Program-made: the position numbers and the translations under genes
Shown here: piece after piece, positions 1-64,000 of the stretch
Layout of the letters: each line of letters starts with the position of its first letter
Position numbering within the stretch: the stretch's first letter is position 1
NCBI GenBank assembly: GCA_009889515.1
Contig: WUQR01000139.1
Location: forward strand, 496,001-560,000
DNA length: 64,000 bases
Origin: Nitrososphaerota archaeon
GTDB lineage: Archaea; Thermoproteota; Nitrososphaeria_A; Caldarchaeales; Calditenuaceae
Direction of reading: 5' to 3'
The notes under the pieces: model-generated
Told to the model about the DNA's origin: nothing
The model's input: the letters and a program-made list of their open reading frames with translations, nothing else
The model's database searches: none

Positions 1-1073
1 TCCTTTAGCCGGCGGGTTATGGAAAGGAAAATGCTGAGCTTCTGCTCCTTCGAACCATAGCTCAAGTCGATGACGAGTATCTTCTTCTCCCTGAGCAGCT
101 TGATTATCTCCGAGGCATTTAGCCTACCCATTACCGGCCTAATATCCTCTGGCCTTAGTCTATTGAGATACTTCACAGCCCTCCTAACATATATCTCCCC
201 CCACTTCGATAAGTTTCCACTCTTCTCCAAGTTATCTTCCGTGATTGTCTTTATCATAGCCTCTTTGAGCCGGCTAATAGTCTCGATGGGGTCTGAGCCT
301 CGCCAATCTCCCCCTAAGATTACTTCCTCGAGATATCTCTGCAGATGCTCGGCGATCTTCCCACCTCCGAATCCATCCAGCCGCTCCAGTAAATACTCGT
401 AGATGGAAGTCTCATCAAGCTCGATGTCTCCCATGCTTATGACTGAGTCTGGATAGTAGGGTGCATAGTCGTTCCCCTTCCAGTCAAAGACCAGTATATC
501 GTATCCCGCCCTCTGCAAGAGAGGGATTAGCTCATACCTACAGAGGAATGATTTCCCCGAGCCAGTAACACCAAAGACGCCTATGTGGTGTGGAATATAT
601 TCGGCTAGGATTGGAACCTTCCAATGAGGAGACCCCATCGCATAGTAGCCAAGAGTGTGCTTGGCTGAGCCGAGAAGCTCCATAGGGTTTGTCCCCTCCT
701 TGAACTTGTAGACAGGCGAGGCCGGGGCTATGATCGTCTTATTCTGCTTAATCTCCCCATCAGTGACATCCCCGATGACCACGAGTTTAAAGCTGAAGAA
801 CTCTTTCGCAACACTAGCGCTCTTACCGCTTCGGGCGTAGGCAACACCGGGGTTATAGTAGTTTATCTTAAGATTGTCATTGAGGCCTACCCCTCCCCTG
901 CACACTGCAAGAACCTTGTTCCCATTCCTGTTGTCAATGAGGACTAGGGTCTCAGATGTCACCTCCTTCTCCTTGCCCTCTTGGAGGATGCAGTCGGCGT
1001 CAGTCTCACGGCTAGGGCTAGCCACGATGCCTATCTGCTCCAACTCAAGCCTCTCCCAATCAACCAAATCCAA
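1..1073 (-). CDS. HerA/VirB4-like DUF87 ATPase, C-terminus missing
   Basis: A P-loop ATPase of the HerA/FtsK-like hexameric translocase class that runs off the left edge, so its C-terminus is not in the window. About 170 N-terminal residues come first. A Walker A motif (GVTGSGKS) follows at residues 168-175, then a typical HerA-type FDWKGND segment, and a Walker B-like strand (ILVIDLS) near residue 332. Proteins of this class pump or unwind DNA, often with NurA, Mre11 and Rad50; none of these partners is visible here. The reading frame has no ATG near its beginning. Two adjacent TTG codons (1076 and 1073) lie about 26 bases below a TATA-like stretch, which fits a leaderless TTG start. The family call is firm; the specific partner and role are not known. 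Confidence 0.85.
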   Translation of the reverse strand, partial: MDLVDWERLELEQIGIVASPSRETDADCILQEGKEKEVTSETLVLIDNRNGNKVLAVCRGGVGLNDNLKINYYNPGVAYARSGKSASVAKEFFSFKLVVIGDVTDGEIKQNKTIIAPASPVYKFKEGTNPMELLGSAKHTLGYYAMGSPHWKVPILAEYIPHHIGVFGVTGSGKSFLCRYELIPLLQRAGYDILVFDWKGNDYAPYYPDSVISMGDIELDETSIYEYLLERLDGFGGGKIAEHLQRYLEEVILGGDWRGSDPIETISRLKEAMIKTITEDNLEKSGNLSKWGEIYVRRAVKYLNRLRPEDIRPVMGRLNASEIIKLLREKKILVIDLSYGSKEQKLSIFLSITRRLK

Positions 1074-1092
1074 CAACCATCCATACGGGAAT

Positions 1093-1102
1093 GGATAAAA
1101 AG
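1093..1102 (-). promoter_or_regulatory. TATA box for the HerA-like gene
   Basis: CTTTTTATCC on the minus strand, centred about 25 bases upstream of the TTG start, the usual distance from box A to an archaeal transcription start. Confidence 0.4.
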
Positions 1103-1183
1103 GTTATATGCGGCGAACAGGCGGGGGCAGTCTCAAGGCTCCACTAAATCTTAATTGATTAGCGAGCAGTCTACACATTTGAA

Positions 1184-2020
1184 ATGGCAGGACTGAAAGG
1201 CACAATCTGCGAGATAATAATCATCGGGAATGAGATTCTTAACGGCTCCATAAAAGACACTAACAGCGGCTGGCTCGCCTCAAAATTACACGAGCTCGGC
1301 CTAACTCTGAGAAGGATCACGACGGTGAGGGATGATATCTCCGAGATAAGCAGGGCCATTAAGGAAGCCATGAGGAGGGGTGCGAAGTGGATAATAACCA
1401 GTGGAGGGCTAGGGCCAACGTTCGATGATATTACGTTGGAGGCCGTCGCCAAGGCTGTTGGGAGGAAACTGGTTGTGAACCAAGAGGCGCTCAAAATGCT
1501 GAAGGAGAGGTACGAGAAGCTCCACGCCCAAGGAATCATCAAGGACCCAGAGCTAACAAGAGCAAGACTAAAGATGGCTATCATGCCTAAAGGCGCCACG
1601 GCTCTCAGAAACAACGCAGGCTCTGCACCCGGCTGCCTAGTAAAGATAAAAGGTGTGAACATAGTTTCTCTACCGGGTGTACCTAGAGAACTGATGGACA
1701 TATTCGAAAACGAAGTCAAGCCGAGGATGGAGAAAGAGGCCAAGAGACTACACCGCGTTAGGATTTGGCTCGATGTGAAGGGTGTGCCTGAATCTGTTTA
1801 TGCGCAGGAATTAGAAAAAATATATCGGTCGCTCAAAAGAAAAGTGTATCTAAAGTCTCATCCCAGTGGCATCGTAGATGGAGTTTCGGTTACTAGGATA
1901 GAACTTGTGAGTGAGGAGTTAACAAAGGAAAAGGCAGAAGCAAATCTAATTAAAGCGGAACAGATGGTGAGGGCGATGCTTGAAAGGCTTGGCGCCCTAG
2001 AGGTTAGAGTGGAGAGGTGA
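1184..2020 (+). CDS. CinA-like molybdopterin-binding domain protein
   Basis: Matches the N-terminal CinA/MoaB-type domain: a GNEIL motif at residues 16-20 and the signature SGGLGPTFDD near residue 74. At 278 residues it is a stand-alone archaeal form without the C-terminal NMN deamidase domain of bacterial CinA, and is often labelled nicotinamide mononucleotide deamidase-related. Its substrate is therefore uncertain. It is the first gene of a probable operon: the next gene starts 4 bases after its stop. The ATG at 1184 is the first in the frame and is followed directly by the conserved strand. Confidence 0.9.
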   Translation: MAGLKGTICEIIIIGNEILNGSIKDTNSGWLASKLHELGLTLRRITTVRDDISEISRAIKEAMRRGAKWIITSGGLGPTFDDITLEAVAKAVGRKLVVNQEALKMLKERYEKLHAQGIIKDPELTRARLKMAIMPKGATALRNNAGSAPGCLVKIKGVNIVSLPGVPRELMDIFENEVKPRMEKEAKRLHRVRIWLDVKGVPESVYAQELEKIYRSLKRKVYLKSHPSGIVDGVSVTRIELVSEELTKEKAEANLIKAEQMVRAMLERLGALEVRVER

Positions 2021-2024
2021 CGGC

Positions 2025-3065
2025 ATGAACTTTCTCGTCTCAGCGGAGTCGCTGAAGAGTAGGACCGCGATAGACACTATGCTGCAGCTGATCGATAGGC
2101 AGGGAGAGCTCTACATGCGCGGCATAGAGGCTGCAAAGAGAGTACATGTTCCCGCCACAGATGTGGGGTTTGTTGTTTTCTATGGTCTGGGCGGCTCAGG
2201 AATAGTGGGGCACATAGTCTCCACACTCTTCGAACAGAGGTCAAAGACCCCATTGATAACCTATACGACCGCTTCAATTCCCTCATGGGTCGGACCTAGC
2301 ACCCTAGTGATTCTATTAAGCTACTCTGGCGAGACACTAGAAGTTCTGAGAGCTGCTCGAAGAGTGTTGCATAGTGGTGCCAAGGCGGTGGCGATATGTT
2401 CAGGAGGCTCATTAGAGAGATTGGCGTTAGATGGGGGAATCCCAACAGTAAAAGTTACGGGAGGCATGGCCCCGCGGATGGCAGTTCCAGAGATGGTTGG
2501 TGCGGCAGTCTCCATACTTGACGCTGCAGGCATAGTGGCAGGGGCGGAGAAAGAGCTAACAACCTCCATCAAGTCTCTTGAGAAGGCGAAAAAGTCCTTC
2601 TCAGCACATGCAGATTTACCTGAGAACTCGGCCAAGCAGGCAGCCATCTTCCTGCTGGACCACCTACCCCACGCAGTATCGGAAAGCACTCTACACCCTG
2701 TAGCACTGCGCCTAAAGAACCAGTTGAACGAAAACGCGAAGAGGCCGTGCGTGGTTATCGATGTTCCCGAAGCGATGCACAACACCCTCGAGGCACTACC
2801 AGATACTAGGCGGGACAGGTACATAATGTATCGGTGGAGCGGGGAGGACGAGTCGATTAGGATCCAGCTAGAGTTTTTGAAGGAACTTCTCGGGGAAAAA
2901 GTGTTTGAGGCGAGGTTCGATGGAACCCTATCAGAGGTGGTTCTCTCAGCTATAATGTGGTCCGACTACGTCAGCGTCTATCACGCAGCCCTGCAAAACA
3001 TCGATCCACTCCCAGTAAGCAAAATATCGGCGCTAAGGCGTGAACTAGCAAGGCTAAAAACATAG
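2025..3065 (+). CDS. Bifunctional phosphoglucose/phosphomannose isomerase
   Basis: A SIS-domain sugar isomerase of 346 residues, the usual length of the archaeal PGI/PMI family that interconverts fructose 6-phosphate with glucose 6-phosphate or mannose 6-phosphate. The first SIS domain carries GLGGSGIVG near residue 54 and the sugar-phosphate loop LLSYSGET near residue 97. The C-terminus has the family signature WSDYVSVYHAALQNIDPLP. It probably works in the cytosolic Embden-Meyerhof or gluconeogenic route and supplies mannose 6-phosphate for glycans. It is translated right behind the CinA-like gene (4-base gap). Confidence 0.93.
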   Translation: MNFLVSAESLKSRTAIDTMLQLIDRQGELYMRGIEAAKRVHVPATDVGFVVFYGLGGSGIVGHIVSTLFEQRSKTPLITYTTASIPSWVGPSTLVILLSYSGETLEVLRAARRVLHSGAKAVAICSGGSLERLALDGGIPTVKVTGGMAPRMAVPEMVGAAVSILDAAGIVAGAEKELTTSIKSLEKAKKSFSAHADLPENSAKQAAIFLLDHLPHAVSESTLHPVALRLKNQLNENAKRPCVVIDVPEAMHNTLEALPDTRRDRYIMYRWSGEDESIRIQLEFLKELLGEKVFEARFDGTLSEVVLSAIMWSDYVSVYHAALQNIDPLPVSKISALRRELARLKT

Positions 3066-3085
3066 GTGTATTAGACTATAATGGC

Positions 3086-3631
3086 ATGAGGCCAAACTTT
3101 AAGAAACGGCTCATCATGACGTTAATAGTCTCTGTCGCTCTATACGGCGTGCTGATTCTAGGGTCGCAGGCCTCGTTAAGCCCCTCAGAGGCGGAGCAGC
3201 TTTCAGAGCAGCTTGAAGAACTTGCAAAACGTGTCGACTCACCCTACTTCATATTCATCAACAACTTCGGCCTCTCTTTATTGATGGCATTACCCTTTGC
3301 AGGGCCTCTCATTGCTGGATGGATCATATACGAGACGGGACGATATTTCGCGGCCATGGCCATGTTAACAGATTCCAATCCAGCACTCCTAGTCGTTCTA
3401 CCAATATTCCTCGTCTATGGTCTGCTGGAATTCATAGGGTACGGCGGGATGGTAACAGGCTCCATTATAATGAGCTACAAAATATTGAAGAAGCAGGCTA
3501 GGGTTGAAATAAAATACTATCTCTTGACACTGCTTCTGTTCTCATTGGTCATTTTAGCTGCGGCCTTTATTGAATACTATATAATAGTGGCTGTACAAAA
3601 CTTTATAGGGGGAATTCAAAATATTGTTTGA
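3086..3631 (+). CDS. SpoIIM-like (DUF95) membrane protein
   Basis: A 181-residue integral membrane protein with an N-terminal helix, a short acidic extracytoplasmic segment and three to four further hydrophobic helices. The NNFGLSLLMALPFAGP segment and the later FLVYGLLEFIGYGG segment are characteristic of the stage II sporulation protein M family, which is widespread in archaea with no known function there. It follows the sugar isomerase by 20 bases and is likely co-transcribed. The archaeal role should not be read as sporulation. Confidence 0.85.
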   Translation: MRPNFKKRLIMTLIVSVALYGVLILGSQASLSPSEAEQLSEQLEELAKRVDSPYFIFINNFGLSLLMALPFAGPLIAGWIIYETGRYFAAMAMLTDSNPALLVVLPIFLVYGLLEFIGYGGMVTGSIIMSYKILKKQARVEIKYYLLTLLLFSLVILAAAFIEYYIIVAVQNFIGGIQNIV

Positions 3632-3650
3632 TTATGGTGGGAAAATAAAT

Positions 3651-3658
3651 TTTATATA
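3651..3658 (+). promoter_or_regulatory. TATA box for the winged-helix regulator
   Basis: TTTATATA in an A/T-rich stretch, centred about 29 bases before the ATG at 3684. It is one of the strongest box A elements in the window and implies a nearly leaderless transcript. Confidence 0.65.
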
Positions 3659-3683
3659 GAACGTGCTTTAATAATTCTACGGC

Positions 3684-4016
3684 ATGAAGAGGCTTCCCAA
3701 AGGCTCGTCAGAGCCTATAATCATGAAGGCTTTAATCAAAGGTGAGAAGTCGATACGAGACATCGAGCGGGTCACAAAACTGAAGAAGCCGACATTATAT
3801 CTTTCACTGAATAAGATGAAGAGGAAGGGGCTGATCAAGCCTCTGGGTACTAGGAGGTCGAGGAAGTGGGCGCTCACTAGGAAAGGTAAAACTGTTGTAG
3901 CTAGGAGAATAGCTGCTGAGAAGATTTTAAAGACTGTTGTTAAGCCGCTGAGGAAGGTCTTGAGTCTGGGTATCTCGTTCAGGGAGATTGAGAGGCTAGC
4001 CACGAAGGGTCAGTAG
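3684..4016 (+). CDS. Winged helix-turn-helix transcription regulator
   Basis: A small, strongly basic protein of 110 residues. Residues 5-70 read as a winged helix: IRDIERVTKLKKPTLYLSL gives the helix-turn-helix, MKRKGLIKPLG the wing, and LTRKGKTVVARR the trailing helix, as in PadR/MarR-like archaeal regulators. The C-terminal 40 residues are helical and could dimerise. No ligand-binding domain is seen. It has its own promoter. The last 21 bases overlap the end of the opposing peptidase gene. The target is unknown. Confidence 0.85.
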   Translation: MKRLPKGSSEPIIMKALIKGEKSIRDIERVTKLKKPTLYLSLNKMKRKGLIKPLGTRRSRKWALTRKGKTVVARRIAAEKILKTVVKPLRKVLSLGISFREIERLATKGQ

Positions 4017-4727
4017 TTTAACAAGTAGCGCCGATAAGTCTCCGATCGCATAGTTTAGCAGTAAGCCTCCGAGCATTGGCACAAGAAGTGGTATCGACGG
4101 TGTTGCCCACCCGCCGGGCCTTAGCGGCCGCCAGAACTCTTCGATACCGACCGTGAATCTAAACCGCCACTCCCCGCTAAACTCCTCCATAGGAGCCCAG
4201 TATTTTCGTTTCTCAGGGTTTTTTAGAACTGTTCCCAGAAAGATTGCCAATATTTTCCGGTGGGTTTTCTCATGTTTGAATTCTCGGAAAATGTCCTCCC
4301 TCCTTATGAGGACCCTGTAGGTGTTGATTAGTGCGAGGGTTGCTGGTATAGCGAGCGAGATTATTAGTCCGTTAAGGAGGACACTTAATGGGGTGAATGG
4401 GTGGTATCTTTCTCCACCTGTACTGAGGGGGGATGCGAGGCCTATAACTATCAACGCCTTTGCATCAGCGCCGCCGTAGAGTCCGGCCATGTAGAATAGA
4501 ACGGAGAGCACGATCGTTAAGGCTATGGAGACAATGGCTAGCAGCGGGTTCAGGCTTCCTAGTAATAAGGAATAGGCTGTGATGGGCGTTGTTATCGATG
4601 CGCAGGTGAGCCAGACCCAGTCGTCGACAAGCCTCTCGTTAAGGTCTCGGTAGGAGGCATAAAAGAGGGTTAGGAGTAGTGTTGCCGAGTTAAAAAAAGA
4701 CAGATAGTCTGTGGTGGTTATGGCCAA
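3996..4727 (-). CDS. A24 family prepilin/prearchaellin peptidase
   Basis: A polytopic membrane aspartyl protease of 243 residues. The two catalytic aspartates of the family are visible: D28 in SYRDLNERLVDDW and D88 in the GxGD-type motif GLYGGADAK. The C-terminal segment TPSIPLLVPMLGG is typical of FlaK/PibD-like enzymes. It would cleave class III signal peptides of archaellins or type IV pilins at the inner face of the membrane. No pilin or archaellin gene is nearby. Its start lies within the last 10 bases of gdhA, suggesting translational coupling, and its end overlaps the opposing regulator gene. Confidence 0.9.
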   Translation of the reverse strand: MAITTTDYLSFFNSATLLLTLFYASYRDLNERLVDDWVWLTCASITTPITAYSLLLGSLNPLLAIVSIALTIVLSVLFYMAGLYGGADAKALIVIGLASPLSTGGERYHPFTPLSVLLNGLIISLAIPATLALINTYRVLIRREDIFREFKHEKTHRKILAIFLGTVLKNPEKRKYWAPMEEFSGEWRFRFTVGIEEFWRPLRPGGWATPSIPLLVPMLGGLLLNYAIGDLSALLVKLLTLRG

Positions 4728-5989
4728 ATCCCCAGTGTCTGGACGGCTAATGCCACTCTAGAGACTGAAAGCACCATTACCGCATCCCTCATTCCTATCT
4801 CCATCTTATTAGCGGTCTCAACCACGTCATTGAACGCCTTGACCATCTTCTCCTCGAGCATGTTCAGGACTTTCTCTCTAGGCCAGTGCTCCCTCTGAAG
4901 GTTCTGAATCCACTCAAAGTAGCTAGCTGTCACGCCTCCAGCGTTCGCTAGAATATCCGGCACGACGAAAATCCCCTTTTCCTGAAGCACTTGAGAGCCT
5001 TCGGTTGTGGTCGGACCGTTAGCCCCCTCCGCGACAATCCTAGCTTGGACCTTTTCGGCAACCTCCTTTGTTAACACACCCTCGATGGCGGCCGGTATAA
5101 GGACGTCCACGTCAAGCTGCAATAATTCTTTCTCACCGATCTGTGTAGCACTTGGGAATCCTAGAACAGTGCCAGTGTTTTTCTTATGGGCTATGAGCTT
5201 CTCGACGTTGAATCCATCCTTGTTGTATATGGCTCCCTTCGAATCGCTTACGGCCACTATCTTAGCACCTAGATTTGCCAGGTGGAGGGCGGCGTATGTG
5301 CCAACGTTTCCGAATCCTTGGATGGCTATCCGCGCCCCCTTCACAGGTATGCCGAGAACTCTACAAGCCTCTCTAGTTGTTACGCATACACCGAACCCTG
5401 TGGCTTCTTCACGCCCCTCACACCCGCCCAAGTAGACTGGCTTCCCCGTGACGACCTCTGGAACCTGTCTCCCCTTCAACTGGCTGTAAGTATCCATGAT
5501 CCAAGCCATTACCCTCGCATCTGTGTATACGTCTGGCGCGGGGATATCGACGTAGGGGCCAATTACTTCGCTGATCATGTAGGTATATCTCCGAGTTATT
5601 TTCTCGATTTCCTCGAGAGAGAGTTTCTTAGGATCACAGGCAACACCTCCCTTTGCCCCTCCGAAGGGTAGAGATACAGCAGCACACTTGTAAGTCATCA
5701 GCATAGCTAGTGCTGTTACCTCGTCCAAGTCTACAGTCGGGTAGTATCTTATTCCACCTTTGTATGGGCCGAGTGCGTTATTGTGTTGGACGCGATAGCC
5801 GATGTAGTTTGTCACTTTCCCATTCTGGTCCCTTATGGGTATAGATACGATGACCACGCGTTTAGGTATTTTGAGAAACTCGTATATGTCGGATGGAATG
5901 TTGGCGAGCTCTGTTGCTCTCTTAACATTTTGTAAAACTGTTTCTAGGAAAAGTTTTCCACTCGTCACGCCTGAAGTGCTAGCATTCAT
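4718..5989 (-). CDS. gdhA: Glutamate dehydrogenase
   Basis: Glu/Leu/Phe/Val dehydrogenase family, 423 residues, the normal length of the hexameric archaeal enzyme. The substrate domain shows GPYKGGIRY, the catalytic-lysine segment PFGGAKGGV and PAPDVYTD. The nucleotide domain has the Rossmann motif GFGNVG, followed by AEGANGPTT and LANAGGVT. It reversibly converts glutamate to 2-oxoglutarate and ammonia, linking nitrogen and carbon metabolism in the cytosol. The ATG at 5989 lies just downstream of a TATA-like TCTATAAAAG (6018-6027), so the mRNA is probably near-leaderless. Confidence 0.97.
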   Translation of the reverse strand: MNASTSGVTSGKLFLETVLQNVKRATELANIPSDIYEFLKIPKRVVIVSIPIRDQNGKVTNYIGYRVQHNNALGPYKGGIRYYPTVDLDEVTALAMLMTYKCAAVSLPFGGAKGGVACDPKKLSLEEIEKITRRYTYMISEVIGPYVDIPAPDVYTDARVMAWIMDTYSQLKGRQVPEVVTGKPVYLGGCEGREEATGFGVCVTTREACRVLGIPVKGARIAIQGFGNVGTYAALHLANLGAKIVAVSDSKGAIYNKDGFNVEKLIAHKKNTGTVLGFPSATQIGEKELLQLDVDVLIPAAIEGVLTKEVAEKVQARIVAEGANGPTTTEGSQVLQEKGIFVVPDILANAGGVTASYFEWIQNLQREHWPREKVLNMLEEKMVKAFNDVVETANKMEIGMRDAVMVLSVSRVALAVQTLGIWP

Positions 5990-6042
5990 ATCCGTGCTAA
6001 CTGTTATTTTCTCTTCTCTCTATAAAAGTATTTGTCCCCGCT

Positions 6043-7128
6043 CTATCTGAAAGCCCTGAGAGGCGAATACGCACTAAATCTGTCTAGTTCGCGGTTCAGG
6101 ACAATTGCATCGACCGTTAGATATCCTAGTGCAGGGCCCCTCATCAGTCCATATCCGCCGAGACCATCTACGATGTAGGCGTTAATTAGACGGGGAATGG
6201 GGCCGAAAATTGGCATCCCATCATTTGTAAAGGAGCAGGGACCGCGCATGTATTCGACCAACTCTGGAGGTGATGGGGTTTTTAGCCGTTTGAGCAGGAG
6301 CTTTAGAGACATTTTTAAAGACCTGCTCGGTGGCTGGGCATTAGAGAGGTCAGGGCTTTCAGCAAATTCTGCATCATATCTTCCCCCAACCAGCGTAGCT
6401 CCCCAGGGACGCCAGTATGTGTGGAGGTATTCGTCAGAGAAGCTCGGTATGTTCAATTCTCTGCCGAGGTTAAGCCTGTATGCAAAACAGGTGAGGAGGA
6501 ATGTCTGGACCTCTATTTGGCTATTGTGTAGGATCTCCCTTGTCCACGGGCCTGTAGCGAGAATGAAGTAGTTTGCAGAGATGCGCGAGCCGTCTGATAG
6601 TTCCACTTCCTTGACCTCATTAGAAACAACGTTTAGCCTCCTAGCCCCAACACCTTCAATAATCTTGACTCCTTTCTCAATCAGCCGCTCCCTCAATTCG
6701 CGACCTAATATCCTCGGCTCGACAGAGAGGTCGGGGTGTGTGTACACTCCGATGAGTTCAGGCTCGACCGTAAACTCGGGCCACCTTTCCATAATCTCTT
6801 GGTTGTTGAGAACTTCGTATCTTATCCCGCATTTTTCAAGCGACTCAATACTCTCCCTTAAGGCGTGCTCCTTTCCGATCTGGAGGAACCCAGTCTCCTT
6901 CCAAGCCTTCTCGGAAGTGTATTGTTTGACCAGTTCTATGCTCTTAGCTGTGAGCTCTACGTCGAGTGGGGAGTCTAGCTGGACTGTGAAGACCCCTGCA
7001 GACCTTGCCGAGGCCCCTCCGAAGACACCCCTCTCGTCGATTAGGACGGCTCTTAACCCCAGCTCGGCGGCTCTTAGGGCGGAGAAACAACCAACAATCC
7101 CGCCCCCCAGAACCGCTAAATCATACAA
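6043..7128 (-). CDS. FAD-dependent amine/amino-acid oxidoreductase (DAO family)
   Basis: A 361-residue flavoprotein with the N-terminal dinucleotide-binding motif VLGGGIVG directly after the start, GASARSAG for flavin contact, and a C-terminal IVDGLGGYGLMRGPALG loop typical of the DAO fold (sarcosine, glycine or D-proline oxidase/dehydrogenase relatives). It should oxidise an amine or imino acid, but the substrate cannot be read from the sequence. The start is a TTG. The gene lies 53 bases downstream of the gdhA start on the same strand, yet has its own divergent promoter upstream. Confidence 0.88.
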   Translation of the reverse strand: MYDLAVLGGGIVGCFSALRAAELGLRAVLIDERGVFGGASARSAGVFTVQLDSPLDVELTAKSIELVKQYTSEKAWKETGFLQIGKEHALRESIESLEKCGIRYEVLNNQEIMERWPEFTVEPELIGVYTHPDLSVEPRILGRELRERLIEKGVKIIEGVGARRLNVVSNEVKEVELSDGSRISANYFILATGPWTREILHNSQIEVQTFLLTCFAYRLNLGRELNIPSFSDEYLHTYWRPWGATLVGGRYDAEFAESPDLSNAQPPSRSLKMSLKLLLKRLKTPSPPELVEYMRGPCSFTNDGMPIFGPIPRLINAYIVDGLGGYGLMRGPALGYLTVDAIVLNRELDRFSAYSPLRAFR

Positions 7129-7158
7129 CCCTCTCGCCGGTTCTCTACCATAGGCACC

Positions 7159-7167
7159 ATTTAAAAT
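7159..7167. promoter_or_regulatory. Shared divergent TATA element
   Basis: The near-palindrome ATTTTAAAT lies between two divergent genes. On the minus strand it is about 30 bases from the FAD oxidoreductase start. On the plus strand it could drive the phosphoribosyltransferase gene with a short leader carrying a GGGTGAGG ribosome-binding sequence. A single symmetrical box A may serve both directions. Confidence 0.45.
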
Positions 7168-7208
7168 ACGTGTCTAACACACTATGTAGGGTGAGGTAGC
7201 ATCGCAAA

Positions 7209-7817
7209 ATGGGTAGAGAGGTTCAGATAGGTGGAAGGAGTTTCCTGCTCCTTGCTTGGGAAGATATTATGCAGGAGGTTGAAGAACTGGCATCCCGGAT
7301 AGAGAGTAGTTATCGGCCGGACATGATCATAGGTATTTTAAGGGGTGGTCTTTTCGTGGCCAACCTCCTCTCAGATATCCTCGCCATAGATGAGGTCTAC
7401 CCCCTTGGCCTGAAGAGTTACAGGGGAATAGGCGATAGAGACGAGGTCCATATATATCATTGGCCCAAGCTTCCACCCCTCGACAACCACACCGTCCTGC
7501 TAGTAGATGATGTCTCTGATGAGGGGAAAACGCTTTGGACAGCCTTGAATAAGATACTAGCCCCCCTCTCCCCCAAAGATGTGAGGACGGCTGTTCTGCA
7601 CATTAAGCCTTGGACGGCCTTCCATCCGGATTACTACGTTGTAAAGACCAGTAGCTGGATCCTGTATCCGTGGAGTAGGTATGAGAGCTGGAGGCAGCTA
7701 TCTAAAGGGCTTGCTGACGTCTCGGACAAGGAGGCTCAGGGGCTGATCTCCCTGCTTGGGATATCTAGGGAGAGGGCCTTGAGGCTCTTGAAGGGATCTG
7801 ATAATTCTGTGGGTTAG
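7209..7817 (+). CDS. Phosphoribosyltransferase (purine salvage type)
   Basis: Type I phosphoribosyltransferase fold, 202 residues. The PRPP-binding motif VLLVDDVSDEGKT sits near residues 96-108, the flexible PP-loop equivalent IIGILRGGLFVA near residue 40, and a C-terminal WILYPW segment could stack on the base. Archaeal relatives are annotated as hypoxanthine, xanthine or guanine phosphoribosyltransferases that salvage purines using PRPP. The exact base is unclear. The ATG at 7209 is preceded by a GGTGAGG sequence. Confidence 0.9.
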   Translation: MGREVQIGGRSFLLLAWEDIMQEVEELASRIESSYRPDMIIGILRGGLFVANLLSDILAIDEVYPLGLKSYRGIGDRDEVHIYHWPKLPPLDNHTVLLVDDVSDEGKTLWTALNKILAPLSPKDVRTAVLHIKPWTAFHPDYYVVKTSSWILYPWSRYESWRQLSKGLADVSDKEAQGLISLLGISRERALRLLKGSDNSVG

Positions 7818-7869
7818 CGGGTTTGTGTTGAAGGTAAATATCCTGCTCCTTGATTTTTAGCATAGAGGT

Positions 7870-9180
7870 TTGCAGAAAGTATACATCGAGACCTACGGAT
7901 GCGCCTCTAACCTCCAAGACGCACAGATAATCATGGGTCTACTGCAGAATGCTGGCTACGTCTTTGTAGACAATCCCCGCGAGGCAGACATTAGCATAAT
8001 CAACACCTGTGTGGTGAAGACGCCGACAGAGCAGCGGATGATTCACAGGATTAAGCTGCTACAATCTTTTGGTAAACCGCTAGTGGTGGCCGGGTGTATG
8101 GCTAAGGCTGAGCCGGAGGTGGTGGGGCGAGTCGCGCCCAGAGCTACGCTCGTCTCGCCGCGCTCCCTCTCCAAGATAGTAGAGGCCGTAGGTGTTGCGT
8201 TGGGAGGTGGAAGAGGAGTCTATCTGTCGGATGACGGTGTTGAGAAGCCTCTCCTCCCACACATACGGCTGAACAAAGCGGTTGAGATCGTGGAGATAAG
8301 CTCTGGATGTCTTTCAGGCTGCACCTTCTGCCAAACAAAGCTGGCTAGGGGCAACCTGCTTAGCTACAGGCCTGACCTGGTTCGGGAGGCTGTGGCTAGG
8401 GCTGTTAGGGAGGGATGCCGGGAGGTCTGGCTCACATCCCAAGACTGCTCAGCATATGGTAGAGACATAGGCGTGGACATCTCCCTGCTCCTACGCTCGA
8501 TCCTCGACCACATACCCGGAAAGTATTTCATAAGGGTGGGGATGATGAATCCCCTCCACTTTAAGAGGCTCGAATTGAAACGCTTGGTCGACGCCTACAG
8601 AGACCATCGGGTCTTCAAGTTTCTACACCTCTGCGTGCAGAGCGGGAGCGATAAGGTCCTCAGGGACATGAAGAGGGGGTATTCAGTCAAAGATTTCATA
8701 AGGTTTGTTGAGATGTTCAGGGAGGTCCACCGCGATCTTACGCTGATGACCGACATCATAGTGGGCTATCCTACGGAGAGCTGGGAAGACTTTGAGGAGA
8801 CGCTCAGCCTTGTCGAGAAGGTTAGGCCCGACTTTGTTAACATCTCCCGCTTCTACCCGAGGCCGCATACGGAGGCCGCTAAACTGAAGCCCCTTCCCCC
8901 CGAGGAGCTGAACAAAAGGAGCAGAATCCTGACGAGGCTTTGTAACGAAATATCTCGCGCCAAGAATGAGGAGTGGGTGGGATGGAGGGGCGAGGTCTTA
9001 GTTGACGAGATAGGTTCCAAGGGAGAGGCTATAGGCCGGAACTATGCTTACAGGCCCATCGCCTTCCCTAGGGCGAGTGGAGCTGAGCTTTTGGGGAGGT
9101 TTGTGGAGACAGAAGTGGTTGATGCGCGGAGGCATTGCCTGATAGGAGAGATAAAGAGGGTGCTTGATCAGCCTATATAG
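7870..9180 (+). CDS. tRNA t6A37 methylthiotransferase (e-MtaB/CDKAL1 type)
   Basis: Radical SAM methylthiotransferase that turns t6A37 into ms2t6A37 in tRNA. The UPF0004 domain carries its cluster cysteines C11, C47 and C76. The radical SAM cluster is C147-x3-C151-x2-C154 (CLSGCTFC). A TRAM RNA-binding domain occupies roughly the last 65 residues. The length of 436 is normal for the archaeal and eukaryotic subgroup. The start is a TTG just after the sequence GAGGT. The last 13 bases overlap the opposing HExxH gene. Confidence 0.95.
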   Translation: MQKVYIETYGCASNLQDAQIIMGLLQNAGYVFVDNPREADISIINTCVVKTPTEQRMIHRIKLLQSFGKPLVVAGCMAKAEPEVVGRVAPRATLVSPRSLSKIVEAVGVALGGGRGVYLSDDGVEKPLLPHIRLNKAVEIVEISSGCLSGCTFCQTKLARGNLLSYRPDLVREAVARAVREGCREVWLTSQDCSAYGRDIGVDISLLLRSILDHIPGKYFIRVGMMNPLHFKRLELKRLVDAYRDHRVFKFLHLCVQSGSDKVLRDMKRGYSVKDFIRFVEMFREVHRDLTLMTDIIVGYPTESWEDFEETLSLVEKVRPDFVNISRFYPRPHTEAAKLKPLPPEELNKRSRILTRLCNEISRAKNEEWVGWRGEVLVDEIGSKGEAIGRNYAYRPIAFPRASGAELLGRFVETEVVDARRHCLIGEIKRVLDQPI

Positions 9181-9650
9181 CTCAGGTTCTCCGTGTCAAA
9201 ATCCCTAACTAGGACCGGCTCCCTAGGCCTCCCGAGATAGACTCCTTGGATAAACTCTCTCCCCATCTCAGGCTCGCCGCTTGCCAGCCTAGTGGCTATG
9301 TGGCCCGGCCCAAAGTATTCCTGTACGAGGGCCCTGACCAGCCTCCTAACCTCCACTTCGTCCAAGATTCCTAGGCTGTGGAGATACTCGTGGAGGAGAA
9401 CAACAAAGATGTATGAATTTTTCTCAGCCCTTGACTTGCCGAACATCCACCCCTCCAAATGCCTCCTATTCACAACAATGGCGTTAGAGCCCACCTCATG
9501 AAAGGCCAATACGCCCGGCGGTGCATCCGCAATTACCAGCATGAGCCCAGCCCTCCGCATACCCAGTTTCTCTTCAACCACGCGTTTGACTAAGCGGAGG
9601 ATGGAGTCGAAGTCTTGGGCATTCTCCACCTCATCGACTATTGTGTTCAC
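9168..9650 (-). CDS. HExxH zinc-metallopeptidase-like protein, unknown substrate
   Basis: A 160-residue soluble protein with a clear zincin motif, H87-E88-Y-L-H91 followed by SLG (LLHEYLHSLG), in a hydrophobic helix. No signal peptide or membrane segment is seen, so it is likely cytosolic. The third metal ligand is not obvious; E97, E99 and H118 are candidates. I do not recognise a named family. It has its own TATA-like CTTTATAGTC about 27 bases upstream and ends inside the end of the tRNA methylthiotransferase gene on the other strand. Confidence 0.8.
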   Translation of the reverse strand: MNTIVDEVENAQDFDSILRLVKRVVEEKLGMRRAGLMLVIADAPPGVLAFHEVGSNAIVVNRRHLEGWMFGKSRAEKNSYIFVVLLHEYLHSLGILDEVEVRRLVRALVQEYFGPGHIATRLASGEPEMGREFIQGVYLGRPREPVLVRDFDTENLSYIG

Positions 9651-9732
9651 TCTGGTGCTAGATTCGTCAATCGACTATAAAGCCATTAACTGATAACAAC
9701 TTTCTTAACGTGCTCTTGATGACCAGTCTATG

Positions 9733-9742
9733 CTTATATAAT
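9733..9742 (+). promoter_or_regulatory. TATA box for the UPF0147 gene
   Basis: CTTATATAAT, centred roughly 36 bases before the ATG at 9774, implying a leader of about ten bases. Confidence 0.6.
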
Positions 9743-9773
9743 GGGTTAGTCTGATGCCTGATAGTGTTGGGGC

Positions 9774-10049
9774 ATGTCTGGCTCGTCCTGGGAGGAGAAG
9801 CGCCAGAGGATTGTCCAGATTTTAGAGGCGGTTGCCAATGACATGACGATGCCTCGTAATGTGAGGAGGACGGTTAAGGAGGTCTCTCAGGAGCTCTTTA
9901 ATGAGAAGTATTCTCCCGCAGTTAGGGCGGCGAACGCGATAGAGAAGATAGAGGAGATCATCTCGGACAGTAATATCCCAAGCTTCGCCAGGACTCAGCT
10001 ATGGCTGGCCATTTCTCTCCTAGAGACTATTAAGTCTGGGCAGTTTTAG
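9774..10049 (+). CDS. UPF0147 family protein
   Basis: A short all-helical protein of 91 residues matching the archaeal UPF0147 family: an N-terminal IVQILEAVANDMTMPRN followed by paired helices ending in LWLAISLLETIKS. The family is conserved across archaea with no established function and is highly charged and soluble. The ATG at 9774 sits behind a good promoter. The last 20 bases overlap the opposing small membrane protein gene. Confidence 0.92.
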   Translation: MSGSSWEEKRQRIVQILEAVANDMTMPRNVRRTVKEVSQELFNEKYSPAVRAANAIEKIEEIISDSNIPSFARTQLWLAISLLETIKSGQF

Positions 10050-10224
10050 AACCACCCAGAATGGCTGACAGGAATAGGGGGATGGTTGAGATCAGAGCCG
10101 CGGTCACGCCCAAATAAATGTAGAGTCTCTCCCCCGTCAGGTATCCGCCCATTATCAGGCCTACACCTACTCCTAGGACGCCGAAGAAGAGTAGCAGGAA
10201 AGAGCCCATCCACGCCATATCCAT
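10030..10224 (-). CDS. Small two-helix membrane protein
   Basis: A 64-residue protein that is almost entirely two transmembrane helices (about residues 5-27 and 32-54) joined by a short polar turn, with a short cytoplasmic tail. I do not recognise it. A CTTTAAAACT box about 27 bases upstream of the ATG (10247-10256) supports it as a genuine gene rather than a shadow. It is convergent with the UPF0147 gene. Confidence 0.65.
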   Translation of the reverse strand: MDMAWMGSFLLLFFGVLGVGVGLIMGGYLTGERLYIYLGVTAALISTIPLFLSAILGGSKTAQT

Positions 10225-10257
10225 CGGCCGGAGAATCGGTATTATTCAGTTTTAAAG

Positions 10258-10995
10258 TTAACCTTCCTCTTTCAGATACTCCTCTATGAATGTAACCTTT
10301 GTTATCCCATCGATGTTTTCGAATATCTCCCTTGCAATTGACTGCTTTACAAGCTGTATCCCTGAGATTGTTCGGCTCTCCTTGGGAAGCCTAATGGATA
10401 CTTCGGGCCTGCTGACCTCTACGCTTGTGTTCTCGTCTGTCGCCTCGGGGAGTAGCATCTTCACTATTCCCAGTATTTTGTCCTTGTCTTCTGTCAGGAT
10501 TCTTCTTATCCAGACCTCCGAGACTAGGGTCTTTCCAGCGAGTCTGTGGTTGAAGTCCACCTGAACCCTGCCCGACTCTATGCTCCGTATATATCCTTCA
10601 CGCCCATCCACGATTACCCGCATCCCGGGAGTGAGCGGCTGGTCTACATCCTTAAACCTCCGGAGTGGTATTACCTTGACCTTGGAGGGGTCTCTGGCCC
10701 CAAAGGCTCTCTCCGGAGGAAGCTCAAACACCTTGTGCTGCGAGACCTTCATGTTGATGAGCTCATCCTCGATGGGTTTTAGCAGGTACCCCTTACCCAC
10801 TATAGTCAGCCTGGGCCTGAAGTTTCCGCCGGTCCAGCCGGCCTTTCTCGCCTCCTCCTCGATTGTTGAGTCCACCAACTCGCCAGTATCCTTCACCTTG
10901 ATCAGTAGGTCTAGCTCGACGAAGCTGCCCGGAGCCACCCTCAGCTCCTCGGCCCCGGCCTGAGGCTCAGTGCCCTGTCTCTCCTCTCCGCTCAT
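10258..10995 (-). CDS. FKBP-type peptidyl-prolyl cis-trans isomerase
   Basis: Archaeal long FKBP (SlyD-like), 245 residues from this start. The FKBP core shows a VGKGYLLKPIEDELINMK segment and PPERAFGARDPSKV, with the insert-in-flap region between. The C-terminal 90 residues form the extra domain found in archaeal FKBP26/29. It accelerates proline isomerisation and acts as a folding chaperone in the cytosol. An in-frame ATG exists upstream at 11076, but the ATG at 10995 is preferred because a TTTAAATTTA box is centred 27 bases above it and the extra residues do not resemble the family. Confidence 0.92.
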   Translation of the reverse strand: MSGEERQGTEPQAGAEELRVAPGSFVELDLLIKVKDTGELVDSTIEEEARKAGWTGGNFRPRLTIVGKGYLLKPIEDELINMKVSQHKVFELPPERAFGARDPSKVKVIPLRRFKDVDQPLTPGMRVIVDGREGYIRSIESGRVQVDFNHRLAGKTLVSEVWIRRILTEDKDKILGIVKMLLPEATDENTSVEVSRPEVSIRLPKESRTISGIQLVKQSIAREIFENIDGITKVTFIEEYLKEEG

Positions 10996-11172
10996 ACCAA
11001 GCCTTATTGAATCATCTAAATTTAAATCTCTCAGGCGCATGGCAGGCCTCGCCCAACGTATATACGTCCAAAGCACTAGGAGTATGAAGCGGCGCTTCCT
11101 GCACTAGGACCCCAAGCGAGCTATGCTCGATGAGGTAGATAGAGTCTATGTCGTCTGGCTTCAGCGGGCCCC

Positions 11173-11439
11173 CTATCGAATAAAGCCAGTGAGAAAACCC
11201 ATGATGACGCCGGCCAGAAAGGCCGCAGCTATAATTAGAGGGATATACTGACGTATTGAAGCCGGCGGTTTAACGAACATGCTTGAAATGATAACGACTA
11301 TTATCAGCAACGACGATGGCGTTACAATATCACTCAGACTAGCCCCCTCTAAAACCCTTACTATTATGAGGACGCTAAATACTATTGTGCCGACTATTCC
11401 AAAGAGCCTTTGAGCATGCCGAGCCCTGCCGTTAAACAT
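11173..11439 (-). CDS. Small hydrophobic membrane protein
   Basis: An 88-residue protein with a basic N-terminus (residues 1-12) and three hydrophobic segments at about 13-30, 40-57 and 66-85. It has no recognised family. An ACTTTATAAG box about 35 bases upstream of the ATG (11469-11478) supports expression. It lies between the FKBP gene and a secreted-type protein on the same strand, with gaps of about 100 bases on each side. Confidence 0.6.
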   Translation of the reverse strand: MFNGRARHAQRLFGIVGTIVFSVLIIVRVLEGASLSDIVTPSSLLIIVVIISSMFVKPPASIRQYIPLIIAAAFLAGVIMGFLTGFIR

Positions 11440-11538
11440 GGAAGGATACTATTACGCGCTTTGCGTGTGGTCTTATAAAGTTTCTAGAACAAAACGCTAT
11501 GAAAATCGACGTAACAGTTGGGCTGACATGTCCCGCAT

Positions 11539-11994
11539 TCATGGGGTGACCCTAATCTTGATTGAGCCCAGCCATGGCCACGGAGCAGTAGCGATAGCAT
11601 AGTCACCAGGCCTGTCGAACTCGTATACCACCGATTCGCCTGGTCCAAACAAGGGAGATTCATAGACCCTCTCACCCCACTTCGTACCATTCGGAAAATA
11701 GAGTACCCTATAGACGATTATTCCTGCTGCGAAGGGGTCGTTCTTGTTGACGACGCGGATTGCAGGCCTCTCCCTCAACGATACAAGGTACCAACCATCC
11801 GAAACTGGAACGTCATCCACCATAACCAGTGAAACATTGAGGGTTGGGTCCTGCGCATTCTTGGGTATCTCAATAGAGACTATTCTCCGTGACTGCTCGA
11901 CACTAGACTGAGTAGCGAGAAATCCAACACCAGCTATCACCAGCAAAGGAAACAACACAAATGTAAAAATTACCAAAAGAAGCCGAATTGACAC
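11539..11994 (-). CDS. Membrane-anchored extracytoplasmic protein, unknown function
   Basis: A 151-residue protein with an N-terminal signal-anchor helix (residues 3-27) and a beta-rich extracytoplasmic domain. The domain ends in FGPGESVVYEFDRPGDYAIAT, the pattern of a cupredoxin-like or immunoglobulin-like sandwich. The usual copper ligands (a C-terminal Cys-His-Met set) are absent, so it is not a blue copper protein. It starts at GTG, with an upstream TATA-like TTTATAAA (12029-12036). The function is unknown. Confidence 0.65.
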   Translation of the reverse strand: MSIRLLLVIFTFVLFPLLVIAGVGFLATQSSVEQSRRIVSIEIPKNAQDPTLNVSLVMVDDVPVSDGWYLVSLRERPAIRVVNKNDPFAAGIIVYRVLYFPNGTKWGERVYESPLFGPGESVVYEFDRPGDYAIATAPWPWLGSIKIRVTP

Positions 11995-12263
11995 TACCCT
12001 GACCCATCACTATCAGGATCAAAAATGCTTTTATAAATATCGGATATACAAAAAACAGCGTCTAAACAGAATTCTGCTTAGCACAATGCGCTGCGCCCTC
12101 TTGCTGGTTATGCTGGTTGCTTGGCTGCCTAGATGTGTATACTGGCTTGGGTTTCGCAGCTTGCCCCGTATGCATCTTAGTAGTTTGTCCATATGTTGGA
12201 CGGGGTGTTACTCTGAGTGCGGGCTGGTTATCAATATTTTTTAGGATGTCATCCATATCTTTG

Positions 12264-12542
12264 ATGGATGGTGTCATGTCCATGGACTATGATTGGAGGA
12301 GGGCGAGGAGGTTTGCGATATACCACGCTATATTGGGTTTATTGTGTTTAATACCTGCCTTAGAAGGCCCGATCGCTTTACTTTTAAACCTGAATGTATC
12401 TTGGCTTCGCAGCTGGTATCAGTTATATATTGCCCCTCCTATATTCGGGTCCTTGGCCGCCTACCACTTACTCATAGCTTATGGGTTACGAAGGATGAGG
12501 CCTTGGGCATGGCGTCAAACGCCCTTGGCCTGCTGGAAGTAG
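12264..12542 (+). CDS. Small two-helix membrane protein
   Basis: 92 residues: a charged N-terminus (DYDWRRARRF) followed by two hydrophobic helices (about residues 19-37 and 52-74) and a basic tail. The frame stays open upstream to 12117, but that part is Cys-rich and unlike a protein start. An AATATTTTTTA box at 12231-12241 predicts a transcript starting near 12264, where an ATG stands. The end overlaps the opposing oxidoreductase gene by 28 bases. It has no recognised family. Confidence 0.5.
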   Translation: MDGVMSMDYDWRRARRFAIYHAILGLLCLIPALEGPIALLLNLNVSWLRSWYQLYIAPPIFGSLAAYHLLIAYGLRRMRPWAWRQTPLACWK

Positions 12543-13519
12543 GGGAGTATCTTCTCCTTGTAGAACTTGATGAATTTCCTGTGGTCTGGGCTTATGTCGA
12601 CGATCTCTATGTGGGTGAAGCCTAGCTCGGCAAGCTTAGAGTATCTCTCTATATGGTCTTCGGGGTTGGGAGAAACGATCCAGCGCTCCCTGATCAACTC
12701 CTCTCTGACCATGTAGCCATACTGCTCTATCTCTCTAGGATCGTGTACGTTCGCCTTGAAGATTATTGGTAGGAGTGTTGCTGCGAAGGGCCAGCAGTTC
12801 TTCAACGCCCTCTCCTCGTCCTCGTCGTATGAGCATATGACTTCGCACACGATGCTTGGCTTCAACTGGACCAACCCCGAGTCTGCCAGTCCACGCCTAT
12901 AGCTTCTCAAGACATTATCCCTCAGCCAGTCTATGCCTAGGCCTGCGAGCGTGATGAGTCCGACTCCCAGCTTCCCCGCCCGATAAGCCGTTGAGGGGCC
13001 GCTGGCGGCTATGTAGATTGGGATGCTTGACTTGGGCAGGGTGTATAGCTTGGCACCACGCAGCCGGTAGTATTTTCCGCGGAAATCCACAAATCCGCCC
13101 CTCCAGAGGAGCCTTATTATCTGAACAGCCTCCTCAAGCCTCTCAAGCCTTTCCTTAAAGCTGGGCCAACCACATCCCACTGGAACCTCGTTAAGTGCCT
13201 CACCTGTCCCGAGGCCTAGGATAATCCTGCCAGGGTAGAGATAATCCATCGTAGCAAACGCCTGCGCGACAATAGCGGGATTGTATCTAAGAATTGGCGC
13301 TGTTACGGCTGTACCTAGTTTTATCGTTTTGGTTCTCTCGGCGGTGGTTGATAGTATTGTCCATGCGAAGCTGCAGTGTGCTCCCTCGTCAAACCACGGG
13401 TGGAAGTGGTCGCTTATCCACCCGACCGCGAAGCCGGCCTCCTCCGCCATGACTAGGCCTTCTATTATCCTCTCGGGGCTAAACCACTCCGGCAGGACAT
13501 GATACCCGAAGTCAACCAC
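12515..13519 (-). CDS. LLM-class F420-dependent oxidoreductase
   Basis: A luciferase-like TIM barrel of 334 residues related to F420-dependent glucose-6-phosphate dehydrogenase and methylene-H4MPT reductase-like enzymes. It shows WISDHFHPW near the N-terminus, LGTAVTAP and GRIILGLGTGEALNE, the segments that bind the deazaflavin F420 in this family. It probably transfers hydride between F420 and an alcohol, sugar or related substrate; the substrate is not predictable. The start is a GTG. It faces the divergent cyclase gene. Confidence 0.9.
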   Translation of the reverse strand: MVDFGYHVLPEWFSPERIIEGLVMAEEAGFAVGWISDHFHPWFDEGAHCSFAWTILSTTAERTKTIKLGTAVTAPILRYNPAIVAQAFATMDYLYPGRIILGLGTGEALNEVPVGCGWPSFKERLERLEEAVQIIRLLWRGGFVDFRGKYYRLRGAKLYTLPKSSIPIYIAASGPSTAYRAGKLGVGLITLAGLGIDWLRDNVLRSYRRGLADSGLVQLKPSIVCEVICSYDEDEERALKNCWPFAATLLPIIFKANVHDPREIEQYGYMVREELIRERWIVSPNPEDHIERYSKLAELGFTHIEIVDISPDHRKFIKFYKEKILPYFQQAKGV

Positions 13520-13607
13520 GCTTAGAGAGCTTCGCCGCGCCCAATAACATTTTCACGTTCATCTGAAATCAAATATAGGGGGTCAGAGATTGCATGTTGG
13601 AGAATGT

Positions 13608-14459
13608 ATGGTGTACGGTGCTTTAGAGTATTTGTCCGAGTCTAAGGTTGCTCAGTCAGTCTCACATGTGAAGAAGGGGCGCATCTACCAGCTCGGCTGG
13701 ATTATAGACGATCACACTCCTACACACCCCTTCCACGGGCCCCTATTCTACTCAACCTTTAGACGGGTGAAAGACTCTCTGCGGATGTGGCGCGGAAGCT
13801 TCGGCGCCATGAACGTTAGGCTGGAGATGTCAGACCACACGGGGACGCACATAGACGCCCTAAACCATGTCTCGATAGGGAATAGGCTCTATGGCGGTGT
13901 AGTGGTTGACGAGGTTGAGTCGGAGAGAGGGACTGTAGAGCTGGGTGCAGAGAATTTCCAACCGATAATTACTAGGGGCATCCTAGTGGATGTGGCCGCT
14001 GCTAAAGGAAGGGACATCCTACCCGATGACTACCTGATCACGGTGGAGGATATGCTCGAAACCCTCAGGTTTGAGGGCTTAAGCGAGCCCTCTGAGGGTG
14101 ATGCGGTCTTGTTTAGGACAGGATGGGGAGGGCTATGGGGCCGGGACAACAGGCGCTACATTGGCCCGCCTATGCCCGGGATATCTCTCGAGGTTGCGAG
14201 GTGGCTATCCTCGCGGAGGGTTACACTTGTCGGAGGAGATACACCATCTGTTGAGAGGATACAGGTTGAGCCGCAGGGCACACCCCACGAAGAGCCAGTA
14301 CACCAGCACCTCATCGTCGAGAGGGGCATATTCATGCTTGAGAACCTCAATTTGGAGGAGCTTTCAAGGGACAGGGTCTACGAGTTCCTATTCATATGCT
14401 GCCCCTTAAGAGTCCGCGGGGCCACGGCCAGCCCCGTTAACCCGGTTGCAATAGTTTAG
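13608..14459 (+). CDS. Cyclase family (KynB-like) metal-dependent hydrolase
   Basis: Putative cyclase/kynurenine-formamidase fold of about 283 residues. The metal-binding signature HTGTHIDALNH is at about residues 77-87, with a second family segment GDAVLFRTGW and VGGDTPSVE later. Such enzymes hydrolyse formamides or cyclic amides at a zinc or manganese site. A TTG at 13590 would add six residues, but the TATA-like AAATATAG (13570-13577) predicts a transcript start near 13600, so the ATG at 13608 is preferred. The neighbouring F420 oxidoreductase may act in the same route; this is a guess from position. Confidence 0.88.
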   Translation: MVYGALEYLSESKVAQSVSHVKKGRIYQLGWIIDDHTPTHPFHGPLFYSTFRRVKDSLRMWRGSFGAMNVRLEMSDHTGTHIDALNHVSIGNRLYGGVVVDEVESERGTVELGAENFQPIITRGILVDVAAAKGRDILPDDYLITVEDMLETLRFEGLSEPSEGDAVLFRTGWGGLWGRDNRRYIGPPMPGISLEVARWLSSRRVTLVGGDTPSVERIQVEPQGTPHEEPVHQHLIVERGIFMLENLNLEELSRDRVYEFLFICCPLRVRGATASPVNPVAIV

Positions 14460-14527
14460 GCCCGTATTATAGCCTCATAAATCTGGTATAAACCTTTAAA
14501 AACCAGAAGCGCAGCTGAATAGGTGAG

Positions 14528-14710
14528 ATGGTTAAGCACGTATTAGTTACTCTCACAGACGAGCAGTACCAGTGCATCAGCCAGCTCAAGGGGAAGATGG
14601 GGAACAGCGACGCCGAAGTCCTCCGAAACATCTTCCTCGCTTGGATAAGCGAGAAGACGGGGATGGGGTGCTGGAGGGAGACCTCGGGCAAAGTGGAGAA
14701 AACTGTTTGA
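14528..14710 (+). CDS. Small ribbon-helix-helix-like protein
   Basis: 60 residues. VKHVLVTLTDEQYQCISQL is a beta-strand followed by a helix, then a turn and a second helix (DAEVLRNIFLAWISEK), the layout of a MetJ/Arc/CopG DNA-binding fold. It could be a dimeric repressor or, in archaea, a small RHH protein of unknown target. A GGTGAG ribosome-binding sequence lies two bases before the ATG, and a TTTAAAAA box about 35 bases upstream. No toxin gene is next to it; the neighbour downstream is a tRNA. Confidence 0.7.
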   Translation: MVKHVLVTLTDEQYQCISQLKGKMGNSDAEVLRNIFLAWISEKTGMGCWRETSGKVEKTV

Positions 14711-14780
14711 AATAGCGAAAACCAGTTAAATATCACCCGCCACATCCCTAGCCCGGACAGCCCGGTCGTCTAGCGGTCAA

Positions 14781-14812
14781 ACCACTCCCTGGCCAGAATA
14801 GAGTGGGGCCAA
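14781..14812 (+). other. Intron 1 of tRNA-Gln (D-loop)
   Basis: CCACTC (14782-14787) pairs with GAGTGG (14801-14806). The flanking GGTC pairs with GGCC, with three-base bulges AAA and AAG, which forms a bulge-helix-bulge substrate for the archaeal splicing endonuclease. Cutting after the second base of each bulge removes exactly 32 bases and restores a nine-base D-loop. Confidence 0.8.
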
Positions 14813-14835
14813 GGATGCGGGGCTTTGGATCCCGC

Positions 14836-14859
14836 AAAACGGGGGAGAAGTGACCCCGT
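14836..14859 (+). other. Intron 2 of tRNA-Gln (variable region)
   Basis: A hairpin ACGGGG/CCCCGT (14839-14844 with 14854-14859) interrupts the variable region. Removing about 24 bases leaves CGAC between the anticodon and T stems. The exact cut sites are uncertain by one or two bases because the central helix of the splice motif is weak. Confidence 0.65.
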
Positions 14860-14970
14860 GACGCCGGTTCGAATCCGGCCCGGGCTACATACTCAATAAT
14901 TTAGTTAAGTCTAGTCGTATTTGTGGGAAGAAGTCATAGATTTTAATAGTTCGCCGAAGAAGCGCGGGGT

Positions 14971-15114
14971 GTGAGTGTTGAGAAAAACGTGGGCACAAGG
15001 TTTAGCTGCCCATACTGCGACTTGTATTTCGAGTCGAAGGCTGAGCTGTCGAAGCATATCAACAGGGCTCATGTTGGGAAGGGTCTCTTAGAGGGCGACA
15101 AGTCGAAGTGGTAA
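14971..15114 (+). CDS. 47-residue C2H2 zinc-finger protein
   Basis: A very short gene starting at GTG, with one classical finger C-x2-C-x12-H-x4-H (CPYCDLYFESKAELSKH, then INRAH) occupying residues 13-34 and a basic tail. A GATTTTAATAG box at 14939-14949 is centred 27 bases upstream of the GTG, as expected for a leaderless mRNA. Single-finger mini-proteins of this kind occur in TACK archaea and may bind nucleic acid or a protein partner. It sits between two tRNA genes. Codon usage and promoter position support it being real. Confidence 0.75.
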   Translation: MSVEKNVGTRFSCPYCDLYFESKAELSKHINRAHVGKGLLEGDKSKW

Positions 15115-15128
15115 TCGAGCTACAGATT

Positions 15129-15203
15129 AGTGGAATTGTCTAGACCTAGACCAAGACCAAGTATTCTCTCCTGCTGAGTTGTCCACTATAGGGTCTTGGC
15201 TAG
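15129..15203. other. Structured intergenic element with pseudoknot potential
   Basis: CTAG-A-CCAAGACC (15146-15158) can pair with GGTCTTGG-CTAG (15192-15203), a 12-pair stem with one bulged base. AGTGGA (15129-15134) can also pair with TCCACT (15182-15187). The order A-B-A'-B' allows a pseudoknot. It lies immediately downstream of tRNA-Thr and after the zinc-finger gene. It may be an unrecognised small RNA, a transcript end or chance. Confidence 0.35.
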
Positions 15204-15207
15204 AAGG

Positions 15208-15281
15208 AGCCCCGGGCGGGGTTTGAACCCGCGACCTGCCGCTTACGAGGCGGCCGCTCTACCGGGCTGAGCTACCGGGGC
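15208..15281 (-). tRNA. tRNA-Thr (CGU)
   Basis: A complete cloverleaf on the minus strand: acceptor GCCCCGG/CCGGGGC, D-stem GCTC/GAGC, anticodon stem GCCGC/GCGGC with loop CTCGTAA (anticodon CGT), variable AGGTC, T-arm GCGGG-TTCAAAC-CCCGC, discriminator T. 74 bases with no intron. It reads threonine codon ACG. Confidence 0.95.
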
Positions 15282-15310
15282 TCCTTTTCCTTCAGAATCT
15301 GCCCTGCCTT

Positions 15311-15853
15311 TTAGGGGTTTTTGACACGCTCCTCTACCGCCGCCTTGAAGGCTTCTTCGAGCTCCTTGTCAAAGGCTACCAGGAATACTTGCTGGAGGGA
15401 CTGTTCTCTTCCATGAACCGTATCTAATATTGCCTTAACCATCTGTCGCGCTGCTACGAGGGGGTTGAGGCCTCCTACCCCTGTCCCCATACCCGGGAAG
15501 GCTATTGTCTTTAGTCCGAGTCTCAGAGCCTCATTGATAGCGGCCTGAGTGGCGAGGTATACCTTGTTTGGGTCTGTCTCTCCTGCGGGACGCTCCATGG
15601 TGGGTGAGTGGATGACGAAGCGCGCCTTCAAAGCTCCAGCACCGGTGGTTACAGCCCCTCCGACCGGTATCGGTCCCTTGCTCATCGCCTCCCTCTCGAT
15701 CTCAGCGCCACCCTTACGCTTCACGGCGCCAGCCACACCGCCACCCATGATGAGCCTACTGTTGGCGGGCACAACTATTGCATCGGCCTCGACCTCCGTA
15801 ATGTCTCCCCGCATGACCACAATCTTCAGACCGGCAATAGGGTACTCTCTCAT
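15311..15853 (-). CDS. Macro-domain ADP-ribose-binding hydrolase
   Basis: A stand-alone macro domain of 180 residues. It has the core VMRGDITEVEADAIVVPANS, the glycine-rich ADP-ribose loop MGGGVAGAVKRKGG, and GMGTGVGGLNP for the diphosphate. Such enzymes remove acetyl or ADP-ribosyl groups from ADP-ribose derivatives, proteins or nucleic acids. The frame is open upstream into porB, but the ATG at 15853 matches family starts and has a CTTTATC box about 27 bases above it. The gene follows the por operon yet appears to have its own promoter in the intergenic region. Confidence 0.92.
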   Translation of the reverse strand: MREYPIAGLKIVVMRGDITEVEADAIVVPANSRLIMGGGVAGAVKRKGGAEIEREAMSKGPIPVGGAVTTGAGALKARFVIHSPTMERPAGETDPNKVYLATQAAINEALRLGLKTIAFPGMGTGVGGLNPLVAARQMVKAILDTVHGREQSLQQVFLVAFDKELEEAFKAAVEERVKNP

Positions 15854-15905
15854 CTGATTTGGCCGACACGCTTGGCCGGTGATAAAGATTGATTCTCTAT
15901 TGGGC

Positions 15906-16823
15906 TCAGGCTGGGAAGGCTGATGCCATCTTGAGGAGCTGGTTCCACCTCTCCTCCACCCAGCGCTTAAACCCTTCAAGAAGGGCTGCATTCTCTGGTT
16001 TTAGCAGGTAAGCAAACCTGTTCTGGAGCCTGAGATAGTCCTCAACCGGCCTAGGCCTGGTGATGAGGTAGTTGATCCTGTACCTGCCGTTCTCCACCTC
16101 GTAGATAGGGAATATCCGCGTCTCTACCGCGAGCTTGGCGAGCTTTATGGTTAGGTGGGGCTCGAAGTACCAGCCCCTGGGGCATGGTGCGATTATGTGG
16201 AGGAAGGTCGGGCCTTCGATGCTCTGTGCCTTTCTAACCTTGTTTGCGAGGTCTTTCCAGAGGTGGGGGGAGGCTGTGGCTACGTAGGGAGAGCCATGCC
16301 CGACAAGTATCGAGACAATATCCTTCTTCCACTCACGCTTTCCCGCTGGGGTTGTGGTGGTGATGGAGCCGGGTGGTGTTGCGGCTGACCTCTGGATTCC
16401 CGTGTTCATGTAGGCCTCATTGTCATAGCAAACATAGAGTATGTTGTGGCCGCGCTCGAAGGCTCCCGAGAGGGCCTGTAAACCGATATCGAAGGTCCCG
16501 CCATCACCTGCGATTACTATGACCTTGTGGCGTCTCCCCATCCCCTTTCTCTCAAGCACCTTTAGGGCAGCCTCGATACCTGATGCGACAGCAGCTGCGT
16601 TCTCGAAGGCCACATGGACCCACGGTACCCTCCAGGCAGTATAGGGGTATGGTGTGGAGATTACTTCAAGACACCCGGTTGGGCTGACTACTATGTAGGG
16701 TGGCTCGGCCGCCAGTAATACCTGCCTAACAGCGATGGTGGCGCCGCAGCCCTGACATGCAGAGTGCCCCGGGCTGAGTCCTTCACGACCATATAGGTCG
16801 GACAGCTTAGATACCTGCATCAT
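15906..16823 (-). CDS. porB: Pyruvate:ferredoxin oxidoreductase, beta subunit
   Basis: Thiamine-pyrophosphate-binding subunit, 305 residues. It has the cluster cysteines in HSACQGCGA and CLEV, the TPP/Mg motif VIAGDGGTFDIGLQ with DNEAYMNTG, and APCPRGW near the C-terminus. With PorA, PorD and PorG it converts pyruvate and CoA to acetyl-CoA, CO2 and reduced ferredoxin in the cytosol, or the reverse for carbon fixation. It starts within the last four bases of porA (ATGA overlap). The segment order supports pyruvate rather than 2-oxoglutarate as substrate, but a related 2-oxoacid is possible. Confidence 0.94.
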   Translation of the reverse strand: MMQVSKLSDLYGREGLSPGHSACQGCGATIAVRQVLLAAEPPYIVVSPTGCLEVISTPYPYTAWRVPWVHVAFENAAAVASGIEAALKVLERKGMGRRHKVIVIAGDGGTFDIGLQALSGAFERGHNILYVCYDNEAYMNTGIQRSAATPPGSITTTTPAGKREWKKDIVSILVGHGSPYVATASPHLWKDLANKVRKAQSIEGPTFLHIIAPCPRGWYFEPHLTIKLAKLAVETRIFPIYEVENGRYRINYLITRPRPVEDYLRLQNRFAYLLKPENAALLEGFKRWVEERWNQLLKMASAFPA

Positions 16824-18001
16824 TTCTCTCCACCCCCGTAGCCGAGATACATACGGGAGACGCCGGTCCGGCCTTTACCAACCTTCTCCCGGGCCTTATC
16901 CAGCATCTCCACAATCATCTTCAAGGTAGGCTCCCTCCCACCCAAACCGTAGACCACGCTTAGGAGCGGAAGCCGGACTCCAGCCTCGTATAAGCTGGCG
17001 GCCACGTTGGAGGCTAGAGGTGGAAGGGGGGCGCCCGGCGAGGTCGCCCTATCCATGACGACGACACCCTCAACACCGTTCAAGGCGTCTAAGAGCTCCT
17101 CACTCGGGAATGGCGAGAAGAGTTTCAGGGAGACTAGTGAGAAGTCCTTCATCCCATAGTTTTTCAAGACATGTCTAACAGTGCCCGCCGTACCACCTAG
17201 GCAGATTACGGCGATCTTACCCTCATCGTTAAACTTGGAAAGCTTCACGAGCCGGCCTTGGCTGTTAGGATAGGCTGCTGCGACCTCCTCCAAGACCTCC
17301 CCCGCCCTCCGGAGGGCCTTCTCCTGCTCAACCTTAAACTCGAAATAGTGTGTGGGTAGGGCAAAGACGCCGAAACTTGCGGGCTCCTCAAATTCCAGCC
17401 GCGGGCGCTCCCGCCTCGGGAGATAACTCCTCACAACGTCATCCTCCAGTACGGAGACTGGCTCACTGCTGTGTGACACCGTGAAGCCGTCAAGGTTGAC
17501 GGCCACTGGCAGCAGGGCCTCAGGATGCTCAGCAAGCCTAAACGCCTGAATGGTGTAGTCGTAGACTTCTTGGGGGTTCTCGCAGAATATTAGCACCCAA
17601 CCCGCGTCCCGCGAACCCATGATATCCGAGTGGTCCCCGTGGATGTTGAGGGGCGCTGAGAGAGCCCTGTTTGCTACAGCCATGACAATGGGGCACCTCA
17701 TCCCTGATGCGATGTATAAGACTTCATGCATGAGCGCGAGGCCTTGACTCGAAGTAGACGTGAAGACACGGGCCCCTGCAAGAGATGCTCCTATGCAGGC
17801 GCTGATAGCCGAGTGCTCAGACTCCACAGGGACAAACTCTGCATCCAGTTCGCCCGAACTAACATACTCGCTCAGCCGCTCCACGATTATTGTCTGGGGA
17901 GTGATGGGGTAAGCCGAAATGAAGTCTACGTCCGCCTGCTTAACAGCGAAGGCCGCCGCCTCATTGCCAGTCATCAACCTATAGGATGCGAGGCTATACA
18001 T
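16820..18001 (-). CDS. porA: Pyruvate:ferredoxin oxidoreductase, alpha subunit
   Basis: 393 residues. The N-terminal pyrimidine-binding half carries SAYPITPQTIIVERLSEY and VPVESEHSAISACIGAS, and the middle GLALMHEVLYIASG. The C-terminal third forms the transketolase-C-like domain (VVVMDRATSPGAPLPPL). It supplies the substrate- and TPP-pyrimidine-binding half of the enzyme with PorB. It overlaps porD by 8 bases and porB by 4, so the four genes are tightly coupled. Confidence 0.95.
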   Translation of the reverse strand: MYSLASYRLMTGNEAAAFAVKQADVDFISAYPITPQTIIVERLSEYVSSGELDAEFVPVESEHSAISACIGASLAGARVFTSTSSQGLALMHEVLYIASGMRCPIVMAVANRALSAPLNIHGDHSDIMGSRDAGWVLIFCENPQEVYDYTIQAFRLAEHPEALLPVAVNLDGFTVSHSSEPVSVLEDDVVRSYLPRRERPRLEFEEPASFGVFALPTHYFEFKVEQEKALRRAGEVLEEVAAAYPNSQGRLVKLSKFNDEGKIAVICLGGTAGTVRHVLKNYGMKDFSLVSLKLFSPFPSEELLDALNGVEGVVVMDRATSPGAPLPPLASNVAASLYEAGVRLPLLSVVYGLGGREPTLKMIVEMLDKAREKVGKGRTGVSRMYLGYGGGEK

Positions 18002-18269
18002 TCTCCACCACCATCCTTATGGCCTTGCGGGGACACTCCTCTGCACAGATGCCACACCCCTTACAGTGGTCATAGTCTATCTGCACATTCCCCGCATCAT
18101 CCATGTATATGGCTGGCTCGGGGCAGTATATCCAACAGATCAGGCAGTTAGTGCAGAGCTGCCTCTCAATCACCGGCCTGTTACTCCGCCAGCTTGCTAC
18201 ACTTCGCTTAGCAGTATTCCCGGCTTCAAAAACTATTGGAATAAGAAGCTCAGGCCGTCTGCTCAACAC
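17994..18269 (-). CDS. porD: Pyruvate:ferredoxin oxidoreductase, delta subunit
   Basis: A 91-residue ferredoxin-like subunit with two [4Fe-4S] motifs: CTNCLICWIYCPEP and CKGCGICAEECP. It passes electrons from the PorAB active site to external ferredoxin. The start is a GTG 20 bases inside the end of porG. Confidence 0.94.
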   Translation of the reverse strand: MLSRRPELLIPIVFEAGNTAKRSVASWRSNRPVIERQLCTNCLICWIYCPEPAIYMDDAGNVQIDYDHCKGCGICAEECPRKAIRMVVENV

Positions 18270-18786
18270 TCACCACCAGCTGGGCAGCACGCCGCACAAC
18301 CTCCCTGTTCTCCTCCCCGAACCTCCTGCCTACAATATCCTCAACATGCTTAAGCGGTATCACGTTTATCACCGAGCAGAGAGCCCCCACCATAGCTAGG
18401 TTAAGTGAGCGGGGCTTCTTGAGCTCCTCTATTATCCGCCTAGCCCCCACGACGAATAGCTTTACATCGCCCCGCGGAAGCTCGCGGGCAGACTCGGCCG
18501 CCAAGACAACAGTCCCCCCACTCCTAACCGACTCCACAATCGCTGAGTCCAACAGCCTCTCCTCAAAGACAACGGCCACGTCAAAACTCTCCATAGGAGC
18601 CCTCATGGAGATTGGCTCATCCGAGATTCTTACATAAGACCTCACTGGGGCGCCTGAACGCTCTGGTCCAAACTCAGGAAAACTCTGGCTGAACAGCCCG
18701 GCCCTTAGAGCTGCCTCGGCAACTATCCTCCCTGCAGTCACGACTCCTTGCCCGCCTCGACCAAGAAACAATATCTCGAGAAACAT
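18250..18786 (-). CDS. porG: Pyruvate:ferredoxin oxidoreductase, gamma subunit
   Basis: 178 residues with the family start FLGRGGQGVVTAGRI and the signature FGPERSGAPVRSYVRIS near residue 40. It is the CoA-contacting domain of the four-subunit enzyme. A TTG at 18795 would add three residues; the ATG at 18786 gives the usual N-terminus. This is the promoter-proximal gene of the operon porG-porD-porA-porB, with a TTATAAAT box 32-39 bases upstream. Confidence 0.94.
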   Translation of the reverse strand: MFLEILFLGRGGQGVVTAGRIVAEAALRAGLFSQSFPEFGPERSGAPVRSYVRISDEPISMRAPMESFDVAVVFEERLLDSAIVESVRSGGTVVLAAESARELPRGDVKLFVVGARRIIEELKKPRSLNLAMVGALCSVINVIPLKHVEDIVGRRFGEENREVVRRAAQLVVSVEQTA

Positions 18787-19088
18787 ATGCCCCAAGGCCT
18801 ACATCAATACTCGCCACTTATAAATCGTTCACATACAATGCAATAAAACGACCTAACTACCCATACATTATTCAATCAAACATGTTGAAAAGCATGAAAA
18901 CAATCATAGTACACATCCACCTACTTCTCGGAGTTCTTCCCCAACCCTTTTCACAAAATTTCATGCAAGTGTGTATCGTCTAGGCTGAAGCATCGCGAGA
19001 GAAAATAGGAGCTGGAAGGGCAGTCAAATCTCCTCTCATAAATCGCCTTCCCTAAGGTCGGGGATATTATCCAGCCCGGTCATGTTAG
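18787..19088. other. 302-base intergenic region with the por promoter
   Basis: Contains the minus-strand box A of the por operon (18818-18825) and otherwise no gene I can support. The far side (18990-19088) has two very short minus-strand open frames of 15 and 19 codons without a family match. A/T content is higher than in the flanking genes. Confidence 0.5.
18818..18825 (-). promoter_or_regulatory. TATA box of the por operon
   Basis: ATTTATAA on the minus strand, centred about 35 bases above the porG ATG. Confidence 0.55.
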
Positions 19089-19151
19089 TTATCTTTGAGA
19101 CAATTGGTACGGTATGTTATGTCTTAATACGTATATGGCGGGGCAACGCTC
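19089..19151 (-). pseudogene. C-terminal tail of the OsmC gene beyond an in-frame stop
   Basis: Directly after the TAA that ends the OsmC frame, the same frame continues for 20 codons reading ERCPAIYVLRHNIPYQ and then a second stop. This is the expected OsmC C-terminus, with the second conserved cysteine in the usual Cys-Pro motif. It therefore looks like an orphaned gene end, not a separate gene. Confidence 0.7.
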
Positions 19152-19613
19152 TTATGCCTCAGCTAGAATCTGTTTAACCATCGAGTCGTCTGCATCAGCT
19201 TCGATATCGACGATAAACCTGATACCCTCTACTATCGGCTTATCATTCAGACCAAGTGTCTTGGAAAAATCTAGGCTGCATTCCGCAGAGACTCTCGCCC
19301 TCTTCAGCCTTATGTTCTTCTCAGCCGCTATCGAGGCAATAGTTGAGGCGAAGCAGGAAGCCAGCCCGAAGAGACAGTATTGAATTGGGCCCGGCATCTT
19401 TCCCGTCCCTCCCAAGAAGCTTGGCAGGCTCATCTCGAGTGTCTGTGATCCCTGCTCTGTCGGTAGCACCGCCCTGAACTGGGTCTCACCATCAAAAAGC
19501 CACTCACCTTCAACTCTGCTGACAACCTTAGCCTTAGTCGGATCTCTTTTTATTGACTCTACGGTCGCGGATACCTTATCCAAATTTATGTTGTTTATCT
19601 GGGGCATATCCAT
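19152..19613 (-). CDS. OsmC/Ohr family protein, cut short by an in-frame TAA
   Basis: OsmC-like peroxiredoxin fold, 153 residues. The first active-site cysteine lies in the helix CLFGLASCFASTIAS (residues 94-108). The second cysteine, normally in a Cys-Pro motif near the C-terminus, falls after the TAA at 19152-19154 and is lost if translation stops there. OsmC proteins reduce organic hydroperoxides with that cysteine pair, or store sulfur. The truncated product would lack the catalytic partner. A TTTATTAG box lies about 20 bases upstream of the ATG. Possible explanations are a genuine pseudogene, stop read-through or a sequence error. Confidence 0.85.
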   Translation of the reverse strand: MDMPQINNINLDKVSATVESIKRDPTKAKVVSRVEGEWLFDGETQFRAVLPTEQGSQTLEMSLPSFLGGTGKMPGPIQYCLFGLASCFASTIASIAAEKNIRLKRARVSAECSLDFSKTLGLNDKPIVEGIRFIVDIEADADDSMVKQILAEA

Positions 19614-19675
19614 TCCGGATAGGCTAAACTAATAAACATACCATGTTAATCTGATCTTGGGTTGGATTAAACCAA

Positions 19676-19685
19676 TCTATATAAG
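19676..19685 (+). promoter_or_regulatory. TATA box of the aIF2-gamma operon
   Basis: TCTATATAAG, centred about 30 bases before the ATG at 19711. It decides that start over an upstream in-frame ATG at 19657. Confidence 0.6.
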
Positions 19686-19710
19686 CGGCATAGATATTTG
19701 GGAGCGTTGG

Positions 19711-20952
19711 ATGAGTATTACACCTCTGCCGAAGCAGCCTGAAGTCAACATAGGGACGTTGGGGCATGTAGACAATGGGAAATCTACCCTGGTTCAAGCG
19801 ATTAGCGGTGTATGGACGGGTAGGCATAGTGAGGAGTTGAAAAGGGGGATCACTATCCGCGTAGGGTATGCCGATGCCGTCCAGTATAGGTGTGACCTCT
19901 GCGAGGAGCCGTACAACTACTACTCAGTGCCTGTCTGCCCGATACATAACAAAGAGTGCGAGTTCGTCAGGGCCATTTCCTTTATCGACTGTCCAGGCCA
20001 CCACTCCCTCATGATAACCATGCTGAGCGGCGCCGCCCTATTCGACGGCGCAATACTCGTAGCCGACGCTAGGGTGAAGTTCCCCCAGGCGCAGGATAGG
20101 GAGCATCTAGAGGCAGCCCTGATAATGGGTGTGTCGAAGATGGTGGTTGCCCAGAATAAGATAGACGTTATTGATAAGAAGCGTGCGTTGGCGAGCTATG
20201 ATGAGATTAGGAGTTATCTGGAGAAAATAGGTCTCCACGACGTCCCTATTATTCCTGTATCTGCCCAGCAGGGAGTTGGTGTCGAGGCCTTGTTATACGC
20301 GATGGACAAGTACATCCCAACACCTGCGAGAGAGCTGAGCAAACCATTCCTTATGCCTATACTGAGGTCGTTCAACGTTAACCTCCCCGGAACACCTGCG
20401 ACAATGATTAGGGGAGGAGTGATAGGCGGGTCAATAATTCAGGGAAGGCTGCGAGTGGGTGATGAGATCGAGATAGCGCCAGGCATCCCTGTAAGGGAGG
20501 GCTCGTCCGAGTATGAGCCTATTGTCACAGAGGTTGTAAGCATTCAAGCGGGTGGTAGGAGTGTGGAGGAGGCGACAAGCGGCGGGCTCATCGGCGTAGA
20601 GACCTCCCTCGACCCAGCACTCACTAAGTCTGATGCTCTGGTCGGAGAGATGGCTGGAAGCCCCTCCAAGCTACCCCCTGTCTGGAAGACGCTGGAGGTT
20701 GAATACACTCTATTCCAGAAGGTGATAGGTGTGGAGGGAGATGTGGATGTTAAACAGATATCCGAGAAGGAGCCATTGGTAATTAACTCATACACAGCGG
20801 TCACTAGTGGAATAGTCGTCAAGCGCCACGGCGGCCGGCTAACCCTAAACCTCTCGAAGCCACTCTGCGCATGGCCAGGTGACAGGGTTTCTATATGTAG
20901 GAAGATTGGGATGGGTTGGCGGTTGATAGGCTACGGGCTGATCGTGGGATAG
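19711..20952 (+). CDS. Translation initiation factor aIF2, gamma subunit
   Basis: 413 residues, the normal family length. GTPase motifs: P-loop GHVDNGKST near residue 18, switch I ITIRVGYADA, DCPGHH, NKID and SAQQ. The zinc-binding knuckle is formed by C-x2-C...C-x7-C (CDLCEEP and CPIHNKEC). It carries initiator Met-tRNA to the small ribosomal subunit as part of the aIF2 trimer. In many archaea it heads the cluster with the PIN protein, Rpo7 and Spt4, as it does here. Confidence 0.96.
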   Translation: MSITPLPKQPEVNIGTLGHVDNGKSTLVQAISGVWTGRHSEELKRGITIRVGYADAVQYRCDLCEEPYNYYSVPVCPIHNKECEFVRAISFIDCPGHHSLMITMLSGAALFDGAILVADARVKFPQAQDREHLEAALIMGVSKMVVAQNKIDVIDKKRALASYDEIRSYLEKIGLHDVPIIPVSAQQGVGVEALLYAMDKYIPTPARELSKPFLMPILRSFNVNLPGTPATMIRGGVIGGSIIQGRLRVGDEIEIAPGIPVREGSSEYEPIVTEVVSIQAGGRSVEEATSGGLIGVETSLDPALTKSDALVGEMAGSPSKLPPVWKTLEVEYTLFQKVIGVEGDVDVKQISEKEPLVINSYTAVTSGIVVKRHGGRLTLNLSKPLCAWPGDRVSICRKIGMGWRLIGYGLIVG

Positions 20953-20957
20953 ATGGA

Positions 20958-21335
20958 TTGCATGCTCTAATAGACACTAGCTTCCTTCTCTTGTTAGTTG
21001 AGAGTGGTAGAGACATCCTCCGGCTTATCGAAGAGAAGTTAGGTGAGCCTGTAGTGCCGCTTGTCCCGGACTCTGTTATAGGTGAGCTTAAGCGGCTGTC
21101 GGGAGTAGGGGGGCGGCGTGGAAGGGTAGCTGAGCTGGCTCTGTCGATGGCGGAGAGGATGACTCGGATAGAGTCAAGCCAAGAGGTGGGAGTGGATGAG
21201 GAGCTGGTTAGGCTGGCGTCTGAGAAAGGATACGCCGTTGTTACCGCGGATTCAGCCCTACAGAAGAGGCTGAGGAAGCAGGGGTTAAAGTGCATATACG
21301 TCAGTAGGAGGCTCGAAGTCCACATCCTAGCGTAG
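20958..21335 (+). CDS. PIN-domain protein (VapC9/Fcf1-like)
   Basis: About 125 residues. PIN-domain acidic residues appear at the expected places: D in ALIDTSFLL at the start, E in IGELKRL, and D in VVTADSALQKRL. PIN proteins are Mg-dependent ribonucleases; this subgroup, always next to aIF2-gamma and Rpo7, is thought to act in rRNA processing rather than as a toxin. The frame is open back to a TTG at 20916 inside the aIF2-gamma gene, but a TTG at 20958, six bases after that gene's stop, places the first catalytic strand where the family has it. Confidence 0.85.
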   Translation: MHALIDTSFLLLLVESGRDILRLIEEKLGEPVVPLVPDSVIGELKRLSGVGGRRGRVAELALSMAERMTRIESSQEVGVDEELVRLASEKGYAVVTADSALQKRLRKQGLKCIYVSRRLEVHILA

Positions 21336-21406
21336 TAGAAGGGCGGGAGTTTTAGGAGGCGTATTCGCGGCCATATCAAATTTATTACCTCCCAGTACCC
21401 CATAAT

Positions 21407-21991
21407 ATGAGTCACTGGCGTATGTTTTACGTAGTAGAGATAGCGGATGTGATCGGTGTTGAACCGCGAGATTTTGGGCTCACTCTAAAGGAGATTGCTT
21501 TTAAGAAGCTCTCTGCCCTTTATGAGGGGCTAGTAGACGAGCAGCTTGGATACGTAATCTCGGTCTTAAGCGTCGATGTTGAGGATGTGGGGTACATGCT
21601 GCCAAGAGACCCTAACCTCTATCACCGGGTAAAATGCCGGCTCCTCGTATTCATCCCCCGGATCCAAGAGGTCGTCGAGGGCGAGGTTGTAGAGTTAACG
21701 GATTTTGGAGCCTTTGTCAGGATAGGCCCGCTGGACGCGCTACTCCATGTCTCGCAGATACTTGACGATTTCGTGAATTTTGACAAGAAGAATGCAGTGT
21801 TTGTTGGGTCTCAGACGGGTTGGAAGCTTGGGGTGGGCGATAAGGTTAGAGCTAGGGTGGTCGCAGTCTCTCTGGCGGGTGGAAAAGTAGGGATAACCAC
21901 GCGGCAGCCCTACTTGGGGAACTTGGAGTGGATTGAAGAGCAGAAGCGTAGGGAGCGCGTGCCTCGTGCGGAGAAGGTTGCTGGGGGGTGA
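21407..21991 (+). CDS. RNA polymerase subunit Rpo7 (E')
   Basis: 194 residues. N-terminal RNP-like domain (FYVVEIADVIGVEPRDFG) and a C-terminal S1 domain (VVEGEVVELTDFGAFVRIG, residues 82-160). With Rpo4 it forms the stalk of the archaeal polymerase that contacts TFE and emerging RNA. A CAAATTTATTA box at 21377-21387 fits the ATG at 21407; an ATG at 21422 gives the more usual N-terminus and remains possible. Confidence 0.95.
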   Translation: MSHWRMFYVVEIADVIGVEPRDFGLTLKEIAFKKLSALYEGLVDEQLGYVISVLSVDVEDVGYMLPRDPNLYHRVKCRLLVFIPRIQEVVEGEVVELTDFGAFVRIGPLDALLHVSQILDDFVNFDKKNAVFVGSQTGWKLGVGDKVRARVVAVSLAGGKVGITTRQPYLGNLEWIEEQKRRERVPRAEKVAGG

Positions 21992-21997
21992 TAATGC

Positions 21998-22186
21998 CTG
22001 CCGAAGGAGCGTGCATGTAGAAACTGCAGGGCGATAGTTACAGGTAATAGATGCGATAACTGCGGCTCAACCAACCTGACCGCAACGTACTCAGGCCTCC
22101 TAATCGTGATACAGCCTGAGTCTTCAGAAATAGCAAAACTCTTAGGCATCGTTAAGCCCGGAAGATACGCGATCAAGGTTGAGTAA
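21998..22186 (+). CDS. spt4: Transcription elongation factor Spt4 (RpoE''), apparent CTG start
   Basis: 62 residues reading PKERACRNCRAIVTG, then CDNCGSTNL and [15 protein letters not shown]: a typical archaeal Spt4 zinc ribbon with four cysteines. It binds Spt5 and makes the polymerase clamp processive. The frame has a TAA at 21992-21994 and no ATG, GTG or TTG before the zinc finger, so CTG at 21998 is the only reasonable start. A GGTGAT ribosome-binding sequence ends 6 bases before it. The gene begins 6 bases after Rpo7 and overlaps the next gene by 8. Confidence 0.9.
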   Translation: MPKERACRNCRAIVTGNRCDNCGSTNLTATYSGLLIVIQPESSEIAKLLGIVKPGRYAIKVE

Positions 22187-22697
22187 CGAGATAGTCATCC
22201 CTGAGGACGTTAGGGAGCGGTTAAAGAAGCCTCTTGGCCGGCTGGTACGGGGCTTCCCCGAGAATACCTCTGAGATTGTCAGGAGCGTTATCCGAGAAAG
22301 GACGGGTAGACTTGTAGCAGTAGGAGACGCGGTAACTAAAACACTTCTCTCCATGGGGCTCAGGCCTGATGTCTGCATAGTGGATGGAAAGATTGAGCGT
22401 AAGCCGGTTGAGCATGTTGTCATCGAAGGTGCGGTGGAACTGAACTGTGAGAATAGGCCGGGGACGATAAGCGGCCAAGCCTACAAGACTGTTGTAGAGG
22501 CTCTGGAGATGGAGGGGCCGGTTATTGTCCGTGTGGAGGGTGAGGAGGATCTTTTAGGCTTGGTCGTGATGGCGGAGGCTCCGCCGGGTACGCTGATGCT
22601 ATATGGACAGCCCAGAGAAGGGGTTGTCATAGTCCATATTAACGAAGAGGTCAGAAAACTCGCCCAGGGGCTTATCGAGGCTTCTTCTCAGAGATAA
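22179..22697 (+). CDS. GTP-dependent dephospho-CoA kinase (DUF359)
   Basis: 172 residues with the family motifs [33 protein letters not shown] and [11 protein letters not shown]. It catalyses the last step of CoA synthesis in archaea, phosphorylating dephospho-CoA with GTP. The start is a TTG within the last 8 bases of spt4. The end overlaps the opposing eS27 gene by 26 bases. Linkage to spt4 is conserved in archaea. Confidence 0.94.
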
Positions 22698-22860
22698 AGC
22701 TAGTATATCCACACCTGCCACATGTATATCTATCCTGATGCTTTGCCATGATGTATCCTGGGCCACAGATAGGGCAGAAGTTAACGTTTCGCACAAGCTT
22801 GCCGTCCGGAGTCACCGTATACAGCTTCCACAACCCTCTCGCCTTCTCCTTCTGAGACAT
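22672..22860 (-). CDS. rps27ae: Ribosomal protein eS27-like (S27ae)
   Basis: 62 residues with a C4 zinc ribbon: [24 protein letters not shown]. The N-terminus [19 protein letters not shown] is family-typical. It is a small-subunit ribosomal protein. In most archaea it follows rps24e on the same strand as spt4; here rps24e is absent and this gene is inverted. A CTTAATTTAAAG box lies about 27 bases upstream. Confidence 0.93.
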
Positions 22861-22958
22861 CTCAACAAATGATTATGACTCTTAATTTAAAGTTGCATGC
22901 GCGGCGGAGCCTCATATATATTATAGTGTCGGCCACTGGGTGGTTGGACTAGCTGATT

Positions 22959-23777
22959 ATGACCAGTCTCACAGAAGCTGTGATGCTAGCCCTTTTAGGG
23001 CTGGCTGTGGGCGTGGTCGCGTCTCCGGTAGGTATTGGGGGAGGCTTCATAGTTGCCCCCGTGCTACTAATGCTGTATAATTTCACACCCGGGAGTGCTG
23101 CTGGGACCAGCCTTCTGGTCGTGCTTATAAACGCCGTCTCCGCCACACTGGCGTATCTCAGGCAGCGCAGGGTCGATGTCAAAATGGGCCTGGGCTTCTC
23201 TTCGGGCACTATACCGGGGTCCATAGCCGGCTCACTAACCACAACGGTCGTGAGTAGTGGGACATTCAGGGTCTATTTCGCATTGATGCTGATTTTGTCT
23301 GCCCTATACCTCGCATTCAGGTCGAGAATGGGCTTATCGAGTGGCGGGCTATTGAGGAGTGGCAATCAGAGGCTGATGAAAGATCGACTGGGCAGGGAGC
23401 ATGTATATTCATTCAACCTTCATCTGATCATTGCTTTCGGGGTCATCTCAGGATTCATATCAGGCTTCTTCGGCGTTGGAGGCGGCATAGTCCATGTCCC
23501 CGTCATGATAATTCTGCTCGGCGTCCCAGCCTACATCGCGACGGCGACCTCGCACTTTATCCTAGTACCGGCTGCTCTGACTGGCATATCTACTCACGCC
23601 GTCCTCGGGCATATCGACATAGTCAAGGGCGGGCTAATCGCCGCTGGCGTCTTGCTCGGAGCCCAGATAGGTGCGAAGGTCTCTGAGAAAGCTAGTAGCC
23701 GGACACTAGAGATGCTGTTCGCCCTCTTCCTGCTCGTTGTCGCCATCAATATGCTGTTGCAGGCATCAGTGGGTTAG
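22959..23777 (+). CDS. TauE/SafE family sulfite/anion exporter
   Basis: 272 residues with about eight transmembrane helices and the duplicated family motif: GIGGGFIVAPVLLML near residue 24 and FFGVGGGIVHVPVMIIL near residue 170. Family members export sulfite, sulfoacetate or related anions. The substrate is unknown. A TATATATTATAG box lies about 35 bases upstream. Its stop codon interlocks with that of the opposing acyl-CoA dehydrogenase gene (4-base overlap). Confidence 0.9.
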   Translation: MTSLTEAVMLALLGLAVGVVASPVGIGGGFIVAPVLLMLYNFTPGSAAGTSLLVVLINAVSATLAYLRQRRVDVKMGLGFSSGTIPGSIAGSLTTTVVSSGTFRVYFALMLILSALYLAFRSRMGLSSGGLLRSGNQRLMKDRLGREHVYSFNLHLIIAFGVISGFISGFFGVGGGIVHVPVMIILLGVPAYIATATSHFILVPAALTGISTHAVLGHIDIVKGGLIAAGVLLGAQIGAKVSEKASSRTLEMLFALFLLVVAINMLLQASVG

Positions 23778-24997
23778 ACGTATTCCCTGCCCAGCGTTTC
23801 TCGAGCGATGATTAGACGCATCATGTTCTCCGTACCCTCAGCGCCTACAACATAGCTGAACGCAGCCAGCCAAGCTCTGAATATCGGGAGCTCCTTATAG
23901 TATGATGCGCCACCAAACCACTTCATGACGTCCTCCCCTATCTCGAAGGCTAAGGAGGCACATTTGAGCTTCGACATCGCCCCGAGGACAGCTATGTCTT
24001 TCAGGCTGATCGTGCCGCTCTTCTGCTTATAGTACTTGTCTGCGGCCCAAGCGGCCTTGTATGAGAGGAGGCGTGCAGCCTCGAGCTCCTTCAAATGGTC
24101 GGCGAGCTTGAAGCTTATAGCCTGATACGAGGCTATTGGGCGGCCGAAAACTTCGCGCTGCTTGATCCACGAGATTCCCTGCTCAATCAGCCACCTAGCA
24201 CAGCCGACAGTAACAGAGCCTATGAGACAACGCGCAAGGTTGAAGCCCTCCATAGCGATCCTAAATCCCTTGTTGACCTCGCCGAGCCGGTACTTGTCCT
24301 CCAAGACGAAATCATTAAAGCTCACAACAGATGTGTCGAGGCCTCTGCGGGCGAACTCGGTCCATGGCTTATATTTTATCGCGGGGTCGACGCGGCCATT
24401 CTTCTTCATGAGGGCGAGAAAGGTTGTGATTGATTGATGCCTATCTTCGAGGCGGCCCGTCCTGCTTATGAGTACCCAGCCGCCTCCCCACTTCATCCTC
24501 TCAATGATAGACGGCAGAGAGACCATCGACTTCTCCCCTGACACAACCCAATACCCATCCTGCCTCCTCTCAGCCCGCAGCCTAACACCCGCAACATCGC
24601 TCCCACCATGAGCCTCGGTACTCGCTATCCCTACAAGGGCCTCGCCACGGCAGACACGGGGAAGGACCTCCATTTTCGCCTCCTCAGAACCATAGAGCTG
24701 GACAATGTATGTCCAGGAGTTCTGAAGGAGATATAGGACGGCCAGTGAGAGAGCCGGTGCGTGGTACGCCAGCTCCTCAGCCGCTAGAGTCGCCTCCAAG
24801 AATCCGCCTCCCTGGCCGCCATACTCCTCGTCTAAGACGAGGCCGAGAAGCCCTTGAGATGCCAGCTGCTCAACTATGTCAGACCCTATAACGCCACTCT
24901 CGTCAATTTCTACCCACTTGGGCGCGATGCGTTTTGCGCAGAACTCCGAGACCTTCTCCCTAAACAATCTTATTTCGGGCGGAAACTCGAAATCCAT
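23774..24997 (-). CDS. Acyl-CoA dehydrogenase
   Basis: 407 residues. FAD-binding and catalytic segments are visible: GIASTEAHGGSDVAGV, the glutamate-bearing C-terminal VVGAEGTENMMRLIIARE, and REVFGRPIASYQAISFKLAD. It introduces a double bond at C2-C3 of an acyl-CoA, using an electron-transfer flavoprotein. The frame extends to a TTG at 25042, but MDFEFPPEIRLFREKV gives the usual N-terminus and follows a GGGGGA sequence. A neighbouring methylcitrate-type gene pair suggests fatty or branched acyl degradation to propionyl-CoA. Confidence 0.93.
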   Translation of the reverse strand: MDFEFPPEIRLFREKVSEFCAKRIAPKWVEIDESGVIGSDIVEQLASQGLLGLVLDEEYGGQGGGFLEATLAAEELAYHAPALSLAVLYLLQNSWTYIVQLYGSEEAKMEVLPRVCRGEALVGIASTEAHGGSDVAGVRLRAERRQDGYWVVSGEKSMVSLPSIIERMKWGGGWVLISRTGRLEDRHQSITTFLALMKKNGRVDPAIKYKPWTEFARRGLDTSVVSFNDFVLEDKYRLGEVNKGFRIAMEGFNLARCLIGSVTVGCARWLIEQGISWIKQREVFGRPIASYQAISFKLADHLKELEAARLLSYKAAWAADKYYKQKSGTISLKDIAVLGAMSKLKCASLAFEIGEDVMKWFGGASYYKELPIFRAWLAAFSYVVGAEGTENMMRLIIARETLGREYV

Positions 24998-25102
24998 CCC
25001 AGATTCCCCCTTACCACGTAAATAATTCACCTCCCTACCCAACCATAAATACTTCTACTATCGGCTGTACTCAAAACAAATTGGAAAAAAGGATGGGGTG
25101 TG

Positions 25103-25273
25103 TTATGCGGTTGTGGATGTTGCCGCCTCTAAAGCCTCTCGCTCAACTAGCCTCTTCTTGGCCTTCTCCTTGTGGTGTGCACTACTCGGTGTACCACAGT
25201 GGCACATGAGGTACCCACCGCTTGTGACACGTATCGGGATAAGCCCATAGATAAGCTTATCCCTGTGACTCAC
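25103..25273 (-). CDS. 56-residue CxC-containing small protein
   Basis: A short gene with a GTG start. N-terminal half: DKLIYGLIPIRVTSGGYLMCHCGTPSS, where C24-H-C26 plus H34 and H35 could bind a metal. The C-terminal half is a charged helix (KEKAKKRLVEREALEAAT). Support: a CTTAAAG box centred 32 bases upstream, the only sizeable open frame in a 340-base gap, and a coherent protein composition. No family is recognised. A perfect 9-base hairpin lies inside its 5' end. It is divergent from the PrpD-like gene. Confidence 0.55.
   Translation of the reverse strand: MSHRDKLIYGLIPIRVTSGGYLMCHCGTPSSAHHKEKAKKRLVEREALEAATSTTA
25236..25263. repeat. Perfect 9-bp inverted repeat
   Basis: GGGATAAGC (25236-25244) and GCTTATCCC (25255-25263) flank a 10-base loop. 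The hairpin starts 10 bases inside the small CxC gene and lies about 78 bases upstream of the PrpD-like start, so it could be an operator or an RNA hairpin. Confidence 0.5.
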
Positions 25274-25300
25274 ATATCGATACCCTCTGACAGGAAAACG

Positions 25301-25308
25301 CTTTAAGT
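25301..25308. promoter_or_regulatory. Palindromic TATA element between divergent genes
   Basis: CTTTAAG reads nearly the same on both strands. It is about 32 bases from the GTG of the small CxC gene and about 36 bases from the TTG of the PrpD-like gene, so one box may serve both. Confidence 0.45.
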
Positions 25309-25340
25309 GAAAGAATCAGAATTCTACCCTGTGCAGGGGC

Positions 25341-26708
25341 TTGAATGAAACCATAGCCGAGCAGATTGCTGAGTATGCCTCGGGGGCAAGTTTGGCGGAC
25401 TTTGCGCCGGAGTCGATTCAGGCTGCCAAAGCAAGGTTGCTTGACACTATAGGTGTGATGGTAGCTGCGATTGATGCGCCGCCAGTGGCAGCGGCACGCC
25501 GTGTTGTTGAGAGGTGGCCTGTTGCTGGAGGGGCGACAATTCTTGGGGGAAAGGTTAGGGTGGCTCCTGAGGACGCTGGATTTGTGAACGGCATAATGGC
25601 GCGGTACCTTGACTTTAACGATACGTACCTCTCTAGGGAGGCGATACATCCGAGCGACATGATTCCCGCACTCCTAGCCGCTGGTGAGTGTTTTGAGGCC
25701 TCGGGTGAAGACCTCCTGAGGGGAATTCTAGTCGCTTATGAGGTTGCCTGCGCCCTCGCCGACGCCGTAACGATTAGGGATAGGGGGTTCGACCATGTCT
25801 CAAACATTGCAGTAGGCGCTGCGGCTGGCGCTGCCTCACTCCTAGAACTTGATGCTGATAGGGCTCACGAGGCAATCAACATCGCCACAGTAAACGCGGC
25901 GGCCCTGAGGCAGACAAGGTCCGGGGAGCTAAGCATGTGGAAGGGATGCGCAGCTGCGTATGCGGCGCGACACGGCCTATACTCGGCCCTCCTAGCTGCA
26001 GAGGGCATGACAGGTCCAAAACCGGTCTTCGAGGGTGAGCTAGGCTATATGAAAGCTGTCTCCGGGCCTTTCACCATGCCTAAACTAACCTCTAACGCCG
26101 TCAGAATTCTGAGAACTTCTATAAAGTGGTGGCCGGTAGAATACCACTCTATGTCTGCAGTTGAAGCAGCCCTCCAAATTGTATCTGAGGCGGGAAGGGC
26201 CAAGCCATCACTTGTAGAAAAAATAGTGATCAGAACCTTCAAGACTTCATACAGCATAATAGTAAAAGACCCTGAAAAATGGAGGCCAAAGTCCAGGGAG
26301 ACCGCCGACCACAGTCTACCCTACATAACAATAAGGGCGCTCCTCGACGGCGACATATGGCTTGAGAGCTTCAGCTCGGAGAAGATCAGCGACATAGCGT
26401 TTCTAGAGCTTGCAGAGAAAACAATCGTGGAGGTGGAGCCGAGGTATGATGCCTTGTACCCTGAGGCCGTGCCTAACGCAGTAGAGGTTTCGCTCAGCGA
26501 TGGGAGGCGCTACTCTGCTGAAGTAATCTATCCGAAGGGGCATTACCGGAACCCGTTAACAATGGATGACCTGCGCAGAAAGGTTAGCCGGCTTACAAGT
26601 GGGAGGCTGACGGACGAGCAGCTAGACATTATCTGGGATGAGGTCATGTCTCTTGACCGCCTCAAATCCGTCAGAGATTTAATGGGCTTTCTCTCGACAG
26701 TTAAATAG
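25341..26708 (+). CDS. prpD: MmgE/PrpD family, 2-methylcitrate dehydratase-like
   Basis: 455 residues, standard length. Family segments: RLLDTIGVMVAA, NGIMARYLDFNDTYLSREAIHPSDMIPALLA, RSGELSMWKGCAAAYAAR and KWWPVEYHSMSAVEAAL. MmgE/PrpD enzymes dehydrate 2-methylcitrate or related tricarboxylates. The next gene is a citrate/methylcitrate synthase 37 bases downstream, supporting a methylcitrate-cycle role for propionyl-CoA disposal. The start is a TTG. The methylisocitrate lyase is not in the window. Confidence 0.9.
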   Translation: MNETIAEQIAEYASGASLADFAPESIQAAKARLLDTIGVMVAAIDAPPVAAARRVVERWPVAGGATILGGKVRVAPEDAGFVNGIMARYLDFNDTYLSREAIHPSDMIPALLAAGECFEASGEDLLRGILVAYEVACALADAVTIRDRGFDHVSNIAVGAAAGAASLLELDADRAHEAINIATVNAAALRQTRSGELSMWKGCAAAYAARHGLYSALLAAEGMTGPKPVFEGELGYMKAVSGPFTMPKLTSNAVRILRTSIKWWPVEYHSMSAVEAALQIVSEAGRAKPSLVEKIVIRTFKTSYSIIVKDPEKWRPKSRETADHSLPYITIRALLDGDIWLESFSSEKISDIAFLELAEKTIVEVEPRYDALYPEAVPNAVEVSLSDGRRYSAEVIYPKGHYRNPLTMDDLRRKVSRLTSGRLTDEQLDIIWDEVMSLDRLKSVRDLMGFLSTVK

Positions 26709-26745
26709 ATATATAGTCAGTTGCCCTAGTTATGGTGCAGGTTAC

Positions 26746-27888
26746 TTGAGTGTTCATGCACATGTGTTTAAAGGTTTAGAAGGTGTATACGTGATTGACA
26801 GCGCTATATCCTTGATCGATACGGAAAACGGGGCTTTATACTATGCAGGATATGACGTCAGGGAGCTTGTGGAGAAGAGCAACTTCGAGGAGGTAGCCTT
26901 CCTCCTGCTCCACCAGAGACTACCCACTAAATCGGAGCTCAAAGAATTTACGAGCCGTCTGAGAGCGTCCCTAGACCTCGAGCCGAGGCATATAGAGACC
27001 ATCCGAAGATATGCAGGCAGCCTAGATACTCTTACAATGCTTGCAGAGTTAATGGTGCTGGAGGGGAGCGGGAAAAAAGGCGGTGATCCCGGAGACCTAG
27101 AAGCTGCTATTAATGCCATAGCCAAGATGGGCTCCTTTTTCTCAACCATCATAAGGACTCGCTCAGGAGGAGACTACATACCACCTCGAAAAGACCTGAG
27201 CTTCGCCGAGAACATACTATACATGATGAAGGGTGGAGATTTTAGAAGGGAGCATGCCGAGATCTTAGACGACCTCTTAATCCTTCATGCAGAGCATGGC
27301 GTGCCTGCGAGCACTTTTGCAACCCTTGTTACAGCCTCCACGCTTAGCGACCTCTACTCCTCAATAGCCGCTGGAATGCTAGCTCTGAAGGGTCCGCTGC
27401 ACGGTGGCGCCTCAGAGGCCAGCTACGCCCAAGCCCTAACCATCGGGAGCGCTGAAAAGGTTCCCGAGTGGGTCGAGTCGACGCTTGCCCAGAGGAAGAA
27501 AATCATGGGGTTTGGGCATAGAGTGTACAAGATCTATGATCCGAGGGCGACGGTCGTGAAGGAGTTGATAGCCCGGCATGCAGGTGCTATGGATGGCGAG
27601 GTTAGGAAACTGTACGAGGTTACGCAGGCTCTTGAGGATTATGGCCAGAAGTTCTTAGCTCCCCGGGGAATCTATCCCAACATCGATCTCTGGACTCCAA
27701 TCCTGTACAGGATGATTGGATTGCCACCCGATAGCTTCACTGCACTTTTTGCAGTCAGCAGGACTGCGGGCTGGGCTGCCCACATATTAGAGTATTGGCG
27801 AGACAATAAGCTGATCCGGCCGCTACACCTCTATGTGGGAGAGCGTCCGAGAAAGTATCTGCCGTTGGAGCTTAGAGAAGTGTCCTAA
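26746..27888 (+). CDS. prpC: Citrate synthase / 2-methylcitrate synthase
   Basis: Type II citrate synthase fold, 380 residues. Catalytic segments: ILHAEHGVPASTF (first His), GPLHGGASE (second His) and IMGFGHRVYK, and a C-terminal R of GERPRKY. The first 20 residues are typical of the archaeal 2-methylcitrate/citrate group. It condenses propionyl-CoA or acetyl-CoA with oxaloacetate. A GATATATAG box (26710-26718) is centred about 32 bases before the TTG start. The end overlaps the opposing reductase gene by 17 bases. Whether citrate or methylcitrate is the main product cannot be told from sequence. Confidence 0.93.
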   Translation: MSVHAHVFKGLEGVYVIDSAISLIDTENGALYYAGYDVRELVEKSNFEEVAFLLLHQRLPTKSELKEFTSRLRASLDLEPRHIETIRRYAGSLDTLTMLAELMVLEGSGKKGGDPGDLEAAINAIAKMGSFFSTIIRTRSGGDYIPPRKDLSFAENILYMMKGGDFRREHAEILDDLLILHAEHGVPASTFATLVTASTLSDLYSSIAAGMLALKGPLHGGASEASYAQALTIGSAEKVPEWVESTLAQRKKIMGFGHRVYKIYDPRATVVKELIARHAGAMDGEVRKLYEVTQALEDYGQKFLAPRGIYPNIDLWTPILYRMIGLPPDSFTALFAVSRTAGWAAHILEYWRDNKLIRPLHLYVGERPRKYLPLELREVS

Positions 27889-29059
27889 GCAGTCCGCAGA
27901 GAAACCTTAGGCCAACGGGCGAGGCTAGGCTCCTAGCTAGGCCTGTAACTTGGAAATCCATATCTCCCCGGATGGATAGTGTTTTTGAGAGCCCTGACTC
28001 ACTTGCAGCCTTGATTAAGCCGTCGAGGGTCTTGTCGCTCATCGAGTCTATTGCCCTAGCTATCGAATAGGTAGCTCTGAGTTCACGGTAGAGGCCCCTG
28101 ACCATACGCCTGTAGACTCCTCTCCGCCCCTCTTCCAAGTAGCTGTATATGTGTGAGGCAGCTGCCTTGGCACATATCCCCCCAGTGATTATGCCTCCCC
28201 CGGTAGTTGCCTTAACCTGACCCGCCACGTCTCCCACCAAAACTACGTTGCCGTCGAGCCCTATCTCGAGTGGAGGGCCGCGATATATGCTGTGGGCAGA
28301 GTAGCCGATTATCCTAGAGCTTGGCATCTCCTCCCTCATGAGCCTGTATGCCTTTGCTAAAGGGTCGCGCCTCGCCGCTACACCCAGTTTCCCCAGCTCC
28401 TCGTTTATGGGTACTAGGTAGCCGAAAAAGTCTCTGAGATAGCTTTTGAACCAGACGTGAGCTTTCCGCCTGTCTAGTCCGTGATTCCTGACTATGAGCT
28501 GAATGATGGGGAGCCAGTATGGTGCGTCGTAGCCCTTGAAGATTCTACGTGCTAAGCTCGCTGAAGAGCCCTCGGCAATTATTAAGCCCCGTGAGGATAG
28601 CTTGCTTCCGTCATCAAATACTAATTCGCAGGCTCTACCGCCCTCATCAATGTGGCAGGAGACAACGCGACGCCCCACAAGAATATCGGCCCTAGATGCA
28701 AGAGCTTTCTCAGCCAAATACCTGTCGAAAGCTTCGCGCTCAGCGACAACCGCTACGGGAGTGGGTGAAGAGATCTCGAAGACCTCCCCGCTTGGCGAGT
28801 TAATGACGCCGCCCCAGATGAGGTTCTGAACATAGCTTCGGCTGAGGGCTACGCCGATTTTTTCCAGCCCCCGGATGCTGTATAGGCCTGCACACCGTTC
28901 TGGCCGGCCGATGATGTTGTCCTCCTCGAAAAGGACGACTTTAAGCCCTCTCCGCGCAGCCTCCGCAGCTGCTATCAGGCCTGCCGGCCCGCCACCCACC
29001 ACGGCAACGTCAGTACTTGGCAAAACGCTCGTAGCCTTAGTGTTAAACTCCCTCTCCAT
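27872..29059 (-). CDS. Geranylgeranyl reductase family flavoprotein
   Basis: 395 residues. FAD motif VVGGGPAGLIAAAEAARRG near residue 20, CAGLYSIRG, and the second flavin motif LVGDVAGQVKATTGGGI near residue 280. The middle domain HVWFKSYLRDFFGYLVP matches the substrate-cavity signature. It saturates the isoprenoid chains of archaeal membrane lipids, menaquinone or dolichol-type chains. Fits with the GGGP synthase at 55.8 kb, which makes the unsaturated precursor. The ATG at 29059 precedes the Rossmann strand by about 15 residues. Confidence 0.9.
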   Translation of the reverse strand: MEREFNTKATSVLPSTDVAVVGGGPAGLIAAAEAARRGLKVVLFEEDNIIGRPERCAGLYSIRGLEKIGVALSRSYVQNLIWGGVINSPSGEVFEISSPTPVAVVAEREAFDRYLAEKALASRADILVGRRVVSCHIDEGGRACELVFDDGSKLSSRGLIIAEGSSASLARRIFKGYDAPYWLPIIQLIVRNHGLDRRKAHVWFKSYLRDFFGYLVPINEELGKLGVAARRDPLAKAYRLMREEMPSSRIIGYSAHSIYRGPPLEIGLDGNVVLVGDVAGQVKATTGGGIITGGICAKAAASHIYSYLEEGRRGVYRRMVRGLYRELRATYSIARAIDSMSDKTLDGLIKAASESGLSKTLSIRGDMDFQVTGLARSLASPVGLRFLCGLLRTLL

Positions 29060-29137
29060 CTAAAAGCCCTTAGCTCAAAACTAGGGCTAAATGATAAATA
29101 TTATAGTAGGTTGAGGAGAGACGCTTCAGGTGGTCTC

Positions 29138-29731
29138 ATGGAAGAAAAAAACCAACATCGAGCCCAAATAGGGTATGATTTCGTGGGATATTCCAAGCAC
29201 CCCAAAGACAACCTAGGGGGCGGCAGTATGCCCATATCGGTATCACGCGCCTCGCCAATTAAGATAAGAATCAGCGACCCCTCCCTCTGCTTCGACTACG
29301 CCCACTTTCTGCCAGACATCGAGAAATGTTCGACTATTCACGGACACACGGCAAGCCTTGAGGTGGAGGTAGCTGGGGAGAAGGCGGGGCCTGGCCTAGT
29401 GGTTGACTTTGGCATACTTAAAAGAGTCGTCAGAGAAGTAGTATCAGAGCTCGACCACAGGATACTGGTCTGTGAGAAATACGTCGAGTCGCGAAGTGGC
29501 AGCTCAGTTACTATAGGATTCATCGGGAGGGGAGGAGAGTACAGGCTTTCCGCGCCCCTCTCACAGGTCTTCATAATGCCCTTCGAGTCCACAATCGAGA
29601 ATCTAGCAGCGTATCTGGCCGAGTCAATCTTTAAGCGTATGCCCGAGAACGTGCAATACGTGAGGGTAACTGTCTCGGAGGGTGCTGGAAAATTTGCCGA
29701 GAGCATAGTTTATCGTGAGCGGGATGTCTGA
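29138..29731 (+). CDS. queD: 6-carboxytetrahydropterin synthase-like protein (QueD/PTPS)
   Basis: PTPS fold. The Zn ligands and catalytic cysteine are visible in FDYAHFLPDIEKCSTIHGH (His, Cys, HGH), and VVDFGILKRVVREVVSELDH is the family centre. It converts 7,8-dihydroneopterin triphosphate to 6-carboxytetrahydropterin on the way to preQ0 and archaeosine. The AAATATTATAG box at 29093-29103 predicts a transcript start near 29125, so ATG 29138 is chosen. An ATG at 29228 would give a more compact protein without the 30-residue polar leader. Its end overlaps queC. Confidence 0.88.
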   Translation: MEEKNQHRAQIGYDFVGYSKHPKDNLGGGSMPISVSRASPIKIRISDPSLCFDYAHFLPDIEKCSTIHGHTASLEVEVAGEKAGPGLVVDFGILKRVVREVVSELDHRILVCEKYVESRSGSSVTIGFIGRGGEYRLSAPLSQVFIMPFESTIENLAAYLAESIFKRMPENVQYVRVTVSEGAGKFAESIVYRERDV

Positions 29732-30389
29732 TAGAGTACTCGTCCTACTCTCAGGCGGAATTGACTCGGCTGTAGCCCTTTGGCTTATTCGGCGCGAGAC
29801 ACCTGCTAGCGAGGTCTACACCCTAACAATAGACTATTACAGGCGTAGTAGGGGTGAGGACGAGTGTGCGGCGAGGCTATCCGCTAAGGCTGGAGTATCC
29901 TCTCACATCAAGATAAGCCTACCATTCCTCAGAGAGCTCGAGGACCAGCCCCCCGAGAGAGGAATACACTACAGGAGTGTAGGTTTCCCGCCGGTCTTCA
30001 TTCCAGTCAGAAACCTCGTCTTCTACTCTTGCGCGGCTCACATCGCCTTCTCAATAAACGCGAATAAAATAGTTGTGGGACATAATGGAGAAGATGTTGG
30101 ACGATTCCCTGATGTGGGAGCCGGCTTCATTGAGAGATTCAATGGACTCTTGAGGGAGAGCCTGCCCGGGTACAGGCTAACCCTTGAAGCCCCACTCCTA
30201 CCATATTCTAAGCGTGAGGTGGTTCAACTGGCGTTTAGCCTTGGGGTTCCGTTGGAGGATACGTGGAGCTGCTGGGGCACTGGGACAATCCACTGCGGCC
30301 GCTGCGAAGGCTGTCAAACCAGACGAAAAGTTTTCAGAGAACTGGGCATAGAGGATCCTACACCATATGAACGAATTAATACAGCCTAA
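29724..30389 (+). CDS. queC: 7-cyano-7-deazaguanine (preQ0) synthase
   Basis: 221 residues. PP-loop LLSGGIDSAVAL near residue 8 and a C-terminal zinc site CWGTGTIHCGRCEGC with four cysteines. It makes preQ0 from 7-carboxy-7-deazaguanine and ammonia with ATP, the precursor that archaeal TGT inserts at G15 of tRNA. It overlaps queD by 8 bases (a GTG at 29715 is an alternative start). QueE and ArcTGT are not in the window. Confidence 0.95.
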   Translation: MSDRVLVLLSGGIDSAVALWLIRRETPASEVYTLTIDYYRRSRGEDECAARLSAKAGVSSHIKISLPFLRELEDQPPERGIHYRSVGFPPVFIPVRNLVFYSCAAHIAFSINANKIVVGHNGEDVGRFPDVGAGFIERFNGLLRESLPGYRLTLEAPLLPYSKREVVQLAFSLGVPLEDTWSCWGTGTIHCGRCEGCQTRRKVFRELGIEDPTPYERINTA

Positions 30390-30404
30390 GACTTTCTCAG
30401 CCAC

Positions 30405-31262
30405 GTGTGGATCGGTCTCAACGCTTGGACAGTAGGTGGATGGCGGCTCAACCTCCCTAGAGGCCTCTCCGGAGTCATAGAGGCGGCATCAGCCCTAGGC
30501 TATGATGGTGTGGAACTGGTCTACGACGATTCAAACTATGCACCGGACAAGATATCGAAAAAGGATAGAAAACAGTTGCTTGAGATTGCCTCGAGCCATA
30601 ACATCTCGATCCCAAGTATCGCGACTGGAGTCTTCTGGAGATACAGCCTAGCATCCCATGACGAGACAGAGCGGAACATGGCTCTCAACCTCCTCAAGAT
30701 GGGGGTAGAGCTGGCGGCCGACCTAGAATCTGAGACGCTACTAGTAGTCCCCGCAGTGGCTAAGCCCGGAACAGGCTATAGAGAAACCTACAACTATGCC
30801 CTCTCCTCAATCGTCAAGGCGGCGCGCTGGGCCGAAGACCACGGTGTGAAGATAGGGCTCGAGAATGTCTGGAACCGCTTCCTATACGACCCCACCATCT
30901 TTAGACGCTTCATAGAGGATGTTGGCTCAGAAGCTGTGGGCCTCTACTTCGACGTCGGAAACGTGTTAGAACTTGCCCCCTTCGAGCACTGGCTCGAGGT
31001 TCTGGGGGACAAGGTCGTGATGGTCCATGCGAAGGATTACGACATGAATAGCCGCGGACCCGGAGGCTTCAGGCTGATCGGTCAGGGTTCAGTTGATTGG
31101 AGTGGGTTCGTCAAGGCCCTCAGGTCGGTAGGGTATGACGGATTTATCAACATTGAGACTCCTCCTGAGTTCATGAAGCCTGCCAGCTCCCTTGTTTTTC
31201 CCCAAGATGGGCTTGAGGCGGCGCGGATCAGTCTGCAGAAGCTTCGTGAGTTCGTGGGCTAG
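30405..31262 (+). CDS. Sugar phosphate isomerase/epimerase (xylose isomerase-like TIM barrel)
   Basis: 285 residues. AP-endonuclease/xylose-isomerase-like fold: GYDGVELVYDD near residue 34, GLENVWNRFL at about residue 148, GLYFDVGNVLELAPFEHWL, HAKDYD and GFINIETPP are the metal-binding strands with E, D, H and E ligands. It probably isomerises or epimerises a sugar or sugar acid. It starts with GTG 15 bases after queC and shares its orientation, but no functional link to preQ0 is evident. Confidence 0.88.
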   Translation: MWIGLNAWTVGGWRLNLPRGLSGVIEAASALGYDGVELVYDDSNYAPDKISKKDRKQLLEIASSHNISIPSIATGVFWRYSLASHDETERNMALNLLKMGVELAADLESETLLVVPAVAKPGTGYRETYNYALSSIVKAARWAEDHGVKIGLENVWNRFLYDPTIFRRFIEDVGSEAVGLYFDVGNVLELAPFEHWLEVLGDKVVMVHAKDYDMNSRGPGGFRLIGQGSVDWSGFVKALRSVGYDGFINIETPPEFMKPASSLVFPQDGLEAARISLQKLREFVG

Positions 31263-31321
31263 ACCAAGGTCCTCGGATGGTCAAAACTAAAATACTGACG
31301 CCCTGATATTGTCCAACCAGA

Positions 31322-31744
31322 ATGTCAGATACTCAGGAGGAGCAGGGAAGCGAGGCAAGGAGGGAAGTCTGGGGAATAATACACATCTACTCATCCTACA
31401 ACAACATAATCGTTCATGCCACGGACATTACGGGCGCGGAGACGATAGCGATAGCCTCTGGTGGGATGTTCGTGGAGTCGGGGCGTCTCGAGTCCTCGCC
31501 ATACGCAGCCACGAGGGCGGCAAACTACGTTATGGAGGCGGTCAAGCAGAGGGGCATAAACGCCGTCCACATAAGGGTCAGAGCACCGGGGGGTGTGAAG
31601 TCTAAGACTCCCGGTCCCGGGACACAGGCCGCCATCCGTGCCATAGCGAGGTCTGGAGTAATGATCGGCAGGATAGAAGATGTAACCCCGCTGCCTCACG
31701 ATAGTGTGAGGCGGAAGGGTGGGAGAAGGGGTAGGCGCGTCTAA
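31322..31744 (+). CDS. rps11: Ribosomal protein uS11
   Basis: 140 residues. [27 protein letters not shown] and [13 protein letters not shown] are diagnostic, and the C-terminus [11 protein letters not shown] is the conserved basic tail. It binds 18S-like rRNA at the platform of the small subunit. In most archaea rps13-rps4-rps11-rpoD are co-directional; here uS11 converges with uS4 with interlocking stop codons (CTAA at 31741-31744) and rpoD lies 2.5 kb away. Confidence 0.96.
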
Positions 31745-32229
31745 GCCTGTGCTTCTGCCGGAATTAGCAGCCTAATCTTCTCCTCCTCTCCCCTCATAAC
31801 TAGGTAGCTGGGTGATGAGACCACTCTGTCGCCTACCGCGACTTTGCCGTGGACGATGAGCTGTCTCGCGTGGTAGGGTGTCTTGGCTAGGCCCAACCTG
31901 TATACAACCGTCTGGAGCCTTCTCTCGAGAATGTCCTTAACAGACAGCTGGAGGACATAGTTAGCATCTGCATCTTTGGGGACAAGCCCCATCGAATACA
32001 GCTTATCGATAAGCGCCTTCTCCTTCACCTTCCTCTCCTCGCCAGTCAAGACGAAGAGGGACCTAGCGATATTCCTATACTTCCTAAGAATAGACGCCGC
32101 CCTCCAGAGCTCCCTCTTATTCCTCAGCCCATACTCGCCGACCAGCACAAGCTCCTCACGCAGCCTATCCTCCCTCCAGGGATTCCTAGGCGTCTCATAC
32201 TTCTTCCTCGGCCGTTTAGGGTCTCCCAT
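31741..32229 (-). CDS. rps4: Ribosomal protein uS4
   Basis: 162 residues. N-terminal segment [17 protein letters not shown] and the S4 RNA-binding domain ([33 protein letters not shown]) mark it clearly. A primary assembly protein of the small subunit. It runs opposite to uS11, unlike the usual archaeal arrangement. A GCTTTAAATTAAC box is centred about 27 bases upstream of the ATG (32250-32262), so it has its own promoter. Confidence 0.96.
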
Positions 32230-32413
32230 CCTCCAATCACCACTCCATCCGTTAATTTAAAGCTCTCTACCAAAGACTCAGAAGGTAACACACGGCTCTT
32301 TCCTATAGACGAGTTATTTGACCCTCATAGTACTGAAAACGGGAAAACACATAGTACCCGCCATAGGTGGAAGAGCGGCTACGCGTCATTCTTGGAGGGT
32401 GCGTCTCAGGTGG

Positions 32414-32833
32414 TCAGATTAAGCGGAGCAACTTAAGCCCGTGGAGAGCTTTTTCAGCTTTGCCGTCGATGAAGTAGAGGAGGTGGGACATACACCTGCA
32501 ATCAGATGACCCAAAATGCGGCACAAACCCGTCCGCCTGTTTACTGAGCGCGGCGGCAAGATCACACTCTGCACCCAAAGCCTCCGAGACCCAGACCTCA
32601 CGTACCTCAAAGACGCGGCGGGACGTAATCCAGTCAATATGCCATCTTACCCTTTTCCTCTTTGCGATGTGACGGCGGATCCGCGGCCTCAACCCCCTCC
32701 TCGCGGAGCCCACATATACATAGACACCCTTCTTGAAGAACAGTCTCCCTAAAGCCCCAACGCGTACAGTAGTTGATCTCCTCAGCCCAATGACTAGAGC
32801 ATACGTCCCGCGGCTGGGCAGGCTCTGAGGCAA
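32414..32833 (-). CDS. DUF123 GIY-YIG-like nuclease domain protein
   Basis: 139 residues. GTYALVIGLRR at the start is the GIY-equivalent strand and GVYVYVGSARRGLRPRIRRH the YIG-equivalent with the conserved arginine, followed by WHIDWI and the C-terminal FGSSDCRCMSHLLYF. This is the archaeal DUF123 form of the GIY-YIG fold, sometimes fused to endonuclease III. DNA nuclease activity is likely but undocumented. The start is a TTG; an AACTAAATAAAAAG region supplies a TATA box about 30 bases upstream. Confidence 0.82.
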   Translation of the reverse strand: MPQSLPSRGTYALVIGLRRSTTVRVGALGRLFFKKGVYVYVGSARRGLRPRIRRHIAKRKRVRWHIDWITSRRVFEVREVWVSEALGAECDLAAALSKQADGFVPHFGSSDCRCMSHLLYFIDGKAEKALHGLKLLRLI

Positions 32834-32898
32834 ACCCCTTAAGCAGAACTCTCGGAAACAACTAAATAAAAAGTTTCAGAAAAAGATGATTGGACTAG

Positions 32899-33255
32899 TC
32901 AATGCGTTATCAGACTTATTGTCAACACGACTAGCACGAATGCTGTTATCAGGGTATATTTCAGGTCGCGTCTCGCTGCGAAGTATGTGAATGAGGCGAT
33001 GATTCGGGCGTAGGGTGTGAGCATAAGTAGAATCAGGCCTATTGCCATTAGGCTACTGGCTCCAAAACTCATGCTCGCTAGCTTTTTCACATAGTCGAAG
33101 AAGTTTGGCGAAATCACTCGGTATTTGTCGCTTAGAATTATTTCAGGGCCAGTGTCAGCTAGGTAAAACCCTAAGGCGATGACTAGGATGGCCAAGCTTA
33201 GAATAACGCCCGTTGCGAGCACCAAACCTATGAGTGATTCCAGTCTCTGGCTCAA
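32899..33255 (-). CDS. DUF1634 membrane protein, TauE partner
   Basis: 118 residues with three transmembrane helices and the DUF1634 signature at the C-terminal end (LMLTPYARIIASFTYFAARRDLKYTLIT). The family is nearly always encoded next to a TauE/SafE permease, as here, and is thought to be an accessory subunit. It overlaps the TauE gene by four bases (ATGA). Strong context; function inferred only. Confidence 0.8.
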   Translation of the reverse strand: MSQRLESLIGLVLATGVILSLAILVIALGFYLADTGPEIILSDKYRVISPNFFDYVKKLASMSFGASSLMAIGLILLMLTPYARIIASFTYFAARRDLKYTLITAFVLVVLTISLITH

Positions 33256-34076
33256 CCCATGACACCTCTGACAACCATCTGGACCATGATGTAGAAGACC
33301 ACGATTAGGAATAGAATCCTCGTAGTTTTGTTGCTGAGTCTTCTTAAGACTCTTGAGCCTGCTAGGGCTCCTATAGTCGTTCCCACGGCCATTGGTGCGG
33401 CGAGGTCTAGGTAGAGGAGCCCAGAGTTGAAGTATACACTTGCACCCGCTAGAGCTGTCATGCCGATTATGAAGTTGCTTGTCGCGGAGGAGACTTTTGA
33501 AGGCATCTTGAGAACCAGTTCGTGCACCGCCACCTTAAAGGCTCCAGCGCCGATACCCAGCATGCCCGCCGCCACGCCAGCAAAAAACATGCCGGCACCA
33601 CCCAGCAACGGCCTAGTCAGACGATAACTCACTTCCCTGCCGAGACGGTCGTCATAATATGAGCCTGACAGGTCTAGCCATCGGGCCACCCTGTCTTGTG
33701 AGATATTGGTTGGCAACTCTTCCCTAATGGTTCTTAGTCCTATGAAAGATGTGAGCAAAAATCCTGCGAAAAGGAAGTAGAGGTAGCGAGGCGCCACGTA
33801 GAGTGTTACAGTGGCTCCAGCTATCGCCCCTAAAATTGTGAACATTTCCAAGAACATGGCAGCCTTGACGTCGGACAATCCGCGCCTGACATAGCCTGAA
33901 GCAGAGCCGCTAGAGGTGGCTATGATTGAAACCATTCCCGCGGCTATCGCATTTTTAATAGGAATTCCCAGAAGTGTGAGTAATGGTGTTGTTATGCTGG
34001 CTCCCCCTAACCCTGTAATGGAGCCTATGAATCCGGCGAAAACGGATATGACTAATACCTCTACGATGCTGGCCAT
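33252..34076 (-). CDS. TauE/SafE family anion permease
   Basis: 274 residues, eight or more membrane helices, with the duplicated family loops FIGSITGLGGASITTPLLTLL (N-half) and GMLGIGAGAFKVAVHELVL (C-half). It is the second TauE protein in the window and shares the plan of the one at 22959, with an inserted polar region after helix 4. Probably exports sulfite or a related anion together with the DUF1634 protein downstream. Confidence 0.9.
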   Translation of the reverse strand: MASIVEVLVISVFAGFIGSITGLGGASITTPLLTLLGIPIKNAIAAGMVSIIATSSGSASGYVRRGLSDVKAAMFLEMFTILGAIAGATVTLYVAPRYLYFLFAGFLLTSFIGLRTIREELPTNISQDRVARWLDLSGSYYDDRLGREVSYRLTRPLLGGAGMFFAGVAAGMLGIGAGAFKVAVHELVLKMPSKVSSATSNFIIGMTALAGASVYFNSGLLYLDLAAPMAVGTTIGALAGSRVLRRLSNKTTRILFLIVVFYIMVQMVVRGVMG

Positions 34077-34235
34077 AAATCGAGAAACTCGCCGCCGAAT
34101 TTAACCATTAGAAAAAGTGGAAGTATTTTCAGTGTGGTGTTGTTGGTGTCGAGGTTTTGTAAACCTATTTATTGTGGGGTCCTTTCGCTGTGTAGGAGAG
34201 TTTAATACGCGCTCACGGTGGGGTTTAGTCTGGGT

Positions 34236-34892
34236 GTGCACTACCAGGTCAGAATCGCTGGGGAGGGGGATAACTGGCTTCGTCTGGAGCTTGTAGACGT
34301 ACCTCTCAGCATGGGCAATGCAATCAGAAGGCTTATCTTAAACGAGGTGCCCACCATGGCTGTTGAGGAGGTCTTAGTCATAGAGAATACCTCCATCTTG
34401 ACAAACGAGGTCCTGACTCATCGCATCTCACTCATCCCGTTTGTGACAGACCTCGACAATTATGTTCTCCCCGAAGAGTGCGATTGTGGGAGCAATTTGG
34501 GCTGCGACAAGTGTAGCGTCAGGTTCTCACTGAGGTCTGAAGCCACGAGTGAGGTATTGACGGTGTATTCCTCCGACTTGGTCCGTGAAAGTGGGTCGGA
34601 TAGTGTCAAGCCTATAAGCGGGGATTTTCAGATCGTCAAACTGGCGCCCGGACAGAGTGTTGAGCTGGAACTTTATGTACGGCTCGGGAAGGGCAGGAAG
34701 CATGCCAAGTGGCAGCCTGGCATAGCGACACTCTACGAGGAGGATGGAAAAAGGATCTTGTACGTAGAGTCTTTCGGCCAACTCCCCCCGAGAAGGATAC
34801 TGTTGGAGGCAGTGAAGATATTTGAGGAGAGTGTTACTAAACTTGGAGATAGTCTGGAAAAGGTGATAGGGAGTGGCGGGGGAGAGGGATAA
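34236..34892 (+). CDS. rpoD: RNA polymerase subunit Rpo3 (D)
   Basis: About 218 residues. LVDVPLSMGNAIRRLILNEVPTMAVEEV is the alpha-like dimerisation domain, and ECDCGSNLGCDKC is the four-cysteine insertion of some archaeal Rpo3 proteins that can hold a [4Fe-4S] cluster. It forms the platform heterodimer with Rpo11. A GTTTAATAC box at 34200-34208 makes the GTG at 34236 more likely than the GTG at 34218. It leads a short operon with eL18 and uL13. Confidence 0.94.
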   Translation: MHYQVRIAGEGDNWLRLELVDVPLSMGNAIRRLILNEVPTMAVEEVLVIENTSILTNEVLTHRISLIPFVTDLDNYVLPEECDCGSNLGCDKCSVRFSLRSEATSEVLTVYSSDLVRESGSDSVKPISGDFQIVKLAPGQSVELELYVRLGKGRKHAKWQPGIATLYEEDGKRILYVESFGQLPPRRILLEAVKIFEESVTKLGDSLEKVIGSGGGEG

Positions 34893-35214
34893 ACTCTTGA
34901 GGGCGAAGGTGAGGCGGCTGGCGAAGAGGAGCAGGTTCTGGGCGACCGTCTTAAAACACCTCGAGTCTTCCAGAAGGAGGAGAAGGGTCGTCAACATATA
35001 CCATCTAAATAGGGTCGCGCCGGCTGGTGGTGGTGTGCTAGTCGTCGGGAAGCTATTGGGTGTGGGTGTCTTGGAAAAGCCACTGAAGGTAGTCGCGTTC
35101 GACTACTCCGACGCGGCTTACCGGAAGATATTGGATGCGGGGGGCGAGGCATACTATTTAGAGGAGTACATTGATCGCGGCGGTGATGGGAAAGGGTTGA
35201 TAATTGTGGGGTGA
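34873..35214 (+). CDS. rpl18e: Ribosomal protein eL18 (L18e)
   Basis: 113 residues. RAKVRRLAKRSRFWATVLKHLESS and VVNIYHLNRVA, VLVVGKLLGVGVLEKP are family-typical. A large-subunit protein. The start is a GTG 20 bases inside the end of rpoD, so translation is coupled. This is the conserved archaeal order rpoD-rpl18e-rpl13. Confidence 0.93.
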   Translation: MAGERDKLLRAKVRRLAKRSRFWATVLKHLESSRRRRRVVNIYHLNRVAPAGGGVLVVGKLLGVGVLEKPLKVVAFDYSDAAYRKILDAGGEAYYLEEYIDRGGDGKGLIIVG

Positions 35215-35226
35215 GGTGGATAGAAT

Positions 35227-35703
35227 ATGGCTCACGTAATTGCTGAGGATGTTGTGGTAGTAGACGGGGCGGGTCACCGTCTCGGGAGGCTCGCGTCAAA
35301 GGTGGCTAAACTGCTTCTTTCAGGAAAAAGGGTTGTGGTCGTCAACGCCGAGAAGGTTTTGGTGACGGGCACCAAGGAGGCTATTCTGGATCGCTACCTC
35401 AAACTGATTGGACGGACATGGTATTCAAGCATCGAGGAGCCGCAGGTCTGGTATCCGAGGAGACCTGAGCGCATACTCTGGTATACGATCGCTAGGATGC
35501 TGCCTAGGAAGAAGCCCAAGGGTAGGGAGGCCTTAAGTAGGCTTAGGGTCCACTCTGGGGTCCCTGAGGGTCTTGAGAAGGTGCCCTTCACAAGGTTTGA
35601 GGATGCTCTCCATAAATCGGGCATAAGCCGCTCGGGGCGGGTCATCAGGACCTTGACCCTCGCTGAGCTCTCTGCGCTGCTTAAGGGTGGAGGGTCTCGT
35701 TAG
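35227..35703 (+). CDS. rpl13: Ribosomal protein uL13
   Basis: 158 residues. VVVDGAGHRLGRLASKVAKLLLSGKRVVVVNAE is the diagnostic N-terminus, and ILWYTIARMLPRKKPKGREALSRL the central region. It follows rpl18e by 12 bases. In most archaea rps9 and rpoN come next; here an unrecognised gene follows instead. Confidence 0.95.
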   Translation: MAHVIAEDVVVVDGAGHRLGRLASKVAKLLLSGKRVVVVNAEKVLVTGTKEAILDRYLKLIGRTWYSSIEEPQVWYPRRPERILWYTIARMLPRKKPKGREALSRLRVHSGVPEGLEKVPFTRFEDALHKSGISRSGRVIRTLTLAELSALLKGGGSR

Positions 35704-35771
35704 TGGATTAGCGGACCGCGCTTGGAAACCTCTTTTATATTGGAGGCACATTTGATTGGAGGCGCCGAAGC

Positions 35772-36176
35772 TTGAACCCCATCCTCAAACTTCTCTGTAA
35801 AAATCGACGATATCTCAGGGAAGAGCATGTGGCTAAGATCCTAGCCGCGATAAATGCGATCGGCGACTCCCCGTTCAAGCTCGGCGACCTGGACCCATAC
35901 ATACCCGAAGAATTGAAATCGAATAGCCGGGCTAGAAGAAGCATCTCCTCCCTCCTAGAAGAGCTGGCGAAGATTGGATACCTTGGTAAGCCGAGTGAGA
36001 GGAAGTATCAGAAGCGTTTCAGCTCTTTGAGCCACATGCTTTCCGGCAGCCTGTTTGAGCTTTCGGAGCTGGAGCGGAAACCTCTTCCACAGTATAAACC
36101 AGAGAAGATAATACGGCTTAACTCAAAGGCCCAGAGGCCTATTAGAACGCTTTCAAGGGATGCGAAGAACTCTTAA
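35772..36176 (+). CDS. Basic helical protein, unknown function
   Basis: 134 residues, rich in Arg, Lys, Ser and Leu. The first 75 residues read as helices resembling a winged-helix-like domain (HVAKILAAINAIGDSPFKLGDL, then SSLLEELAKIGYLG), and the remainder is a polar tail. I do not recognise a family. A CTTTTATATTGG box at 35731-35742 fits a TTG start at 35772. It sits where rps9/rpoN usually lie, so a link to ribosomal or transcription genes is possible but unproven. Confidence 0.65.
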   Translation: MNPILKLLCKNRRYLREEHVAKILAAINAIGDSPFKLGDLDPYIPEELKSNSRARRSISSLLEELAKIGYLGKPSERKYQKRFSSLSHMLSGSLFELSELERKPLPQYKPEKIIRLNSKAQRPIRTLSRDAKNS

Positions 36177-36209
36177 GTCGCCCCACATCTAGAGAAGCCC
36201 AGCTGGGAG

Positions 36210-36677
36210 ATGAGGATAAGGCTAACACTAGGCTTGACCGACAGGCCTGGGACATTGCTCAAGGCACTCGAAAAAATAGCAATGAACGGAGGAAACATCA
36301 TCTCAATTGTTCACAACCGTGAGCAGCTGACGGGAGGCTATGTCCCCGTGAGCCTATCGGTTGAGTTTCCATCCCGTGAACACTTTGAGCGCGCCAGGGC
36401 TGGAATTGAGGAGGCTGGAATCCCTGTTCTTGGGACTGAGTCCCTTGAACGGAGGATTGAGACTGTCATTATTATAGGGAGCTTGAGTGTTGATAGGCTG
36501 GAGAAGGTTTTCGAGGGGAGGGGCGAGATAATAAGTCTCGCGTTTGGTGGGGGCAGTAGGTCTCCTCACATGAGGGTTATGTTCAGCGTGAACTCGGAGG
36601 ATAGGGAGAGAGTTCTCGAAGCCCTTGAGGAGCTGGCCGAGAAGAATAATTGCGTCTTGGTAAGTGAGGAGGCTTGA
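36210..36677 (+). CDS. ACT-domain protein, probable regulator of homoserine dehydrogenase
   Basis: 155 residues. An N-terminal ACT domain (LTLGLTDRPGTLLKALEKIAMNGGNIISIVH) and a second ferredoxin-like half (VIIIGSLSVDRLEKVFEGRGEIISLAF). It overlaps the homoserine dehydrogenase gene by four bases. In bacteria the ACT regulatory domain is fused to that enzyme; here the split pair suggests a separate feedback subunit sensing threonine or another amino acid. The ligand is inferred. Confidence 0.82.
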   Translation: MRIRLTLGLTDRPGTLLKALEKIAMNGGNIISIVHNREQLTGGYVPVSLSVEFPSREHFERARAGIEEAGIPVLGTESLERRIETVIIIGSLSVDRLEKVFEGRGEIISLAFGGGSRSPHMRVMFSVNSEDRERVLEALEELAEKNNCVLVSEEA

Positions 36678-37660
36678 TACGCTGCGGGATAATAGGGTAC
36701 GGCTTTCTAGGTAAGAAGCTTGCGGGTTATCTGACCCGCTATAAGATGCGCGGACTGGCGATAACGGCTCTCGCCAACTCGAGAGGATACCTATACTATC
36801 CCAAAGGATTTGATAGCGATAACCTGCCCGCAGATATAACAGGCCACACCAGCTTCAGAGCGTCAAACCCTCTAGAGATACTCGAGCGTGGCCTGGTCGA
36901 CTTACTTGTCACCCTCACTCCCACGAACGTGTATAATGGTGAGCCTGGGCTGACGTATATTCGCGAGGCGCTTAAGAGTGGGGTGGATGTGGTGACTGCT
37001 GATAAGGGTCCTCTCGTCGTGGCGTTTAGGGAGCTAACCTCGCTGGCTGACTCGATGGGCGTCTTCCTCTGCTATGAGGCTACTGTGGGCGGCGGCATAC
37101 CCGTATTTTCCTTAGCTAGGCACTCTTTGCGGGGAGATAGGATACTTTCGATTAAAGGAATACTAAACGGGACCACCAACTACATATTGTCTAGGATGCA
37201 CTTCGAGGGGCTTCCACTAGACCTAGCCCTTCAGGAGGCACAGATGATGGGGCTCGCAGAGAGAGACCCAAGCCTCGACCTCGAGGGTATAGACTCGGCC
37301 TGCAAAATTGTCATCCTAGCCAACGCCCTCCTAGGCGCAGACAGGCGGCTGGAGGATGTGAAGGTAAAAGGGATAACACAGGTAACATCAGACGCGATAT
37401 TGGCTGCGAAAGAGTTGGGAATGACAATAAAGCTCGTAGGGAGTATAGAGGGGGGCAGGCTAAGTGTTGCCCCGCGGCTTGTCAGGCTTAACCACCCTCT
37501 CTGCGTCCACGGATCCCTCAACGCAATTCAATTCAAGATGGAGATACTTGGTGACCTAACCCTGATCGGTAGGGGTGCAGGAGAGTCCACGGTCTCGGCC
37601 CTACTCTCGGACATTGAGTGGATATTGGCTCAAAAGGAAGCGTCTAGGGGAGGCCGGTGA
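36674..37660 (+). CDS. hom: Homoserine dehydrogenase
   Basis: 328 residues without a C-terminal ACT domain. NAD(P) motif GIIGYGFLGKKLAGYL at the start, TADKGPLV and EATVGGGIPVF for the catalytic region, and GILNGTTNYILSRM, the strongest family signature, with the substrate-binding lysine region later. It reduces aspartate semialdehyde to homoserine for threonine and methionine. TTG start, coupled to the ACT gene. It is convergent with ecfT (17-base overlap). Confidence 0.95.
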   Translation: MIRCGIIGYGFLGKKLAGYLTRYKMRGLAITALANSRGYLYYPKGFDSDNLPADITGHTSFRASNPLEILERGLVDLLVTLTPTNVYNGEPGLTYIREALKSGVDVVTADKGPLVVAFRELTSLADSMGVFLCYEATVGGGIPVFSLARHSLRGDRILSIKGILNGTTNYILSRMHFEGLPLDLALQEAQMMGLAERDPSLDLEGIDSACKIVILANALLGADRRLEDVKVKGITQVTSDAILAAKELGMTIKLVGSIEGGRLSVAPRLVRLNHPLCVHGSLNAIQFKMEILGDLTLIGRGAGESTVSALLSDIEWILAQKEASRGGR

Positions 37661-38432
37661 ACAACTTCAGGCTTTTAGCCGTCAAAACAAGTGTAAAGGC
37701 CGCAAGTATAACGATCGCCGCCAAAATATCTCTCCGGGTGGCGCGAATTTCTTTGTAGGTTGTCCTCCTCTCAGAAGCGCCGAAACACTTGACCTCCAGT
37801 GCCTCAGCCATCTCATATGCGCGGCGGAGCGAATTGATGAGCAAAGGGACAAACAAGCCCACAAGCACCCTCAGCCTCTTGAGCGGGTTGCCCTTCTCGA
37901 ACTCAACACCACGCGACCGCTGAGCATCAATTATCTCCTGCGCCTCATCTGCTATGACTGGAGCTAGCCTGACTGCCGCAACAAAAGTGAAGGAATATAC
38001 GTATGGTATTCGCAGCTTTAGTAGGAGTTGCCCAAACTCGTCCGGTGATGTTGTGAGAAAGAAGATGTTAAATGACGTTAAAAATGCTAGAAACCTGATG
38101 GACGATGCGGAAGCCCTGTAAAGAAGCTCACCATACGCCACCGCAGACTCTAGCACGCCTAGTAGGCTTAGAAGAAAGACTAACGCGACAAGGGGTATTG
38201 CGCCGCGCATTGTTGAGAGCATATACCTGGCAGATCTTGCCAGCCTCAGGAGGACTAGCTGGGTGAGAATTATTGTGGATGAGACTGTGAGCATTCCTCC
38301 CCAATACTCGCCGAACAACAGCGCCGTGACTAGAAAGGAGAGGGATGCAAGCAGTTTGACCCGCGGGTCAAGCCTGTGTATAGGCGTATCTAGGCTCCTG
38401 TACTTGAGTGCCTGAAGGAGTGATAAACTCAG
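37644..38432 (-). CDS. ecfT: ECF transporter transmembrane subunit EcfT, apparent CTG start
   Basis: 262 residues from the start chosen here. N-terminus SLSLLQALKYRSLDTPIHRLDPRVKLL is the typical EcfT beginning; later RSRGVEFEKGNPLKRLRVLVGLFVPLL is the conserved Ala-Arg-Gly-type coupling region that contacts the ATPases. It is the membrane scaffold of an energy-coupling-factor vitamin or metal importer. There is no ATG, GTG or TTG upstream of the family N-terminus; CTG at 38432 overlaps the TGA of the preceding EcfA gene (CTGA). A TTG at 38318 would remove a conserved region of 38 residues. No substrate-binding S component is nearby. Confidence 0.88.
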   Translation of the reverse strand: MSLSLLQALKYRSLDTPIHRLDPRVKLLASLSFLVTALLFGEYWGGMLTVSSTIILTQLVLLRLARSARYMLSTMRGAIPLVALVFLLSLLGVLESAVAYGELLYRASASSIRFLAFLTSFNIFFLTTSPDEFGQLLLKLRIPYVYSFTFVAAVRLAPVIADEAQEIIDAQRSRGVEFEKGNPLKRLRVLVGLFVPLLINSLRRAYEMAEALEVKCFGASERRTTYKEIRATRRDILAAIVILAAFTLVLTAKSLKLFTGLP

Positions 38433-39283
38433 ACCACATCGCCCCTCCAGTTTGACCCTGATCGTCCAAGGATTGCTGAGAGGTATCTGACTGCCTCATC
38501 AAGTCTGAGACACTTGTGGTTAAGGTCTTTGAGGCCGCGTCTCTTAAGCTCGTATAAGAGGGAGGGGATCTGGGGTGTGAGGAGCGAAGCCTCCTCCAGA
38601 AGTGCTGTATCTGTCAAAATGTCCTCCGCCGGCCCGTCTGCGATAACCTCTCCACGCCGGAGCAACACCACCCTCGCCGCTATCTCTGAGATAAACTCAA
38701 CATCGTGGCTCGATAGGATTATGCCCCTCTCGCTATCTTTGAGGTGGAGGAGGAGGTCCATGAGCATCCGCTTCCCCCACCCGTCAAGACCTGTGGTTGG
38801 CTCATCGATGACTATGTAGCTGGGCATCCAAGCCACGACTATCGAGATTGCAAGCCGCTTCTTTTCTCCGCCACTGAGGGTAAAGGGCGATGAATCTCTG
38901 TAGTGCCATAGATTAAAGAGCTTTAGGACCTCCTCAGCCCTCCTCCTCACTTCTTCCCTACTGTAGCCGAACCTTGTAAGAGCATAGCTAACCTCCTCAA
39001 GCACCGACGTGCAGAAGAACATGTTGTCAGGGTTTTGGAATACGAGGCCGACATGCCTAGAGAGTGAAGCCACCGTTGAGGTCCTAGTGTCTACCCCGTC
39101 CACCTCGACCTTTCCAGAGGTCGGCTTAAGTAGACCGTTAAGATGTTTGAGGAGGGTTGTCTTACCCGCGCCATTCTCACCCATGAACGCGACTATCTCG
39201 CCCCGGTTAATGACAAGATTGACGTTTCGCAGGGCTACCGTGCCTGATGGATACTCGTACCAGACCGAGTCAATCCTAATCAC
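38429..39283 (-). CDS. ecfA: ECF transporter ATP-binding subunit EcfA (second)
   Basis: 284 residues. Walker A GENGAGKTT, Q-loop GLVFQNPDNMFF, signature LSGGEKKRL, Walker B IVIDEPTTGLD and H-switch SSHD. It drives an ECF importer with its partner EcfA gene upstream and EcfT downstream. It starts at a GTG that overlaps the previous stop (GTGA), and its own TGA overlaps the CTG of ecfT. Confidence 0.93.
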   Translation of the reverse strand: MIRIDSVWYEYPSGTVALRNVNLVINRGEIVAFMGENGAGKTTLLKHLNGLLKPTSGKVEVDGVDTRTSTVASLSRHVGLVFQNPDNMFFCTSVLEEVSYALTRFGYSREEVRRRAEEVLKLFNLWHYRDSSPFTLSGGEKKRLAISIVVAWMPSYIVIDEPTTGLDGWGKRMLMDLLLHLKDSERGIILSSHDVEFISEIAARVVLLRRGEVIADGPAEDILTDTALLEEASLLTPQIPSLLYELKRRGLKDLNHKCLRLDEAVRYLSAILGRSGSNWRGDVV

Positions 39284-40122
39284 TTTCCCACCCCTAGAAA
39301 TCTCTCAACGAACTCCTCCCTAGTCACAGGGATACTGTCCGCGCCGCGGAGGCCCAGCATCCAAGCTAGACGAGAAAGCTTTGGGAGTTCGACCTTCTCG
39401 TAACCGTCCTCCAAGAGGTCGTGGACCACCTCTCTCGGCTCGCCATCAGCCACTATCTGCCCCTCCTCAATGACTATCAGCCGCGTCGCCTCCCTGACAA
39501 CTAGGTCGAGTCGATGTTCTGAGATCAGGACGGTTATCCCTTCCCTCCTTCTTATCTCTCCGAGCTCCTCTAGCAGCTTCTTCGCAGTAGCGCCGTCTAG
39601 AGAAGATGTAGGCTCGTCTAGGATTAGTATATCCGGCTCGAGGGCGAGTATGGAGGCGATTGCGACCCTCTGCTTCTGTCCGCCTGAAAGCTCGAATGGC
39701 GAGCGCTTTCTCAGGTCCTCTATTCCCATCATCTTGAAGGCTTTGGAGATTCTCCTCTCAATCTCTGCCCTCTCAAGACCCAGATTCTCGAGTGCAAAAG
39801 CCACATCATTTTCCACGGTCAGGGCGAAGAGCTGGTTATCCGGGTTCTGGAAAACCATGCCTACCTTCTGAGCCATCCTACTTACAGGCGTCTGGGCCGG
39901 GTCAAGCCCATCAACCACTACGCGGCCCAGATACTCGCCGGGATACATCTGGGGAATGAGGCCGATGAGGCATTTGAATAGAGTCGACTTCCCACATCCT
40001 GTTGCACCCGTGAATACTGCGAACTCGCCTTCTTCTATTGAGAGGGAGATGTTCCTGAGGGCCCACTGCGTGGCTCCCGCATACCTGAATGAGAGGTTTG
40101 AGACCTCTATCGCCATAGTCAA
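39280..40122 (-). CDS. ecfA: ECF transporter ATP-binding subunit EcfA (first)
   Basis: 280 residues. Walker A GATGCGKST, Q-loop GMVFQNPDNQLFALTVENDV, signature ELSGGQKQR, Walker B ILILDEPTSSLD, H-switch SEHRL. It is the promoter-proximal ATPase of the transporter. The TTG at 40122 overlaps the stop of the DHH gene (TTGA); an ATG two codons on is an alternative. The ATPase pair are paralogues that would form a heterodimer. Confidence 0.93.
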   Translation of the reverse strand: MTMAIEVSNLSFRYAGATQWALRNISLSIEEGEFAVFTGATGCGKSTLFKCLIGLIPQMYPGEYLGRVVVDGLDPAQTPVSRMAQKVGMVFQNPDNQLFALTVENDVAFALENLGLERAEIERRISKAFKMMGIEDLRKRSPFELSGGQKQRVAIASILALEPDILILDEPTSSLDGATAKKLLEELGEIRRREGITVLISEHRLDLVVREATRLIVIEEGQIVADGEPREVVHDLLEDGYEKVELPKLSRLAWMLGLRGADSIPVTREEFVERFLGVGK

Positions 40123-41117
40123 TCGGCGACCCTCGTAGGTGAAGCTCCGAGGAGGTAGGATATGTGGTTCACACAGATCTCCAGTACACGGTCTAGGCTC
40201 CCCTTTACGCGTAGCTTGGCCGCGGCCGCATGCCCGCCCCCGATACCCGAGAGAGATTTCGCTATCGGCTCCACAACATCCTTGGCCAGGTTTAGGTTCA
40301 GCTGGTCGAAAATCTCTGGAACCTGCCGCATAGTTACTTCAACCTCACCGTCCACCTCATCCCCAACCAGCGCTATATGTGATCCAACAGCTAGGAGGGA
40401 GCGCGCGGCTGAAGGCTTAAAAGCGCTCACGCGAGTCACACCGATAACCACGTCCCCACACCTGTAGAACTCCGCCCTCTTGACTGCCTTAATCCTTGCC
40501 ACTCTCTCAGAATAATCTATGGGAGACTCGATCCTCTGTATGAATGTCCTAGGGTTTGCGCCCAGCTCTCCGAGCAGCCCTACTTTTCTGAGTGTTTCAG
40601 GGTCGGCTACCGTTAGCCTGACGGTGTCGAAGTAAATGCCGGCGAAAAGGGCCGAAGCCTCGGAGCTGTTCAGCCTGTAGCCTGCCATCTCGGCCAGCTC
40701 AATAACTATCTCGCTAGTGGACTGATATCTTGTCGAGCAGAAAACTCTCCCCTTGAACTGTTCGCCCCCCTTCTCGTGGTGATCTATCACAATTAGCTCC
40801 TCGCCCACCTTATCGTAAAATTCGGCTAGCTGGGAGGGTGAGCCGACGTCTATGGCGATGTAGGCCCCGGCCTCTGGCAGGTCACTCCTTAAATCTACCC
40901 CAATGATGTCAGCCATCCTCTCCGTATAGTCGCTAATGTGATTTGGAACCGCTATTCCCCTCAGGGTGATTGACCAAGAGGTAAGGAGGCCGGACAGGAC
41001 ATAGGCGCTTGCAAGGGAGTCTGGGTCTCCTCCCAGGTGTAGAAGTATTGCTACTTCCTTCCCCCTCAGGTCTTTGAGCGCCTCCAGTATCTGGGATATA
41101 AGGTCTGGCTCCCTCAT
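40119..41117 (-). CDS. DHH-family phosphoesterase (NrnA/oligoribonuclease-like)
   Basis: 332 residues. DHH motifs: LLHLGGDPDSLASA near residue 26, YIAIDVGS, the DHH itself in IVIDHHEKG, and the C-terminal DHHA1 signature GIGGGHAAAAKL. Such enzymes cleave short oligonucleotides or pAp, or act on DNA ends. The archaeal homologues close to this length are of mixed activity, so the substrate is unclear. It is followed by three transporter genes with 4-base overlaps, though its function is unlikely to be related to theirs. Confidence 0.88.
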   Translation of the reverse strand: MREPDLISQILEALKDLRGKEVAILLHLGGDPDSLASAYVLSGLLTSWSITLRGIAVPNHISDYTERMADIIGVDLRSDLPEAGAYIAIDVGSPSQLAEFYDKVGEELIVIDHHEKGGEQFKGRVFCSTRYQSTSEIVIELAEMAGYRLNSSEASALFAGIYFDTVRLTVADPETLRKVGLLGELGANPRTFIQRIESPIDYSERVARIKAVKRAEFYRCGDVVIGVTRVSAFKPSAARSLLAVGSHIALVGDEVDGEVEVTMRQVPEIFDQLNLNLAKDVVEPIAKSLSGIGGGHAAAAKLRVKGSLDRVLEICVNHISYLLGASPTRVAD

Positions 41118-41188
41118 ATTCTAACAATTACTGTCTCGGCGACCTGATAACTTTACCACAATGCACCTAGGCCGTTGTTGTAAATGCC

Positions 41189-41545
41189 CTACTCCTGCCT
41201 CTGGCCGAGCATAGACTGTAGCTCCTTCTGGAGAGCCTCGAGCTGGGATCTCGTCCTAGCCTCCTGCTTCTCTATCACCTTCAGCCTAGTGTCGTTTAAG
41301 TCCCTCTTCTCTGATAGCTCGCTCAAGATCTTCTCCTTCGTCGTCTGGACAAGTATAGGGCCTACCGCCTTATACACCGCTACGTTATCGGCACTCTTAC
41401 CCAGCTCCTCCAGAGCCTGGTTAATCTCCTCCAGCTCAGACTGTAGTCTCTGCTTTTCTGCGAGTATCACGCTCAGTGTCTGCTGAAGCTGCTGCAGCCT
41501 AGCGATCTGTTGTTGAATGTTGGGTGGGATCTGCCCGCTCGACAA
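41189..41545 (-). CDS. pfdB: Prefoldin beta subunit
   Basis: 118 residues. Two long amphipathic coils separated by a beta-hairpin segment (VAVYKAVGPILVQTTKEK), the prefoldin beta pattern. With the alpha subunit it forms the jellyfish-shaped hexamer that passes unfolded chains to the thermosome. TTG start. It follows eL43 by about 43 bases, as in many archaea; a Pcc1 gene that sometimes lies between them is absent. Confidence 0.92.
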   Translation of the reverse strand: MSSGQIPPNIQQQIARLQQLQQTLSVILAEKQRLQSELEEINQALEELGKSADNVAVYKAVGPILVQTTKEKILSELSEKRDLNDTRLKVIEKQEARTRSQLEALQKELQSMLGQRQE

Positions 41546-41588
41546 GCTTGTTACACCATGTGAGAGAAGCTTCAGATGGATTAAAATG

Positions 41589-41810
41589 TTACTTGGACGT
41601 CAGTTTGGGCGACCAGGCACCAGCTGCAAACTTGTAACCGCATTTTCTACACTCCCAGATGCCTACCGAGACCCTTCTCACCGCTTTTCTCCCGCACTTG
41701 TCGCATACGTGTATGGCCCGCTGTTCTAGCTCTATCTCTTCAACCTTTTTCCGTAGCCTTGCTCCATACCGCGCCCCAAATCTCTTAGTTACTCCTACTC
41801 CTGCTCTCAT
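41589..41810 (-). CDS. rpl37ae: Ribosomal protein eL43 (L37Ae)
   Basis: 73 residues. GVTKRFGARYGARLRKKVEEIE and the C4 ribbon CDKCGRKAVRR...CRKCGYKFAAGAW. A large-subunit zinc ribbon protein. It has its own promoter: an ATATATAATATG stretch centred about 32 bases upstream of the ATG, between it and rrp42. Confidence 0.95.
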   Translation of the reverse strand: MRAGVGVTKRFGARYGARLRKKVEEIELEQRAIHVCDKCGRKAVRRVSVGIWECRKCGYKFAAGAWSPKLTSK

Positions 41811-41849
41811 CTCTGCAACTCAACAACCCGAGGCATATTATATATCCAT

Positions 41850-41871
41850 CGCCCAGCTGAGCTGGTGGGCG
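41850..41871 (-). terminator. Hairpin after rrp42
   Basis: CGCCC-AGC (41850-41857) pairs with GCT and GGGCG (41861-41871), with a three-base bulge. It begins 5 bases after the rrp42 stop and ends just before the eL43 TATA box. It could end or stabilise the exosome mRNA; the functional call is weak. Confidence 0.3.
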
Positions 41872-41876
41872 AGGAG

Positions 41877-42713
41877 TTATAGCGGTGCGCCGACCCTGCC
41901 AATAGCCTCCATCAGCTTAGTACGCAGCTCTATAGACTTCTCTCTCGAGACTCGGATAATCTCTTCCATAACACTCATCTGTACAAAGCCTTGGAGGTTC
42001 TTCTGTATCGCAGCCATCTCATCCTCATCCGACCAGCCAATGACAATGGACGTGTCGATGGCAGACTCTTCGAGGGATGTTGGATCAACCAGTATCTTAT
42101 CCCCCAGCAAGCCTATGGTTACTGAGACGGGGAACTTCCGGATCGGTAGGCTCGTGCGTATATCGGGATTCATGACAACATCGCCATTCTTGACCTCGTA
42201 CAGTGGAATCTTGGCTGTAGCCAAGGCCGCTACACTAGCTAGGACTGACGGGTCGAAATAGTTACCATCATAGTCGAGCACGTACACATCTATGTATATC
42301 ACTAAAACGCTTCTACCCGGTATGTAGACGAGCTTATCGAGCTCCAGCATCTTAGACTCTCTAATACACCTGTCAACAACGCGTGCAAGCTCTATCGCCT
42401 TCTCATCCGGCGGCCCCGGCTCGAAGAAGCTTGACGCGAGCGGGAGGAGCTCTGCGTTGACAACTATGTTGGCTTGGTCTGGAGTATCAGGGTAAGGCTG
42501 ACCGAGGGCCGTTTTCACCCCTGCTATGATCTTTGTCCCGCCTAGGTTTACCATGGCGGAGCCGTCAGCCTTCTCTATGATTGATGTCTTGAGCTCGAGT
42601 GGGCGGTACTGGTATGGGCCTCGACCATCCAGCCTCTCCCCCCTAATAATGAGCTCGTATAGCTTGTCATGCATTATCTTGGTGGGGTAGGGTTTTTCAC
42701 CAATCCTATACAT
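41877..42713 (-). CDS. rrp42: Exosome complex subunit Rrp42
   Basis: 278 residues. RNase PH fold without the catalytic Asp pair of Rrp41; RLDGRGPYQYRPLELKTSII at the start and SVTIGLLGDKILVDPTSLEE in the middle are family-typical. It forms the hexameric ring with Rrp41. It begins 6 bases after the rrp41 stop, in the conserved archaeal superoperon. Confidence 0.95.
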   Translation of the reverse strand: MYRIGEKPYPTKIMHDKLYELIIRGERLDGRGPYQYRPLELKTSIIEKADGSAMVNLGGTKIIAGVKTALGQPYPDTPDQANIVVNAELLPLASSFFEPGPPDEKAIELARVVDRCIRESKMLELDKLVYIPGRSVLVIYIDVYVLDYDGNYFDPSVLASVAALATAKIPLYEVKNGDVVMNPDIRTSLPIRKFPVSVTIGLLGDKILVDPTSLEESAIDTSIVIGWSDEDEMAAIQKNLQGFVQMSVMEEIIRVSREKSIELRTKLMEAIGRVGAPL

Positions 42714-42719
42714 GTCTAA

Positions 42720-43472
42720 TCACTCCTCCCCAATCGGCGTGAAGGTTGTAAACTTCTTCCCTAACGCCTTTCTCTGAAGCTCATAGAGTACCCCGATCCC
42801 TTTTTTGGCCAAGTTTAAGGCCTCCATGAACTCTGAGCTGGTCATCCTTCCGTTAAGCTGTAGTAGCACTATCGATCCAAGCCGAGGAGCCATGGCCACT
42901 GGCATATCCGCCTCACCCTTCTTGTCTTCCTCCTCACTTGGGTCCAAAACAATCCTGCCCTCCACCTTGCCTACGGCTATCCCGGCGCAGAGGTCGAGGA
43001 TTGGTATCCCTGCGTCGGCCAAGGCTAGTGAGGCGGCTGTGAGGCCTGCGGTCCTCGTTCCTGCATCAGCCTGTATAACCTCTATGAATATGTCGATCGC
43101 TGATCGTGGGAACTCCTCAAGAATCACTATACTCTCCAAGGCCTCACGTATGACTTTACTCAGCTCTATCTCTCTCCTCGTCATTCCCGGCGCTTTTCTA
43201 CCTTCAACGCTGAAGGCGGCCATGTGGTATCGGCAGTTGAGTATTGCCTTGTGTGGTTGTGCTAGGTGTCGCGGGTGGGCTTCTTTCGGTCCATACACGG
43301 CCGCGTATATCTTGGTCTTACCCATCTCGATGTAGGCTGAGCCGTCGCTCCTGTCCAGTACTCCCGCCTCGATGCGGACTGGCCTCATCTCGTCTAATGC
43401 TCGGCCGTCTATCCTCCTACCATCCTCCGTGATTAGTCTATGTTCAACCTTCTCCAACAACCTCACCACCAA
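42720..43472 (-). CDS. rrp41: Exosome complex exonuclease Rrp41
   Basis: 250 residues. [20 protein letters not shown] at the N-terminus, [14 protein letters not shown], and [23 protein letters not shown] and [12 protein letters not shown], which carry the phosphate-binding arginine and catalytic aspartates. It is the phosphorolytic 3'-5' RNA-degrading subunit. The start is a TTG 29 bases inside rrp4; GTG and TTG codons just after it are alternatives. Confidence 0.95.
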
Positions 43473-44118
43473 TAATCTTCTTTCTTATATGGTGCGTGAC
43501 ACGCTCCGTGAGGCCGGGGAGGTGGCTCTCACTCTCAATCATCTTGATTGCCGAGGCGACGGCAAACTCCTTCTCGGGACTATCACCAACGATCGCTATT
43601 AGCCCGTTCCTACCAACGTAGAGTCTGCAGCCTGACTCGCTGCTCAAAACTTGGAGCATGCTGCCTTTCTTGCCTATGATGCGGGGGATCTTGACAGGGC
43701 TGACACGCATCAAGAGGCCTCGGTCAATCTTCACTAACTCGCGTCCCCCCTCTAGGAACACGCCCCTGACCCCCGAGTATTTGACACGGGTGTATATGAC
43801 GTCGCCGATCTGGAGGCGTGTCCGCGCCCTCCTCCCCGCGGTGTGAAGGAAGCCTACTAGGTGCCAGCCCAAGTCCACTTCATAGTGGCTCGGCTTTAAG
43901 TCGGTTATTATACCTACTATGGTGTCTGACTCGCTCGGCTTATATGGTGCCTTTGCCGGTAGAATGTTTACTTTCGAGTCCCTGAACTGTATGATTCCGG
44001 CGACAGCTGCGTACACTTTTCCGTTGTAAACGTATGTATAGGCCCCTGCTGAGCGCGGCTCATCTGACAGTAGCTGTCCTGGCGTAACAATCTCTCTTTC
44101 ACGGACATATATGCTCAT
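43444..44118 (-). CDS. rrp4: Exosome RNA-binding cap subunit Rrp4
   Basis: 224 residues. An N-terminal domain ([20 protein letters not shown]), an S1 domain ([16 protein letters not shown]...GFLH) and a KH domain ([23 protein letters not shown]). It sits on top of the Rrp41-Rrp42 ring and feeds RNA in. It overlaps sbds by 4 bases and rrp41 by 29. Confidence 0.95.
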
Positions 44119-44813
44119 TTGGCCTCACCTATGGGCTTTACCTCGCCCCTCCCAGCGGTATATCTGTTCACCAGTTCCACCAAATCTGTGATCATCCCCG
44201 CAGGCGCTTCTAACTCGCATCTCCACCAGCCATCCTGTCCCCACTCCTCTTTCAGAACCTTGCCCAAGGGCTTCAAGTGTCTATAGACAGCGGGCTGAGC
44301 ATCGTTTGGCACCCGTATCGCGAATGTAGAAAGGCCCACCTTTATGGGCAGAACCATCCTCAGCTTCTCCAAAACCTTCGGCACCTGCTTCTTAGCGTCA
44401 AGGAAAGGATCAATCGATACCCCAGCCTCCTCAAGTGAGAGTTCAAGCCTCTGGGGCGGGATAGGAGTGTTAGTTCTAGGGTCTATTGCGTGTTTGCTAA
44501 GAAAATCGATGATCTGCCGCTTCTTCTCCTCAATCAACCTTCTCCTCTGCTCGGCTGTTATCTGCAGATCACCTTCCCTAACTATCTTCAATGCTATTTC
44601 TTGGATGTTGGTGGTTCCGAAGGACTTCATGAGCTCGTTTGCGTTGGCTCTAATACCCTTTTTCGAGTCTCTGTAAACCTCTTCATACACCAAGAACTTG
44701 GAGGGGGGAAGATTTTCACCCATCTTTACCCTTAATGCTGCCTCAGGGTCAACTAATACCTCAAAGGTGTTACCACTCTTGGATATCCTCGCAACGGTAT
44801 ATCGCTTGCTCAA
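44115..44813 (-). CDS. SBDS ribosome-maturation protein
   Basis: 232 residues. SKRYTVARISKSGNTFEVLVDPEAAL at the N-terminus and GLSTFAIRVPNDAQPAVYRHLKPLG in the C-terminal domain match SBDS. In eukaryotes it releases eIF6 from 60S subunits with EFL1; the archaeal version is thought to act similarly. Next to the proteasome and exosome genes in the conserved archaeal order. Confidence 0.95.
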   Translation of the reverse strand: MSKRYTVARISKSGNTFEVLVDPEAALRVKMGENLPPSKFLVYEEVYRDSKKGIRANANELMKSFGTTNIQEIALKIVREGDLQITAEQRRRLIEEKKRQIIDFLSKHAIDPRTNTPIPPQRLELSLEEAGVSIDPFLDAKKQVPKVLEKLRMVLPIKVGLSTFAIRVPNDAQPAVYRHLKPLGKVLKEEWGQDGWWRCELEAPAGMITDLVELVNRYTAGRGEVKPIGEAK

Positions 44814-44864
44814 CGTTTTATCAACTACATTTATGGGGAATGTTATTTATATTCTTGGCTACCC

Positions 44865-45578
44865 CTACCCTTTGAGGGCCTGTTCTACCAGCCTGTTGAC
44901 CTCTTCTTGGCTCAGGGGCGTATAGAGCCGCGTGCTGGTCGGTATCACGACTATTTTAGCTGACCATCTCTCGTCAGTCTTCTCAATACTCTGGACAAGC
45001 GCCTTCACACACAACAGCTTAGCCTCTTCGAGTGTCATATTGGGGTCGTAGAGGTTCTCTAGAATCTCCTTCACCTTCTCGCTACCCCTACCTATTGACC
45101 AGCCGCCATACTTCATAACGACGCCGCTTGGCTCCGTGTAGAAGAGACTAGCCCCGTCGCTTCCTACACCACCTATCAGGAAGGCGACTCCGAAGGGTCT
45201 CACGCCGGCATGCTGGGTATAAAGCTGCATAGTATCACCCACCCTCTTAGCTATAGCCTCAACGCTTGGAGGCTCATCATATGTTAGCCTGTATATCTGG
45301 GCGTAGACCCGCGCACTATCAACAAGAATCCGCGCATCCGAGATCAGCCCAGAACTCGCAGCACCTATGTGCTCGTCAATCTGGAAGAGCTTCTGCGTGT
45401 AGTTCGGGTTCTGAAGTTTGCTGTAGGCCCTCTCCTCTACGGCGAGGACCACGCCCTCATTCACACAGATCCCAACGGCTGTTGAGCCTGACTTGACGGT
45501 CTCAAGAGCATACTCTACTTGGTATAGGCGGCCTTGAGGCGAGAAGACAGTAATCGCCCTGTCATATGCTCCAGCCAT
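44865..45578 (-). CDS. psmA: Proteasome alpha subunit
   Basis: 237 residues. AYDRAITVFSPQGRLYQVEYA is the alpha-subunit N-terminal signature and TQHAGVRPFGVAFLIGG a conserved core. Alpha rings gate the 20S proteasome; no beta subunit is in the window. The frame extends to a TTG at 45593, but a CTTATAAACG box (45608-45617) predicts a transcript start near 45584, so the ATG at 45578 is chosen. It is the first gene of the long minus-strand superoperon. Confidence 0.95.
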   Translation of the reverse strand: MAGAYDRAITVFSPQGRLYQVEYALETVKSGSTAVGICVNEGVVLAVEERAYSKLQNPNYTQKLFQIDEHIGAASSGLISDARILVDSARVYAQIYRLTYDEPPSVEAIAKRVGDTMQLYTQHAGVRPFGVAFLIGGVGSDGASLFYTEPSGVVMKYGGWSIGRGSEKVKEILENLYDPNMTLEEAKLLCVKALVQSIEKTDERWSAKIVVIPTSTRLYTPLSQEEVNRLVEQALKG

Positions 45579-45607
45579 CCCAAGAGCAGCCAATCACACC
45601 ACCTACG

Positions 45608-45617
45608 TTTATAAGCT
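45608..45617 (-). promoter_or_regulatory. TATA box for the proteasome-exosome superoperon
   Basis: CTTATAAACG on the minus strand, about 34 bases above the psmA ATG. Confidence 0.55.
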
Positions 45618-45717
45618 CCAAAGGCATCGTTTAAATCTATCTCACCATAACCGGTGAACCCATTTGGCTTGATTGTTTCCGTTAGGACCCCAACCCTGAA
45701 TGGCTAGAAGTGTGAGG

Positions 45718-45726
45718 TTTATATAA
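45718..45726 (+). promoter_or_regulatory. TATA box of moaA
   Basis: TTTATATAA, centred about 36 bases before the TTG at 45758; it argues against the upstream TTG at 45728, which lies almost on the box. Confidence 0.6.
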
Positions 45727-45757
45727 GTTGACTACTCAATACGCGGAATGTAGCCTG

Positions 45758-46750
45758 TTGAGTAAGCTGGTTGACAGATATGGGCGCGTAGCCAAGAAGC
45801 TTAGACTCTCAGTAACTGATAGGTGTAACTTCAGGTGTAACTTCTGCATGCCTAAGGAGCCTGTCTGGATACCCAGAGACGAAGTGCTAAGTTTTGAGGA
45901 GCTCGCCCGCGTGGTGAAGATTCTTGCATCCATGGGCGTGTCTCGCGTCAGGCTAACCGGTGGAGAGCCCCTTGTCAGAAGAGGAGTGGAGAAGCTAGTC
46001 AAGGCTATAGCCTCAATCCCAGGAATCGAGGAGATCACTATGACGACGAACGGCTTCCACCTAAAGTCTTTTGCAAATGCGCTAGCGGAGGCGGGGCTGA
46101 GGGGAGTGACGGTCAGCCTCCACAGCCTCAAGCCGGAAAGGTTCGAGGAAATCGTGGGAGTCAGGGGCGTCTTCGATAAGGTCGTTGAGGGCATAGCTGC
46201 CGCGAGAGATGTGGGGCTGAGGGTAAAGATTAACGCCGTCGTGGTCAAGGGCTGCAATGATGATGAGCTTTTCGACTTTGCAGAGCTTTCTAGGAGGACT
46301 GGAATTACGGTCAAGTTTATCGAGTTTATGCCTTTCGATGGAGAGAGGCTATGGAATATTGAGAGAGTGGTGAGGGCGTCCGAGATACTTGAAATTCTAT
46401 CTACGCGATATCAACTTTACCCCAAGCCTAGGGAGCATGGCTCAACAACCCGATACTATGGCTTCAAGGATTCCCAAGTGGGGGAGATTGGCCTGGTATC
46501 CTCCATCTCAGAGCCCTTCTGCTCCGATTGTGACAGGGTGCGGGTTAAAGCCGATGGGAAACTCGTGCCATGCATGTTTAGCAGGGACGAATACGACCTT
46601 AAGCCGCTGCTAAGGTCCGGAGCCCCCGACGAAGAGATAAGCGAGTTCATAAAATGGGCCTTCAGCCGTAAGTTTAGAGGAGTGGAAACGTTGCTAAAAA
46701 CTGGTGAGCTGCCCCAGCACATCAGGCCCATGCACACTCTGGGTGGATAG
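45758..46750 (+). CDS. moaA: GTP 3',8-cyclase MoaA
   Basis: 330 residues. Radical SAM cluster CNFRCNFC (three cysteines), LTGGEPLVRRG, and a second cluster FCSDCDRVRVK...CMF near the C-terminus, ending in a double glycine (HTLGG) needed for activity in this family. It starts molybdenum-cofactor synthesis from GTP. Start choice: TTG 45758 gives SKLVDRYGR, the usual N-terminus. No other mo genes are adjacent. Confidence 0.93.
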   Translation: MSKLVDRYGRVAKKLRLSVTDRCNFRCNFCMPKEPVWIPRDEVLSFEELARVVKILASMGVSRVRLTGGEPLVRRGVEKLVKAIASIPGIEEITMTTNGFHLKSFANALAEAGLRGVTVSLHSLKPERFEEIVGVRGVFDKVVEGIAAARDVGLRVKINAVVVKGCNDDELFDFAELSRRTGITVKFIEFMPFDGERLWNIERVVRASEILEILSTRYQLYPKPREHGSTTRYYGFKDSQVGEIGLVSSISEPFCSDCDRVRVKADGKLVPCMFSRDEYDLKPLLRSGAPDEEISEFIKWAFSRKFRGVETLLKTGELPQHIRPMHTLGG

Positions 46751-46756
46751 ACACTT

Positions 46757-47140
46757 CTAAGACTCTGAGAGAATAGGCGACTCCAACAAATCCTTAAGCC
46801 GCTTCTCGACATAATCTAGCTCCTTTATGTCGGTTCTCACACCCCTCTGGGCTAGTCTAGCCTTGACTACCTCGAAGACTGCGGCGAAGACTTTACAGCC
46901 GCTCAGCAAGACCTGCTTTGTCGCCTCATCGGGATTTTGCAGTACGAACTCCGTCTCAGGTCTCATATTGTTAAGAAGGTTCTCCAACGCTTCAACCTCC
47001 ATATGTATAGCTTCCTTCACCTCATAACTCACGTTGTATCCCGATAGGAATCGGCGTGCAGTCTCGAGGAGGAGTTCTCTATACAGTGAGAGGCCGAGGG
47101 ATATTATCTTGACATCAGTGGCTCCGATGATATACTTCAT
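46757..47140 (-). CDS. Helical protein of unknown function
   Basis: 127 residues, all-helical, acidic and soluble, with a conserved-looking core EAIHMEVEALENLLNNMRPETEFV and a single cysteine (GCKVFAAVFEVVKARL). No family is recognised. A GAAATATAGC box at 47162-47171 is centred about 27 bases above the ATG, supporting it as a real gene. It ends 6 bases from the end of moaA on the other strand. Confidence 0.6.
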   Translation of the reverse strand: MKYIIGATDVKIISLGLSLYRELLLETARRFLSGYNVSYEVKEAIHMEVEALENLLNNMRPETEFVLQNPDEATKQVLLSGCKVFAAVFEVVKARLAQRGVRTDIKELDYVEKRLKDLLESPILSES

Positions 47141-47176
47141 CACGATTTGATGATTTAATGGTGCTATATTTCTACC

Positions 47177-47611
47177 TCATCCATCTACTCTATCTTCTTT
47201 CTCCCTCAGAATCTTAGATAGGACCTTGGCAGCCAGCCTATTTGCATCCGGGTTCAGCTCCCGCGGTATGTGTTTTATCTCGAAGGATTGGAAGCGGCTT
47301 ATGAGCTCCAATGCCTCTTCTCTTAGCCGCTTTAGCCGCGGGTCTCTGACCCTATACTCGCCCAGAATCTGCCTCACGAGCAGCTGACTATCGCTATACA
47401 CTCTGATTGACTTGCATCCCAGTCTGATTGCCCGTCTCAGACAGTGGAGAAGCGCCTGATACTCGGCGTAATTGTTTGTGCCTTGGCCTAGATACCCGGC
47501 CCCCCTCAAGACACTCTCCCCCCGCATGATCAAGTAGGCGTACGCAGAGGGTCCGGGATTGCCGCTGGAAGCCCCGTCGATGAATGCAATGCAGTGTCCC
47601 GCGCCACACAA
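47177..47611 (-). CDS. Ribonuclease HI-like protein
   Basis: 144 residues with the RNase H catalytic set: D12 in CIAFIDGASSGNPG, E50 in NNYAEYQALLHCL, D72 in RVYSDSQLLVRQI and D121 in NPDANRLAA. It removes RNA from RNA:DNA hybrids. It is a short type 1 archaeal form without a double-stranded-RNA-binding domain. The neighbouring gene on the other strand is a topoisomerase, also relevant to R-loop control. Confidence 0.92.
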   Translation of the reverse strand: MCGAGHCIAFIDGASSGNPGPSAYAYLIMRGESVLRGAGYLGQGTNNYAEYQALLHCLRRAIRLGCKSIRVYSDSQLLVRQILGEYRVRDPRLKRLREEALELISRFQSFEIKHIPRELNPDANRLAAKVLSKILREKEDRVDG

Positions 47612-47698
47612 TCCTCTCTAACACTACTGAGGGGCGTCTTATCTACTTGGAAGGACTGAAGGGGTTAATAGCGAGGGGCCACTCCACTGTTTAGCATC

Positions 47699-49438
47699 AT
47701 GCCCCGCTACGTGGTGGTGGCCGAGAAGAAGTCGGTTGCAGAGGCGATTTACAGGGTCCTAAAGAAATATGCGCGGGAGTCAGTTACAGTAACTAGCGTC
47801 AGCGGCCACCTAATGGACTGCGACCTAGTCGAGAGGTATGCGAGGTGGCGTCTCTCCGACTTGTTAGAGCTTTTCAGACCCGAGAACACTAGGCTGGTCG
47901 TATCTGACAAATATGCTTATAGTCGTGTAGTTCGGGCCTTCTCAAATCTCCGCGAAGGATTGATGGTTGTGGCGACGGATAATGACCACGAAGGCGAGTT
48001 GATCGGATACGAGCTGGTGATCCTCTACCGGAGCATCCGGGGAGAAAAGGCAGAATTCAGGAGAATGAGATTCAACTCACTTGAAGAAGACGAGATAATC
48101 AGGGCTTGGCAGAATCTGGAAAGCGACCTCAACTGGGGCTGGGTATACAAGGCGCAGCTACGGAGGACCTTCGACCTCATCACCGGCGCAGCCTTTACCC
48201 GCCTACTAACACTATCTGCCCGGCGTAGAGTAAATGGCTCAGGCGTGATTAGTTGGGGGCCGGTACAATCCCCCTGCCTAAAGTTCGTAGTTGATAGGGA
48301 GCAGCTGATTCGCGGGTTCAAGCCTAGGAAGTACTGGTACGTGGCGTGTATCCTGAAATATGGGGATGTGGTCTTCAAGGCTAGTAGCGACGAGGTTTGG
48401 GACAAGGCTCTTGCAGAGAGCCTCATCAGGGATGTCTCATCGGCTAATCTCGGAGAGGTTTTGGAGTACAGTGAGGAGAGGGTTAGGGTGGCGCGGCCAT
48501 TACCCGCTAGGACAGATGATTCTCTCCGTGAGTTGGTAAAAATCACGGGGAGGTCTTCATACAGCCTTATGAGAATCATGGAGCAGCTCTATCAGTCGGG
48601 CTACCTCTCTTATCCCCGGACGGAGACCAACAAGTATCCGGACGGTTTCGACTTTAAGAAACGTCTGAAGACCGTCATGGATTCAGGAGTGCTGGCTGGT
48701 GTTGAGCTTCGCGCGGAGCCTAGGCCTAGAAACGGTAAGCTGAGCGATGGTGCTCATCCTCCCATTTACCCCACGGGCACCTACACTGGTGGAGGCGTTG
48801 AAAGGGCTGTGTGGGAGTATTTTGCGAGGAGATTCGTTGCAAACGCCTTCACCGATGATGCTTTAGTCGTCCGGCAAAGTGCCGTGGTCAAGGTGGGCGG
48901 CGTAGAGTTGAGGGCAGCGGGAAGATATCTGGAGTCAGCAGGCTTCTACACTGTCTTCCCCTATTTTAAGCCCCGTGAAGAACCGCTCCCTAAGCTCCCG
49001 GTAGGAGCGGTGGTTGAGGTGGTCGAAGCCCGATTGGTTGAGGATGAGACCCGCCCGCCCTCACGGCTGTCGGAGAGCGACCTCCTGAGGATAATGGAGT
49101 CTAACGAGCTAGGCACCGACGCTACGCGGCCCCTATACCCGTCCCTACTCGTCGAGAGAGGATTCGTAGTAAGAGAGAAGAAAAGTCTTAAGCCCACAGG
49201 GCTGGGAGAGGCCCTAATCGAGACCCTGAAACAGGTGGATGAGAGACTCGTCACACCTGAGACCCGGAGGATTGTGGAGGGGTTTATGAAGAGTGTAGAG
49301 AGGGGTGAGGTTCAGCTTGAAGTAGCCCTCTCCGCTGCGCTCGACATATACAGGCCCCTCCTACAGAATTGTCTGACGCAGATTGACCGAATAGGTGAGC
49401 GCCTAGCCATGCACTTAGCTAACGTCCGCCAAAGGTAG
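47699..49438 (+). CDS. topA: Type IA DNA topoisomerase
   Basis: 579 residues. TOPRIM motifs VVAEKKSVAEAIY at the start and VVATDNDHEGELIGYE (DxD and E), and the catalytic tyrosine Y305 in SGYLSYPRTETN. GTDATRPLYPSLLVERGFV lies towards the C-terminus. It relaxes negative supercoils or decatenates by single-strand passage. No zinc ribbons follow, and no reverse gyrase helicase domain is fused to it. In the usual DxDREGE motif the arginine is replaced by histidine (DNDHEGE). Confidence 0.93.
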   Translation: MPRYVVVAEKKSVAEAIYRVLKKYARESVTVTSVSGHLMDCDLVERYARWRLSDLLELFRPENTRLVVSDKYAYSRVVRAFSNLREGLMVVATDNDHEGELIGYELVILYRSIRGEKAEFRRMRFNSLEEDEIIRAWQNLESDLNWGWVYKAQLRRTFDLITGAAFTRLLTLSARRRVNGSGVISWGPVQSPCLKFVVDREQLIRGFKPRKYWYVACILKYGDVVFKASSDEVWDKALAESLIRDVSSANLGEVLEYSEERVRVARPLPARTDDSLRELVKITGRSSYSLMRIMEQLYQSGYLSYPRTETNKYPDGFDFKKRLKTVMDSGVLAGVELRAEPRPRNGKLSDGAHPPIYPTGTYTGGGVERAVWEYFARRFVANAFTDDALVVRQSAVVKVGGVELRAAGRYLESAGFYTVFPYFKPREEPLPKLPVGAVVEVVEARLVEDETRPPSRLSESDLLRIMESNELGTDATRPLYPSLLVERGFVVREKKSLKPTGLGEALIETLKQVDERLVTPETRRIVEGFMKSVERGEVQLEVALSAALDIYRPLLQNCLTQIDRIGERLAMHLANVRQR

Positions 49439-49547
49439 CCACCCAGCGGTCGCGAAGAGATAGGACTTCCACAAAAAAATCTGCATCCTGCTCTTCACGT
49501 GGCGGAATCCGTTAATATAGTGGAATCCCCCCGCTATCATGGGATCC

Positions 49548-49688
49548 ATGGTGCAGCCAAGAGAGTTGGCCTCTGTGATAGCCCTGTTTCTCTTTTTCCT
49601 ATTGGTAGCCGTATCATCGGTTTTTATCGCCGATCTGTTCAGGGCGTTGGGGAGGGCTATAGGCGCCATATTGCTCGGAGTCGCCTAG
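49548..49688 (+). CDS. 46-residue single-span membrane protein
   Basis: A very short gene. One hydrophobic helix (ASVIALFLFFLLVAVSSVF, residues 8-26) is followed by an amphipathic tail (DLFRALGRAIGAILLGVA). A GTTAATATAG box at 49511-49520 predicts a transcript near 49542, matching ATG 49548 (ATG 49539 would add three residues). It could be an accessory subunit of a membrane complex. No family is recognised. Confidence 0.6.
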   Translation: MVQPRELASVIALFLFFLLVAVSSVFIADLFRALGRAIGAILLGVA

Positions 49689-49699
49689 GAAGACTCGAC

Positions 49700-50365
49700 T
49701 CACCAATAATAGACCCTATACCGGTTTAGGCCTGAAGCCCACACGGCGGTGAGACCAAGTCCCATGAGGAGGCCCCCGATGTGTGCACTATATGCAATCG
49801 AGCTGAAAGGCATTGTAAAGGCTAGTAGCGTCTGGAGGAGTGCCAGAACGAGTATGACGATGTATGCTGGCGCGACGATGGGTATCAGGTAGAGGAATAG
49901 GGCCAATGGTCTTCTCGGGAATAAGACGCCGAATGCCCCCATAACTCCGAACACCGCTCCAGAGGCTCCGACGGCTGGAATGTAGGGTGCGAATCTGTTT
50001 GAAGGGAAGTAATAGCTGGTGAACGCGTACGACAACCCACCTACCACGCCGCTAGCGAAGTAGAGCGCGATGAACCTAGACCTGCCCAGCAGAATCTCAA
50101 CATCCCTCCCCAGAATCAGCAGCCCCCACATGTTGAAGAAGATATGAAGGAATCCATCGTGGATGAACATGGATGTGAAGATGGTAAACACTCCGTATAG
50201 GAGGGTGTAGAGGTCTGGTGCGGCCATAATTGTTACTGGGACCAGCCCAAAGTTAGAGATCATGAACACTCTGCCAAAAATGAAGGTGAGGGCGAAGACT
50301 ATCAAGTTTATGGCTATAATCGTGAATGTAGCCAATGGCCGCTCTTCTCTTGCGATGTACAACAA
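49700..50365 (-). CDS. Rhomboid family intramembrane serine protease
   Basis: 221 residues, six membrane helices. Rhomboid hallmarks: FIHDGFLHIFFNMWGL (HxxxN-type helix 2), the catalytic serine in VGASGAVFGVMGA, and the histidine in YSAHIGGLLMGLGL. It cleaves membrane-protein substrates within the bilayer. TTG start. The substrate is unknown. Confidence 0.93.
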   Translation of the reverse strand: MLYIAREERPLATFTIIAINLIVFALTFIFGRVFMISNFGLVPVTIMAAPDLYTLLYGVFTIFTSMFIHDGFLHIFFNMWGLLILGRDVEILLGRSRFIALYFASGVVGGLSYAFTSYYFPSNRFAPYIPAVGASGAVFGVMGAFGVLFPRRPLALFLYLIPIVAPAYIVILVLALLQTLLAFTMPFSSIAYSAHIGGLLMGLGLTAVWASGLNRYRVYYW

Positions 50366-50389
50366 GTCATTGATTATGGATTCTCGGAT

Positions 50390-51739
50390 TTAAGCATAGC
50401 AGTGCTCCTTACCAATGTATGCCAGCGCGCATCTCCTCTTCATGAGTTCTCTCAGCAGGGATGTTGCATAGCTCGAGGGTGGCAGTGTAAGATAGAGTTT
50501 AACACTGGAGTCGTGCAGCTTCTCAAGCTCGAGCTTGAGCGGTCTCAATAATATGGGCCTATACATTCCTGTCGATGAGGCTTCAGGCATAAGCTTAGTT
50601 CTAAAACTCCTAGGCGAGACCCCTTCCTCCTCTAGCACGTTTTTCAATGCGCTGCCTCGCGGGCCGCTGGGAATCCATGAGAGGTATCCGGGGGTTGGTA
50701 GGACTATTGCCACCTCTCCTCTCTTGATTCTCACACCAATCTCTTCAAGATTCGCGCTAGTAACCTGTAGCGGCCTGCCATATGGGCGGTGATGCCTATC
50801 TATCCTGACGAAGAGGTCTCCTATGCAAGGCTCGTCAAGACGGAGGCCGTCCCTAAGTGTGAGGCTTAGAGCCCTGTTGAAGAGGTAGGAGGAGTAGGCG
50901 TCGACGAATAGCCGCCTTATGCGTAGTGGGAGGCTTCTGAGGGCGCCGGAGTAGTCTCCGGGCACTCGGGAAAGGTGTCGCAGTATCCTCCTCTCGTATG
51001 TCAGGCTTGGCGGGAAATTCTTTAACGCCTCTCCATAGTCGCCAGTCTCAGAAAAGGTCTTCCGGGCAGTCCTAACTGGTTCAGGCTCAAACTCTGTGGT
51101 GAATCCCAGGAAGGTGTCTACAGCGCCGCGCAGATCTCCCTTCACTATCAGTCTGCCTACAAGGTGTGTTATGGGTCTTAGGAGGCCGAACCTCTGATGC
51201 CCAAAAAAGTTGGGGACTCCACTGTCCTGAACAGCTTGTTTAAACTGTGTTAGGAGTGAAGAGTCTACATCACTAGTCGTCCAAATTGTTATGTCGAATC
51301 TATTCGCGAGCAGCCTAGAGGAGTTGAGTTCGTCGATGAACCCTATTCTCCATGCTTCCCAACCCCTTGATGCGTAGTGGCCGCTACCCTCCGAGACCCT
51401 AGCCACTGGTAGGGCCACGTATTGATAGGTTATGGCCCTTCTATCCTTTATCCCGCATATCTTCGCCTTGGAGGGTTTGGTTCCAATTATTTGAGCCAGC
51501 TCGGCTAACGCTGAGACCGTCTCCATATCCCTTTTCTTCAGTATCCAGAGCGTGTAGCGTGTGGGCTCTATGGGGAGAGGGTCTTTAAGCCAGAGGGCTT
51601 GGGCGTCGAGCCCGCCCTCAAGTATCTCGGAGACTAGGAAGTCTTCAGGCTGCTTCTTTATGACGCCTCCTATTCCACGGGTAGAGGTGTAGTAGCCCTC
51701 AACCCCGATCGCCCTCTCTATCTCCCCACATCCCAACAT
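50390..51739 (-). CDS. truD: tRNA pseudouridine synthase TruD
   Basis: 449 residues, typical archaeal length. Catalytic aspartate in KICGIKDRRAITYQYVALP (GxKDRRA motif) near residue 98, FFGHQRFGLLRPITHLVG near residue 179, and ALPRGP-like IPSGPRGSALKN near the end. It modifies uridine 13 in tRNA. The start ATG at 51739 follows a 37-base gap from purA. Confidence 0.94.
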   Translation of the reverse strand: MLGCGEIERAIGVEGYYTSTRGIGGVIKKQPEDFLVSEILEGGLDAQALWLKDPLPIEPTRYTLWILKKRDMETVSALAELAQIIGTKPSKAKICGIKDRRAITYQYVALPVARVSEGSGHYASRGWEAWRIGFIDELNSSRLLANRFDITIWTTSDVDSSLLTQFKQAVQDSGVPNFFGHQRFGLLRPITHLVGRLIVKGDLRGAVDTFLGFTTEFEPEPVRTARKTFSETGDYGEALKNFPPSLTYERRILRHLSRVPGDYSGALRSLPLRIRRLFVDAYSSYLFNRALSLTLRDGLRLDEPCIGDLFVRIDRHHRPYGRPLQVTSANLEEIGVRIKRGEVAIVLPTPGYLSWIPSGPRGSALKNVLEEEGVSPRSFRTKLMPEASSTGMYRPILLRPLKLELEKLHDSSVKLYLTLPPSSYATSLLRELMKRRCALAYIGKEHCYA

Positions 51740-51776
51740 GTCCCTGTGAGAGACCTGACTAGGAGGCTGTTTAGCC

Positions 51777-53030
51777 CTATTTCACGATGACGTCCAATAC
51801 GCCCGGGCCGATGCCGATATACTTGATGGGTGTTCCAAGCTCTTCCTCGACCTTCTCTAGGTATCGACGGGCGGCTCTGTGAAGGGCTCCATACCCCTCC
51901 CGCCTCAGCCTCTCCCTCTCAGCATCATCTATCCGAGGCCACCCCTCGAGCTCCAGATAAACTGGCTCCACACCCCTCAGAACAGCGACCCTCTCTGGAT
52001 AAGACTCCCCCACACCCTCATACTTCACGCAGAGTTTCACCCTTTCTAGCCCCGAGAGTGTATCGACCCTTGTGAGGAATATTTGGTCAGTGTCGTTGAG
52101 CATGCAAGCGTATCTGAGCTGTGGTAGGTCGAGCCAACCTATCCTCCGCGGCCTGCCCGTCGTTGCCCCATACTCGCCTCCCCGCTCCCTAATCACGTCT
52201 GCTACTGGTCCCGATATCTCGGTGGGGAAGGGTCCTGCCCCAACCCTAGTTGTATATGCCTTAGCTACTCCTACCACCCTATCTATGGACCTTAACCCCA
52301 CGCCAGAGCCTATTGCAGCCGCGGCCGAGATGGTGTGGCTGGAGGTGACGTAGGGGTATGTGCCGTGGTCTATGTCTAGCATGGTTCCCTGAGCCCCTTC
52401 GAAAACGACCGTCCCACCACTCGAGAGCTGTGTCCTAATCAGTGAAGAGACATCTCCCACCATACCTCTGACCTGCTCGGCAAGCTCCCTAACCCTCGCC
52501 AAGACCTCCGCGGGGTTAAATGGTATCACACCACCCCAAAGCCTCTCCCAGAGCCTGACTAGCTCATCGGCACCGCTTTCTTCAAGAACGTCGCACAGTC
52601 TCAGCCCGAGCCTACCATACTTGTGAAGGGCTGTCGGACCAATTCCCCTCCGCGTAGTGCCTATCGAACCTCCACCTCTAAGCTCCTCCATCTTTGCGTC
52701 AAGTCCTACCTGAAGAGGGGTTACAAGGTGGGCTCGCGGGCTCACAACTACTCCCACCTTCCCCACAGCCTCCTCCAGCTTAGCTATGTCGCGGAGCATT
52801 TCCTCTAGGTCGAGGTAGACGCCGGGGCCTATTGCGGCCGACTTGGTTGAGATGGTAGCGGCTGGTAGCATGTGGAGGCTGAGTGTCCTATCGGGTAGCG
52901 TGACGGTGTGGCCCGCGTTGGCCCCGCCGTTGAATCTTACGGCTAGCGACGCCCCCCTCGCTAGGTATGCTGATACCTTGCCTTTTCCCTCGTCCCCCCA
53001 CTGCAGCCCAACCACTACTATTCCCGGCAT
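51777..53030 (-). CDS. purA: Adenylosuccinate synthetase
   Basis: 417 residues, longer than the compact archaeal form and more like the bacterial one. GTP-binding QWGDEGKGK near residue 10, NGGANAGHT, IGTTRRGIGP, GAQGTMLDIDHGTYPYVTSS, and TTGRPRRIGWLDL. It makes adenylosuccinate from IMP, aspartate and GTP. It starts directly after guaB (2 bases), so both branches of purine synthesis from IMP are encoded together. Confidence 0.96.
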   Translation of the reverse strand: MPGIVVVGLQWGDEGKGKVSAYLARGASLAVRFNGGANAGHTVTLPDRTLSLHMLPAATISTKSAAIGPGVYLDLEEMLRDIAKLEEAVGKVGVVVSPRAHLVTPLQVGLDAKMEELRGGGSIGTTRRGIGPTALHKYGRLGLRLCDVLEESGADELVRLWERLWGGVIPFNPAEVLARVRELAEQVRGMVGDVSSLIRTQLSSGGTVVFEGAQGTMLDIDHGTYPYVTSSHTISAAAAIGSGVGLRSIDRVVGVAKAYTTRVGAGPFPTEISGPVADVIRERGGEYGATTGRPRRIGWLDLPQLRYACMLNDTDQIFLTRVDTLSGLERVKLCVKYEGVGESYPERVAVLRGVEPVYLELEGWPRIDDAERERLRREGYGALHRAARRYLEKVEEELGTPIKYIGIGPGVLDVIVK

Positions 53031-53031
53031 G

Positions 53032-54483
53032 CTAGCCTATCCGCTCGACGTCGTGCGGTAGCGACTCGAGGTATGAGGCATGCGTGATCTGGATGAACAC
53101 TGCGTTCCGCCTCAGTTCCGGTATCGTCCTCGCACCTAGGTAACTCATCCCAGACTTTAGACCATTCACCAGCTGCTTTATGACGTCTGATGCCGAGCCC
53201 TTGTAGTCGACGTATGCTTCAACACCCTCCGCCATGTAGGAGTAGTCGGCAACCTCGTCGAGTGGCACGTCCCCTGCTGACTTTGTCTCCCTGCTCAGCA
53301 TAGCGTAGAAGGAGGCCATGCCCCTGTAGACCTTGCTCTTCCTACCGTTCCTCACCACAATAGCGCCTGGGCTCTCATCTGTACCCGCTAGCAGCATGCC
53401 AATCATCACTGTGGAGGCTCCGCCCGCCAAAGCCTTCACCAGGTCGGCTGAGCTCCTGATACCACCGTCAGCCATCATGGGAACTCCCGTCCTCTCCGAT
53501 GCCTCAGCACAGCTCAGAATTGCCGTGAGCTGCGGAACACCCACGCCCGCAACTATCCTTGTCGTGCATACGGCTCCAGGGCCTATACCGACCTTTACAC
53601 AGTCGGCATAAGCGGCTAGGTCTTCGAACCCTTCAGGCGTGGCGACGTTCCCAGCTATTATCTGTACGTCATCGCCGAGCTCTCTTCTCAGCGTTTTGAG
53701 GGCGTTTATCACCAGTTCTGTATGCCCGTGCGCCACGTCCACCACCAGTACATCGGCCTCAGCCTCGACTAGGGCGCGAGCCCTCTCTAGGAAGTCTCCC
53801 TTGACACCGATGGCAGCCCCAACCATCATCCGCCCCTTAGCATCCCGCGAGGAGTGTGGGTAGAGTCCTCGAGACCTGATATCCTTGGCCGTTATCAGAC
53901 CTTTAACCCTCCAGTCCTCATCCACGATTGGGATCTTCTCGACCTTATGCTTCCTTATGAGCTCTACTGCCTCCTCTGTCGTGACTCCCTCGCGAGCTGT
54001 TACTAGCCTGCTCCTCGGGGTCATCACATCGTCCACGCGGGTATCATCCCTCTCAAACATTATGTCCCGCGCAGTGACTATGCCGTGCACCCGCCTCTCG
54101 TTGTCCACAACGATTAAGCCTGACACGCCCCTAGCCTCCATCTCTCGCCGCGCCTCTCCGACCGTAGAGCCCAGCAATATGGTGTAGGGGTCGTCGATGA
54201 TTATCCCCTCGGCCCTCTTCACCTTAAGGACCTCAGCCACCTGCTGTCTAATCGGCATAAATCGGTGTATAACGCCGAGGCCTCCCTCCCTCGCCATGGC
54301 TATGGCCATTTTGCTCTCAGTAACAGTGTCCATTGCCGCAGAGACTATCGGGATGTTGATGGTGAGCCTCCTGGTCAGCTTTGTTACAGTGGACGCCTCG
54401 CTCCTCGACTTTAGTGTCGAGAACCTAGGCACCAGCAGTACATCGTCAAACGTTAAACCCGGGCCTTCCCAGAAGGACGCCAC
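53032..54483 (-). CDS. guaB: IMP dehydrogenase
   Basis: 483 residues with two CBS domains inserted after the first barrel strands (residues about 97-210). The catalytic loop is VGIGPGAVCTTRIVAGVGVP with the active cysteine, and DGGIRSSADLVKALAGGASTVMIG binds the phosphate. It oxidises IMP to XMP with NAD. GTG start at 54483; an AATATTTAAAG box lies about 35 bases upstream. It forms a two-gene unit with purA. Confidence 0.96.
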   Translation of the reverse strand: MASFWEGPGLTFDDVLLVPRFSTLKSRSEASTVTKLTRRLTINIPIVSAAMDTVTESKMAIAMAREGGLGVIHRFMPIRQQVAEVLKVKRAEGIIIDDPYTILLGSTVGEARREMEARGVSGLIVVDNERRVHGIVTARDIMFERDDTRVDDVMTPRSRLVTAREGVTTEEAVELIRKHKVEKIPIVDEDWRVKGLITAKDIRSRGLYPHSSRDAKGRMMVGAAIGVKGDFLERARALVEAEADVLVVDVAHGHTELVINALKTLRRELGDDVQIIAGNVATPEGFEDLAAYADCVKVGIGPGAVCTTRIVAGVGVPQLTAILSCAEASERTGVPMMADGGIRSSADLVKALAGGASTVMIGMLLAGTDESPGAIVVRNGRKSKVYRGMASFYAMLSRETKSAGDVPLDEVADYSYMAEGVEAYVDYKGSASDVIKQLVNGLKSGMSYLGARTIPELRRNAVFIQITHASYLESLPHDVERIG

Positions 54484-54592
54484 TTAATCCCTTCAGATTG
54501 AGGCGGCCCGCCATGCTTTAAATATTTTCACCGGCAATGGACGCCCTCCCCCATCCTCCTGTTATAAGCCAGCCCACAAGTCAATAGTGGGG

Positions 54593-55210
54593 TTGAGGGG
54601 CGGGATTAAGGGTGTTGTCGCCGTTCTCTTGAGAGATAACGCGAAGGCGTTAAAAGTGTTGGAGGCCTGTCGGCGTATCGGCATCCAGGCTCTTTGGGTG
54701 ACGGCTCTCGAAGAGATTCCGCTCACCGTGAAGGTGGCTGTGGCCAGCAGGGAGGAGGGGCTGTCCCTTCCCAGTCGTCTGAAAACGCTTTACCTGGAAG
54801 ACTACCCCTCCCCCGAGTGTATAGCCCTCCAAGCGGCCTCAAACCTTGGGCCAAACAGGCCGCCAACCTCCCTCGATATCGCAATAGACCCGGGCCGCAG
54901 GCTGGGAGTCGCCTACGTGGTGGACGGCTACGTGGTGAAGACCCACACCTACCCAAGCATTGAGGCCTTCGAGGAAGACTGCAGGATGACTGTTAAATGC
55001 CTCGGAGAGAATAGGCGCCTCGCCTTCTACATCGGATATAGGCCCGAGGCACTGACCCACGAACTCGTAGCAAGGCTCAAAAAACAATACCCCACAGCCA
55101 CCATCCAAGTCCTGCCCGACGACGGGACAGGGCCAGAGTTTAAGGGCCTAAGCCCAGACGAGGAATCAGCGCTCAAGATTTATTTCAAAGCAACCTCTGA
55201 GAATATCTGA
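54593..55210 (+). CDS. RuvC/RNase H-fold-like protein, unknown function
   Basis: 205 residues. The first 75 residues form an alternating alpha-beta domain (VAVLLRDNAKALKVLEACRR...IPLTVKVAVASR). From about residue 94 the segment DIAIDPGRRLGVAYVVDG matches the first catalytic strand of RuvC/YqgF-type RNase H folds, followed by FYIGYRPEALTHELVARL and VLPDDGTGPE. I do not recognise a named family. A GTTATAAGC box at 54561-54569 predicts transcription from about 54592, so TTG 54593 is chosen. It is next to a tRNA-Gly gene. Confidence 0.65.
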   Translation: MRGGIKGVVAVLLRDNAKALKVLEACRRIGIQALWVTALEEIPLTVKVAVASREEGLSLPSRLKTLYLEDYPSPECIALQAASNLGPNRPPTSLDIAIDPGRRLGVAYVVDGYVVKTHTYPSIEAFEEDCRMTVKCLGENRRLAFYIGYRPEALTHELVARLKKQYPTATIQVLPDDGTGPEFKGLSPDEESALKIYFKATSENI

Positions 55211-55246
55211 AGACAGCCACCCCCAATCCATCCGCCGAGACTGTAG

Positions 55247-55339
55247 GCGGCCGTGGTCTAGCCAGGTATGACGGCGGGGCCCCGAGCCAACTCTGGCGGG
55301 CACGCCCGCAAGTCCCGGGTTCAAATCCCGGCGGCCGCA
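55247..55339 (+). tRNA. tRNA-Gly (CCC) with canonical intron and C33
   Basis: Acceptor GCGGCCG/CGGCCGC, D-stem GTC/GAC, T-arm CCGGG-TTCAAAT-CCCGG, discriminator A. The anticodon stem GCGGG/CCCGC encloses a loop whose spliced form is GCCCCGG, giving anticodon CCC (55281-55283). The base before the anticodon is C, not the near-universal U33. A 19-base intron sits at the standard 37/38 position. 74 bases after splicing. The acceptor sequence fits glycine. Confidence 0.9.
55285..55303 (+). other. Intron of tRNA-Gly (37/38)
   Basis: A textbook bulge-helix-bulge: stem GCGGG/CCCGC, central helix GCCC/GGGC, bulges CGA and ACG, inner helix GCCA/TGGC with loop ACTC. Cuts after the second base of each bulge remove 19 bases. 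Confidence 0.85.
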
Positions 55340-55418
55340 CATGATATCCGGCAAAATTGGTGGTGTGGGAAAGGTAATTAGCAGCGCCTATCCCCTTTAA
55401 ACCTAGGTGTAACTAGGG

Positions 55419-55805
55419 TTGGGGAGGAAGAGGAGGAAGATAATACGTAGAACTGCTCGAGCACCGCCGAAAGTTTTCGTCTGCCCCCTATGCGGCGCTC
55501 AGGCCGTCACTGTAACACAGGTCATGAGGTTCAGGGCCGTTGTCTCCTGCGGCAAATGCGGTGTTAGCCACGAGGTCCCATGGCTGAAGAGCTATCTGCC
55601 CGTCGACGCTTACTCTACATGGTACGACATTGTAACGGGCCGGGTTAGTCCTGAGAAGGTTAGAGAGAAGATTGAGAGGCTTGAGGCCGTAGTGGTTGAG
55701 GCTTCTCAAGCAGAGTCTGGCGAGCCAGTTGAGGCCTCGGAGGAGGGTAGTCAACTCGAAGCCCCAGACTCTAGCGAGAGTAGCGAGGAAAACAGGGAGA
55801 CATGA
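55419..55805 (+). CDS. Elf1-like transcription elongation zinc-ribbon protein
   Basis: 128 residues. Basic N-terminus GRKRRKIIRR, then an Elf1-type zinc ribbon CPLCGAQAVTV...CGKCGVSHEV and a helical region (YDIVTGRVSPEKVREKIERLE), followed by an acidic disordered tail. Archaeal Elf1 acts with RNA polymerase during elongation. A CTTTAAACC box at 55393-55401 fits the TTG start. Its end overlaps the GGGP synthase start by four bases (ATGA). Confidence 0.9.
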   Translation: MGRKRRKIIRRTARAPPKVFVCPLCGAQAVTVTQVMRFRAVVSCGKCGVSHEVPWLKSYLPVDAYSTWYDIVTGRVSPEKVREKIERLEAVVVEASQAESGEPVEASEEGSQLEAPDSSESSEENRET

Positions 55806-56614
55806 GCCGCGGCGAGACAGGATTCAAGATTGGAAAGACAGAGAACTATCTGGTAAATAGGCTCAGGCAGAAGGGGTTCGTACATCTGACACTCTTCGAT
55901 CCCGAGGTATTGGATACTAAGAACTTGGCGAAGCTCGCGGAGAGGTCTGAGGAGATGGGCACGGATGGGTTCATGGTGGGAGGCTCAACCGTATATTTCA
56001 AGGAGATGATGGATGAGGCAATTAAAGCCATAAAGTCTGTCTCCGACCTGCCGGTTATAATTTTCCCGAGCAACATCACATCTCTAAGCCCCTACGCCGA
56101 CGCGGTCTTCTACATGTCTCTGCTCAACTCTCTGGAGTGGTGGTTTATACTGGGGGCCCAGATTCACGGCTCCTTCATGGTCAAGGAATACAACCTTGAG
56201 CCGATACCTGTCGGATACGTAGTGATTAAGGGCGAGACGAGTGTTGCAGCAGTGGGTAGGGCATTCCCACTCCCCGAGAATAAGCCCAACATAGTTGCGA
56301 GCTATGCCCTGGCTGCCCAAATGCTGGGCATGCGGCTAATCTATCTGGAGGCTGGGTCGGGGGCAGAGTCCCCAATACCCCCAGAACTCATCCGCGTTGT
56401 TAGGAAGACGGTGGATATTCCCTTAATCGTGGGCGGAGGCATCAGGTCTGGCAAGGCGGCCGCAGAGGCCATACGGGCTGGAGCCGACATCATTGTAACC
56501 GGCACATTGGCTGAGCAGGACCCCCAAAAGCTGGCCGAGGTAGTGGAATACTCTAGAGAAGCGGCCAAGGAGAGGCCGCCGGCCCTATCAAGATATATCG
56601 ATGCGCGATTGTAG
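55802..56614 (+). CDS. Geranylgeranylglyceryl phosphate synthase
   Basis: 270 residues. TIM-barrel prenyltransferase: VHLTLFDPEVLDTKNLAKLAE, DGFMVGGSTVY, YLEAGSGAESP and IVGGGIRSGKAAAEAIRAGADIIVTG (phosphate-binding). It joins geranylgeranyl diphosphate to glycerol-1-phosphate, the first committed step of archaeal ether lipids. Complements the geranylgeranyl reductase at 27.9 kb. ATG coupled to the Elf1 gene. Confidence 0.96.
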   Translation: MSRGETGFKIGKTENYLVNRLRQKGFVHLTLFDPEVLDTKNLAKLAERSEEMGTDGFMVGGSTVYFKEMMDEAIKAIKSVSDLPVIIFPSNITSLSPYADAVFYMSLLNSLEWWFILGAQIHGSFMVKEYNLEPIPVGYVVIKGETSVAAVGRAFPLPENKPNIVASYALAAQMLGMRLIYLEAGSGAESPIPPELIRVVRKTVDIPLIVGGGIRSGKAAAEAIRAGADIIVTGTLAEQDPQKLAEVVEYSREAAKERPPALSRYIDARL

Positions 56615-56633
56615 CCCCCAGAGGCCCGGCCTT

Positions 56634-56641
56634 CTTTATAA
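56634..56641 (+). promoter_or_regulatory. TATA box of the PolD large subunit gene
   Basis: CTTTATAA, centred about 30 bases before the TTG at 56668. Confidence 0.55.
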
Positions 56642-56667
56642 CTCACCACCTACAAGGCCTCCAGTAG

Positions 56668-59600
56668 TTGGCGGAGGACTACGGGGCCTCATACCTCTCC
56701 GAAATAATGGAGAGGGTTAAGAGAGAGTACGAGGTTGCGAGAGAGTTTAGGCGGAGGGTACAGCAGCCCACTGGGGACGTCGAGGTCAAGATAGCCTATG
56801 ACATGGCTGAGAGGATCGAGCTTCTTGTAGGGCCACCCGGTGTAGCCTCCATCATCAGAGAGCTCAAACAGAGCTGCGACCCAGAGATAGTGCCGTTCCG
56901 ACTCATAGACCGCCTATACAGCGACTCCGGCGGGTCCGACCCGTCTAAGCTCACCCAAATCCTCCGCGCCGCACTCGCCGTGATGACACCGCCCGGGACA
57001 ACAGCCGCACCCAACGAGGGCATAGTCGGCGTCAAGATAAAGCAGAACAACGACGGCACAAGCTACATGGCCGTCTACTACGCAGGCCCAATAAGGTCAG
57101 CTGGAGGTACAGAGATCGCAGGCTCAGTCGTCCTAGCAGACTATCTGAGGAAGGTGGCGGGGCTCTCACCCTACAAGGCTACTGAGGAGGAGGTGATGCG
57201 TTTCATAGAAGAGATCAGGACCTACAGGAGAAAGGTTGGCAATTTTCAATACAATGTGCCTGAAGATGTTTTACGATATGTTCTCCACAGGCTTCCGATA
57301 GAGATCACCGGCATCGCGACCGATAATATTCCTGTTTCAAGCTTCAGAGACCTGAAGAGGGTTGAAACACCCTATCTCAGGGGTGGAGCTCTAAGGGTTG
57401 TCAACGATGGAGTTGTGGGTAGGGCGCGGAAACTCTTGAGGCTGATCGAGACTGCAGGGCTTGAGGGCTGGGAGTGGCTTCGAGCGGTTCCAGAGATGCT
57501 GAAAAGATACGCGCCAGCCCGGAAAGGGTCTGTGTTAGAGGAGGTTGTGGGTGGAAGGCCCGTACTCTCTATGGAGAATATGTTCGGGGGGTTCCGCCTC
57601 CGATACGGCCGCGCACCCAACACATCTATGGCGGCGCTCGGCATCCACCCCTACACGATGAAGATTCTGAGGGGCTATGTCGCGATAGGGACCCAGCTGA
57701 AGACGGACTATCCCGGGAAGGGCGGGGTGGCGATGGCGGTCTCAACCATTGAACCTCCCGTAGTCATGCTCTCAGACACCTCTGTCATAAGGGTGGACTC
57801 GGAGCAGAAGCTCGCAGAGGCAGAGGAGAGGCTCAGTAAGATACTATTCAACGGCGACATACTGGTCAGCTTCGGCGACTGTGTGGAGAACAATGTAAAG
57901 CTGCAACAGCCAGGCTATTGTGAGGAGTATTGGTTAGAGGAGGTAGTATCAAATCAGAGGTGGCGTGATATTCTCTCTAGAGATGAAGTTGTTGAGGTTG
58001 AGAAGGTCTTAGCTAACCCCTTCACCCACACCCCCAAAGTCGAAGATGCGTGTAAAATCAGTGCAAAGCTGGGCGTTCCAATCCATCCAAGATACATGCC
58101 CTTCTGGGACAGGGCCACAGGAGGAGACATCGAAGCCCTCAGACGATGGCTGAGAACAGCCATCCAATACTCCACTAGAAGTTCAGGCTACTTCCAACTA
58201 CCCATAGACAGCAACGCCAAGAGAATCCTCGAATCAATGCTCATAGAACACAGGATCCAAGGTAACAGGATCCAGCTCTCGAAAGATTGGGTTAAGGCGC
58301 TCATCTTTCTATTCAGACCCTTCAAGAACATTGATGTCTCGGGCATGGGCCTGGGCGAGGCTGTTGAAAAACTCTCGGGGACTCCACACCGCCCGAGGAT
58401 GGGTACCGTCCTCACGGTGAGGGTTGGCCGGCCCGAGAAGGCTAGGCAGAGGCGCCTAAAACCACCAGTACACCTCCTCTACCCCCTAGGGCTGGCGGGC
58501 GGCGCGACGCGAGACGTAGTGAAGGCGGCTGAGCACGAAAACATATCACTGGAACTCGTATCGCGGATATGTACGGCCTGTGGTGAAAGGACTTGGCGCG
58601 GCATCTGCAGCAGGTGTGAGAAGCCAACCGTGCTAGTTGCCGACTGCGACCAATGTGGTTCCGAGTATATGGAGCCCGAGAGCAAGACTTGCCCCCGATG
58701 CGGACACACACTTAAAGCCTCTCGGAAGTGGGTGGTGGACCTAAAAGAAGAGCTCCGGAGAGCGGAGGGTGTGGCAGGTGCTTCGGTGAAGGTATTGAAG
58801 GGTGTTAAGAAGCTGACGAGCTGGTCTAAACAGCCTGAGGACATGGTTAAGGGCATTCTCCGTGCCTGGCAGGGACTCTATGTCTACAAGGATGGAACAA
58901 TAAGATTCGATAGCACAAACGCACCTCTCACACACTTCACACCAAGCCAGATCGGAGTAGAGCCTGAAAAACTACGCGCCCTAGGATATACTCATGACAT
59001 CAACGGGGAACCACTCCGTAGCTCAGACCAGCTTCTCGAACTGAAAATCCAAGACATAGTGATACCCTCTGAGCTAGCAGCCCACCTCTATAAGACATCC
59101 AAGTTCATAGACAGACTCCTAGCCTGTGCAGGCCTTCCAGAATACTACAAACTCAACTCGCCCAGAGATGTAATAGGCATCCTCGTCGCCACGCTTTCCC
59201 CCCACACCTATGGAGCTGTGGTCTGCAGAGTGATAGGCATAACAGAGGCGAGGGTCGTATATGCCCACCCCCTCCTACATGCCGCGAAGCGGCGAGACTG
59301 CGACGGAGACGAGGACAGCGTCATGCTCCTCCTCGACGTATTCATGAACTTTAGTAGAAAATATCTGCCAGACAGGATTGGCGGGATGATGGATACCCCC
59401 CTCCTCCTCAACGTGATAGTAGATCCGAGAGAGGTTGATGAACAATCCCACAATGTTGAAGTAGTCTCACGATTCCCCCTCGAATTCTACCGAGCGGCAG
59501 AGCGTGGTGAGCCTGCAGTGCAGCTGGCTGACAGGATTAAACTACTGAGGGAGCTGGTTAACATGGGGCCTAATCTAAGGGGGGTAAAGTGCATGAACCA

Positions 59601-60060
59601 CGTGGCCATACTCCATGGATATGTGAACAAGTCCACCTATACTAAGAAGAGTACCATGCTTGAGAGGGTTACTGCGCAGCTAGAACTTTGTAACATGTTG
59701 AGCGCTGTTGATCCTCGATTTGTGGCTGAACGGGTTATGGCCCATCACGTCCTCCCAGACATCATAGGTAATCTACGCACATATTTCTCACAGTCATACA
59801 GGTGCAAGAGGTGTGGAGCCCGCTATAGGAGGATGCTGTTGAGGGGGGTGTGCAGGATCTGTGGTTCGGAGCTGACCCAGACAGTGTATAGGGGGGCGGT
59901 CGAAAAATATGTTGAACTAGCAACGCTCCTGTTGGAGGAGTATATTGAAAATCCATACCTGAGGGAGGGGTCTATCAACGCCGTCGAGAACATACAGTCT
60001 GTCTTCAAGCAATCACCCACAGGGAGCCCTCGACAACTCTCGCTGAAGAGATATATGTGA
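56668..60060 (+). CDS. polC: DNA polymerase D large subunit DP2
   Basis: 1130 residues, normal length and without an intein. The double-psi beta-barrel catalytic centre shows RRDCDGDED at about residues 875-883. A zinc-binding region with several Cys-x2-Cys pairs lies at about residues 635-690 (CTACGERT, CSRCEKP, CDQCGSE, CPRCGH), and a C-terminal ribbon (CKRCGARYRR...CRICGSEL) at about 1045-1075. With DP1 it forms the replicative polymerase of most non-crenarchaeal archaea. DP1 is not in the window. TTG start. Confidence 0.97.
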   Translation: MAEDYGASYLSEIMERVKREYEVAREFRRRVQQPTGDVEVKIAYDMAERIELLVGPPGVASIIRELKQSCDPEIVPFRLIDRLYSDSGGSDPSKLTQILRAALAVMTPPGTTAAPNEGIVGVKIKQNNDGTSYMAVYYAGPIRSAGGTEIAGSVVLADYLRKVAGLSPYKATEEEVMRFIEEIRTYRRKVGNFQYNVPEDVLRYVLHRLPIEITGIATDNIPVSSFRDLKRVETPYLRGGALRVVNDGVVGRARKLLRLIETAGLEGWEWLRAVPEMLKRYAPARKGSVLEEVVGGRPVLSMENMFGGFRLRYGRAPNTSMAALGIHPYTMKILRGYVAIGTQLKTDYPGKGGVAMAVSTIEPPVVMLSDTSVIRVDSEQKLAEAEERLSKILFNGDILVSFGDCVENNVKLQQPGYCEEYWLEEVVSNQRWRDILSRDEVVEVEKVLANPFTHTPKVEDACKISAKLGVPIHPRYMPFWDRATGGDIEALRRWLRTAIQYSTRSSGYFQLPIDSNAKRILESMLIEHRIQGNRIQLSKDWVKALIFLFRPFKNIDVSGMGLGEAVEKLSGTPHRPRMGTVLTVRVGRPEKARQRRLKPPVHLLYPLGLAGGATRDVVKAAEHENISLELVSRICTACGERTWRGICSRCEKPTVLVADCDQCGSEYMEPESKTCPRCGHTLKASRKWVVDLKEELRRAEGVAGASVKVLKGVKKLTSWSKQPEDMVKGILRAWQGLYVYKDGTIRFDSTNAPLTHFTPSQIGVEPEKLRALGYTHDINGEPLRSSDQLLELKIQDIVIPSELAAHLYKTSKFIDRLLACAGLPEYYKLNSPRDVIGILVATLSPHTYGAVVCRVIGITEARVVYAHPLLHAAKRRDCDGDEDSVMLLLDVFMNFSRKYLPDRIGGMMDTPLLLNVIVDPREVDEQSHNVEVVSRFPLEFYRAAERGEPAVQLADRIKLLRELVNMGPNLRGVKCMNHVAILHGYVNKSTYTKKSTMLERVTAQLELCNMLSAVDPRFVAERVMAHHVLPDIIGNLRTYFSQSYRCKRCGARYRRMLLRGVCRICGSELTQTVYRGAVEKYVELATLLLEEYIENPYLREGSINAVENIQSVFKQSPTGSPRQLSLKRYM

Positions 60061-60067
60061 AGGTGGG

Positions 60068-60385
60068 TTAGACAGCCCTCCTCAAAACGCTCTCTGCCTT
60101 CTCCTCATGCCTTGAAACCTCCAACTCCTTTCTCACTGCAGATCTAAACAAGAGTGCACCTGTGAAGCCGATAACCGCGCCGATGAAAGCCGTCAAGAGG
60201 TGGAGGGGGAAATCAGCGAATATCTCCCACCCCAAAGGATCGTTACGCTTATTCTCGATGACGAGTAGGAAAAGCACGGTCGGGACTATGCTTATGGCCA
60301 CGCCTACCAATGCAATGACTAGGGCGATGCGGGCCCTTTTGCTCAGTGTGACGGCAGGTCTCTCGGCCAACTTAGCGGCATACAC
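60068..60385 (-). CDS. Two-helix membrane protein, unknown function
   Basis: 105 residues: a basic N-terminus, a hydrophobic helix (residues 20-44), a polar loop (ENKRNDPLGWEIFADFP), a second helix (60-84) and a charged, coiled tail (RKELEVSRHEEKAESVLRR). No family is recognised. It ends 7 bases from polC on the opposite strand. Confidence 0.6.
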   Translation of the reverse strand: MYAAKLAERPAVTLSKRARIALVIALVGVAISIVPTVLFLLVIENKRNDPLGWEIFADFPLHLLTAFIGAVIGFTGALLFRSAVRKELEVSRHEEKAESVLRRAV

Positions 60386-60588
60386 AACAATTAAGCCTCA
60401 TATATCCTTTTGCCACACTACGGAAGACGCCCCACTACATGTAGCTACGCGTAACCCTACACCTGGCCTGCGAATTGACCTACAAAGCCCTACGCCCACA
60501 GCCCCAACCTCTCTAAACCATCTGAACGCATATTTGCGACATTTCAGAGTCAGACTTTTATTTGGGCCCAGCAACACATTATTGGGTC

Positions 60589-60834
60589 TTGAGCACCGCG
60601 ACAGGGGTTAGACCACTCAGTCTCATAATGAACAGCTTCAGCAAACAAGTACGGGTAATGCTGAAGAACGACATATCCTATGTTGGAACACTCGTCGAGG
60701 CTGACAACTACATGAACCTCGTCATAAACCGAGGGGTAGAGTATCAGAATGACGTAAAAAAGGCGAGTTACCCCTACATACTGGTGAGGGGGAACAACGT
60801 ACTATACATACAGCTCGACTATTCTGAAGAATAG
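60589..60834 (+). CDS. LSm (Sm-like) RNA-binding protein
   Basis: About 81 residues. Sm1 motif VRVMLKNDISYVGTLVEADNYMNLVI and Sm2-type YILVRGNNVLYIQL. Archaeal LSm forms heptamer rings that bind U-rich RNA. The frame is open to 60562, but the TTG at 60589, with a CTTTTATTT box 28-36 bases above it, gives the usual N-terminus (PLSLIMNSF). Confidence 0.9.
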   Translation: MSTATGVRPLSLIMNSFSKQVRVMLKNDISYVGTLVEADNYMNLVINRGVEYQNDVKKASYPYILVRGNNVLYIQLDYSEE

Positions 60835-60882
60835 GGAAAAGCTTCGGAGCCACAAATCCAACGGTGTTAAGGGGGGGTTCCT

Positions 60883-60890
60883 TTTAAATA
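60883..60890 (+). promoter_or_regulatory. TATA box of the AdoMet synthetase gene
   Basis: TTTTAAAT, centred about 27 bases before the ATG at 60914; a leaderless transcript is expected. Confidence 0.6.
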
Positions 60891-60913
60891 CAGGCTTTAC
60901 AGTGGGCTAATCG

Positions 60914-62149
60914 ATGCAGAAGACATCGGTCGTGTTTGAAAGGATAAAGGGTTTGCCTACTGGCAAGCAATACGTCGAGATTGTTGAGAGAAAAGGACTG
61001 GGCCACCCCGACTACATTATAGACTCGGTGTGCGAGGCCGCCAGCGTCGCTCTCTCTAAATACTACTTGGAGCACTTTGGCAAGATCTACCACCACAACT
61101 TGGATAAGGGCCTGCTTGTGGGAGGTAGGGCTACTCCCGTGTTCGGAGGGGGGACACTAGACGAGCCAATATACATCCTGATAGCCGGCAGGGCGACAAC
61201 CGTCATAAAAACCCCCACTAACAAGTATGTAGTTCCAGTGGATGAATTGATGAAGGAGGCAATTAGATCGTTCATTAAGAACAACTTCAGGTTCCTCGAC
61301 CCAGACAAGCACATAATTGCGGACAGCAGGATACGGCCTGGAAGCGCTGACCTAGTGAAGATAGTAGAGTATGATAAGGGCGAGGCGCCCCTCTCAAACG
61401 ACACATCCTTCGGAGTCGGCTACGCCCCATTCACAACCCTAGAGAAAATAGTGTACAGTGTGGAGAGGGAAATTAACAGCCCCTCCTTCAAACAGACTTT
61501 GAAGGAGAGCGGCGAGGACTGTAAGGTGATGGGGCTGAGGAAGGGGAACAAAATCCACCTAACCATAGCGGATGGTATAGTTTCTCACCTCACACCAGAC
61601 CTAGACCACTACATCTCAGTCAAGGAGGAGATTAGAGATAGGGTTCTCGACTTGGCAGTCAAGATGTCGGATGGCATGGATGTAGTAGTAGATGTAAACA
61701 CGGGCGACATGATCAATCTCGAGAGGCGTGAGGAGAGTAGCGTCTACCTGACAGTTACAGGTACTTCGGCGGAGCATGGTGATGATGGGAACACGGGGCG
61801 AGGTAACAGGGCCTCTGGACTGATCACACCCTGCAGGCAGATGTCACTAGAGGCTACGGCCGGAAAAAACCCAGTTTCACATGTGGGCAAAATATACAAC
61901 GTGGCAGCCTATAGAATCGCCGACAAGATCTACAACGAGTGCAACGTGTTTGACGAGGTATACGTCAAACTTTTGGCCCAGATTGGGCGGCGGATCGATA
62001 GACCCCTCATCGCATCCATCCAATACATCTCGAGTGAGAAGATAACTTCGAACGTGAGGAACGAGGTGAAGGAGATAGTACACTATGAATTAAAAAACAT
62101 CACCATGTTGACTGACCTAATTCTGCGGGGTGAGGTCCGCCTCTTCTAG
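60914..62149 (+). CDS. mat: S-adenosylmethionine synthetase, archaeal type
   Basis: 411 residues. [48 protein letters not shown] and [24 protein letters not shown] are diagnostic of the archaeal enzyme, distinct from bacterial MetK. It makes AdoMet from methionine and ATP, the donor for the radical SAM and methyl-transfer enzymes around it. Its stop codon interlocks with that of nucS (CTAG). Confidence 0.97.
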
Positions 62150-62895
62150 TCTTCCTGGTATAGGAACCTGTCGAGTCCTTTCCTCCTCCTTATGATTTCC
62201 TGTGCCTTGCGTGGTGAGAGCTGTCTAAACTCTACCCCCAAAATTCTGGCCTTTCTCGCCGCTCTGCTTGATAAGAGTGGGGCGACTATCATCTGCCTAG
62301 GCTTAGACCCAAACTCTTCTTCTATCTGAGCAGAGTACCTGACGAGTTGCTCGACGTCTCCGACATCTGCCTTCTCCCTCTTTATCTCTATCACCACCAG
62401 CCTACCTTCCCTGTCAACTCCCAGTATGTCTATGTATCCGCTCTTGGTCTTCCTTTCGCTCTCAACAACTCTGAATCCGTCCTCAATTATGCTGGGCTCA
62501 GCAATGATCGCCTGCTTCATATCCTCTTCGCGGGCGTGTATCTGGAACATGGCCTCATCCCTCAGCCCGAAGGATGATAGGTGGAGTATCCGCGTGATAG
62601 TGATTTTCAGCATTTCAGGTGGTGAGGTGCGCTTTGAGACTATCACCAGTTTGCCCTCCTCGCTCCATACGTCTATGTGGCTGCCGGCCGGCTGCCAGTT
62701 TGTGGGCTCGTAGCCTGTAGGCCGGTGGACGAGGACGCTCCTATCTTGTTTAATGACTAGGAGTCTTTCGCCTCTGCCTAGCCAGCTGATGGATCGCCCC
62801 TCGTAGAAGACCTCCATTTCGCCTACTAGTGTGACTAGTCTGCCGGCAGCAATTGCCGACTTGATCTCATCAACCGCCTCGTCGATGCTGATCAA
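62146..62895 (-). CDS. nucS: Mismatch/single-strand DNA endonuclease NucS (EndoMS, DUF91)
   Basis: 249 residues. N-terminal DNA-binding domain with VGEMEVFYEGRSISWLGRGERL, and the C-terminal RecB-like nuclease core GYIDILGVDREGRLVVIEIKREKA (D, E and K catalytic residues) followed by QLVRYSAQI. It cuts mismatched duplexes or branched single-strand DNA and binds PCNA in other archaea; no PIP box is clear here. It lies 5 bases downstream of elp3. Confidence 0.94.
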   Translation of the reverse strand: MISIDEAVDEIKSAIAAGRLVTLVGEMEVFYEGRSISWLGRGERLLVIKQDRSVLVHRPTGYEPTNWQPAGSHIDVWSEEGKLVIVSKRTSPPEMLKITITRILHLSSFGLRDEAMFQIHAREEDMKQAIIAEPSIIEDGFRVVESERKTKSGYIDILGVDREGRLVVIEIKREKADVGDVEQLVRYSAQIEEEFGSKPRQMIVAPLLSSRAARKARILGVEFRQLSPRKAQEIIRRRKGLDRFLYQED

Positions 62896-62900
62896 GTCGT

Positions 62901-64000
62901 CTACACTAGCATTTTAGCCATGTAGGGCCCATGCCTCTCATAGCCTTGCTTGGCATAATACTCCTTGACTCCGAGCCCGCTAATCACTACGACCCTCCGA
63001 TAACCCTGTTTCTGGGCTATTTCTTCAGCTCTTCTCAGGAGCTTGGCGCCTATGCCTCGATGCTGCCAAACTCCGCGGTCGGGTCTGCTTCCCACCGGTA
63101 TCATCTCCCCATAGACATGGAGTTCCCTGACTAAGGCTGCCCCATCTAGCAGCTGGTTTGCGGGCTCCTCAGGGAGCCTAAGCCTCAGCAAGCCGGCCAA
63201 GACCCATCCATCACTGGTTTCATAAGATATGAAGACTTCTCGGCCTCCCAGCGTGTCGTACCATAGCTCCTTAACCTCCATAGACTGGATATATTCCTCG
63301 CTAAGCGATGACTGTCTCCCAACCTCTCGGCATCTGATACACCTGCACCTTATGCCGCGCCTCTCAGCCTCCCTCTCAACTAGCTCCCTCAGGTTGCCGG
63401 GGTATCTACCATCTACAGCGGTCTCGCCGGGTATCTCGCGCCTAATTCTCTGTATTCTGACGTACGGGGGTGTGTGTTCTATCATCCGGACTAGGAGGTC
63501 AATCAGTGTCTCAACATCGTATGGTCTATACTCGCCCCTCTTCCAGAGGTGGTAGAGGGGTGTGTCGGGCAGAACCATGGTTGGGTAAATCTTGATGGTG
63601 TCCGGCCTGAAGCGTGGGTCTTGGAAGAGTGTCCGATACATTTCTAGGTCTTTCTCAGGGTTTGAGCCTGGTAGCGCGGGCATAAAGTGGTACCCGACTT
63701 TAAAGGCCCTATCTCTGAGTATTCTTGTTGCTTCTACAACATCTTGGACAGTATGGCCGCGAGCTATGAGGCGATAGATCTCGTCATCAAGTGCCTGTAC
63801 CCCCAGCTCAACCCGCGTCACACCCAGCCTAACCAGCTCATCTGCAATCTCCGGTCTTACCCAGTCAGGCCTCGTCTCTATCATCATGCCTACCAGACGG
63901 GGGCGGGCCCACTCCGCCCTCCTCACCGCCTCCTCAACACTACTTGACTTGGAGTCGTGAAGCCCGTCGAGGGCCGCCTTAATGTATGATCTCTGTGCCT
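62901..64000 (-). CDS. Elp3 tRNA U34 acetyltransferase, N-terminus missing
   Basis: Only the C-terminal 366 codons are inside the window. QRSYIKAALDGLHDSKS and MIETRPDW at the right edge are classic Elp3, followed by radical SAM strands (ELGVQALDD), a zinc-binding segment (CRCIRCREVG) and a GNAT domain with the acetyl-CoA motif QHRGIGAKLL. The radical SAM cluster cysteines would be beyond 64000. Archaeal Elp3 alone forms cm5U34-type modifications on tRNA. Confidence 0.95.
   Translation of the reverse strand, partial: AQRSYIKAALDGLHDSKSSSVEEAVRRAEWARPRLVGMMIETRPDWVRPEIADELVRLGVTRVELGVQALDDEIYRLIARGHTVQDVVEATRILRDRAFKVGYHFMPALPGSNPEKDLEMYRTLFQDPRFRPDTIKIYPTMVLPDTPLYHLWKRGEYRPYDVETLIDLLVRMIEHTPPYVRIQRIRREIPGETAVDGRYPGNLRELVEREAERRGIRCRCIRCREVGRQSSLSEEYIQSMEVKELWYDTLGGREVFISYETSDGWVLAGLLRLRLPEEPANQLLDGAALVRELHVYGEMIPVGSRPDRGVWQHRGIGAKLLRRAEEIAQKQGYRRVVVISGLGVKEYYAKQGYERHGPYMAKMLV

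Follow-up and report, generated by a model that had tools for sequence, protein, structure and literature searches.

A tRNA-Gln(UUG) gene with D-loop and 37/38 introns in a Caldarchaeales archaeon, and a loop motif that recurs in tRNA introns of the order

Introduction

The window studied here is a stretch of 64,000 nucleotides from a Caldarchaeales archaeon (GenBank assembly GCA_009889515.1, contig WUQR01000139.1, positions 496,001 to 560,000 of the forward strand). At 14759-14887 it holds what appears to be a tRNA gene broken by two insertions. Is this a working gene, where exactly do the insertions lie, and how would they be removed? A first-pass annotation, made from the letters alone, identified tRNA-Gln(UUG) with two non-canonical introns, one in the D-loop and another, some 24 bases long, in the variable region; it placed no intron at position 37/38. 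In Thermoproteota, introns at non-canonical sites and tRNAs with several introns are well documented (PMC3218864, PMC4090602, PMC8450103). For Thermoproteales, PMC4033280 and PMC4090602, citing Sugahara 2008 and Fujishima 2010, describe bulge-helix-bulge (BHB) introns at numerous positions, with as many as three in one tRNA and similar introns common to several tRNAs.

Results

The gene (129 nt, plus strand, 14759-14887) is tRNA-Gln(UUG) with two introns, exactly where the first-pass annotation had put it. Its acceptor stem is 7 bp long (AGCCCGG/CCGGGCU), the T-arm is intact and the anticodon arm carries UUG; the D-stem contains two G-U pairs (10-25 and 13-22). Removal of 32 and 24 nt leaves the 73 nt that had been counted, and this spliced form is called tRNA-Gln(ttg) by ARAGORN. 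The unspliced gene is called neither by ARAGORN nor by the Rfam tRNA model. Intronless tRNA-Gln homologues in the phylum have the same 73-nt body.

Exon 1 (14759-14780, +) comprises the 5' acceptor strand AGCCCGG and positions 8-21, including the D-loop sequence AGCGGUCAA, and matches the intronless tRNA-Gln of relatives. Exon 2 (14813-14828, +) carries the 3' strand of the D-stem (GGAU), G26, the 5' strand of the anticodon stem (CGGGG, 14818-14822) and the loop bases CUUUGG, with the anticodon UUG at 14825-14827. Exon 3 (14853-14887, +) consists of A38, the 3' strand of the anticodon stem (CCCCG, 14854-14858), the variable loop UGAC, the T-arm (GCCGG-UUCGAAU-CCGGC), the acceptor strand CCGGGCU and A73; CCA is not encoded.

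The source genome is a metagenome-like bin of 154 contigs and 2.1 Mb, compared with 1.4-1.7 Mb in its genus; the contig that carries the gene is 1.26 Mb long. Rfam detected 44 tRNAs in this genome, none of them Gln. Besides the UUG gene, a DNA search for tRNA-Gln returned one CUG gene (L078); its remaining matches were short ones to the T-arm. Neither the Rfam tRNA scan nor the DNA search of the genome turned up a second UUG gene. A TATA-box-like sequence, TTAAATAT, is located at 14726-14733 (+), 26-33 nt upstream of the tRNA 5' end, and is a candidate promoter on sequence grounds only; A/T-rich boxes are found at comparable spacing 5' of many other tRNA genes in the genome. Just 5' of the gene is a 60-aa ORF (14528-14710; MVKHVLVTLTDEQYQCISQLKGKMGNSDAEVLRNIFLAWISEK...) that resembles a small protein of the ribbon-helix-helix type, and an intronless tRNA-Thr(CGU) gene in the opposite orientation (15206-15281, -) follows about 320 bp downstream.

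Intron 1 (14781-14812, 32 nt, +) is placed by BHB geometry in the D-loop, between A21 and G22. The BHB (14775-14813, +) is built from the central helix GGUC (14775-14778)/GGCC (14807-14810), the bulges AAA (14779-14781) and AAG (14811-14813), and the intron helix CCACUC (14782-14787)/GAGUGG (14801-14806). Because CAA is repeated at both ends, the cut may slide by up to 3 nt with no change in the product. With a BHB at a site other than 37/38, intron 1 is a non-canonical archaeal BHB tRNA intron, and in this the first-pass annotation was right. All four central pairs are formed in 75 of 79 D-introns (75 from the order, the other 4 from the rest of the phylum). In the 75 from the order, exon position 20 and its partner in the intron covary (C-G in 57, U-A in 12, U-G in 6), and these compensatory changes among relatives argue that the BHB is not due to chance. 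D-intron length ranges from 14 to 39 nt among the relatives. Both isoacceptors have a D-intron in families f1 to f4, and in genome G004 the D-introns of the UUG and CUG genes are nearly identical, which points to gene conversion between the two genes. One tRNA-Gln(UUG) gene (L114, genome G021) has a D-loop intron that lacks the loop motif described below, and has no 37/38 intron.

Intron 2 (14829-14852, 24 nt, +) lies between G37 and A38. Its central helix is CUUU (14823-14826)/GAAG (14847-14850), its bulges are GGA (14827-14829) and UGA (14851-14853), and its intron helix is UCCC (14830-14833)/GGGA (14843-14846); with CGGGG/CCCCG as the exon helix, a full hBHBh' motif is formed. The junctions read CUUUGG^AUCCCG...GAAGUG^A-CCCCG (carets mark the cuts). 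In position, 4-bp central helix and two 3-nt bulges, the intron agrees with the canonical archaeal 37/38 intron, and no difference from it was found.

This placement departs from that of the first-pass annotation, and the two were compared using tRNA-Gln genes from 61 genomes (that of the window and 60 relatives) plus some named genomes. In intronless tRNA-Gln, e.g. that of genome G052 (GCGGGG-CTTTGGA-CCCCGTGGC), the mature anticodon stem is CGGGG/CCCCG. As the window has CCCCG at 14854-14858, the intron must span 14829-14852, at 37/38. A splice in the variable region, which would leave a mature stem of CGGGG/UCCCG and nothing at 37/38, also folds as a tRNA, likewise gives 73 nt, and is accepted by ARAGORN. 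Identity to intronless homologues does not discriminate between the placements either (67 vs. 66 of 73 for G052, 62 vs. 63 for G014). It is the comparison across relatives that decides: with the cut at 37/38, all five pairs of the anticodon stem form in 74 of the 74 order genes that have an intron there, but with the 3' strand taken directly after the loop they form in only 8 of these 74. Moreover, if the insertion is put between 44 and 48 and the anticodon stem closes 5' of it, no 4-bp central helix is available, whereas at 37/38 the central helix CUYU/GRRG has all four pairs in 73 of 78 genes. The variable-region placement was therefore rejected; we consider it highly improbable. The first reading was misled because UCCCG, which it took as a stem strand and which is intron 2's own helix strand, also pairs with CGGGG (with one G-U). 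The annotation was thus correct in the intron's length and in giving this tRNA-Gln(UUG) two introns, of which one is non-canonical; its site for the second, and with it the statement that none lies at 37/38, was wrong.

We also considered that the locus might be an unexpressed remnant, either a decayed pseudogene or a tRNA-derived repeat into which the extra bases were inserted; the invisibility of the gene to standard tRNA finders is in keeping with such an origin. However, this is the sole UUG gene in the genome, all of its stems are intact, both insertions have conserved splice motifs, and two-intron orthologues are found across the order; decay is, in our judgment, scarcely credible. The locus is almost certainly a functional, single-copy tRNA-Gln(UUG) gene of Caldarchaeales whose two introns, the non-canonical 32-nt one at 21/22 in the D-loop and the canonical 24-nt one at 37/38, are of the protein-spliced BHB type, with EndA and RtcB as the presumed splicing enzymes.

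The genome encodes the machinery for such splicing. The gene for the catalytic EndA subunit, EndA alpha (L031, 186 aa), has PDB chain 3p1z_B as its best match (E 6.7e-55), presumably the Aeropyrum pernix endonuclease, and retains the motifs FGSDFAVY, DHAPY and VRKNF. Its paralogue, EndA beta (L032, 179 aa), has Thr in place of the active-site His (ETSKYL replaces the His motif). One subunit with Tyr-His-Lys and one structural subunit without it are the make-up of a heteromeric EndA, and the two presumably form an alpha2-beta2 tetramer; the heterotetrameric enzyme that had been anticipated thus has both of its genes here. A gene for RtcB is also present (E 2.2e-165). Once the gene was transcribed and the subunits assembled, the two-subunit EndA would cut every 3-nt bulge of the two BHB motifs behind its second base, at sites predicted from the structure. 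RtcB would ligate the exons to give the 73-nt tRNA, to which CCA would then be added.

The apical loop of intron 1 contains, unpaired, the sequence CUGGCCAGA (14789-14797, +; core GGYCAGA). GGYYRGR occurs in 72 of the 75 order D-introns and is missing from three. GGYCAGA occurs in 61 of 75 D-introns, all 61 of them from the order (mean of 0.3 and maximum of 3 in 1000 rounds of shuffling). The same motif is found in the V-arm introns of tRNA-Leu in family f1 (GUAGGCCAGA) and in 37/38 introns of tRNA-Trp, -Ser(CGA), -Met and -Leu in various genomes of families f1, f3 and f4. CTGGYCRGA was searched for 10-40 nt upstream of the T-loop, with the pattern read backwards as a control. In 44 order genomes there were 69 matches vs. 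8 for the control; by reading of the matched sequences, ca. 49 were intronic and ca. 13 were exon D-arms. Across about 210 further genomes from the phylum no excess was seen (33 vs. 37 for the control), and spread of the motif through the phylum was rejected.

Three candidate roles for the motif were tried. For pairing with the anticodon loop (UCAGA:UYUGG, 5 bp), that loop is invariant and offers no covariation to weigh; the presence of the motif in introns of tRNA-Trp, -Ser and -Met counts against it. A D-loop mimic needed by the disrupted D-loop is weakened by tRNAs that carry the motif and have intact D-loops. Inspection by eye showed neither of the boxes, C or D, that a box C/D guide would have.

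Other oddities of tRNA introns were noted. In many UUG genes of family f3 and in f4g8, the 37/38 intron contains a stretch of 6-12 nt that is the reverse complement of part of the D-arm. In one example (11 nt, UCCUUGGCCGC vs. GCGGCCAAGGA), the complementary D-arm sequence is contiguous only after removal of the D-intron. Genes with this antisense in the loop of the 37/38 intron are L102, L103, L097, L064, L108, other f3 and f4g8 UUG genes, and L116; the antisense is absent from the 37/38 intron of the window's tRNA-Gln(UUG). A tRNA-Gly(CCC) gene at 55247-55339 of the window has an intron of ca. 19 nt at 37/38 and is misread by ARAGORN. U is near-universal at tRNA position 33; an intronless homologue of this gene (L366, genome G014) has C there (loop GCCCCGG), a feature conserved in the genus. 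A tRNA-Leu(UAA) gene (L042, G000:C139:829384-829514) combines a 37/38 intron with a V-arm intron that starts near GUAGGCCAGA. A tRNA-Gly(GCC) gene (L040, G000:C139:666375-666467), called Ser by ARAGORN, has an intron that apparently lies inside the anticodon stem, at ca. 29/30.

Discussion

Two intron-bearing tRNA-Gln genes are found in nearly every Caldarchaeales genome, and the D-loop plus 37/38 arrangement occurs throughout the order. In the window's family both isoacceptors (UUG and CUG) have both introns, whereas in genome G014 the CUG gene has both and the UUG gene (L125) is intronless. The report on Candidatus Caldiarchaeum subterraneum, a member of the same order (Sugahara et al. 2012, PMC3293823), gives introns in 13 of 45 tRNAs, with introns in the D-, V- and T-arm, and lists three multi-intron tRNAs, one with the anticodon CUG; the printed "tRNAGlu[CUG]" is evidently Gln. 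As these published introns attest, the gene belongs to a known kind of tRNA: the two-intron arrangement is already reported in this group, and the core of the gene is ordinary. The first-pass annotation had described introns outside the anticodon loop as known mainly from Thermoproteales and a few other TACK archaea; the TACK lineage holds, but the implied rarity does not, since the arrangement is standard among Caldarchaeales and publication of a multi-intron CUG tRNA dates from 2012. Non-canonical introns are found here as they are in Thermoproteales, which are a different order. The tRNA-Gln of genome G059 (family f13) also has an intron at this D-loop position, but the D-introns seen outside Caldarchaeales lack the CUGGYCAGA loop.

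The recurring intron-loop sequence may be the new part; the excerpts of PMC3293823 contain no description of it. The sharing of the motif could reflect descent via intron transposition or selection on the loop, both of which are possible. The loop has been kept while the stems and lengths (14-39 nt) of the D-introns vary freely, which favors some selection. We tentatively suggest, leaning slightly against it on balance, that CUGGYCAGA (core GGYYRGR) is under selection in Caldarchaeales tRNA introns at differing sites, and so marks an order-specific intron family with a shared function or binder. Its sites, on the same tentative footing, would be the D-loop of tRNA-Gln, position 37/38 of tRNA-Trp, -Ser(CGA), -Met and -Leu, the V-arm of tRNA-Leu, and the D-arm of tRNA-Met. 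Roles could include, for instance, mimicry of the D-loop, an RNA-protein contact that aids splicing, or an activity that the intron has once it is excised.

It is a related and somewhat doubtful possibility that the D-intron is more than tolerated, and persists because the excised intron or its loop motif has a function; this would add to the two-intron gene reading given above, not replace it. The constancy of the loop against differing stems and lengths, and the presence of the motif in introns of other tRNAs of the order, speak for such a function. On the other side, no partner was found, three order D-introns lack the motif, and the sharing could in part go back to common ancestry via intron transposition. 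The motif also resembles tRNA D-arms, as the exon matches in the pattern search illustrate, and could have originated from a copy of one.

Intron-bearing archaeal tRNAs are easily missed or mis-spliced on paper: here, standard finders overlooked the only tRNA-Gln(UUG) gene of a genome, and an intron strand able to pair imitated its true anticodon stem. The loop motif, if functional, would join the few indications that short introns of archaeal tRNAs have some role beyond being removed.
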